A stretch of 35,822 nt of DNA. Origin: Chitinophagaceae bacterium. Lineage in GTDB: Bacteria; Bacteroidota; Bacteroidia; Chitinophagales; Chitinophagaceae. The position numbers and the translations under genes were made by a program. The stretch is taken from contig CANGFK010000006.1 in the NCBI GenBank assembly GCA_947452925.1, positions 1-35,822 of the forward strand, given 5' to 3'. This document shows, piece by piece, positions 1 through 35,822 of this stretch. How positions within the stretch are numbered: the stretch's first letter is position 1; each line of letters begins with the position of its first letter. Below the pieces are notes generated by a model, which saw nothing but the letters and a program-made list of their open reading frames with translations, did not search any database and was not told the origin of the DNA.

Positions 1-441
1 ACAAAAAGTGTAAATGGATCAAGTTTTAAAACAATTGGCTCTGTAGCATTTAACAATGCAAAAAACTATTCATTTGTTGACGCAAACCTAGTTGCTGGAA
101 CAAACTATTACAGATTGGTTACTACCGACAAAAATGGTTCAACTCACTACAGCAATGTAATTGCAGTAGTAAATAAGGCAAGTGGCATTGCAGGGTTATC
201 ACTGGCACCAAATCTGGTTAGGAGTTCAACTACAATTAGTTTAAGTTCTGCCAAACAAGATAATATCACTATCAGAATTTATGATCTTGCGGGACGTAGT
301 CTACTACAGAAAAACACTATCATCAATGCAGGAAGCAACAAAACAGCTATTGATTGTAGCAACCTAAAGGCAGGAAGCTACCTGTTGAAGGTTACCTCTT
401 CGGATGGAAGTATCGAATCAGCTCGTTTTGAGAAGCTATAA
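1..441 (+). CDS. C-terminal fragment of a T9SS type A sorting domain protein (5' end outside window)
   Basis: Frame 1 is open from base 1 (TKSVNGSSFKTIGSVAFNNAKNYSFVDANLVAGTNYYRLVTTDKNG...) to the stop at 441; ends in a Por_Secre_tail-like domain (SLAPNLVRSSTTISLSS...GRSLLQK...LKAGSYLLKVTSSDG). Confidence 0.85.
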   Translation, partial: TKSVNGSSFKTIGSVAFNNAKNYSFVDANLVAGTNYYRLVTTDKNGSTHYSNVIAVVNKASGIAGLSLAPNLVRSSTTISLSSAKQDNITIRIYDLAGRSLLQKNTIINAGSNKTAIDCSNLKAGSYLLKVTSSDGSIESARFEKL

Positions 442-450
442 AATACAATA

Positions 451-488
451 AAACAATGGGTTACAGAAAAGACTGCAACCCATTGTTT
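451..488. terminator. Hairpin AAACAATGGGTT-(14 nt)-AACCCATTGTTT downstream of the first CDS
   Basis: Perfect 12-bp inverted repeat just after the stop codon. Confidence 0.75.
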
Positions 489-579
489 CCAATTTATTTA
501 TTTCAAATACACCTTTCGCAGAAAGTCTTTTGTGCATCAGGCGCATCTTTCCCAAGAGGAATAATTTAAAATACCTTTT

Positions 580-1671
580 ATGAATAAATCACTTGTTACT
601 ATTATCTCAGCGATATTACTAATTGCTGTTGGCTCCTCTGCCATCAATGCACCTGAACGTGTATCTTACAACAATGGCAGTTCTGTAACTGGCTACAGTG
701 GAGGATGTAGCTGTCACTCTTCTGGAGGGACTAATGGCTCTATTACAATCACAGGGATCCCAGACACCGTTATTGTCAACCAAAAGTATGTGCTTAGCCT
801 TGTCATTACTGATGCTGTCGCTAAGAGATGGGGCTTCGACATGGCTGTACCATCAGGCAAAATCACTAGTACAAACCCCAATGTTGCACTTACTGGTAGT
901 AGAAATATACATCATGGGACTACTGCGCCATTGGGACCTGCACCATCTTATACTTTCGACAGTATATTCTGGACGGCACCTGCTTCTCCTCCAACTGGTG
1001 GTGGTTCGGTTAAGTTCAGTTATGCAGCTAACGCTGCAAATGGCGATGGTTTGGTAGGTGGTGACCACACTTACAAAGGTTCTTTTACAACGCATGTGGT
1101 TGCTGTTACTCCCGTAAAACTACAATCCTTTGATGCTTCTGTATCTGGAAGTAAAGTAAAACTATCTTGGCTAACCTCTACAGAAGTTAATGCAGATTAC
1201 TTCGAAATAGAAAGGAGCATCAATCAGCGTGACTTTGCTGCTATAGGAAAAATTACTGCAAATGGAAACGTAGCCTCTGCTAAATCATACAGCTTCATTG
1301 ATGATGCAGGCAAGTTGAGTGGGACTATATTCTACAGACTGAAATCGGTAGACAAATCTGGGACATTCACTTACTCATCAATCGTTTCCAAAGAGATTAA
1401 TCTTTCGGCTAAGTATATCACCAAGCTTTATCCCAACCCTTTAAAATTGGGACAAGACATCAGACTGAATTATCAATCAGACAAGACTACTGCAGTGAAT
1501 TTTCATTTAGTAAATATGCAAGGTAAAAAGGTAAGTTCTACCAATATAAATGTGACTACAGGAAGCAATACTCTATCGCTTTCTAGCTCAAAATTACCAG
1601 CAGGTGCGTACCATCTGAGCGTGGTGTCGGATAATACTATCGTTCAAACTGTTCCAGTAGTAATAGAATAG
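580..1671 (+). CDS. Choice-of-anchor V domain-like secreted protein with T9SS type A sorting domain
   Basis: Signal peptide; N-terminal GYSGGCSCHSSGG...GSITITGIP; FN3-like module PVKLQSFDASVSGSKVKLSW; C-terminal KLYPNPLKLGQDIRLNY...GAYHLSVVSD. Confidence 0.8.
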   Translation: MNKSLVTIISAILLIAVGSSAINAPERVSYNNGSSVTGYSGGCSCHSSGGTNGSITITGIPDTVIVNQKYVLSLVITDAVAKRWGFDMAVPSGKITSTNPNVALTGSRNIHHGTTAPLGPAPSYTFDSIFWTAPASPPTGGGSVKFSYAANAANGDGLVGGDHTYKGSFTTHVVAVTPVKLQSFDASVSGSKVKLSWLTSTEVNADYFEIERSINQRDFAAIGKITANGNVASAKSYSFIDDAGKLSGTIFYRLKSVDKSGTFTYSSIVSKEINLSAKYITKLYPNPLKLGQDIRLNYQSDKTTAVNFHLVNMQGKKVSSTNINVTTGSNTLSLSSSKLPAGAYHLSVVSDNTIVQTVPVVIE

Positions 1672-1690
1672 ATTTATTAACTAACGGTTT

Positions 1691-1736
1691 AAAAATAAAA
1701 TGGGCAAATAGTAAAATCTATTTGCCCATTTTATTT
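1691..1736. terminator. Bidirectional terminator hairpin between convergent genes
   Basis: AAAATAAAATGGGCAAATAG taaaat CTATTTGCCCATTTTATTT near-perfect inverted repeat. Confidence 0.85.
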
Positions 1737-1760
1737 AAACTCATTTGCTAAATCAATCCC

Positions 1761-2042
1761 TTATTGTTTCCTATCTGAATGCCCGAGACTTTTTTCAGGG
1801 TTTATTTTATCCCGAATCAGTTGTTTCAGTTCTTTAATCTCCATAAAGCCTCCTGCATCTTTTCTGTCAAAGACAACAATTTCATCAATAAAGATGGTAT
1901 ATCTACCTGCAACTTCCGAAGGTCTCAGCAATACCCCATGTACATCATCGGTAAAAGTGGTCAAAATCTCTTGCGCTATATAAGCTGCTCTTAACAACCA
2001 GTTACACTTGGGGCAGTATTCTATTGTAATAGTGGGCTTCAT
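1761..2042 (-). CDS. SelT/SelW/SelH (Rdx)-like family protein
   Basis: 93 aa; MKPTITIEYCPKCNWLLRAAYIAQEILTTF...GVLLRPS...GRYTIFIDEIVVFDRKDAGGFMEIKELKQLIRDKI with CxxC redox motif. Confidence 0.85.
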   Translation of the reverse strand: MKPTITIEYCPKCNWLLRAAYIAQEILTTFTDDVHGVLLRPSEVAGRYTIFIDEIVVFDRKDAGGFMEIKELKQLIRDKINPEKSLGHSDRKQ

Positions 2043-2092
2043 TCTTTTAAATATGAGTTATGAAATATGAATTATGAGTTTAAAAAAGAGTG

Positions 2093-2136
2093 TTGTTGAC
2101 TAATGAAAAACGCCAACCACAAGGGTCAGCGTTTTT
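2093..2136. terminator. Terminator hairpin downstream of pgk (AAAAACGC ... GCGTTTTT)
   Basis: aaaaacgccaaccacaagggtcagcgttttt, stem with A/T-rich ends. Confidence 0.7.
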
Positions 2137-2174
2137 ACTCATAACTTATCACTCATGATTCATTACTAGCTGAC

Positions 2175-3374
2175 TTATTCTGTAATTGCAGCGATGCCTG
2201 GCAATACTTTTCCTTCAAAATATTCCAACATAGCACCACCACCAGTACTTACATAGCTTACTTTATCGGCAAAGCCAAACTGGTTGACTGCTGCAACGCT
2301 ATCACCACCCCCTACAAGGCTAAAAGCACCTAAGGCAGTGGCTTCGGCAACTGCTATCGCAATTGTCTTAGTCCCATTCTGAAACTTCTCCATTTCGAAT
2401 ACGCCCATAGGACCATTCCATAAAATTGTTTTAGAACGCTTGATTACGTTTGCAAATTGCTCTTCAGCATTTGGTCCGATATCCAAGCCCATCCATCCAT
2501 CAGGAATGGCGTTGCTAGGCGCAGTAGATGTTTGTGCATCTGCAGAAAAATTATCAGCAATAATACTATCGCTTGGCAAATGAATACAAACCCCTTTAGC
2601 CTCCGCTTTTTTCAAAATATCAAGTGCCATTTCCAACCGGTCATCTTCACAAAGACTCTTACCAATATGACCACCCTGCGCCTTCATAAAAGTATAAGCC
2701 ATCCCACCACCAATAATGATGTCGGTAGCTCTGTTCAATAAATTTTCAATGATCAATATCTTATCAGAAACTTTTGCACCACCAATGATTGCAGTAAATG
2801 GTTTTTCACTGTTATGCATCACCTTTTCTGCGCTAGCTACTTCACCATTCATCAACAAGCCAAACATTTTGCTATCTGCAGTAAAGTATTTCGCAATTAC
2901 TGCTGTGCTAGCGTGAGCCCTATGAGCCGTACCAAAAGCATCGTTCACATAAACATCACCTAGTTTGCTTAGTTTTTCTGCAAAAGCTTCGTCTCCCGCT
3001 TCTTCTTCCTTGTAAAAACGAAGGTTTTCTAACAACAATACATCGCCGGGTTTCAATGCACCAGCCAATTCAACAGCAGACTCTCCAATGCAGTCATCTG
3101 CAAACTGAACATCAATACCACCAAGTAATTCACTAAGATGCATGACAATGTGCCTCAAAGAATATTTATCTTCTGGTCCACCCTTTGGTCTCCCTAGGTG
3201 ACTCATCAAAATAACACTTCCTCCATCAGTTAATATCTTTTTGATAGTTGGGATAGCTGCCCTCATTCTATTATCGTCTGTGATAGCAAGGGTTTGTTTG
3301 TCTAAAGGAACATTAAAATCCACACGGATCAATGCTTTCTGCCCTGAAAAATTGTGTTCTGAAAATTTGCTCAT
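2175..3374 (-). CDS. pgk: Phosphoglycerate kinase
   Basis: [26 protein letters not shown]...[16 protein letters not shown]...[16 protein letters not shown]...[14 protein letters not shown]...WNGPMGVFE...[10 protein letters not shown]. The ORF track starts upstream at 3437; the conserved start maps to 3374. Confidence 0.97.
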
Positions 3375-3481
3375 TATATAAAATTTTAATTGTGAAAAAG
3401 AAATTGAAAATGGAGATAGTTTTTCATAACCGCTCAAAAGTAAAGTAAAAATGAGTTGTATAAGCTAAAATTGCATCATTA

Positions 3482-3598
3482 AACCCTCACTATAACATTA
3501 TCTACGGCTGCCCGAGTAATTAGTTTTTCACAGAACAACGACATTTTAATGTAAGCTTATGAAAAACACTTTACATTAAGAATACTATTCAATTATAT
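3482..3598 (+). ncRNA. Candidate structured RNA upstream of rny (possibly 6S-like; unproven)
   Basis: Non-coding region with GTTTTTCA...TGAAAAAC stem and a competing perfect 9-bp TTAATGTAA...TTACATTAA inverted repeat. Location 5' of rny suggested the 6S idea; no covariance search was possible. Confidence 0.3.
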
Positions 3599-3601
3599 TT
3601 G
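3594..3601 (+). promoter_or_regulatory. Bacteroidota-type -7 element TATATTTG upstream of rny
   Basis: Matches TAnnTTTG consensus, about 90 bp before the rny start. Confidence 0.4.
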
Positions 3602-3688
3602 CCAACTGCCAAGAGTTTTATCATACAATAAGGCTTGGCAAAAAAGGAAACAATATGATTTTGAACTATTTAAAAAATTGCTAACAGG

Positions 3689-5314
3689 ATGGAGACATTA
3701 ATGGTTATAATAACAGGGGTAGTAACCCTTGTTATCGGGGTTGTAGCGGGGAAGATGGTTTTCGCTAAGAATACAAAACAAGAACTTGAAGACGTAGAAG
3801 CCAAAGCACAAGCTATCCTAAAAGAAGCTGAATTGCGAGCCGAAACAATCAAAAAAGAAAAACAATTAGAAGCCAAAGAGAAATTTGTACAACTTAGAGA
3901 ACAGTTTGACAATGAAATTCTAGAACGTAATAAAAAGATTGCTGAATCTGAAGCTAGAGCCAAACAGAAAGAAAACGAGATTAATCAAAGAGCTAACTCA
4001 ATTGCTCAGAAGGAAGGTAATCTAGACAAACTAATCAAGGATCAAGACGTAATAAAAGACAACCTTAACAAACAAATTGCAGACACTAACACTGTTAGAG
4101 AAAATCTTAACAAACAGATTGAAGCTGTCAACGTACAGAAAGCGCAGTACGAAAAGCACGAACAAGAGCACCAACAAAGGTTGGAAGCAGTTGCGGGATT
4201 GACTGCTGAACAGGCTAAGGCACAGTTGATGGAAGCCATGAAGGCTGCCGCTCATTCTCAAGGATTGGTACTTCAACAAGAAATAATTGAAGATGCTAAA
4301 CTAAAAGCTAACAAAGAAGCACGTAAGATTGTGATTCAAACCATTCAACGTACTGCTGCTGAGCAAACAATTGAGAACACTGTTTCTGTCTTTAACTTAG
4401 AAACAGATGAAATTAAAGGACAAATCATTGGTCGTGAGGGTAGAAACATCCGTGCATTGGAAGCAGCAACAGGTGTGGATTTGATTGTTGATGATACTCC
4501 AGAAGCAATCGTTCTTTCTTCTTTTGACCCATTGCGTAGAGAAGTTGCCCGTTTGAGTTTGCAACGTCTGATTGCAGATGGTCGTATTCACCCTGCCCGA
4601 ATTGAGGAAGTGGTAGAGAAAACCCGCAAACAACTAGAAGAACAAGTGTTGGAGATAGGTGAACGTACTGTAATAGAACTAGGTATTCACGGTCTACACA
4701 AAGAATTGGTGAGAATGGTTGGCCGTATGCGTTTCCGTTCTTCTTATGGTCAGAACTTGTTGATGCACAGTCGTGAAACTGCCAACCTTTGTGGCATCAT
4801 GGCGGCTGAATTAGGTTTAAATCCTAAGTTGGCAAAACGTGCTGGTTTGTTACACGATATAGGTAAGGTTCCTGATGAAGAAACAGAACTGAGCCACGCA
4901 TTATTGGGTGCTAAACTAGCTGAGAAGTATGGAGAAAATCCTGCTATCGTGAATGCAATTGGTGCGCACCACGATGAAATGGAAATGCAATATGTAATTT
5001 CTCCAATCATACAAGCTTGCGATGCCATCAGTGGTGCGAGACCGGGTGCTCGTCGTGAGATTATGCAACAATACCTGCAACGTATTAAAGACCTGGAGTT
5101 GTTGGCGCAAGGATATAAGGGTGTAGAAAAAGCATATGCCATTCAAGCAGGACGTGAACTACGTGTGATTGTTGAAGCGGATAAAGTAACAGATGGTGAT
5201 AGCGACAAGCTTAGCTTTGAAATTGCTCAGAAGATTCAAACAGAAATGACCTATCCCGGTCAGATTAAAGTAACTGTTATCAGAGAGAAGAGAGCTGTGA
5301 ATGTTGCGAGGTAA
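3689..5314 (+). CDS. rny: Ribonuclease Y
   Basis: N-terminal TM helix, long coiled coil, KH domain ([45 protein letters not shown]), HD domain ([17 protein letters not shown]...AGLLHDIGK). Confidence 0.97.
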
Positions 5315-5375
5315 TTATGAGTTATCAGTTATACGTAATAAGTTTTAGGTAATAAGTTATTAGTTTTCATGTAGC

Positions 5376-5410
5376 AAAGTCCCAAATGGTTTATACTGTC
5401 TGGGACTTTT
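5376..5410. terminator. Terminator hairpin AAAGTCCCA ... TGGGACTTT after rny
   Basis: caaagtcccaaatggtttatactgtctgggactttttatt: 9-bp stem plus T run. Confidence 0.85.
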
Positions 5411-6246
5411 TATTTGCGGTAAGCCGTCGTCGGATCTTCCATTATATAAAATGAATTGAAACGTACTGCTTCATCCTTTAGATAAGAAACATTCTTCAGG
5501 CTACGATAAATGCCCCATTTGGGTCTGATAAAAGAATTCCCTTCCCTGAATGTTTTTATATCAGTGGTATTGTACGATAAAAGTGTTTTACCATTACTTA
5601 CCTTTTTTATAACAATAGCGTAACTACCTTTTGCTCCAACCGTAATTACTTCTGTTGCCTCTACCCAAGTACCTAGAAAAGAGCCAAGAGAAACTTCCTG
5701 TAAAATAGAGGTTGGCGCAGTTTTGTCTGCTCGATAGATTAGTTGCAATGTATTGAACCCATTTTTGCCATATCGGGGCGAAAGCGTAAAGAGGGGTTCA
5801 CCTTCATCGCCACCCACACATTTTATCTGGTGAATATGGGTAAAGCTTGGCGAAGGTTGAAAGTCGGGCGACAATCGAAATTTCCACTTATAGGTAATGG
5901 TTTCGCCAGGAGTGCCTTTGAGACTATCTGGTGAAGGCTCATAGGTCTTTATCTCTACCCGTTGTCTATCAAAATTCTCACAGCGGTCATTGTCTATGGC
6001 AGCATGAACCATAAACTCAAATACCCATTGTTTGAGGGTTTCGTCCCACACTTCTCTTATGTGCCTACCAAATTGGGGGTGGTTGGTGCATTGATCAGGG
6101 GTTTCTTCAGCGTGAGCTCCCGGTGCCAATGCACTATCTATTAATTCATAAGTATGTCCTTTACCATTGGCTTCTAGGAGTGTTTGGGCGGAGGAAAATG
6201 CAGGATAAACCAGTATCGAAGTAAGTAAAAGGGCAAGTAATTTCAT
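5410..6246 (-). CDS. Secreted protein, probable concanavalin A-like/polysaccharide lyase-type fold
   Basis: Signal peptide MKLLALLLTSILVYPAFSSAQ; jelly-roll-like pattern RQRVEIKTYEPSPDSLKGTPGETITYKWKFRLSPDF...THIHQIKCVGGDEGEPLFTLSPR...RPKWGIYRSL. Confidence 0.5.
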   Translation of the reverse strand: MKLLALLLTSILVYPAFSSAQTLLEANGKGHTYELIDSALAPGAHAEETPDQCTNHPQFGRHIREVWDETLKQWVFEFMVHAAIDNDRCENFDRQRVEIKTYEPSPDSLKGTPGETITYKWKFRLSPDFQPSPSFTHIHQIKCVGGDEGEPLFTLSPRYGKNGFNTLQLIYRADKTAPTSILQEVSLGSFLGTWVEATEVITVGAKGSYAIVIKKVSNGKTLLSYNTTDIKTFREGNSFIRPKWGIYRSLKNVSYLKDEAVRFNSFYIMEDPTTAYRK

Positions 6247-6327
6247 TTTATAATGTTGTCATCAAATATAGATTATTTCAACATTATCCTCTCAAGAAGT
6301 ATAATTCATGATGTATTGCCAGCCAAG

Positions 6328-6652
6328 CCAATTGCATAGCTTGAGTAGGTTAATTGATTGGCTCGCAAAGCCAATCAATCATGTTGAGTAAGCCAATTGA
6401 TTATGTGAGTTAGGTTAATTGATTGGCTCGCCAAGCCAATCGATCATGTTGGGTAAGCCAATTGATTATGTGAGTTAGGTTAATCGATTAGCTCGCCAAG
6501 CCAATCGATCATGTTGAATAAGCCAATTGATCATATTGAGCAAGACCATTGATTGTGTCAAGTAGGTTAATTGATTCGCTCTTCAAGCCAATTGATTATG
6601 TTGGGTAAGACCATTGATTGTGTCAGGTAGGTTAATTGATTAACCGCTCAAG
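6328..6652 (+). repeat. Array 1: fifteen 21/22-bp units, 65-bp super-period (22+21+22), core AATTGATT/AATCGATC
   Basis: Units read by eye: CCAATTGCATAGCTTGAGTAGG, TTAATTGATTGGCTCGCAAAG, CCAATCAATCATGTTGAGTAAG, CCAATTGATTATGTGAGTTAGG, TTAATTGATTGGCTCGCCAAG ... ACCATTGATTGTGTCAGGTAGG, TTAATTGATTAACCGCTCAAG; 10x22 + 5x21 = 325 bp. Confidence 0.95.
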
Positions 6653-6791
6653 CTGTTCAAAGAACTTGTCGAACTATCCTTTTATCAGAATTAGCTATAC
6701 TAAACTTAAAGTATTTAATCCTACCTCCCCCCTTTCTCTATTACTAAGTATCCTATAATTTACTAGAATAAAACGCTGTTATGATGCAAAA

Positions 6792-7073
6792 ATGTTTAGA
6801 CTCCTTCTGATAGTAGCAATTGTAGTAACTAGAATAAGTAGTATCCGCGCTCAGGAAAAAAGTAATCTCTCCGTAAATGGACTCAAGGAAGTAGTAGAAG
6901 TGTTTCGGGATGAATGGGGCATCAACCATATCTACGCCAAAAACCAGCACGACCTATTCTTTGCCCAGGGATATTTGGCAGCTAAGGACAGGCTGTTTCA
7001 GTTCGAAATATGGCGCCGTCAGGCAACGGGTACCGTCGCTGAACTATTGGGTGAAAATTTAAAGGCTTATTAG
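6792..7073 (+). pseudogene. Truncated penicillin acylase (Ntn-hydrolase) family N-terminal fragment
   Basis: GLKEVVEVFRDEWGINHIYAKNQHDLFFAQGYLAAKDRLFQFEIWRRQATGTVAELLGENLKAY then stop at 93 aa. Family members are several hundred aa, and no continuation is seen before the next gene. Confidence 0.8.
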
Positions 7074-7145
7074 ACAATCTCCATTATCATGAATCTATTA
7101 TCACAACCTTTAGGAAATAAATCAAACGGAAATATATAAATAAAC

Positions 7146-7174
7146 AAAGGCTGCCTCAATCTGAGACAGCCTTT
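7146..7174. terminator. Terminator hairpin AAAGGCTGCCTC aatct GAGACAGCCTTT
   Basis: Near-perfect stem-loop 3' of the HtrA gene and the acylase fragment. Confidence 0.8.
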
Positions 7175-7209
7175 CTCTTTAACAAAACAAACAAACAACA
7201 AACAAACAA

Positions 7210-8721
7210 TTATTCTCCAGTAAGTGTAAGCGGATAAGCATAAGTACCTTGGAAACCAGGATAAATACCCATCAATCTCACTGTACCTCCCTTAGCATTG
7301 GTTAATGCTTTCTTTAGGTCATCTACATTCTTTATCTCTTCATCATTTACACTAGTAATTACAAATCCGTCTTGCATTTTAGTCGCTTTCAACAAACCTT
7401 CTTTTATCTTTTTCACCAATACGCCACCACCTATGTCATTGGCAGAAGCGACTTTCTTGTCAAGATTTTCCAGATCAGCACCCAATGACTCAATGATGCT
7501 CTTGTTTTTAACGACATCTGTATTGCCCACTTTATTTTTTAGTATTACATTGGCGGTTGTTTCCTTGCCATCTCTTAAGTAGGTGATGGTAATTTTGTCA
7601 CCCGGTTTGTAGCGTGCAACTTGTTCCACCAATTCAGGGCCAGTTACTACTTTCACTCCATTGATTTTGGTAACCACATCTCCTTTTTTAATGCCAGCTA
7701 AGTTTGCAGCACCACCAGCAGGTGTTTCCATCACGTACACACCATCTACATCTTTAATGCCTTGTTTGGCTTTCTCCTCATCGCTCATGGATTCATTAGG
7801 ATAAGAAATACCTATGAATGCTCTTTGTACAGTACCAAATTTGATGATGTCGTTCACTACTTTCTTCACAATGTTCACTGGAATTGCGTAGGAATAACCA
7901 GCATAAGAACCAGTTGGAGAGGCAATAGCAGAGTTGATGCCTATCAGTTCGCCATTGGTATTAATCAATGCACCACCACTATTACCCGGATTTACCGCAG
8001 CATCTGTCTGGATAAAAGATTCTACAGGGGTAGAACTTTGCTTTTCGTTGATGTTGATGCTTCTTGCTTTTGCACTCACAATACCCGCAGTAACGGTTAC
8101 ATCCAGGTTTAGTGGATAGCCAATTGCAAGCACCCATTGTCCCAGTTTGGCATCATCGCTATTACCATAAACAAGGTAGGGTAGGGCTTTAGCATCAATC
8201 TTCAATACCGCCAAATCACTACTAGGGTCAGTACCCAAAAGTGTTGCTTTATAACTTTTTTTATTGGTAAGGGTGATGTTTATTTCGTCTGCGCCGTCAA
8301 CAACGTGGTTGTTGGTTACAATCAAGCCATCTTCGCTTATTATTACACCACTACCACTTGCTCTCTGTTCAGGAATAGTCTGAACACGAGGGCCATTAAA
8401 AAATTGTTCGAATAAATCGCCTCCAAACATGTCTCCAAAAGGGTTCTTTTGCTGAGGAGCATTGCTGGTTACCTGACGTGCTTTTGTTTTTGTTTTAATG
8501 TGGACCACAGCAGGAGTTGCGGACAAAGCAGCAGATGTAAAGTCTATGTTGGAACTCGGTCCGTTGTTGCCACCGAAGAAACCAGCATAATTGGAGGGTA
8601 TTTTGCCGGGCTCCTGTACATTGGCATACTGGCTTTGCATTAGTTTAGTGTATCCAAAAACACTTACTAATGCAGTTGTGGCACTAATGCCCACAATCGT
8701 TAAGATGTTTTTTACATTCAT
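7210..8721 (-). CDS. Do/HtrA family periplasmic serine protease with PDZ domains
   Basis: SGVIISEDGLIVTNNHVVDGADEINITL...DPSSDLAVLKID...TAGIVSAKAR...FIQTDAAVNPGNSGGALINTNGELIGINSAI; PDZ GVYVMETPAGGAANLAGIKKGDVVTKINGVKV. Probable start at 8721 (MNVKNILTIVG). Confidence 0.95.
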   Translation of the reverse strand: MNVKNILTIVGISATTALVSVFGYTKLMQSQYANVQEPGKIPSNYAGFFGGNNGPSSNIDFTSAALSATPAVVHIKTKTKARQVTSNAPQQKNPFGDMFGGDLFEQFFNGPRVQTIPEQRASGSGVIISEDGLIVTNNHVVDGADEINITLTNKKSYKATLLGTDPSSDLAVLKIDAKALPYLVYGNSDDAKLGQWVLAIGYPLNLDVTVTAGIVSAKARSININEKQSSTPVESFIQTDAAVNPGNSGGALINTNGELIGINSAIASPTGSYAGYSYAIPVNIVKKVVNDIIKFGTVQRAFIGISYPNESMSDEEKAKQGIKDVDGVYVMETPAGGAANLAGIKKGDVVTKINGVKVVTGPELVEQVARYKPGDKITITYLRDGKETTANVILKNKVGNTDVVKNKSIIESLGADLENLDKKVASANDIGGGVLVKKIKEGLLKATKMQDGFVITSVNDEEIKNVDDLKKALTNAKGGTVRLMGIYPGFQGTYAYPLTLTGE

Positions 8722-8961
8722 AGTACTAATTTTTTTGTGCATTAAACAAATTATATGCCTTTCCAAGTGTAAATAAACAAACCTGTTGCTTAGTCAGTTT
8801 GAAGCGCTCTTCTATTAACATTTTTTTTGCGACTAAGCTCATTTTGTCAGTTTTTGTTAATAGAAACTGCAATATTTACAAGTACTCAACGGCAGTAAAT
8901 GTAATAGTACCTTTGGCAAGTTTTCGTTAAAAAGTAATTAAGTAAATAAATAACTGGATGA

Positions 8962-9690
8962 ATGGCAAATAACTACTTTCAATTCAAGCAATTTTTGATA
9001 CACCAGCGGTATGCTGCTATGAAAGTAACCACCGATGCCTGTTTATTTGGCGCATGGGCAGCAAGCAAAATTGAGCATGGAGAATGGGGAAGCATTCATA
9101 AAACAGTGCTAGATATAGGAACTGGAACAGGATTATTGACCTTGATGCTTGCACAAAAGAATCCATCTGCTTTGATTGATGCAGTAGAAATAGAGGTAGA
9201 AGCAGCAAAAGAAGCAGCAGATAATTTGGGCAAGTCGGTTTGGCAAGATAGGACTAAAGTGATTAATGAGGACATTCTTAGTTATAAATCAAATGAACAG
9301 TATGATTTTATTATTACCAATCCTCCCTTTTTTGATAATGACTTGAAAAGCGACTCTAATCAACGAAACCTGGCTATGCATAGTGAGGCATTGAGTTTAG
9401 ATGAATTGTTAGGTTCCATAAAAAGATTACTAAAGGCAGATGGTCAGTTTGCCATCTTGCTTCCTACGCATCGTTTTATTGAGTTTGAGAAAAAGGCATT
9501 AGCGGAAGAATTTCATCTAAAAGAAAAGGTATTGGTAAAACAAACGCCGAAGCACACTGGATTCCGAAGTATGCTTTTATTTGGTTTTGAGAAAGTAGTT
9601 ACGCTTGAAAAGCAGTTAATTATAAAAGAAAACGAAGCTTATACAGTGGATTTTATTGCCTTATTAAAAGACTACTATCTATACCTATAA
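8962..9690 (+). CDS. tRNA1(Val) (adenine(37)-N6)-methyltransferase
   Basis: FQFKQFLIHQRYAAMKVTTDACLFGAWA...LDIGTGTGLLTLMLAQK...FIITNPPFFDNDLKSDSNQRNLAMHSEALSLDELL; NPPF motif, TrmN6/YfiC family. Confidence 0.92.
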   Translation: MANNYFQFKQFLIHQRYAAMKVTTDACLFGAWAASKIEHGEWGSIHKTVLDIGTGTGLLTLMLAQKNPSALIDAVEIEVEAAKEAADNLGKSVWQDRTKVINEDILSYKSNEQYDFIITNPPFFDNDLKSDSNQRNLAMHSEALSLDELLGSIKRLLKADGQFAILLPTHRFIEFEKKALAEEFHLKEKVLVKQTPKHTGFRSMLLFGFEKVVTLEKQLIIKENEAYTVDFIALLKDYYLYL

Positions 9691-9764
9691 ATATCCTTTA
9701 AAAAATGTATAAATACATCTAGCCAAATTCCCCTACTTTTGCCGCCTAAAAATTTTTAAGTAAA

Positions 9765-10355
9765 ATGAAAACAGTTACAATCGAAGGACAATTGAGAACC
9801 GGAGTTGGCAAAAAAGCTGCCCGTCAACTACGCGCTCAAGAATTAGTGCCAGGTGTAATTTATGGTGGGCCAACTGAATTGACTTTTGCTGCTCCAACAA
9901 AAGCTTTCAAACCATTAGTATACACAGGCGAATTCCAGTATGCACAAGTGAATCTGGAAGGGAAAAGTTATAAATGTATTTTAAAGGACTTACAGTTTGA
10001 TACTGTAACCGATGCATTAATCCATGTAGATTTACTTGAATTGGTTGATACCAAGAAAGTAATCGCCGATTTGCCATTGAAGTATGTAGGTACTTCAAAG
10101 GGTGTTAAAGAAGGTGGTAAGCTCGTTGTAAAGATGAAGAGCATAAAGGTGAAAACACTTCCTAAGTTCTTGAAAGAATTTATTGAGGTAGACATCACAA
10201 ATCTTGCTTTGAACGAAAACTTACGTGTGTCAGATATCGTAACATCTGATTATGAAGTTATGAACTCTCCACGTATTCCAATCGCTTCAGTAGTAATGAC
10301 TCGTCAGTTGAAACAAGCAGAAGCAAGTGCTGCAAAAGACGAAAAGAAAAAATAA
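9765..10355 (+). CDS. rplY: 50S ribosomal protein L25 (CTC family)
   Basis: MKTVTIEGQLRTGVGKKAARQLRAQELVPGVIYGG...CILKDLQFDTVTDALIHVDLLEL; TACTTTTG -7-like motif at 9734-9741. Confidence 0.95.
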   Translation: MKTVTIEGQLRTGVGKKAARQLRAQELVPGVIYGGPTELTFAAPTKAFKPLVYTGEFQYAQVNLEGKSYKCILKDLQFDTVTDALIHVDLLELVDTKKVIADLPLKYVGTSKGVKEGGKLVVKMKSIKVKTLPKFLKEFIEVDITNLALNENLRVSDIVTSDYEVMNSPRIPIASVVMTRQLKQAEASAAKDEKKK

Positions 10356-10375
10356 TCTTTCTGAATCATTTAATA

Positions 10376-10409
10376 AAAGAGCCTCTTCAATTGAAGAGGC
10401 TCTTTTTGT
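10376..10409. terminator. Terminator hairpin AAAGAGCCTCTTC AATT GAAGAGGCTCTTT
   Basis: Perfect inverted repeat with T run between convergent rplY and the permease gene. Confidence 0.92.
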
Positions 10410-10445
10410 TTCTAGCAACCTGTAACCTATAACGTACATCTCTTG

Positions 10446-11762
10446 TTAGTTCATAGAGTTCTTCTTGCCCCAAACCCAATAAACAATTGCACCAACCAAA
10501 ATTAAAGACAAACCATAGAAACTCACCCAGGGTTTTAAGGTGAAGCCATAATATAATATCCACGCATTGATTCCTAAAAATAGAACTGGCGTAAAAGGAT
10601 ATCCCCAAGTTTTGTATGCATGTGGTTGATTGGGGAAGCTTTTACGTAGTTTGAAGATGCCGAAAACCGTCAGGCTTGTAGAGAGCGTTAGCGTGAAGCC
10701 AATAAGGTCAATTACAAATTGAAACTGGTTTATCAACACCAATACGGCTGCTACTAATGACTGTGTAATGATGGCATAAGAAGGTGAACCGTGTTTGTTT
10801 GTACGTGCTAGAAAAGCAAGTTTAGGCACTTCTCCTTGTAGGCAAGCACTCACACGTGGGCCTGCAAATGTCATAGCGCTGATGGTACTTACCAATGAAA
10901 TGGAGATTATAATCGCCATCAATGAGGCACCAATCTTACCAAACATATATTGTGCCGCCACAAAACCAACTTCTAGTTGTCCCTTCATTGCATCAACGGG
11001 CGCTGCGTGCAGAAAAGCCCAGTTGAGTAATACATATAATACTGTAACAATACCCGTTCCTGCAATTAGTGCAACAGGGAGCTTCTTTTCGGGATTCTTC
11101 ATTTCACCAGCAATGTATGAAGCTGCATTCCACCCTGTGTAGGCATAAGAAACCCAATAGAGATTCACACCAAAGAAAGGGCTTGTGAAAACTTCTTTCC
11201 ATGCTTTAGCTGAAGGATAGACATTGATAGTGTGGTGTACTTTGGTAAGAAATCCTGCTGCTATCAAGAAACAAATGATACAAATATTGGCAATAGTTGC
11301 TAGTTGCTGAAATTTGCTTCCGATGATTACATGCCATGCGTGAATGACGGTTATAAGTACAAGCATTCCTAGCCCTGTGGCAAGAATGGGCAACACAGGA
11401 AATACGCTGTGCAGGTAGTTTCCTAAGGCAATGGAAACTGCTGCCACCGGAGCTGCAAAACCTACAAAAGCCGACACCCAGCCAGCAAGAAAGCCTAGCA
11501 TTGGATTGTAAAGATTCTTTAGAAAGTTATATTCTCCTCCATTATTGGGGAATGCAGCACCAAGTTCTCCATAAACCAACGCCCCACAAACAGCGATGAT
11601 ACCTCCTACTACCCAAAGCATCAGCACAGCAAAGATTGATTGCATATTGCTAAGCTGAAAGCCTAGACTGGTATAAATACCGCTTCCAATCATATTGGCA
11701 ATTACAAGCGCAATTGCTGTTGGAATGCCTAGTTGTCTTTTCATGTTTCTTTTGTCTGTCAA
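10446..11762 (-). CDS. APC family amino acid permease
   Basis: RQLGIPTAIALVIANMIGSGIYTSLGFQL...GGIIAVCGALVYGELGAAFPNNGGEYNFLKNLYNPMLGFLAGW; about 12 TM segments. Start may be at 11744 (MKRQLG). Confidence 0.92.
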   Translation of the reverse strand: MTDKRNMKRQLGIPTAIALVIANMIGSGIYTSLGFQLSNMQSIFAVLMLWVVGGIIAVCGALVYGELGAAFPNNGGEYNFLKNLYNPMLGFLAGWVSAFVGFAAPVAAVSIALGNYLHSVFPVLPILATGLGMLVLITVIHAWHVIIGSKFQQLATIANICIICFLIAAGFLTKVHHTINVYPSAKAWKEVFTSPFFGVNLYWVSYAYTGWNAASYIAGEMKNPEKKLPVALIAGTGIVTVLYVLLNWAFLHAAPVDAMKGQLEVGFVAAQYMFGKIGASLMAIIISISLVSTISAMTFAGPRVSACLQGEVPKLAFLARTNKHGSPSYAIITQSLVAAVLVLINQFQFVIDLIGFTLTLSTSLTVFGIFKLRKSFPNQPHAYKTWGYPFTPVLFLGINAWILYYGFTLKPWVSFYGLSLILVGAIVYWVWGKKNSMN

Positions 11763-12058
11763 TTTAGGTAGATGAAGTTTGTTGCTCTCAAATGTAAAGG
11801 AACATGGGATTTAAATATGGTTTTGTACTTTGAAAGGTGAAAATAGGTTCTAGTTGATGTAATTAAAAAATGATTAAATGAAAACAATATTGCTTTTGTT
11901 ATGTCTTGCAAAAGGAAGTATTCTAAAATATGTTTTATTCAAATGTGTTGGGATGATAAGTTACTAGCGACTTTTTTGCCTTAATTTGAATTAAAAATAG
12001 TATTTTGGCAGTTCAACAACACTCTTTTCTAACTTTAAACAATCTAAAAGTAAAACAC

Positions 12059-14974
12059 ATGAGGACACTTATTACGCTTTTATTAGTCTCTTGTTCGTGC
12101 ATTTTGTTTGCACAGAAGACAAAAGTTTCAGGTATTGTTACAAATAATGGGGCGCCTTTGGAAGGTATTCTGGTCAAGGTAAAGTCCTCAAAATCTGGTA
12201 CTGCAACAAGCAAGGATGGTTCTTTCACTGTCTCTGTTGCTGCAATCGATGATCTGGAAATTAGCGGTATAGGCTTTACCACCAAGAAAGTACACGTTAC
12301 AAATGCTAGTTCAAATTTGAGTATTGTTTTGGAAACAAGTGCGGTAGAACTAAAAGAGGTTGTGATGGTGGGTAGCCGACGTGGCGGAAGGGTGAAAACA
12401 GAATCACCTGTACCAATAGATGTCATAAATGTAAATCAAACTGGACAAACTACCGCTAAGCCAGACCTAATGAGCCAATTGAACATGGCGGTTCCTTCAT
12501 TCAACTATAACAAGCAAAGTGGTGCAGATGGTTCTGATGCCATAGATTTTGCTAGTTTGAGGGGCTTAGGATTTGACCAAACACTTGTACTGGTGAATGG
12601 TAAACGTAGGCACTTGTCTGCCTTTGTAAATCAACTCGGAACTAGAGGGCGTGGTAATAGCGGTACCGATTTAAATGCAATACCAGAAGCTGCAATAGAT
12701 AGGATTGAGATATTGCGCGATGGCGCATCAGCACAATATGGTTCTGATGCAATTGCTGGTGTATTAAACATTATACTAAAAAAAGACATTGATCATTTGT
12801 CCGTAAATGCTGGCTGGTCTGGTTACTATGACCACAAATACAATACATTGAACAATGTTGAACCAAGTCAGTACTATACAAGTTCATGGATCGATGGAAA
12901 AACATTTACACTAAGCCTTAATGACGGTTTTAAGATTGGCAAAAACGGAGGTTTTATCAATATTGGCGCGAACTTTCTAAATCAAGGAAAAACATTCAGA
13001 GCCGTGCCTGACACAAACGTATCTACCAATGACCATGCATTAACACCAAATGTTTGGAGAAGGGCTTTTGGTGATGGCAGTGTTACTTCGGGTGGGGCAA
13101 TGTTTAATGCTGAATTACCAATAGCAGGAACTAAAACAACTTTTTACACTTTTGGAGGCTATAATTACAAGAACTCTAATGTGTATGCATGGACGAGAAA
13201 TTTTTCAGCTGATCCTCAGAAATTTCCAACAAATCCTGATGGAACTTTAATATTTGTTCCAAGCATAATGCATGTTGCGGGTGCGTCTGATGGCACAATT
13301 TCTCCTAATAATGTATTTTATAATCCACAAGAAGATGTTCATGTAACAGATATTTCCTATGCTGCTGGTTTTAAAGGAACTGCTAGCTGTGGTTGGGACT
13401 GGGATGTAAGCAATGTATTTGGCTATAATGATTTTCACTATTATGGAAAAAACACCTTTAATGCTACCTTGAATAACTCACTTCCCGCATCTTCAATAAA
13501 AACAGGATTTGATGATGGTGGATTTAACTTCTTACAAAATACAACTAACTTAGACCTTAGTAAGCATTATGAAACTGTTGCTAATGGATTAACAGTTGCC
13601 TTGGGTGGAGAATTTCGTTATGAGAAGTATAAACTATACGCGGGAGAACCAGATTCGTATGGTTACGACGTTGCAAACAAACTATTTCCAAGTCTATATG
13701 GAAGCGGAGATGAGGATTCATTAAGAAAACCTGCATCTGGTTCACAAGGGTTTCCCGGATTTACACCATTCGATGCCACTTCTGCAACAAGAACCAACGT
13801 GGGTGGATATGTAAATGCTACCCTTGATGTGACCAAGGACTGGTTGATTGATGCAGCTACTCGATTTGAGAATTATTCAGACTTTGGCTTTGTAAACACA
13901 TATAAATTAGCTACAAGATACAAAGTTGCAGAAGATTTCAATGTCAGAGGTTCTGTTAGTACAGGTTTTAGGGCACCTAGTTTGCAACAGCTGAATTTTA
14001 GCAATACCAACACAAACGTTCAGAAGATAAATGGTGTTCCGTCTTTGGTTTATGTGAAATTAGTGCCTAATTATAGTTCGATTGCAAGGGCAGTTGGTAT
14101 ACCTAAATTGAAGCAGGAGACTTCTGTAAATTATAGCTTAGGATTTAGTCTGAAACCTGCAAAAAACTTGACCGTAACAGTTGATGGATACCTTATTAAA
14201 ATGAAAAACAGGATAGTTATCACTGGTAATTACGGTGCCGCTATACCTGCTTTGAAGGATGTATTAGCAAATAATAATCCCCCACTGTTTGCTGCCAACT
14301 TTTTTGTGAATGCAGTAAATACAACCAACACAGGCGTTGATATTGTAATAGACTACACAAAGAAGTGGGGCAAAAATGGTTTCAAGGCGCTCCTTGCAGG
14401 AAACATTCAGAAAGTAAATATTGATAACATCAACGTTCCTTCCGATTTAGGGACAAGTTATGCAGACCAACAAGCGTTCTTTAGTTCAAGAGAGCAGGCT
14501 TTCCTGATTGCTTCTGCACCTAAAACTAAGTTCTCTTTAGCGCTTGAATACTCTTACAATAATTTTGCAATTGGAACTCACCTCACTCATTTTGGCAAGC
14601 TTGTAACCAAGGGATTTGGTAATAGCAGCCTGGCGGGTGCGCCAGATAATGGGCCTGGTGGGGCAGGAATCTCTGACCAATATTCTGGTTGGGATCCTTA
14701 CACAGCAAAAGATGATGGTTCTGGTGCAATACCTGAGGACTTTGTGTTTAATGGTAAATTAGCTACTGATATTTACACATCATACAAGGTTTCAAGATCT
14801 GTATCTATAACGGTTGGTGCTGATAACATATTTAATGTTCATCCAAATCTGGCAGTTACTAAAGGTGCACACCAAAGTTCTTGGGGAGACAGTGAATCGG
14901 GTGGGCCGTTTGATTCAGTTCAGATGGGTTTCAATGGTCTGAGGTTATTTACCAAGCTAGCTTTTAATTTCTAG
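12059..14974 (+). CDS. TonB-dependent receptor with carboxypeptidase-like regulatory domain
   Basis: KVSGIVTNNGAPLEGILVKVKSSKSGTATSKDGSFTV; plug SLRGLGFDQTLVLVNGKRRHLSAFVN...IDRIEILRDGASAQYGSDAIAGVLNIILKK; barrel C-term GLRLFTKLAFNF. Start 12059 (MRTLITLL) is preferred to the TTG at 12005. Confidence 0.95.
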   Translation: MRTLITLLLVSCSCILFAQKTKVSGIVTNNGAPLEGILVKVKSSKSGTATSKDGSFTVSVAAIDDLEISGIGFTTKKVHVTNASSNLSIVLETSAVELKEVVMVGSRRGGRVKTESPVPIDVINVNQTGQTTAKPDLMSQLNMAVPSFNYNKQSGADGSDAIDFASLRGLGFDQTLVLVNGKRRHLSAFVNQLGTRGRGNSGTDLNAIPEAAIDRIEILRDGASAQYGSDAIAGVLNIILKKDIDHLSVNAGWSGYYDHKYNTLNNVEPSQYYTSSWIDGKTFTLSLNDGFKIGKNGGFINIGANFLNQGKTFRAVPDTNVSTNDHALTPNVWRRAFGDGSVTSGGAMFNAELPIAGTKTTFYTFGGYNYKNSNVYAWTRNFSADPQKFPTNPDGTLIFVPSIMHVAGASDGTISPNNVFYNPQEDVHVTDISYAAGFKGTASCGWDWDVSNVFGYNDFHYYGKNTFNATLNNSLPASSIKTGFDDGGFNFLQNTTNLDLSKHYETVANGLTVALGGEFRYEKYKLYAGEPDSYGYDVANKLFPSLYGSGDEDSLRKPASGSQGFPGFTPFDATSATRTNVGGYVNATLDVTKDWLIDAATRFENYSDFGFVNTYKLATRYKVAEDFNVRGSVSTGFRAPSLQQLNFSNTNTNVQKINGVPSLVYVKLVPNYSSIARAVGIPKLKQETSVNYSLGFSLKPAKNLTVTVDGYLIKMKNRIVITGNYGAAIPALKDVLANNNPPLFAANFFVNAVNTTNTGVDIVIDYTKKWGKNGFKALLAGNIQKVNIDNINVPSDLGTSYADQQAFFSSREQAFLIASAPKTKFSLALEYSYNNFAIGTHLTHFGKLVTKGFGNSSLAGAPDNGPGGAGISDQYSGWDPYTAKDDGSGAIPEDFVFNGKLATDIYTSYKVSRSVSITVGADNIFNVHPNLAVTKGAHQSSWGDSESGGPFDSVQMGFNGLRLFTKLAFNF

Positions 14975-15005
14975 TAAATAAACAAATGCACGAATGTTCA
15001 GTAAT

Positions 15006-15039
15006 AAAAAAGGTGGCAACAATTGTTGCCACCTTTTTA
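15006..15039. terminator. Bidirectional terminator AAAAAGGTGGCAACA..TGTTGCCACCTTTTT
   Basis: Perfect hairpin between convergent genes. Confidence 0.92.
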
Positions 15040-15059
15040 GTTTCGGATATTGGAATGTC

Positions 15060-16694
15060 TTACTTATTAATAATCACTTTATAAGATTGTTTGAAACCAC
15101 TGTCGTCGTATGCTGTGACAATATACTCACCTGCATAAAACGTTGCAGTCTCAATGATGGATAACGTACTTCCCTGCCCAATCGTTCTGCTTGCTACTGT
15201 TTGTCCTTTCATATTGGTAAGGATGAGGTGTATATCATTTTTGAGTAAATCACCTACTTGTATAATCAGATAATCCGAAGTAGGATTAGGAAATACTTTC
15301 AAGTTAAATGAAGCTTTCTTATTTCCTCCGACGCTGATAGTGCTTGAGTATTGAGTTTTGCCATCAATATCCCATTCTTTTAGTCTGTAATAGACCGTAA
15401 CTGAAAAATTGGATTTATCGGTATAGGAATATTCATTCTGCAAATTGCCCAAACTTGTTACACTTCCAATTTTTTGAAATGTTTTACTGTCGGTACTTCT
15501 CTCCACGTCAAATCTGCTACTGGTTATTTCGTTACTTGTCTTCCATTTCAAAAGAGTTGAATTGTTGATAATCCTCCCTGTGAATGATAAAAGCGTTACA
15601 GGTAAACTACTGCCAGTATACTGCGTTACACCTGTTGTTGGTACAGAACCAGTCTTTGAGTTGGCATAGACACCGTAAAAGGTAGGTCCAACCACATAAG
15701 GGTAAGCCGAATTCCAGTTAGCGTCTACGGTCGTAAAATAACAGTAAATTCCTTTTGGATATTCTGGCGTTACACAGAAACGTCCATTGTGCTCATCCAG
15801 ATAATCGGGTGTTACTGCTGAAGTCGTATCATAATAGTAGTCTTCTCTAAAATACCCCAAGAAATAGGTAGTGCTGACGTCGGGACCTGACTTCACAGAA
15901 GATCCATCGGAATAAGTATTTCTCTTGGTTAAATTTCTTAGTCTAAAACTGGATTTCATTCTTACAATACCGCCTGTACCATCTACATTTTTATATGCAT
16001 AAGCACCATAAATAGGGAATCCATCATACGTGAAGCCTAATAAAGGGGAATGTTTGGTGCTGTCCATTGTATACAGTCCATCCGAGTTGTATAAGTTGCA
16101 TACGGTGGAAACGTTCTTTAAATCAAACTTAAAAGCACTTGGGTTTTGGTGATGATGGTAATTCGTTCCTGCCGGGTGTCCTTTGGCACAATCAAAACCT
16201 ATCAGTTCACCAACAATCGCATCTCTGTTCCATACGCCATCACCTGAGCCTCCTCCTGGCCCACCTGCTAAAGTATTGCTTGTGCTATTCCAGGAATAAC
16301 CATCCCTATAATCAAACAAGGCAACGCCATTAATGAATATTCCTATGTTGCCCCCTGAAGTACTCGTATGGCTACCACTCTGAACCTGTGGATTTAGTGG
16401 TATCTTAAAAACAGTATTTTGGCTTCCTGCATTATTGGGATTCTTATCAAAATAAGGACCTGTGGGATAAGAAGGCAAGCCATTGGCTCTTATGTAAGCA
16501 TACGTAGAGGAATAATAGACCGTTTTTACATTAGCAGAATCTGCATCTTGTACAGGTGTGTAAGTCCCTTTTACGTAGTGACTAGCCTTTACGCCAGTAG
16601 TATTTAATAACCAAGCGGTGATGGCGGGGTTTGTTTGGGCATTGCTAGTTAGAAAGCAAGCCAATAGTGTAGATAGAATAGTTGTCCTTGTCAT
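15060..16694 (-). CDS. YHYH domain-like protein with T9SS type A sorting domain
   Basis: GHPAGTNYHHHQNPSAF...SPLLGFTYDGFPIYGAYAYKNVDG...YLDEHNGRFCVTPEYPKGIYCYFTTVD; C-term FNLKVFPNPTSDYLIIQVG...GEYIVTAYDDSG. Confidence 0.85.
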   Translation of the reverse strand: MTRTTILSTLLACFLTSNAQTNPAITAWLLNTTGVKASHYVKGTYTPVQDADSANVKTVYYSSTYAYIRANGLPSYPTGPYFDKNPNNAGSQNTVFKIPLNPQVQSGSHTSTSGGNIGIFINGVALFDYRDGYSWNSTSNTLAGGPGGGSGDGVWNRDAIVGELIGFDCAKGHPAGTNYHHHQNPSAFKFDLKNVSTVCNLYNSDGLYTMDSTKHSPLLGFTYDGFPIYGAYAYKNVDGTGGIVRMKSSFRLRNLTKRNTYSDGSSVKSGPDVSTTYFLGYFREDYYYDTTSAVTPDYLDEHNGRFCVTPEYPKGIYCYFTTVDANWNSAYPYVVGPTFYGVYANSKTGSVPTTGVTQYTGSSLPVTLLSFTGRIINNSTLLKWKTSNEITSSRFDVERSTDSKTFQKIGSVTSLGNLQNEYSYTDKSNFSVTVYYRLKEWDIDGKTQYSSTISVGGNKKASFNLKVFPNPTSDYLIIQVGDLLKNDIHLILTNMKGQTVASRTIGQGSTLSIIETATFYAGEYIVTAYDDSGFKQSYKVIINK

Positions 16695-16755
16695 GTTGTT
16701 TGTATTTAAGTCGTTGTATTTTAATAGACGTTACAGTGAAAATAAACCTTCGCTA

Positions 16756-17775
16756 TTAGTGAATAATATTCTTGGGATATCCAAACTGCTCGTTGTACAG
16801 AAAGCTTTTGTCTGTGAGGGTGTATAAGAAAGCAATGAGATCAACCTTGTCGTTGGAAGTTAGCACTATTAGCTTTTGAAGCTGTTTTGATAAGGTCTTG
16901 CCTCTGACGATTCCGTTGGTGTAATGATTCAGAACTTGTTGCAATCGCACAAATCTGCCGTCATGCATATATGGATAGCTGACTTGTATGTTGCGAAGCG
17001 TAGGAACTCTGAACTGTAAATAGTTGGCGGAATCTTGCGTAATACGCATTCTGCCATTGTCTTTCAAAGAAGTATCTACGGGTAAACCATTGTTTTCAAA
17101 CTGATTGTTGGTGAATAGTGGTTCTCTATGGCAGGAAGCACAGTTGGCTCTAAACAAACGGTAGCCATTGTTTTCTTGCTCAGTGAAGGTTGCTTCGCCT
17201 CTTTGTACGCTATCATATTTTGCATTGTAACTCATTAGGGTAAGCATAAACTGAGACATCGCTTTCAAGGTGTGTTCACCAGTGATAATGCTATCGCCAA
17301 AGGCCCTAGAGAATAATTTAGGATATAGATTAGTATGTTGCAACTTACTTACTACATGTTTGATAGATTCATCCATTTCATCGGGATTACTCATTGGTGC
17401 CAATGCCTGCATATCCAGATGTTTGACTGCGCCATCCCACATGAAAGAAGTATTCCAGGCAAGATTCATCAGTGCAGGTGCATTGCGGGTGCCTATTTTG
17501 TTGTCGATGCCATGACTAAATGGGTGGTCTATGTGTGTGAATGCAGAATAGGGGGAGTGGCAGGTAGCACAAGAAATGGTGCTGTCTCTGGAAAGTATCG
17601 GATCATAAAACAAAGCTCTCCCCAAGGCAATCTTATCGGTAGTAAGTGGATTTTGGGTAAAGTCATATTCGGGTTTCGGCCATCCTTTTGGAACAATAAA
17701 GCTGATGCTATCTGTTGCTTTATAAGCAGATATAGTAATGCTAATTATCAATAAAAGTACTATCAGCTTTTTCAT
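16756..17775 (-). CDS. MauG/cytochrome-c peroxidase-type di-heme protein (MbnH-like by context)
   Basis: Two CxxCH motifs: ISCATCHSPYSAFTHID and ANCASCHREPLFTNNQF; KIALGRALFYDPILSRD; FRVPTLRNIQVSYPYMHDGRF. Confidence 0.92.
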   Translation of the reverse strand: MKKLIVLLLIISITISAYKATDSISFIVPKGWPKPEYDFTQNPLTTDKIALGRALFYDPILSRDSTISCATCHSPYSAFTHIDHPFSHGIDNKIGTRNAPALMNLAWNTSFMWDGAVKHLDMQALAPMSNPDEMDESIKHVVSKLQHTNLYPKLFSRAFGDSIITGEHTLKAMSQFMLTLMSYNAKYDSVQRGEATFTEQENNGYRLFRANCASCHREPLFTNNQFENNGLPVDTSLKDNGRMRITQDSANYLQFRVPTLRNIQVSYPYMHDGRFVRLQQVLNHYTNGIVRGKTLSKQLQKLIVLTSNDKVDLIAFLYTLTDKSFLYNEQFGYPKNIIH

Positions 17776-17789
17776 ATTGACGGATACTT

Positions 17790-18542
17790 TTACTTAATGT
17801 CATATTGAGAATGGAAACATTTAGCCAGTTGTTCTGCTACCCTCAAAGCATCTTTCCCGGGCGTCATCAGTTGATTTGTTTGGGCTAAATTTAGTAGGCG
17901 CAAGAACTTTCCTATATCAAGATAGGCAACAGTATTTATGTCCTTGGAGGCAGACAATTGTATCCGCTGCAAAGTATTATAAGGATAATGATAGCCACCA
18001 ATATGAAACTCAAATGCATGATGTCTTGTATTACATAACGGACTCGTTCCCTCCAGTTTAAAGTTGATATACCCACTTTGCCAGGTCCAATACATGCCTC
18101 GCATCGGGTCCAAATCGCCTCCTTGCACGCCCATCACATTGGTGGCACTATCTATTCCTAAATTAAAAGAAAGAATATCGAAGTCTTTTTGGTTAGAGAA
18201 AGCAAGTGGTAAGGAGCACGTTTTTTCATTAGCAGCATCAACTAGGTGGTAACTGTTGGGCTCTTTCCAAACTAAAATCCTATTGTTATACAACTCAATT
18301 CCCGAGATATAAAACTTCAAACTGCGAATTTCTATGCTGTCTTTGTCATTAGAAAAGAAGGAAGAATCTTGTAGTTGAATAGGCTCTGTAGATATCTGTG
18401 GTTTGTTATAAACAGAAACAAACCTCAATTGCAGCGTAGTGTCTTTTTGAGCAGAAGCAAGTAAACTGCTGATTAATAATAATAAAAAAGAAACTATTCG
18501 CATTGCCGGATGATTTTTTTGGTGTGTACGCAAAGTACTCAC
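17790..18542 (-). CDS. MbnP-like family protein
   Basis: EIRSLKFYISGIELYN...YHLVDAANEKT...FNLGIDSATNVMGVQGGDLDPMRGMYWTWQSGYINFKLEGTSPLCNTRHHAFEFHIGGYHYPYNTLQRIQL. Confidence 0.85.
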   Translation of the reverse strand: MSTLRTHQKNHPAMRIVSFLLLLISSLLASAQKDTTLQLRFVSVYNKPQISTEPIQLQDSSFFSNDKDSIEIRSLKFYISGIELYNNRILVWKEPNSYHLVDAANEKTCSLPLAFSNQKDFDILSFNLGIDSATNVMGVQGGDLDPMRGMYWTWQSGYINFKLEGTSPLCNTRHHAFEFHIGGYHYPYNTLQRIQLSASKDINTVAYLDIGKFLRLLNLAQTNQLMTPGKDALRVAEQLAKCFHSQYDIK

Positions 18543-18593
18543 TTTTTATGACGTTATAAAACCAAGTTTCCTTTAGCAATGCCTTTCATGTCT

Positions 18594-19271
18594 CTACTTA
18601 TGTACAAATTTGGTGAGCGTTTGCGAATACAGGACACTAGATTTTGCAGCACCTGTATTCTGCTGCCATACCTCATAACGCACCACTCCCACACCTGGCG
18701 ACACGTAAGTAACATAGCTGGTTACGCCTTTGCAATCTTGTATTTGAATCACGTTTTTCTGGCAGGTATATCCAGCAATGTTATTGGTTGTTACAAAGCC
18801 ATAAGTATTTTGTATGAAGGCGCAAGATAGACTGGTGAAGCCTGAGTAGGCTGGTAAGATTTGAGCACCATCTGTGGTGGAACTTCCCCAAAACAAGTAG
18901 CGGCCATTGGAAGAGTCTAGTCCTAAAATGTCATAAAGACCATTGCTCAATGGATAGTTGGTGTAGTAGCCCCCATAGCCGAAGCAGCCTGTGGAGTCGT
19001 TTTCTACAACTGCCCAATAGGGATTACCTACTACGGTAATAGTGTTATTTAATACTTCTGCACTATCCGTCAAAACTCCTTTGAAGGCATAGGAAGTAGT
19101 ATCGAAAGTAGAATCCTGATAATACCATTTGTTGCCAACCGAAAGTGGTAGCAAGGCAGTAGGACTGATGTTGTCCTTGTTCGTATTAACCACCTGTGCA
19201 TCTTTTTTACATGCTATAATGGTCAATGTGAGCGCAACAGTGGTAAGGAACAGTGCAAAATACTTTTTCAT
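18594..19271 (-). CDS. Hypothetical lipoprotein
   Basis: Lipobox-like signal MKKYFALFLTTVALTLTIIACKKD; otherwise unrecognised. Confidence 0.6.
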   Translation of the reverse strand: MKKYFALFLTTVALTLTIIACKKDAQVVNTNKDNISPTALLPLSVGNKWYYQDSTFDTTSYAFKGVLTDSAEVLNNTITVVGNPYWAVVENDSTGCFGYGGYYTNYPLSNGLYDILGLDSSNGRYLFWGSSTTDGAQILPAYSGFTSLSCAFIQNTYGFVTTNNIAGYTCQKNVIQIQDCKGVTSYVTYVSPGVGVVRYEVWQQNTGAAKSSVLYSQTLTKFVHK

Positions 19272-19415
19272 GATAGATACTTTTTGGGTAAGACATGCAA
19301 ATATTGAAATTTGTTTCCTTGTTTATTGTTAAAAAAGGTATTTAGGTGATTTTCCTATTCAAATGGAGACTGCACTAGCCAGTTTTAAGGCACTGAATCA
19401 GGCGCATGGCTGTAA

Positions 19416-19625
19416 AAACCACGTGAATGACGACATGACTCACCTGAATAACTGAAAGATTCACCTGAATGGCTCCATGATTCACTTGAATGAGGTGAGG
19501 ATTCACCTGAGTCCCGTCTTGATTCAAGTAAGTGACGACAGGATTCACCCGAATAACTGAAAGATTCACTTGGGTGACACCATGATTCGCATGAATCATG
19601 ACGGGACTCAAGTGAATAAATGGCG
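19416..19625. repeat. Array 3: ten consecutive 21-bp units, core GATTCACYTGAAT
   Basis: GACTCACCTGAATAACTGAAA / GATTCACCTGAATGGCTCCAT / GATTCACTTGAATGAGGTGAG / GATTCACCTGAGTCCCGTCTT / GATTCAAGTAAGTGACGACAG / GATTCACCCGAATAACTGAAA / GATTCACTTGGGTGACACCAT / GATTCGCATGAATCATGACGG / GACTCAAGTGAATAAATGGCG, preceded by AAACCACGTGAATGACGACAT; exact 21-bp spacing. Confidence 0.95.
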
Positions 19626-19676
19626 GTATCGAGCAAGGGTATGTCCAATTTTATCAGTATATAAACCAATATCTTT

Positions 19677-19844
19677 AGAAGCTGTTTGAGTTAATTGTTT
19701 AGAATTACTTATTGGTGTTTATTTGATTGGAACAAGGCAAATTTTGCAACCATAGTCCAACGCCTAAGGTGAAAAATTTAACGCAGTTGCAGTCAATATT
19801 AAATCCTGTAAAGAATATCAAATAATTAACTCAAACAGTTTCTT
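19677..19844. repeat. MITE-like element: ~20-bp imperfect inverted repeats, about 168 bp
   Basis: AGAAGCTGTTTGAGTTAATT (19677-19696) and AATTAACTCAAACAGTTTCTT (19824-19844); no ORF between. Confidence 0.6.
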
Positions 19845-20033
19845 AATTAAGAGTTAGCCACAAATACTCAAAGGCAGAAAGATGCTTAACCAAACGACTT
19901 TGGTGTATAAACAGAAAATAGGGAAATCTAATCGTAACTAAGCTTCTGGTTCATAACCTAAAATACTTACCGTTGTGGATAAAAGCCTGCCCCTTTTCAC
20001 AAAGCTTTGTTGGATATTTGAACGCTCACTCAG

Positions 20034-20115
20034 GTTATAGGTTATAAGATATGAGTTATAAGTGAAACGATAATTTGCTTCTAAACTCATAACTCATAAT
20101 TCATAACTCATAACT
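20034..20115. repeat. 7-nt-periodic tracts in inverted arrangement in front of dnaE
   Basis: gttatag gttataa gatatga gttataa ... actcata actcata attcata actcata act. Confidence 0.85.
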
Positions 20116-20122
20116 AAAAAAC

Positions 20123-23100
20123 ATGTGTCAATTTTCTCATCTTCACGTTCATACGCAGTACTCCTTGTTGGATGGTGCGGCCAATATTGGTGACCTCTAC
20201 AAGAAGGCTGCTAAGTATAATATGCCTGCCATTGCCATCACCGATCATGGTAATATGTTTGGTGCTTTTGAGTTTGTGGCGCAGGCTTGGAAGAACACTA
20301 AAGTAGTTGGTAAGGACGCAAATGGTAAGGATATTCTGGAGCCGACCGTGAAACCTATTGTTGGTTGCGAGTTTTATGTGGTGGAAGATAGACATGCAAA
20401 AATTTTTACTAAGGATAAGAAAGACCATCGCTTTCATCAGGTGTTATTGGCAAAGAATAAGCAGGGCTATCAGAACCTGATAAAGCTTACATCACTAGGT
20501 TTTATAGAGGGGATGTACAGTAAATACCCACGTATAGATAAGGAACTGATTGAAAAGTATCATGAGGGATTGATTGCAACCACCTGTTGTATTGGAGCGT
20601 ATGTGCCACAGACAATATTGAAGAAAGGGGAGGAAGAAGCTGAAAAAGAGTTTAAATGGTGGTTGGATTTGTTTGGGGAGGACTATTATATAGAGGTACA
20701 GCGGCACCAGATACCTGAGCAGGAAATCATCAACCAGACGCTTTTAAAGTTTGCAAAGAAGCACAATGTGCCGGTAATTGCAACCAATGATAGTCACTAC
20801 ACCAATCAGGACGATTATAATGCCCACGATATATTATTGTGTATCAACACGGGAGAGAAGCAGTCTACTCCGGGTTTCGATGACTTCTCTAATGATGATA
20901 TCATGATTAAGAACCGTCGGTTTAAATTCCCTAATGATCAGTTCTACTTCAAGTCGCCAGAGGAGATGCAGAAGCTCTTTCATGATATCCCGGAGAGTAT
21001 AGATAACACCAATCAGATAGTAGACAAGGTAGAGGTATTGAACCTGAAAAAGGATATTCTGCTACCTAACTTCCCTATTCCTCCCTCCTTTAAGGTACAT
21101 GCTGATGATACCCTAAACCAGTGGGAATACCTGAAACACCTCACGTATGAAGGAGCCAAGGAACGCTATATAGACATCAGCGAGGAAGCGCAGACAAGGA
21201 TAGATTTTGAGCTGAATACCATACGTATCATGGGTTTTGCTGGTTACTTTTTGATTGTAAGTGACTTCATAAAAGCTGGTCGGGATATGGGCGTATTCAT
21301 TGGACCGGGTCGTGGTTCTGCCGCGGGTAGTGTGGTGGCGTATTGTACTGGAATAACCAATATCGACCCCATTAAATACAACCTGCTATTTGAACGTTTC
21401 TTGAATCCTGACCGTAAGTCAATGCCCGATATTGATACCGACTTTGATGATGAAGGCAGGCAAAAAGTAATGGATTACGTGGTGCAGAAGTATGGCAAGT
21501 CGCAGGTGGCTCAGATTATTACTTATGGTACGATGGCTGCCAAAAGTAGTATTGCTGATGTGGCGCGTGTGATGGATTTGCCGTTGGCAGAGAGTCGCGC
21601 CTTGACTAAAATGGTTCCCGACAAACCGGGGACTGATTTAGGAAGGGTATTGCAAGCACCATTAACTAAGAAAGATGGAGAAAAAAGTTTGGAAGAGAAG
21701 GAAGGTCTGCAACCAGAGGATCTGGATAATATTAGACAACTAAGAGAGATTTATAATGGAACTGACATTCGTTCGCAGGTATTGCATGAGGCGGAGAGAT
21801 TGGAGGGAAGTGTGCGTAATACGGGTATTCATGCGGCTGGAATTATCATTGCCCCAAGGGATTTAACTGAACTGATTCCTGTGGCGACATCCAAAGAATC
21901 GGAGTTGTGGCTGACTCAGATAGAAGGTAATTCCATTGAAGATGCAGGAGTTATCAAGATGGACTTTCTAGGTTTGAAGACTTTATCTATCCTAAAGACT
22001 GCCTTAGAATTGATTAAGCAGAACCACGGAGATGACATTGTGATTGATGATATTCCGCTGGATGACGAGCTAACTTTTCAGTTGTATCAGAAGGGAGAGA
22101 CCAATGCTACTTTCCAGTTTGAAAGTGTGGGAATGCAGAAGTACCTACGTGAGTTGAAGCCCGATAAGTTTGCGGATCTGATTGCGATGAATGCCCTTTA
22201 TCGTCCCGGACCTATTGCCTATATCCCTAAGTTTATTCTGCGTAAACATGGTAAGGAAGAAATTACTTATGACGTGGATGATATGGCAGAATACTTGGAG
22301 GAAACCTATGGTATTACAGTATATCAGGAACAGGTGATGTTGCTTTCGCAGAAGTTGGCAGGTTTCTCTAAAGGAGATGCGGATGTACTGCGTAAAGCGA
22401 TGGGTAAGAAGCAACTTTCGGTGTTGGATAAGATGAAGAAACAGTTTATGGATGGGGCAACTGCAAAGGGACACCCTAATGATAAACTTGAAAAGATTTG
22501 GACCGACTGGGAGGCATTTGCACAATATGCCTTCAATAAATCGCACAGTACCTGTTATGCTTTTGTGGCTTATCAGACTGGGTATCTAAAAGCTCATTAT
22601 CCGAGCGAGTATATGGCGGCGGTGCTTAATCATGCCGGAAGTATTGATAAGATTACGTTTTTTATGGAAGAATGTAAACGCATGGGCATTAAAGTATTGG
22701 GCCCTGACGTAAATGAATCTTTGAAAGGCTTTGCCGTAAATAGTAAAGGACAGATACGTTTTGGATTAGGCGGATTGAAAGGAGCAGGCGATAATGCTGT
22801 AGAAAACGTAATTACGGAGCGTAAAAAGAATGGTCCTTACAAAGATATATTCGATTTTAGTGAGCGGATAGTGAGTAAGAATGTAAATAAGAAGTCCTTA
22901 GAAACCTTTGCACAGAGTGGGGCATTTGATTGCTTTCCTGACTTGCATCGTGCACAATATTTCTACACGGCTGAAGGAGATAAGGCATCAGGGTTGGAGA
23001 AGATAATCAACTACGGGCAGACGAAGCTTTCTACAGAAGCAAATACGGGAAATAGTTTATTTGGTGAATTGCCATCAGCAATGGATGTCCCTCAGCCAAA

Positions 23101-23797
23101 GATTGCCCCTTGTCCAGAGTGGACCTTGACGGAGCAACTAGACCATGAAAAGGATGTTACTGGGATGTTTATGAGTGGTCATCCACTAGATCATTATAGG
23201 TTTGAGTTGAAGCATTACGGTATTATGATACTTAGTGACTTTAATGAGATTAAAGAGAGTATCACGTTGTCTCAAGCCAATGTAGGCAAGAACTTTAAGA
23301 TTGCAGGGTTGGTAACACAGGCACAACACCGCAAGACAAAGACCAACAGAGACTTCGGTATTCTTGCTTTAGAAGATTATAGCGGGAAGACCGAGCTCGC
23401 TCTTTTTGGAGAAGATTATGTACGCTTTAAACATTACTTAGAAATAGGGAAGAGTCTTTTTATAACCGGCATCTTCAAAGCACCTTGGAAAGAAGGGGCT
23501 GCTTATGAGTTTAAAGTTTCTAGTATGAGTTTACTGGAAACAGTAAAGCCTAATCTTACAAAAAATGTAGAGATAAGCGTTACGCCTACTACTATCAATA
23601 AGGAGTTTGTAGATTTCCTTACCAGGAATATGAAACAGAATCCGGGTAAGTCTGTACTGAAACTAAATGTTTATGACCCCGAACAGAACCTGAAAGTAAG
23701 TCTTCATACAAGCGATAAAGGCTTTGTAATGAACGATGATATGGCCGAGTTCCTGATGAATAATCTGGATATAGATGTGAGTGTTGCTGTTGCATAG
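20123..23797 (+). CDS. dnaE: DNA polymerase III subunit alpha
   Basis: PHP domain FSHLHVHTQYSLLDGAANIGDL; palm GPGRGSAAGSVVAYCTGITNIDPI...PDIDTDFDDEGR; NALYRPGPIAYIPKF; FNKSHSTCYAFVAYQTGYLKAHYPSEYMAA; C-terminal OB fold. Confidence 0.97.
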   Translation: MCQFSHLHVHTQYSLLDGAANIGDLYKKAAKYNMPAIAITDHGNMFGAFEFVAQAWKNTKVVGKDANGKDILEPTVKPIVGCEFYVVEDRHAKIFTKDKKDHRFHQVLLAKNKQGYQNLIKLTSLGFIEGMYSKYPRIDKELIEKYHEGLIATTCCIGAYVPQTILKKGEEEAEKEFKWWLDLFGEDYYIEVQRHQIPEQEIINQTLLKFAKKHNVPVIATNDSHYTNQDDYNAHDILLCINTGEKQSTPGFDDFSNDDIMIKNRRFKFPNDQFYFKSPEEMQKLFHDIPESIDNTNQIVDKVEVLNLKKDILLPNFPIPPSFKVHADDTLNQWEYLKHLTYEGAKERYIDISEEAQTRIDFELNTIRIMGFAGYFLIVSDFIKAGRDMGVFIGPGRGSAAGSVVAYCTGITNIDPIKYNLLFERFLNPDRKSMPDIDTDFDDEGRQKVMDYVVQKYGKSQVAQIITYGTMAAKSSIADVARVMDLPLAESRALTKMVPDKPGTDLGRVLQAPLTKKDGEKSLEEKEGLQPEDLDNIRQLREIYNGTDIRSQVLHEAERLEGSVRNTGIHAAGIIIAPRDLTELIPVATSKESELWLTQIEGNSIEDAGVIKMDFLGLKTLSILKTALELIKQNHGDDIVIDDIPLDDELTFQLYQKGETNATFQFESVGMQKYLRELKPDKFADLIAMNALYRPGPIAYIPKFILRKHGKEEITYDVDDMAEYLEETYGITVYQEQVMLLSQKLAGFSKGDADVLRKAMGKKQLSVLDKMKKQFMDGATAKGHPNDKLEKIWTDWEAFAQYAFNKSHSTCYAFVAYQTGYLKAHYPSEYMAAVLNHAGSIDKITFFMEECKRMGIKVLGPDVNESLKGFAVNSKGQIRFGLGGLKGAGDNAVENVITERKKNGPYKDIFDFSERIVSKNVNKKSLETFAQSGAFDCFPDLHRAQYFYTAEGDKASGLEKIINYGQTKLSTEANTGNSLFGELPSAMDVPQPKIAPCPEWTLTEQLDHEKDVTGMFMSGHPLDHYRFELKHYGIMILSDFNEIKESITLSQANVGKNFKIAGLVTQAQHRKTKTNRDFGILALEDYSGKTELALFGEDYVRFKHYLEIGKSLFITGIFKAPWKEGAAYEFKVSSMSLLETVKPNLTKNVEISVTPTTINKEFVDFLTRNMKQNPGKSVLKLNVYDPEQNLKVSLHTSDKGFVMNDDMAEFLMNNLDIDVSVAVA

Positions 23798-23799
23798 TT

Positions 23800-23876
23800 A
23801 GTGATTAGTTATTAGTGTTTAGTGATTAGTTAAAGCAAGGTCTGTACTAATAACTAAACACTAATAACTAATCACT
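23800..23876. terminator. Long 24-bp-arm hairpin made of 7-nt repeats between convergent dnaE and phosphatase genes
   Basis: AGTGATTAGTTATTAGTGTTTAGT (23800-23823) is the perfect reverse complement of ACTAAACACTAATAACTAATCACT (23853-23876); overlaps the stop of the minus-strand gene. Confidence 0.85.
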
Positions 23877-25536
23877 GCTTCAACGCTTCTTCCACCACCT
23901 TCCCTACGCATCCGCTAGGCATTTGTACGTGTAGTAAGGCAGTAATAGTTGCCGCAATATCTGTCATATAGGTCTCCCGGTTGGTATGCCCTTGCTTAAT
24001 TCCCCATCCATAAAACACACAAGGAATATGCGCATCATAGGGCGCCCACAAACCGTGAGTAGTACCTGATTTACCATTGCCATACGCTTCAATAAATCCG
24101 GGTTTTAATACAATTTGTATGTCGCCACTACGAGTAGGGTAGTAGCCATTAGTCAACATGTCTTTTTCCTTTGAATTCAAAGCGGTAATGGCAATATCTT
24201 TCAAAGAAAACACACGTGATACTGCTTCATTCTGTTCTGTGTACTTTATGATTGTATTGATTATTGCCTTTTCATCTGCATGGGCAGAATCAATCGCAGC
24301 ATGATTCAGGTGAATCTGGTAGTTCATCACATTAGTCACTAATTTATCGAGTCCGAATTGCTCTTTTAGTTTCGTATTGAGGCTTTTCACTAATTCATGT
24401 TCACTAAACAAACCACCCGGCAATTTATTCTCTTGCATAAAGCCCGGAACATGTGCCACACCATGGTCGGCAGAAAGGAAAAGGGTATACTGACCTTTGC
24501 CCACTTTCTCATCCAGATAGGTTATAAAAGCAGCTAAGTCTTTATCTAATCTAAGATAGGTATCTTCTGTCTCTAATGAATTAGGACCAAAGCTGTGACC
24601 CACATAATCGGTACTAGACAAGCTTACGCAAAGCATATCTGTTTCGCTACCTTTACCTAGTTGTTCGTTATCCAAAGCAGCTTCTGCAACTTCCAATGTC
24701 ATCGAATTTCCAAAAGGAGTTGCTGCAATTGGCTGGTAGTTTTTGCCTTCGAACTTGGAAAGTTTATACGGAAACTTTGTTTGTTCTGTTCCAAAAGGTT
24801 TGTTTTCGTAGTCCTTCTCATCTGCAGTACTTTGGGTGTAAGTATCAATTGGATAGAGTGTATTCCAACCTTGTTCATAGAATTTTTCAACTGCTTTCTT
24901 AGCATTATAATCACTTACCCATTTTGGCAAACTAGCCATATAATAGGTACTCGTAATCCAGTTTCCAGTGGTCACATCATACCAATAAGCTGCATTGGCA
25001 CTATGACCTGCGGGTAGTATCGAACCCCTGTCTTTTAAGGCCACCCCAATCACTTTACTTCTGAAGTTAGTCGCTAGTCTTATCTCATCGCCGATGGTGG
25101 TCACCAGCATATTCTTCGGACTTTGTTTGCCGCTATTGCCCTCATTTCCAACAGTAGTAACGCTGTTGTCTTCACTGCAATAGGTTTTCTTCTGTGCTAG
25201 CTTATCATACCAGTCGTTGCCTACAATGCCGTGTATGGCAGGTACCGAACCTGTGTAGATGCACGTATGTCCCGCTGCCGTAACAGTAGGAGTATAAGGA
25301 ATAAAAGTATTGTCGCAACTGAAGCCTTCGCCCAACAAACGCTTAAAACCATTGCTCCCATATCGGTTATAATAACGATAAAGGAAGTCCCAACGCATCT
25401 GGTCCACAACTATTCCCACTACTAGTTTAGGACGTTTTATAGTTTCATTTACTTTAGCTTCCACAACTGGTTTAGTCTGTGCAGTGGCTGTATACAATAG
25501 TATAAAACCAATCAATATACTCAACACTCTTTTCAT
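23872..25536 (-). CDS. Alkaline phosphatase, PafA-like (type I phosphodiesterase/nucleotide pyrophosphatase superfamily)
   Basis: RPKLVVGIVVDQMRWDFLYRYYNRYGSNGFKRLL...YTPTVTAAGHTCIYTGSVPAIHGIVGNDWYD...LFLSADHGVAHVPGF...GTTHGLWAPYDAHIPCVFYG. Probable start 25536 (MKRVLSIL). Confidence 0.93.
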   Translation of the reverse strand: MKRVLSILIGFILLYTATAQTKPVVEAKVNETIKRPKLVVGIVVDQMRWDFLYRYYNRYGSNGFKRLLGEGFSCDNTFIPYTPTVTAAGHTCIYTGSVPAIHGIVGNDWYDKLAQKKTYCSEDNSVTTVGNEGNSGKQSPKNMLVTTIGDEIRLATNFRSKVIGVALKDRGSILPAGHSANAAYWYDVTTGNWITSTYYMASLPKWVSDYNAKKAVEKFYEQGWNTLYPIDTYTQSTADEKDYENKPFGTEQTKFPYKLSKFEGKNYQPIAATPFGNSMTLEVAEAALDNEQLGKGSETDMLCVSLSSTDYVGHSFGPNSLETEDTYLRLDKDLAAFITYLDEKVGKGQYTLFLSADHGVAHVPGFMQENKLPGGLFSEHELVKSLNTKLKEQFGLDKLVTNVMNYQIHLNHAAIDSAHADEKAIINTIIKYTEQNEAVSRVFSLKDIAITALNSKEKDMLTNGYYPTRSGDIQIVLKPGFIEAYGNGKSGTTHGLWAPYDAHIPCVFYGWGIKQGHTNRETYMTDIAATITALLHVQMPSGCVGKVVEEALKQ

Positions 25537-25638
25537 TATTGCTTGTTTGACGCAAATGTAATATTTACTGCCACTGATTGACATTAAGTTATAATCAACA
25601 AAAAGGAATCCTTAACAACCCTAATCATATAGTCTGTT

Positions 25639-25857
25639 AAGCTATACAATTAACCTACTTGACATCATCAATTGGCTTGAAGAGCGAATCAATTAACCTA
25701 CCTGACATAATCAATAGTCTTACTCAGCATGATCAATTGGCTTTATAAGTCAATCAATTAACCTACCTGTCACAATCAATGGTCTTACCCAACATGATCA
25801 ATTGGCATGAAGAGCGAATCAATTAACCTACTTGACATAATCAATGGTCTTACTCAG
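25639..25857 (-). repeat. Array 2: inverted copy of the array 1 family, about 9-10 units of 21/22 bp
   Basis: Reverse complement reads ACCATTGATTATGTCAAGTAGG / TTAATTGATTCGCTCTTCATG / CCAATTGATCATGTTGGGTAAG / ACCATTGATTGTGACAGGTAGG / TTAATTGATTGACTTATAAAG / CCAATTGATCATGCTGAGTAAG / ACTATTGATTATGTCAGGTAGG / TTAATTGATTCGCTCTTCAAG / CCAATTGATGATGTCAAGTAGG. Confidence 0.95.
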
Positions 25858-25935
25858 AGCGAGGCACGAAGCAACCTTATTAACGTGAAAAATGTTTTTT
25901 TTCGACTGCATAAGGCTGCTTCGTGCCTCGCTCTG
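25855..25935. repeat. REPIN-like long hairpin (two inverted REP-like units)
   Basis: CAGAGCGAGGCACGAAGCAaCCTTAT ... ATAAGGcTGCTTCGTGCCTCGCTCTG: 19 perfect bp, one mismatch, then 6 more bp. Confidence 0.85.
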
Positions 25936-26104
25936 ACGGGGATGGGGATGTGAATAGTGGGATATGTCGGAAAAATAAATTTTATTTATACAATTCAGTT
26001 TAGAATACTACACTAATTATGACTATCCCCTTTCTCCTTATCACTTTCACCTCATTCCTTATAACTATTCTTCATAAAATCACTTCCTCCAATACATTTG
26101 CAAC

Positions 26105-27430
26105 ATGACATTGCAGGAAAGAGATTACGAAGTGATATGGCATCCGTTTACACATCAAAAAAACAGACTACCTCCGATACCAATCGTGAAGGGAAAGGGG
26201 ACTTTGCTTTTTGATGAGGTAGGAAACGAATATATAGACGCCATAAGTAGCTGGTGGGTGACGATTCATGGTCATGCACATCCCTATATTGCCGAAAAAC
26301 TGTACAAACAGGCAATGATCCTGGAGCAAGTGATATTTGCTGGTTTCACACACGAGCCCGCCGTGGCATTGGCAGAGCGTTTGTTGCCTATTCTCCCCAA
26401 TAACTTTTCAAAAATATTTTATAGTGACAACGGAAGTACGTCTACAGAGGTTGCCTTGAAGATGTCTTTGCAGTATTGGTGGAATGGAAGGGAAGACAGT
26501 CAACCGTTGACCGAAGAACGCTCAGATAACGGTAAACGGAAAGCGGTTGACGGTAAACGCACCAAGATTTTAGCGTTTAAAGATGCCTATCACGGAGATA
26601 CTTTTGGGGCAATGAGCGTGAGTGACAGAAGTGTGTTTACATTGGCATTTCATGATAAACTCTTTGAAGTATTATTTATTGATACGCCGTCAGAATCAAA
26701 CATTGAGGAACTAAAAAACACCATTAACAGCGAGGGAACGGCAATAGCGGCATTTATTTATGAGCCATTGGTGCAAGGTGCAGGCGGAATGCGGATGTAT
26801 GATGCCCATTGGATGAATGAACTGCTGAAAACGGTGAAACAACACGACATTATTTGTATTGCCGATGAAGTAATGACAGGTTTTGGACGGACAGGAAAGC
26901 TGTTTGCGAGTGAATATATGGAGGAACGTCCCGATATCATCTGCCTTAGCAAGGGACTTACTGGCGGAACGATGGCTTTGGGCGTGACAGCCTGCACGGA
27001 TAGGATTTATCAGGCCTATTTGAGTGATGATAAGCTAAAAACATTCTTTCATGGGCATTCTTTTACGGCAAATCCGTTGGCTTGTACGGCTGCATTGGCT
27101 AGTCTGGACTTATTGATGCTAGAAGATTGCTTCAATCAGATAGAATGGATAACGGAACAAAACATAGCTTTCGCTAAGAAACTTACAACTTACGACTTAC
27201 GACTTACGATTAAGAATATTAGGACATTAGGAACCATCATTGCGTTCGAAATAGCCGAAGGAAAAGACGAATACCTAAATAATATTGCTGGAAACATCAC
27301 TCAAAAGGCATTGGATGAGGGTGTTTATATTCGTCCGCTAGGCAATACGGTTTATATCATGCCGCCCTATTGTATTACGGAAGAAGAGCTGGAAATAGTA
27401 TATGAAGTTATATTGCTGATGCTTAAATAA
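26105..27430 (+). CDS. bioA: Adenosylmethionine-8-amino-7-oxononanoate transaminase, with two repeat-derived in-frame segments
   Basis: IWHPFTHQKNRLPPIPIVKGKGTLLFDEVGNEYIDAISSWWVTIHGHAHPYIAEKL...FYSDNGSTSTEVALKMSLQYW...AYHGDTFGAMSVSDRS...ADEVMTGFGRTGKLFASEY...LSKGLTGGTMALGVT. Confidence 0.96.
   Translation: MTLQERDYEVIWHPFTHQKNRLPPIPIVKGKGTLLFDEVGNEYIDAISSWWVTIHGHAHPYIAEKLYKQAMILEQVIFAGFTHEPAVALAERLLPILPNNFSKIFYSDNGSTSTEVALKMSLQYWWNGREDSQPLTEERSDNGKRKAVDGKRTKILAFKDAYHGDTFGAMSVSDRSVFTLAFHDKLFEVLFIDTPSESNIEELKNTINSEGTAIAAFIYEPLVQGAGGMRMYDAHWMNELLKTVKQHDIICIADEVMTGFGRTGKLFASEYMEERPDIICLSKGLTGGTMALGVTACTDRIYQAYLSDDKLKTFFHGHSFTANPLACTAALASLDLLMLEDCFNQIEWITEQNIAFAKKLTTYDLRLTIKNIRTLGTIIAFEIAEGKDEYLNNIAGNITQKALDEGVYIRPLGNTVYIMPPYCITEEELEIVYEVILLMLK
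26497..26559 (+). repeat. 63-bp 7-nt-periodic tract (nine heptads) inside bioA
   Basis: cagtcaa ccgttga ccgaaga acgctca gataacg gtaaacg gaaagcg gttgacg gtaaacg; outer arms GTCAACCG / CGGTTGAC are complementary. Confidence 0.8.
27181..27208 (+). repeat. Four-unit heptanucleotide tandem repeat inside bioA
   Basis: ACTTACA ACTTACG ACTTACG ACTTACG, read in frame as LTTYDLRLTI. Confidence 0.9.
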
Positions 27431-27450
27431 TGGAAATTACGTACAAAGAA

Positions 27451-27614
27451 TTTACCACATAGGCACAGTAGGCGCATAGTATTTATTATTAGTTTACATA
27501 AGGACATACAAAAAGATACAATTTTATACTAGTCAAGGCTATGTGCCCTAAAAGTGAAACGTTTCTTGCCTTATTTTTAATCTTTCTATGTGCCTATTGT
27601 GTCTATGTGGTAAA
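27451..27614 (+). repeat. MITE-like element copy 1, TIR TTTACCACATAGGCAC
   Basis: TTTACCACATAGGCACAGTAGGCGCATAG ... CTATGTGCCTATTGTGTCTATGTGGTAAA; 164 bp, no ORF. Confidence 0.85.
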
Positions 27615-27688
27615 TAAAAATATCGTGTTGATAGCAATCTGTTTGTTGATTTAATCATTATTTTCATTCTAATCATATTTAATCACTA

Positions 27689-28891
27689 ATGAATAAAAAC
27701 ATAGAGAAATTATATTCAATAGCCCTCAAAAAGGAACGCCTGATTATCGGATTGATGAGCGGAACGTCTTTGGATGGGTTGGATATTGCTTTATGTAGGT
27801 TTTCGGGAGCAGGGAAAGAGACCAAAGTGGGCGTTTTGCAGTTTGAAACAGTTACTTATTCCGCTGAATTTAAGGAACTAGTGAGGGAGGTGTTCAGTAA
27901 GAGGCAGGTGGACTTGGAAAAGCTTTGTTTATTGAATGGATGGATTGGCAGGCAGCACGGAATAATGATAAATGAGTGCCTTAACCAATGGAAAATAGAT
28001 ACGAATACAGTGGATATAATAGCTAGTCACGGACAAACCATCTATCATGCACCAAAACGATTACATCAACAAGCACTATTTGAAAACGCGACATTGCAAA
28101 TAGGCGATGGCGATCATCTGGCAGTAGAAACGGGCATTATTACGCTGAGCGACTTCAGACAAAAGCATGTTGCAGCCGGCGGAGAAGGAGCTCCATTGGC
28201 TATTTATGGCGATTATTTGTTGTTTACACATCCAACTGAAAACAGAGTGATGCTAAATATAGGAGGCATTGCCAATTTCACTTATTTACCAGCCAATGGC
28301 GACCTGGAAGATGTATTATGCACAGATATTGGCCCTGGAAATACACTGATGGATGCCTATATCCAACAATATTTTCCAAATAAATACTACGATGAGGAAG
28401 CAAATATTGCCAAGCAGGGAAAAGTGAATGAAGCATTGCTAGCTAAGCTAAAAGAAGAGGCTTTTTTTGCACAGGTATTCCCAAAAAGCACGGGACCGGA
28501 GTTGTTTAATTTAGATTATATTGGGCAAGCAAAGGCATCCGCAGGAGCAAAACTCCTCTCCCATTATGATATAATGGCAACACTGAATCAATTTAGCGCT
28601 GATATGATAGTAGATGTGCTGAATCGAACTATAAAACCAACTGAATCCTACGCTATTTATGCAAGTGGAGGCGGAATACACAATCCGTTGCTGATGGCAA
28701 ATCTGCAAGCGCAATTACCTACGGTGCATTTCCATGATTTAAAAGAATTAGGCATCCATCCCGATGCTAAAGAAGCAGTATTATTTGCTGTTTTGGCTAA
28801 TGAAACGCTTTGTGGAACAGATCATTCATCAGAAGAGAATCAATCTAAAATACCGAAGATAAGTATGGGAAAAATAAGCTTTCCTTCTTGA
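27689..28891 (+). CDS. anmK: Anhydro-N-acetylmuramic acid kinase
   Basis: IIGLMSGTSLDGLDIALCRF...IIASHGQTIYHAPKRLHQQALFENATLQIGDGDHLAVETGIITLSDFRQKHVAAGGEGAPLA...MLNIGGIANFTYLP...DIGPGNTLMDAY...YASGGGIHNPLLM. Confidence 0.96.
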   Translation: MNKNIEKLYSIALKKERLIIGLMSGTSLDGLDIALCRFSGAGKETKVGVLQFETVTYSAEFKELVREVFSKRQVDLEKLCLLNGWIGRQHGIMINECLNQWKIDTNTVDIIASHGQTIYHAPKRLHQQALFENATLQIGDGDHLAVETGIITLSDFRQKHVAAGGEGAPLAIYGDYLLFTHPTENRVMLNIGGIANFTYLPANGDLEDVLCTDIGPGNTLMDAYIQQYFPNKYYDEEANIAKQGKVNEALLAKLKEEAFFAQVFPKSTGPELFNLDYIGQAKASAGAKLLSHYDIMATLNQFSADMIVDVLNRTIKPTESYAIYASGGGIHNPLLMANLQAQLPTVHFHDLKELGIHPDAKEAVLFAVLANETLCGTDHSSEENQSKIPKISMGKISFPS

Positions 28892-28896
28892 GTTTT

Positions 28897-29060
28897 TTTC
28901 ACCACATAGGCACAATAGGCATATAGAAAAGGAAAAAGTAGGTAAGAAGCGTTGTACTTTAAGGACACATAGACGAGAATATGACAAAAAGGGGCTTTTT
29001 TATGTGTTCTTATGTAAACTGATACTAAAAACTATGTGCCTACTATGCCTATGTGGTAAA
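28897..29060 (-). repeat. MITE-like element copy 2, inverted relative to copy 1
   Basis: Reverse complement TTTACCACATAGGCATAGTAGGCACATAG...CTATATGCCTATTGTGCCTATGTGGTGAAA; same 164-bp length and conserved blocks as copy 1. Confidence 0.85.
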
Positions 29061-29071
29061 CTTATAACTGA

Positions 29072-29572
29072 TTATTGATGATTTTCCACGACAGTCTTTA
29101 GGTTATTAAGGTTCTTTTCCATCATGGTACCCATTATCTTATCATTCATCATTGAAGAAAAACGCTCCCATGGCAACCAACCAATATGTTGTACAAATTC
29201 CCAATGTACAACAGCGGTAAACTGTCCCTTTTGCTGATACAATTCCAATTTGCTCTCTTGCTTGTCCCCATTGCGAGACTGCCATACTGTATTGATAACA
29301 GAATCAGTCGTTTTTGATGGGCTAATGGTCACTAACGTATTACCTAATTTAGCAACAAGCGGACTTTCCATGGTTATATTACTTTCCGACACGCCATCAA
29401 TCCATTTTTTCCATCCATTAATATCTTTTACAAAAGGATAAATAGAGTCTTTAGAGGCAGTTATGTCAACCGCACGCGAAACGACAACAGTCGATGGAAA
29501 CAACAGCCCAAGACAAGTGACAACAAGAAACAAAATAGCAAAACTGACCAGAAAAAGCTTGATGTACCGCAT
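29072..29572 (-). CDS. SRPBCC (polyketide cyclase-like) family protein
   Basis: VVSRAVDITASKDSIYPFVKDINGWKKWIDGVSESNITMES...FTAVVHWEFVQHIGWLPWERFSSMMNDKIMGTMMEKNLNNLKTVVE. Confidence 0.85.
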   Translation of the reverse strand: MRYIKLFLVSFAILFLVVTCLGLLFPSTVVVSRAVDITASKDSIYPFVKDINGWKKWIDGVSESNITMESPLVAKLGNTLVTISPSKTTDSVINTVWQSRNGDKQESKLELYQQKGQFTAVVHWEFVQHIGWLPWERFSSMMNDKIMGTMMEKNLNNLKTVVENHQ

Positions 29573-29706
29573 ATCGATGATTTGAATGATTAAAATGAAA
29601 GGAATGATTTATTTAAAATAATGTACCGCCGCATAAATGAAGAGAATCATCGTCTAAAAAATGACTCAATCATTCCCTTTCATTTAAATCATTCAATCAT
29701 AATTAT

Positions 29707-30831
29707 CTATTCCCACTTAAATACTTTCCATACAATGAAATAAATGAATACTGTCCATAAACCCAAAGCACCAATGTTCTGCCAACAATCAAAAATGCTT
29801 GCACCTTCGAAAGAGATTTTACGCATGGCTAGATTAAAATGAGTTAACGGTAGTATTTTACAACAGGTTTGCAGCCATTCTGGGAATACAGAAAGAGAGA
29901 AAAAGGTGCCTGACAATAACATTTGTGGCAAACTGAAAATATTTATCAGCAAAGGAATCATGGTATCACTCTTAACGATGCTAGAGAAGATAAGCCCAAC
30001 ACCCATCAGCATCATAAGAAACAAAATACTCAAAGAAACCATCTCTATAAAGGTAAGAAACCCGTGTGCCAACGTGAAGTTGATACAGAAATGCCCAACA
30101 GTGATAAGTACCAATACGTTTATTAACTGAAAGAATATTCTGCTGAATCCAATGCCTAGCAAAATGTTTAATCTATTGACAGGAGTAGCGTAAAACCGTT
30201 TCAAAACCAATTGTTCGCGTAGGTTAAAGAAGGTAAAGGCAATACCAAAGAGTGTAGAGAATAACAAAGAGAAACCTATCTGACCCGGTAACACAAAGTC
30301 GATGGTTTTATATTCCCGAACGTTGTAAATATCTTGTTTAATAGTAACTAGCTGTCCTTTATTTCCACTCAATTTCTTCTCTAGCTTATCAGAAACGTTT
30401 TCAAGAAGGGGGATTAATTGCATTAAATCCTGACTACTTGCAGAGGTGGATTTAATAGTTAGGTTGAAATACGGAGGAGTATAATGATTAGAATCTAGTA
30501 CCTTAACATCTAACTCCTGAATATCCAAAATCCCCGACAGCTTCCCTTTCTCTAGCTCTTTACGCATTTCTGCAGTATCCGAAAAAGGTTTTATAACGAT
30601 AAACGGAAGCGAAGAAACGGTTTTGTAAAGCACATTACTTGTATCGCAGTTAGAAGATAATGCTAAGGTATATTTCGTGAAGCTTCCCCCACTGAATGCA
30701 CCGAAAATGAAAACAAATACCAATGGAAATATCAAACTGAAAACAAATGACTGTGGGTTTTTGAGACTCGCAAGGAAACTAGCCTTTGTAATTGCCCCTA
30801 ATGCCCTCGACTGACTATATTTCTTAACCAT
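29707..30831 (-). CDS. ABC-2 type transporter permease
   Basis: SFLASLKNPQSFVFSLIFPLVFVFIFGAFSGG...DFVLPGQIGFSLLFSTLFGIAFTFFNLREQLVLKRFYATPVNRLNILLG...LPQMLLSGTFFSLSVFPEWLQTCCKILPLTHFN. Confidence 0.92.
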   Translation of the reverse strand: MVKKYSQSRALGAITKASFLASLKNPQSFVFSLIFPLVFVFIFGAFSGGSFTKYTLALSSNCDTSNVLYKTVSSLPFIVIKPFSDTAEMRKELEKGKLSGILDIQELDVKVLDSNHYTPPYFNLTIKSTSASSQDLMQLIPLLENVSDKLEKKLSGNKGQLVTIKQDIYNVREYKTIDFVLPGQIGFSLLFSTLFGIAFTFFNLREQLVLKRFYATPVNRLNILLGIGFSRIFFQLINVLVLITVGHFCINFTLAHGFLTFIEMVSLSILFLMMLMGVGLIFSSIVKSDTMIPLLINIFSLPQMLLSGTFFSLSVFPEWLQTCCKILPLTHFNLAMRKISFEGASIFDCWQNIGALGLWTVFIYFIVWKVFKWE

Positions 30832-30925
30832 AAATACTGTTATGCTGCAAATCTATTTGAATACAACAATATTGTATCGAGAAAGATTGAACCAACGGAG
30901 AAAAATCTACTAGTTTTGACCACTT

Positions 30926-31408
30926 ATGCAGACAGCGTATCTTCTTCTAGGCAGCAATTTGGGTGATAGATTGTCTTATCTGGAGAAAGCAAAGCACTTT
31001 ATAACCATAAAATGTGGTCATATCACTAAAGAATCTAGTATCTACGAAACTGCCGCTTGGGGCATCACCGAACAACCATCTTTTTATAATCAGGTAGTCG
31101 TTCTGCAAACTGATTTGGCTCCAGAAACATTAATGCAGACTTTATTGAATATCGAAGAAAAGATAGGCCGTAAGAGACTAATCAAATACGGCCCAAGAAT
31201 CATAGATATCGACATTCTGTTGATTGAATCTGTAATACTAAACACACCTTTACTTACATTACCCCACCCCTTTCTGCACGAAAGACGCTTTGCTTTATTG
31301 CCTTTGGCAGAAGTAGCACCCCTACTACTTCATCCTTTGCTTAATAAGAATGTGCTTGAATTATTGGAAGCTTGTATGGATACGTTAGAAGTTAAAAAGC
31401 TTGATTAA
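30926..31408 (+). CDS. folK: 2-amino-4-hydroxy-6-hydroxymethyldihydropteridine diphosphokinase
   Basis: AYLLLGSNLGDRLSYLEKAKHFI...SSIYETAAWGITEQPSFYNQVV...IEEKIGRKRLIKYGPRIIDIDILLI...LTLPHPFLHERRFALLPLAEVAP. Confidence 0.96.
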   Translation: MQTAYLLLGSNLGDRLSYLEKAKHFITIKCGHITKESSIYETAAWGITEQPSFYNQVVVLQTDLAPETLMQTLLNIEEKIGRKRLIKYGPRIIDIDILLIESVILNTPLLTLPHPFLHERRFALLPLAEVAPLLLHPLLNKNVLELLEACMDTLEVKKLD

Positions 31409-31411
31409 ATA

Positions 31412-34400
31412 CTACTCTTTAATAAACTTCTGATGTAGTCTATTGCCTTTGTCATCAGTTACTTCAAGGATATAAAACCCCTTCGCTAGAATCTGAACAT
31501 TGATAGGAATAATAGTATTACTAAGCTTCAAATTATCAAATCGCATCACCTCTTTCCCCATAAGTGAACGTATTCTAACCTGAATAATAGCCAATGTGGT
31601 GCTACTAAGTTTTATGTTTAATTCCTTCTTTACGGGATTCGGGTAAATGGATAGCAGATAATTATCAGCCTTCAATTCAAGCATTGCAATCGAGCTATAT
31701 GTCCATTTTCCATCGATTCCAATTGCTTTAACCCTGTAGTAAAGTTTATTTGCATTGACAGGAATACTTGCATCTACAATTGAATAACTGTTTAGACCAA
31801 TCGACTTCTGACTATTTATGACTAAGTATGAAGTCCCATTGCTACTTCTCTCTACCTCATAGCTTTTAATATTTGCTTCGCTAGATATATGCCAGCTCGC
31901 TTTTGCATTCTTACCATCTTTAATTACAGAAAAATTGCTGAACTTCACTGGCATCGGCCTGATTCCATCAACAACTAAGTAAAACCGATTCCTCCCTTTG
32001 CTTGTAGTGTCGTTAGTGATATTAAAATTATAGGTAGCATTGGTTCTTACATCCTGATTTGTGTCCATGAATCTGTCCAAAAGCTTAATTGCTCCAATAC
32101 CATCATAATCGCTGAAGAATAGTCGATAGTTACCGGTAGCATTACTACCTACATTCAGCTGTATCGTATCTGAAGGTATAAAATCGGGAAATGTAGCTAT
32201 TGCCAATGTCTTTCCTTGCTTGATTATAGAAAGGGATTGACTAGTCGAGCTTAATGACTCGGCATCCCATGCAGCATTATACATACTTGTTCCCTGATTA
32301 TTAAATCGAACAACCACTTCATCCAGAAGACTATTTGAAATAGTCTTCAATCCAACCCTGACCAATGGAGTATTAGCCACACCAAAGTATTGTGTATTAG
32401 GAATTGTACTGTTTATCTTATTGGTTTCATGAAATTGAACGTTCCCATTTGTATTAGCTTGTACAAAAAATGCTTGCCCACTAGCTATGCAGTCTCCACT
32501 TGTGTTATCATATCCAAGAGCGCCATTTGCAATCACGCCAGCAGAATAAGTACTGTAGTTCCCATTTCCAAATGGACTATAAGTCCACATTTTATTATTA
32601 ATATTTGCATTTCCAGCTTGAAAAGCAGCATAACTAATCTGACTAGGATATGGATTAGCCACCAAAGTATATTTATGGATGGAAAGATCATTCAAAGCAA
32701 CAGTCATATCCCCTACAGTTACCCAACCTGTTGCACTCAAGATTACTTCTTCAGGCGCATCAGGAATACTGGTTTCTAATTGATTGGCACATGAAACAGT
32801 TGCACTATTTCTATTGCCACGTACATTCAATATATAACCATTACCGGGAGAAAGATTGGTCAATTCTGTGTTGGCAATACCTACATATCTGCTACCATTT
32901 ACGAGTGCAGGACTGTAGACATACATACTTGGCGTACTATTTTGGGTTACATCAAAGCCATTACTATTGTATTTGTCTGTACTACTCCCATCACCAGTCG
33001 TTAATCCACAAGGGACACCTCCCGATCCTACACCCGAAATATACATTTGCTGTTGCCAGCCGTTTCTTATACTCGACACAACTGAACTACCAATGTAACT
33101 ATATTTCCTCGCTGCTTTTGCTGTGATATATCTTTCTACTGTTACAGTACCAACAATACTTCCTGATACTTGTGCTATCCTTCCTGTACCATTAATGTTA
33201 GATTTGATAACCAGATTCCCGCCAGTATTCAATGTCGCCCCGCTACCAATTGTAACTATCCCAGGCATCAAACCTCCCACTATGTTCAATTGTGTGCCTA
33301 AAGTAACGTTAGCACTACTATTAAGTGTAAGATTCTTTATAGTATTACTAGCTGATGTAAAATTCAAAGTTCCTGCCGCGCCTGTAATAGTAATACTTGA
33401 TGTACCTGTACTCGTGATAGTGCCACTTCCTGATACTGCACCATTAATGGTCAAAGTTTGTCCATTCAAATCCAACACATTTCCACCTGTGATAGACAAA
33501 TTGCCTACAATAGTATTAGTACTCAATACTGGTGCATAACCCGTGCTGGCAGGAATTGCAATTGCAGCACCATCAGATGGTACTACATTATCAGCCCAGT
33601 TAGATGCGGTGTTATAGTCTGAGGTTGTACCTATCCAAGTACTAAGGTTAGCATTTACAGTGTATAATAAACTTGCAGAAACCGATGTCCCATAACTGTT
33701 TGTAGCATTCGTAGTGATTGAATAACTTCCCACAGCTGTTGTAGCTAGAATAGTAATTACACCTGTAGCGATATTTAACGTCATCCCAACAGGTAGTCCG
33801 CTTGCAGAAAAACTTGAAGGACTATTGGTTGCTGTCAATCCAAAGGTAGAGGCTGTTCCAACAGTTGAATTGGCAGTAGTAGCAGAGGTCATCACAGGGA
33901 AGCCCCCTACAATACCAAATAAAGTTAAATCACTCGCTAAAGTCCCTGCCTGATCATAAATATACCAGGATCCTGTACTTCCTGATGCATAAAAAGGAAC
34001 AATCATCATGGTTACAGTCGTTCCACTCATCAGATTCTGCAATGCAACAATGCCACTCAAATCTATTGAAGGAATGTTAGCACCACTTGAACTGGAACTA
34101 GAGAAGACAATTGAACCACTCGATCCTACTAATACATACGCTCCTGCATTAATTTGATAATACAAAGAGCCCAATGTTGGCCCTGTGGAAGAACGTCTGT
34201 AACTGAATTGTGGGATGCTACTGATAGACGCCACGTATCCTGTAGAGACCTGCATAGTAAAAAACACATTCACCCCAGTTGCTGATCCGGGATCGGTGGT
34301 ACTTGTTGACCAGCCAATACCTCCCCATCCTCTGAATATCCCTGCAGTAGTTGCTACATTTAAGCCTCTTGTTAGTCCACTTACAACCACTCCAACTGGA

Positions 34401-35822
34401 GACGGACTTGTTGTTAAAAAGGGTGTATCTATTGTGCCAGAAAGATTACTCATATCCCATTGCCCCAATGCTATCCCTGTCTGTGCCGCACTGACTGTAC
34501 CATTGCAACTAACATTCGCCACACTCGCTCCCCCTCCTGTATTTGTAATAGTCTCTCCCAGATAACTTCCTTGTATCAATCCCGCTTTCAATCGGACATA
34601 AATAGGAGTAGCTACCAATGAATAACCACTGAATGACACTGTCTGAACCCCACTAAAAGAGATATTATCTTTTGATATTTCGTAATCAGCAGTACCCGTA
34701 ACCGTAATATTACCACTTGTAGTTGACAAATTAATAGCACTCAAATTATAAGCCTGACTTACTGATGGACCACTTCCTGCATTGTAATTGAGGCTGGTTA
34801 ATCCCGATTGTACAACAGAAATAACAGGTGTGGCAGTAGTCACAGTTCCCATCAGAGGAGTTGTTGCATCATATTTAGGCCATCCCAAACAACTGGTATT
34901 ATTAAAAGAAAATATCCAATACCAATAAGCAGTATTCATCGTTAGTCCAGAAGAAGTTAGTGACAATATGTTACTGGCAGACTCCACATATCCCCCAAGT
35001 GCAACTGTTCCTGCCGTATAGACAACTCCGTCTACAGGGCTTGAAGGCGGTGTATTAGATATAGTTCTGATTATTAAATAACCATCTGGATTACCGGATG
35101 CCGCAGAGAATGAAACGGGAACACTAAGGCTGGTGGCCGTTCCAAATATCAGATTGGTTGCTTGTGCTGCCGGTGTAGTACAATAGTTTGGAGAATAGGT
35201 AAGTACAATATTGTTGCCCGAAAAAGAGATAGAGAAATAAGTACTATATCCAGCAGTTGTTCCACTGGTACTGAAGGCGATATTTGCCGTTGAAGGAGCA
35301 GCCCCTGTATAGGTTCCAATTACCCAACTAGTTATTGTGTTTATATCGAATCCTGCAATAACGCCATTAACCGCGATAGTGAATTTAGACCCCGACGTCG
35401 CACTGTTCGTTAGTGTCCCAGTTACTAATTTATCCCAGTTAGTTCCTGTTGTACCCGCTACATTATTGATATCAACTGCATAAACACCGCCTGCTTCCAG
35501 CGTAAGGTCACCTGTTGTCAAGGTACCAATTGCACCCGCTATGCCAGGAGCAATAGTGCCATATACGCCTACACTTCCAGTTGTCGTTCCCGTACCGGAT
35601 AGTGTTCCTCCGGCAGCAATCGTTAAAGCATTACCCCCTGCCATACTTCCCGTTACAGCAAGTGTTCCTGCATTGATAGTTGTTGTTCCTGTGAAAGTAT
35701 TTGTTCCAGAAAGTGTCAATGTTCCTGATGCTTGTTTCACCAGATTAATAACGCCTCCTCCAATGACTCCTGCAAATGTGGAGCTAGAATTTCCTGTCGC
35801 ATTTCCTACAGTTAACGTAGCT
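31412..35822 (-). CDS. Giant beta-strand-repeat surface protein with T9SS C-terminal sorting domain (N-terminus outside window)
   Basis: Autotransporter-associated beta-strand motif LTLSGTNTFTGTTTINAGTLAVTGSMAGGNALTIAAGGTLSGTGT; C-term LLSIYPNPVKKELNIKLSS...AKGFYILEVTDDKGNRLHQKFIKE. The frame stays open to 35822, so the start at 35740 is internal. Confidence 0.88.
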   Translation of the reverse strand, partial: ATLTVGNATGNSSSTFAGVIGGGVINLVKQASGTLTLSGTNTFTGTTTINAGTLAVTGSMAGGNALTIAAGGTLSGTGTTTGSVGVYGTIAPGIAGAIGTLTTGDLTLEAGGVYAVDINNVAGTTGTNWDKLVTGTLTNSATSGSKFTIAVNGVIAGFDINTITSWVIGTYTGAAPSTANIAFSTSGTTAGYSTYFSISFSGNNIVLTYSPNYCTTPAAQATNLIFGTATSLSVPVSFSAASGNPDGYLIIRTISNTPPSSPVDGVVYTAGTVALGGYVESASNILSLTSSGLTMNTAYWYWIFSFNNTSCLGWPKYDATTPLMGTVTTATPVISVVQSGLTSLNYNAGSGPSVSQAYNLSAINLSTTSGNITVTGTADYEISKDNISFSGVQTVSFSGYSLVATPIYVRLKAGLIQGSYLGETITNTGGGASVANVSCNGTVSAAQTGIALGQWDMSNLSGTIDTPFLTTSPSPVGVVVSGLTRGLNVATTAGIFRGWGGIGWSTSTTDPGSATGVNVFFTMQVSTGYVASISSIPQFSYRRSSTGPTLGSLYYQINAGAYVLVGSSGSIVFSSSSSSGANIPSIDLSGIVALQNLMSGTTVTMMIVPFYASGSTGSWYIYDQAGTLASDLTLFGIVGGFPVMTSATTANSTVGTASTFGLTATNSPSSFSASGLPVGMTLNIATGVITILATTAVGSYSITTNATNSYGTSVSASLLYTVNANLSTWIGTTSDYNTASNWADNVVPSDGAAIAIPASTGYAPVLSTNTIVGNLSITGGNVLDLNGQTLTINGAVSGSGTITSTGTSSITITGAAGTLNFTSASNTIKNLTLNSSANVTLGTQLNIVGGLMPGIVTIGSGATLNTGGNLVIKSNINGTGRIAQVSGSIVGTVTVERYITAKAARKYSYIGSSVVSSIRNGWQQQMYISGVGSGGVPCGLTTGDGSSTDKYNSNGFDVTQNSTPSMYVYSPALVNGSRYVGIANTELTNLSPGNGYILNVRGNRNSATVSCANQLETSIPDAPEEVILSATGWVTVGDMTVALNDLSIHKYTLVANPYPSQISYAAFQAGNANINNKMWTYSPFGNGNYSTYSAGVIANGALGYDNTSGDCIASGQAFFVQANTNGNVQFHETNKINSTIPNTQYFGVANTPLVRVGLKTISNSLLDEVVVRFNNQGTSMYNAAWDAESLSSTSQSLSIIKQGKTLAIATFPDFIPSDTIQLNVGSNATGNYRLFFSDYDGIGAIKLLDRFMDTNQDVRTNATYNFNITNDTTSKGRNRFYLVVDGIRPMPVKFSNFSVIKDGKNAKASWHISSEANIKSYEVERSSNGTSYLVINSQKSIGLNSYSIVDASIPVNANKLYYRVKAIGIDGKWTYSSIAMLELKADNYLLSIYPNPVKKELNIKLSSTTLAIIQVRIRSLMGKEVMRFDNLKLSNTIIPINVQILAKGFYILEVTDDKGNRLHQKFIKE

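Follow-up and report, generated by a model that had tools for sequence, protein, structure and literature searches.

An intergenic tract of the Chitinophagaceae contig shown above is built of short tandem units, and it raises the question of what such a structure is: an iteron- or operator-like site, a recombination or nucleoid-binding array, or a repetitive element. The window analysed here is the whole stretch of 35,822 nucleotides, and the tract, designated array 1, spans positions 6328..6652 of the plus strand. We hold it about evenly balanced that array 1 belongs to a dispersed family of non-coding intergenic satellite (minisatellite) DNA that expands in place, spreads and homogenises between loci, and has its pitch held by a constraint acting at the DNA level.

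Organisation of array 1

Array 1 parses without gaps into 15 units of 22, 21, 22, 22, 21, 22, 22, 21, 22, 22, 22, 21, 22, 22 and 21 bp (325 bp), an exact fit to the count of 15 units that an earlier note made from the letters alone had proposed. Three unit types, A (22 bp, CCAATTGATTATGTTAGGTAGG), B (21 bp, TTAATTGATTGGCTCGCCAAG) and C (22 bp, CCAATCGATCATGTTGGGTAAG), form a 65-bp higher-order repeat and are arranged as A B C A B C A B C C' A B C A B. The fixed A-B-C order described in that note recurs through the array with one exception, an extra C-like unit in tenth position (6523..6544, plus strand), which gives rise to lags of 87 and 152 bp. The first unit (6328-6349, CCAATTGCATAGCTTGAGTAGG) and the last (6632-6652) are edge variants, and the left-edge type (CCAATTGCATAGC...) also marks the ends of several other arrays.

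Tandem Repeats Finder (TRF) reported a period of 65 bp with 93% matches at 6342-6531 and 91% at 6520-6641, both with 0 indels, and further periods of 22, 87 and 152 bp. Autocorrelation within the array is 0.77 at lag 65, the peak that the earlier note had expected, 0.71 at lag 152, 0.59 at lag 87, 0.52 at lag 22 and 0.48 at lag 43. The 7-bp period of STRR-type heptamers is absent from the TRF periods of array 1 (only 22, 65, 87 and 152), and its monomers of 21 or 22 bp (21 within 1 bp), with 0% indels, give it a 21-bp pitch. The earlier description of variants as substituted rather than slipped is borne out: 8 of the 8 arrays of 64/65-bp period examined carry no indels (0%) at 12.9% mismatches.

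An imperfect inverted repeat covers unit B and the 5' half of unit C (6350..6382, plus strand), with a stem of about 11 bp and a loop of 5, once per 65 bp. In the 65-bp family 89% of it pairs, the best dyad reaching P=0.007, and no other inverted repeat within each 65 bp of array 1 is significant. The family alignment contains 0 pairs with both sides changed. An 11-bp dyad lattice in the 65-bp unit was apparent by eye and failed a monomer-preserving permutation test (P 0.08-0.55).

The left flanking gene (5410..6246, minus strand) codes a protein of 278 amino acids with no Pfam match and its start faces array 1. Between them is a box (TATATTTG) that resembles a promoter of the TAnnTTTG type. 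The right flanking gene (6792..7073, plus strand) codes the amino terminus of a penicillin amidase, truncated at 93 amino acids. No DNA-binding Pfam match was found in the immediate flanking genes.

Distribution and turnover of the 65-bp family

The genome of array 1 (G000) is a draft of 416 contigs, of which the window contig is C6; other genomes and contigs are designated likewise. BLASTN of the array 1 tract against G000 found a second array in the window, array 2, as well as C168, C27 and C39, with short matches in C115 and C63. Against 60 relatives, matches were confined to the same genus (G006, G010 and weakly G002). A 65-bp sequence profile (R1), built from 26 units whose columns average 89% identity, matches 25 times in G000, 27 times in G006 and 13 times in G010, and weakly in G002, G005, G001 and G008. 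G002:C107 is a clear, diverged 65-bp array (autocorrelation 0.89 at lag 65; units 21/22/22) and G001:C290 has 22/21 units; in G008 no array was seen. The family ranges over G000, two close species and, in a more diverged form, three or four others. R1 had no match outside the genus among 297 genomes of the Chitinophagaceae (104 genera, so 103 others). No match for array 1 exists in 72,556 plasmid records, by which a plasmid origin is rejected, and an exact 20-mer had no hit in the public genome collection. The 65-bp autocorrelation peak and the additional copies of the repeat, found both in the genome and in relatives, show that array 1 is not a local expansion; among the options that the earlier note had entertained, that of a repetitive element is borne out and widened to a dispersed family.

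Array 2 (25640..25857, minus strand, opposite to array 1) lies between a phoA-like gene (start 25584, minus strand) and a bioA-like gene (26105, plus strand). It is abutted at 25854-25940 by a near-perfect inverted repeat (CAGAGCGAGGCACGAAGCAnCCTTAT ... ATAAGGnTGCTTCGTGCCTCGCTCTGA) that resembles a REP-type palindrome. Arrays 1 and 2 are both in divergent gene gaps. The family also occupies convergent gaps (G006:C28, G000:C27 and G006:C47), and a divergent-promoter operator is rejected for the family because of these loci.

Some loci keep their place across species. Array 1 corresponds to G010:C147, with orthologous flanks; G000:C168, G010:C218 and G006:C113 form another orthologous set, and the right flank of G000:C27 corresponds to G006:C28. 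The left flanking gene of array 1 has its ortholog beside the array of G010:C147, and a 91-amino-acid copy of its amino terminus lies beside the two-unit array of G000:C39. In G010 (L042) there is room between the array and phoA for a full penicillin amidase copy. Array 1 is missing from L151, whose RNase Y is the most similar (98% identical), because synteny stops at window position 5416, just past a 7/14-bp repeat.

At the same locus array 1 has 15 units and G010:C147 about 13, and copy number differs too among G000:C168, G010:C218 and G006:C113; these comparisons are between species, each represented by one genome, and copy number would have changed between species. Array 1 units are 88% identical to those of the paralogous C168 and only 81% to those of their own ortholog in G010. 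The units of G006 C38 and C76 are 92% identical and have ATTAGG variants in common. Such a mismatch between unit sequence and locus orthology points to homogenisation or recent copying between loci. Between species the units are 81-89% identical and the flanks 83-85%, the arrays being no better kept than their surroundings. The array of G006:C28 is of the 65-bp type, and its locus maps with the left half to G000:C115, where the 21-bp units number 18 and have a period of about 63 bp on ATCATCGATCC, so that arrays of 65 bp and of 21 bp stand at the same place. Upstream of phoA, G000 has array 2, G005 an unrelated 21-bp array (CTCGAAAGTAAAGTGACGTCA x8) and G012 an array of an 8-mer; no comparable array was found there in G006, G010 and G001, the orthologous phoA genes of G006 and G010 being without array 2. 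The arrays are intergenic and multi-locus, keep their place across species at some loci, change in copy number and sequence, and share variants between loci of a single species. Array 1 has the features of a bacterial intergenic minisatellite, a head-to-tail tandem outside genes whose copy number differs between relatives.

A genus-wide class of arrays with a 21-bp pitch

About 21 bp corresponds to two turns of B-DNA. The 65-bp higher-order repeat consists of three monomers (21+22+22 bp), and its family is a branch of a larger class of arrays with this pitch. Lag spectra were sampled from parts of five genomes of the genus and one locus each from about 74 relatives. Contigs were chosen regardless of arrays (20 of G000 and 10 each of G011, G003, G012 and G005); the G005 sample includes a contig with a weak hit, and the window and five family-bearing contigs were added to that of G000. 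On the sampled contigs the periods of intergenic tandem arrays cluster at 21, 42 and 63 bp. The top six lags of the unsupervised G000 spectrum are 42, 84, 21, 126, 63 and 105, followed by 65. The spectra of G005, G011 and G003 resemble it and that of G012 is weaker, the class being strong in four of the five species sampled. Lags at multiples of 21 (21n) are almost absent from two complete genomes of other genera (G017, G031) and 74 other Chitinophagaceae loci. TRF counted 35 arrays of period 21, 42 or 63 in 484 kb of G000 versus 7 in 1298 kb elsewhere, and few (3 in 169 kb) in G012 of the same genus. L157, whose RNase Y is 83% identical (JASGCX01, labelled Flavobacterium sp.), also has a 42-bp hairpin array, so that the feature may extend to a sister lineage. 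The genus comprises uncultured Chitinophagaceae from metagenome assemblies, whose sources we read from isolate names as mostly lakes and ponds.

The 21n arrays are mostly unrelated to each other in sequence, with some small multi-locus families. An example in the window (19420..19622, no strand assigned) has a 63-bp period, 3.2 copies and a phased TGAAT...ATTCA dyad. With sequences that for the most part change from one location to the next, they cannot all be accounted for by a single sequence-specific protein. Small 21-bp families were seen in G003 C5, C6 and C7 (L115-L117) and in G000 C17 and C18 (L086, L087): AATATGAGACGTCATCTTACC; GTAACACTATCCGGCACGAGA.

Only 8 arrays with a period near multiples of 21 lie inside long reading frames. 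Of the 21n arrays, 25 lie in divergent, 36 in co-directional and 11 in convergent gaps; among all gaps of at least 100 bp, 99 are divergent, 267 co-directional and 75 convergent. Their median distance is 159 bp to gene starts (7.5% within 40 bp) and 95 bp to gene ends (26% within 40 bp); the arrays stay away from gene starts.

Reading 21 as three heptamers is disfavoured, there being no excess at 28 and 35 bp. Arrays of period 7/14 are themselves common in the genome, and short 7- or 14-bp repeats are found near gene ends and starts, for example on both sides of dnaE; those of the window are at 2049-2077, 5327-5360, 20084-20115, 23798-23830 and 27181-27209.

Constraints on unit length and symmetry

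The impression that unit length is constrained is backed by the comparison of indels. Under the same TRF settings, 55% of the 21n arrays are free of indels versus 15% of other arrays of the genus and 18% of those of other genera (p about 1e-9), a contrast whose size is to be read with care since many comparison arrays are short two-copy matches. The mismatch level, about 21%, is equal in 21n and comparison arrays.

Hairpins in phase with the 21-bp monomer were scored against column-permuted controls (p<=0.05). A unit-phased inverted repeat is present in 31 of 80 21n arrays versus 1 of 13 and 1 of 27 control arrays, and is absent from about 60% of the 21n arrays; its commonest geometry is a stem of 7, a loop of 4 and a spacer of 3. 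The clearest example of the class, G000:C14:3221-3792 (L083), has about 27 alternating 21-bp hairpin monomers of two types. There, compensatory changes preserve the pairing: 78.6% of cells are paired versus 52.8% after shuffling, and 36 cells are doubly changed versus 16.9, neither value being attained in any of 500 shuffles. Mismatches are G.T in 74 cases and A.C in 80; this equality bears no sign of an RNA strand and argues for a constraint at the level of DNA rather than RNA.

Two losses were considered as causes of the arrays. That of SbcCD, a nuclease of hairpins and palindromes, is rejected, as G011 has SbcD and many arrays and the 200 kb sampled of G017, which lacks a clear SbcD, contain none; that of MutS2 is rejected by a match in 37 of 37 genomes. 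SbcD scored above the family cut-off in four species of the genus (G007, G008, G009 and G011) and was not found in the other nine.

Origin and maintenance of the arrays

The satellite reading of array 1 would operate as follows. Arrays would gain whole monomers in place through slipped replication or unequal recombination, a growth that would yield higher-order repeats of 42, 63, 65, 84 and 126 bp, and other loci would receive copies of them or undergo conversion with them. The length of 21-22 bp would be kept if a process or a DNA-level contact works solely at full helical-turn spacing. The favoured candidate is that the inverted repeat of a monomer folds back and primes or templates copying during replication. 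Template switching at quasipalindromes, a local mutation process in E. coli (PMC7202029), would keep arms matched mutationally and is not known to generate fixed-pitch arrays. Switching of this kind would also yield the compensated arms of many 21-bp arrays. A cellular function of the arrays would not be required. For array 1 itself fold-back is weakly supported because of its single significant inverted repeat per 65 bp and the lack of compensatory changes.

The same two-turn pitch in arrays of unrelated sequence could also result from a protein lattice, in which a cooperative or polymerising nucleoid-type protein reads shape or dyads every second turn, and spacing and symmetry are selected rather than sequence. 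The few indels despite about 21% mismatches fit with this, as do dyads held through compensatory changes without RNA strand bias. A candidate protein was not found in a search that was not exhaustive, the 65-bp family shows no favoured gene orientation, and arrays appear and vanish at one locus between species. We consider a lattice unlikely and rank fold-back or slippage above it because the arrays are no better conserved than their flanks and come and go. A wider proposition, put forward tentatively, accommodates either process: the genus would keep a class of satellites in which geometry and not sequence is conserved, with two-turn monomers, many of them bearing compensated dyads, generated and maintained by a replication process that is independent of sequence or by a shape-reading lattice, array 1 belonging to its 65-bp branch.

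Dispersed copies would also be expected of mobile elements, their remnants or recombinase sites, and the option of a recombination array finds indirect support in synteny breaks of the draft genomes that coincide with some arrays (C115 and C27 versus G006:C28; C39 after two units). The genomes are fragmented drafts, and such breaks may therefore be assembly faults. Loci were not seen to have an open reading frame, a terminal motif or a flank in common, and the arrays end in degenerate units, which makes this origin improbable. Still more doubtful is that the arrays are transcribed into strings of RNA hairpins acting as 3'-UTR stabilisers, protein sponges or small-RNA clusters. Both strands of array 1 fold better than shuffled versions (z -4.7 and -7.3) and other arrays have hairpin units, but array 2 folds no better than shuffles (z 0.3), an Rfam scan of the window gave zero matches and a tRNA scan nothing, the 65-bp family lacks covariation, G.U-type and A.C-type mismatches are equally common, and arrays stand in every gene orientation; a structured RNA element was rejected for array 1. 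The least probable explanation is an iteron or operator array serving a regulator dedicated to the divergent genes on either side, suggested by the position of arrays 1 and 2 and by the promoter-like box near the left gene, and disfavoured since related arrays occupy divergent, co-directional and convergent gaps, most 21n sequences differ by locus, the flanking genes change from one locus to another, and the orthologous phoA genes of G006 and G010 are without array 2.

Relation to known repeats and significance

The earlier remark that no named family matches array 1 holds for the literature searched: no paper describing arrays with a 21-bp pitch was found among open-licence PubMed Central papers. 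Plasmid iterons and parC/parS-type centromeres are tandem sites at about helical spacing with one sequence, one protein and an adjoining gene; the spacing is alike, but here there are many sequences and no linked DNA-binding gene was seen. Eukaryotic satellite DNA has multi-monomer higher-order repeats, within-species homogenisation and fast sequence turnover with monomer length kept. The arrays of the genus have the same traits but are bacterial, short (0.1-0.6 kb) and spread over many loci, with a two-turn monomer.

With bacterial intergenic minisatellites and VNTRs the arrays share being non-coding, intergenic, tandem, variable in copy number and organised in higher-order repeats. VNTRs have mixed periods, whereas in the genus most of the independent arrays, unrelated in sequence, share a 21-bp pitch and many have phased dyads. 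Intergenic tandem repeats with frequent deletions were described in freshwater Planctomycetota (PMC9426551). STRR heptamers of Cyanobacteria and the TAACTGA heptamer repeats of Beggiatoaceae and some Bacteroidetes (PMC4679880) are likewise lineage-specific, numerous, intergenic direct repeats, and heptamer arrays also occur in the window. Heptamer systems have a 7-bp unit, often of one defined sequence and in many cases placed immediately before start codons, while the arrays of the genus have units of 21-22 bp with sequences particular to each locus and rarely lie within 40 bp of a start.

Tandem repeats of bacteria are usually treated as accidents of individual loci. Here a single genus has scores of arrays, mostly unrelated in sequence, with a 21-bp pitch, few indels and, in many of them, phased dyads, and such arrays are nearly absent elsewhere in the family. 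They may also break up draft assemblies of the bacteria that carry them. It can now be tested whether a helical-pitch constraint, through hairpin replication or an architectural protein, can create and preserve satellite DNA in bacteria.

Follow-up and report, generated by a model that had tools for sequence, protein, structure and literature searches.

Bacterial tandem repeats are usually seen as by-products of slippage, with assorted unit lengths. A different kind of repeat is found in phased operator or centromere arrays, such as plasmid iterons and F sopC, in which tandem dyad sites are set at helically regular spacing; each such system has a single protein and is limited to one locus, or a handful, per replicon. 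The minisatellites and VNTRs of bacteria (MIRU-type, MLVA) are intergenic, head-to-tail repeats whose copy number varies among related genomes, and the known sets comprise many unit lengths. REP, BIME and REPIN elements, with their RAYT transposases, are palindromic, intergenic and dispersed, and represent one or a few sequences. The nearest large-scale intergenic set that we found described in or near the phylum consists of heptamer repeats, e.g. TAACTGA, present in Beggiatoaceae, Cyanobacteria and some Bacteroidetes (PMC4679880). These have one sequence, a unit of 7 bp, and often a position just upstream of start codons (PMC4679880).

The 21-bp arrays described here are minisatellites by definition, sharing the intergenic position, head-to-tail arrangement and variable copy number of VNTRs. 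Unlike VNTR sets, however, unrelated sequences share one unit length of 21 bp within a single genus; dyad cores are frequent among them, and small indels are lacking. Like the heptamer repeats they are abundant, intergenic and of fixed unit length, but they have many sequences, low identity at lag 7 and no preference for start codons. They are intergenic and dispersed as REPs are, and a REP-like doublet abuts one of them, yet REPs are not tandem, unrelated dyads at 21 bp. Any likeness to iterons and sopC would lie in tandem dyads at regular spacing; here, in contrast, there are more than 100 loci (by extrapolation), differing sequences and a putative protein. No description of a 21-bp array class was found in the open-access literature, an absence that is not proof, and the class is apparently undescribed.

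The window, i.e. the whole stretch of DNA analysed, is the 35,822-nucleotide contig C6 of a MAG, a Chitinophagaceae genome from a lake (3.37 Mb in 416 contigs). This genome is called G000, its sister species G006 and G010, and G017 is of another genus.

Arrays 1 and 2 and their family

Two arrays of the CAATTGAT family lie in the window:

6325-6645, plus strand: array 1, about 14 units of 21/22 bp; the orthologous array of G010 (C147:1046-1336) stands between the same two genes.
25639-25857, minus strand: array 2, about nine units of 21/22 bp with a higher-order period of 65 bp, identified by TRF, alignment to array 1 and a search of its own genome.

The units are laid out as 21 + 22 + 22 bp. 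Each starts with a core, e.g. CCAATTGATT, and continues into a linker drawn from a small set (GGCTCGCCAAG, ATGTTGGGTAAG, ATGTCAGGTAGG and others). TRF reports array 2 at 25663-25857 (65 bp x 3.0, 83% matches, 0% indels, with related rows), so that it consists, as minisatellites do, of head-to-tail units longer than about 9 bp; array 1 appears at 6342-6642 as overlapping rows of 65, 87 and 152 bp. A CRISPR array was considered and rejected, because the units stand head to tail at 21/22 bp and the linkers recur among units and loci.

The reverse complement of 25639-25857 aligns locally to 6321-6650 with a score of 205, far above 1000 dinucleotide-shuffled pairs (mean 19.5, sd 2.7, maximum 33). 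The same-strand alignment of the two arrays scores just 26; thus, the inverted orientation of array 2 is real. A preliminary description had taken array 2 for an inverted relative of the 65-bp array 1, and the alignment, together with the TRF period of 65 in both, confirms this and their common origin. The near-identical stretch quoted there, GTAAGACCATTGATTGTG(T/A)CAGGTAGGTTAATTGATT, is present as given; the longest exact stretch common to both arrays is 35 bp (GTAGGTTAATTGATTCGCTCTTCAAGCCAATTGAT). The separation of about 19 kb with dnaE inside was also correct (about 19.0 kb; dnaE, 20123-23797). In addition, a unit containing ATAGCTT had been noticed at one end of each array as a possible boundary mark. 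This unit is indeed terminal in both, but in unit orientation it is found at the 5' end of array 1 (~6333) and at the 3' end of array 2 (~25641-25651), and the array on contig C27 has it at both ends. Consequently, it is a general feature of array edges and not a shared boundary.

The family was sought in 150 relatives, including 12 congeners. It is present at five loci in the window's genome (two arrays on C6, and others on C168, C27 and C39) and at six in the sister species (four in G006, two in G010); since array 2 also has units in common with both array 1 and the G010 ortholog of array 1, the dispersal and common origin proposed earlier are supported. Strong matches were confined to these two of the 12 congeners, with weak traces in two more, and none was found in other genera among the 150 relatives. 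Phage and plasmid collections gave no match to array 1, and viral contigs no exact match to the array pattern. When the distance from core to core is measured in the 11 family arrays, it is 21 or 22 bp in 139 of 147 cases; in another four it is 43/44 bp, which corresponds to two units with an altered core.

Copy number varies in the manner of VNTRs, array 1 and its G010 ortholog differing by whole-unit gaps (22, 22). Three loci of G006 carry a GATTAGGT variant, and their units are 94-96% alike, whereas C28 of G006 and its ortholog C27 in the window's genome are 87% alike; thus, sequence is exchanged between loci of the same genome, or one locus gives rise to another. The comparison shows that the arrays grow and shrink in steps of whole 21/22-bp units and become alike among the loci of one genome.

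Origin of the array pair

The history of the pair can be followed through these features:

6792-7073, plus strand: penicillin amidase remnant, the first ~90 codons, where G010 has an intact gene of ~800 codons.
7054-7118: synteny breakpoint, between the amidase remnant and the HtrA 3' flank.
23872-25584, minus strand: type I phosphodiesterase gene; in unit orientation it comes immediately after array 2, on the downstream side.
25609-26029: synteny breakpoint interval holding array 2 (blastn of the sister loci); the conserved phosphodiesterase/dnaE block ends on its left and the conserved bioA block starts on its right.

A single contig of G010 contains, in this order, the counterpart of gene 5410-6246, the array, the intact penicillin amidase gene, the phosphodiesterase gene and dnaE. 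Window 5337-7053 is colinear with the first part of this order, and window 25608 to 19967, reversed, with the last part. Thus, array 1 retains its old neighbours, as both of its flanks (gene 5410-6246 and the start of the amidase) are kept in G010. In the window the truncated amidase is followed next by HtrA, and the remainder of the amidase was not found in the window's MAG. The phosphodiesterase gene has array 2 immediately upstream of it. The G010 array is also upstream of this gene and is oriented alike with respect to it, but has the amidase in between. Among the 11 family arrays, GATTGACTTATAAAG is found solely in array 2 and the G010 array, and GATTCGCTCTTCA solely in arrays 1 and 2.

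Most likely, arrays 1 and 2 both descend from one ancestral array, parted by a rearrangement in which the greater part of the amidase was lost as well, because their units and orientation are shared, the order agrees with G010, and only a remnant of the amidase is left. The ancestral array would have stood, as in G010, between gene 5410-6246 and the penicillin amidase and phosphodiesterase genes. Inversion or movement of the phosphodiesterase-dnaE block relative to gene 5410-6246, with the loss of most of the amidase, would then have left one copy of the array on either side of the rearranged segment, as the shared units and orientation suggest.

According to the preliminary description, homologous exchange between the inverted pair could invert the 19-kb dnaE interval (6.3-25.9 kb). 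Inverted homologous copies do exist, the phosphodiesterase-dnaE block runs the other way with respect to gene 5410-6246 in comparison with G010, and array 2 does lie at a breakpoint. However, a reciprocal inversion between the two arrays was rejected on account of the unbroken flanks of array 1 in G010, and the breaks are located at 7054-7118, at ~19.96 kb (a further synteny break) and at 25.61-26.03 kb rather than at both arrays. Furthermore, the dnaE block and the HtrA-to-MbnP block (MbnP, 17790-18542) are on separate contigs in both G006 and G010, so the order in the window is no simple flip of theirs, and uninterrupted identity between the arrays extends for just 35 bp. A homologous switch is extremely improbable on this evidence, and a traceable history of duplication and rearrangement takes its place. 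Contig C39 of the window's genome (L154, ~9085-9560) carries an incomplete second copy of the beginning of gene 5410-6246 with three array units; it is 90.5% identical to G010 and 84.5% identical to the window's own copy, and it is broken inside a unit. Given this break and the position of array 2 in a breakpoint interval, the arrays may take part in rearrangements or promote breakage, and support for the earlier idea extends no further than this.

A further element lies beside array 2:

25855-25944: REP-like doublet, two inverted GCGAGGCACGAAGCA elements that form one strong hairpin (DNA folding z -9.2), abutting array 2.

That this doublet carried array 2 to its present site by REP/RAYT mobility is very improbable. 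The genome does have three Y1_Tnp-like stretches and 16 matches (at most one mismatch) to the 15-bp motif, often as inverted pairs, and the C168/C218 arrays have a similar hairpin element beside them; yet 16 matches are few, arrays 1 and C27 have no such neighbour, and the array units contain no REP motif, which near array 2 occurs only at 25859-25931, outside the units. REP-driven spread of the arrays in general was rejected, because the REP-like neighbour is present at some arrays only. The hairpins at window 25855-25944 and at L166 4803-5298 have motifs of the GAGGCACGA(A/G) type, and L166 has a 169-bp tandem array that contains a REP-like hairpin.

The 21-bp intergenic class and its readings

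TRF found 65 noncoding arrays in 461 kb of the window's genome, surveyed as stretches sampled by region, and 53 in 398 kb of G006; besides heptamers, the periods in both are mostly 21, 42, 63, 84 and 105. In G017, 400 kb yielded seven noncoding arrays, none of them with a period of 21, 42, 63, 84 or 105. Intergenic autocorrelation peaks at lags 21, 42, 63, 84, 105 and 126 in G000, G006, G005 and G003, with z of 6.8 to 11.6 at lag 21 in these four species. At one fixed threshold, 65 arrays were obtained at lag 21, two at lag 20 and four at lag 22, and the other lags from 12 to 30 gave none or one, except for 14 and 28, which are heptamers. Arrays with a lag-7 identity of at least 0.45 (heptamers) were excluded from the class, and most 21-bp arrays have a low lag-7 identity and are not built of a 7-bp unit. 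The genus has 71 unique 21-bp arrays, compared with one in ~730 kb of 12 other genera, the outgroup samples being small per genus except for G017. These surveys show a period of 21 bp and, in the samples, restriction to the genus. The density is about 5 per 100 kb (6.0 and 4.8 in the two best-sampled species), and extrapolation gives ~100-200 such intergenic arrays per genome in the genus. Their sequences are mostly unrelated, with a few recurring at several loci. The window has a third member:

19399-19547: 21-bp array of unrelated sequence, with the dyad-symmetric core GATTCACsTGAATg (permutation p 0.003).

Gene context was assigned for 48 arrays, 31 of them in tandem gaps, 11 in divergent and 6 in convergent ones; this equals the intergenic background, and a promoter-array reading was rejected on this ground. 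When orthologous intergenic pairs with an array are compared, 10 of 54 have one on both sides and 44 on one side only. Unrelated arrays recur at orthologous gaps to a weak degree (31% vs 18%, uncorrected for gap length).

Spacing within the arrays is conserved. Alignment of two orthologous array pairs gave 43 small gaps to 74 mismatches in the flanks, compared with 0 non-unit gaps to 93 mismatches in the arrays (Fisher 2e-13). This value is only approximate: the C168/C218 array alignment has four short gaps that were read as 21-for-22 unit swaps, the left edge of the array 1 alignment has gaps that were attributed to its boundary, and the flank alignments may be over-split. Tandem repeats with a unit of 21 make up 6 of 81 in coding DNA and 94 of 230 in noncoding DNA (p 3e-9). 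The lack of small indels and of a coding preference for 21 points to selection on spacing, or at least to the lack of a ruler that acts everywhere, although selection inside genes could hide one.

Many of the units are symmetric. The consensus has significant dyad symmetry (p<=0.05 relative to column-permuted versions) in 30 of 71 arrays (Fisher combined 2e-22), e.g. GAAACAATTGTTT, TATTAACGTTAAT, GGTGTTANCACC and ACTCACsTGAGT. In the CAATTGAT family, where the mean spacing is 21.7, p is 0.19 for array 2, 0.016 for array 1 and 0.006-0.19 for the sister arrays. Conserved columns are contiguous beyond chance (Fisher 5e-8), and the contrast in conservation between core and linker is modest (0.165 vs 0.133 in permuted columns). 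No intrinsic AT phasing of 10-11 bp was found within the arrays. Folding of the class has a mean z of -3.5 relative to shuffles and -2.0 relative to column-permuted arrays, and the latter is what would be expected of symmetric sites.

A length of 21 bp is two turns of B-DNA. Each array would present a row of roughly dyad-symmetric putative sites on one face of the helix, and a dimeric DNA-binding protein could cover the intergenic gap cooperatively. Selection would hold the spacing and let the letters of the linkers change, while whole units are gained and lost. We favour this reading of the class as helically phased binding-site rows with spacing under selection, joined to the descent of the pair from one ancestral array, tentatively, as its probability falls just short of even. 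It is consistent with the period, the genus restriction, the 21/22-bp spacing of the family, the indel-free arrays, the coding repeats that show no preference for 21, the dyads and the folding beyond that of permuted columns. Against it, the arrays have no preference for promoters, more than half lack a significant dyad, the core-linker difference is modest, most arrays turn over between species, and a mean spacing of 21.7 in the family of arrays 1 and 2 drifts off a 10.5-bp helix over 14 units. A broader form, in which unrelated dyad arrays are held at two helical turns by selection as genome-wide phased nucleoprotein scaffolds, with spacing and not sequence conserved, is rather unlikely.

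The main rival holds that the arrays are neutral minisatellites without function, shaped by a mutational ruler, in which slippage or unequal exchange favours steps of 21 bp. A looped-out strand of two turns is perhaps the easiest to form, and exchange among units would keep their lengths uniform. The high turnover between species, the background-like placement and the homogenisation within and between loci fit such a ruler, as do young, near-perfect noncoding duplications, five of which have a unit of 21; elsewhere, heptamer repeats have been ascribed to polymerase slippage (PMC4679880). This rival is possible but doubtful, because coding repeats lack a preference for 21 bp even though this length is seven whole codons, non-unit indels are absent from arrays with 10-19% substitutions, and dyad-symmetric cores would be unexpected. 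It is also conceivable that the arrays act as RNA, in which case they would be transcribed into series of small hairpins and so regulate the adjacent mRNA. Array 1 folds strongly as RNA (z -3.8 for the plus strand, -8.2 for the minus strand), and the class folds better than either shuffles or column-permuted arrays. However, array 2 shows no folding (z ~0.3) although it belongs to that family, so the hairpin is not a conserved property of the family and was rejected as a conserved RNA element; moreover, the arrays have no preferred orientation relative to genes, the window has no Rfam match, and symmetric DNA sites would yield the same folding signal. Thus, a role as RNA is unlikely. With one unit length, no small indels and a location only outside genes, the class points either to a fixed 21-bp mutational ruler or to a DNA-organising function that is read from spacing, as in the phased rows favoured here.

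Other repeats of the locus

Heptamer arrays are present just before and after dnaE (window 20084-20115, 23798-23830 and 23846-23876). In G006 and G010, too, 7/14-bp arrays are found upstream of dnaE, within 50-90 bp, and their heptamer sequences differ. Beside the synteny break to the left of dnaE lies a dispersed repeat, a 169-bp stretch (window 19675-19843) that is 89% identical to C168:4002-4170.

Upstream of bioA, four species have tandem arrays of unrelated sequence with periods of 65, 21, 82 and 82 bp (window 25660-26100, L137 10236-10335, L139 9830-10055 and L150 4160-4375). The G006 contig ends within its array upstream of bioA, and the G010 contig ends ~315 bp upstream of this gene. 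Inverted copies of a ~170-bp repeat stand on either side of anmK (window 27449-27614 and 28897-29065); these repeats also flank anmK in G010, and one copy is found on C168.
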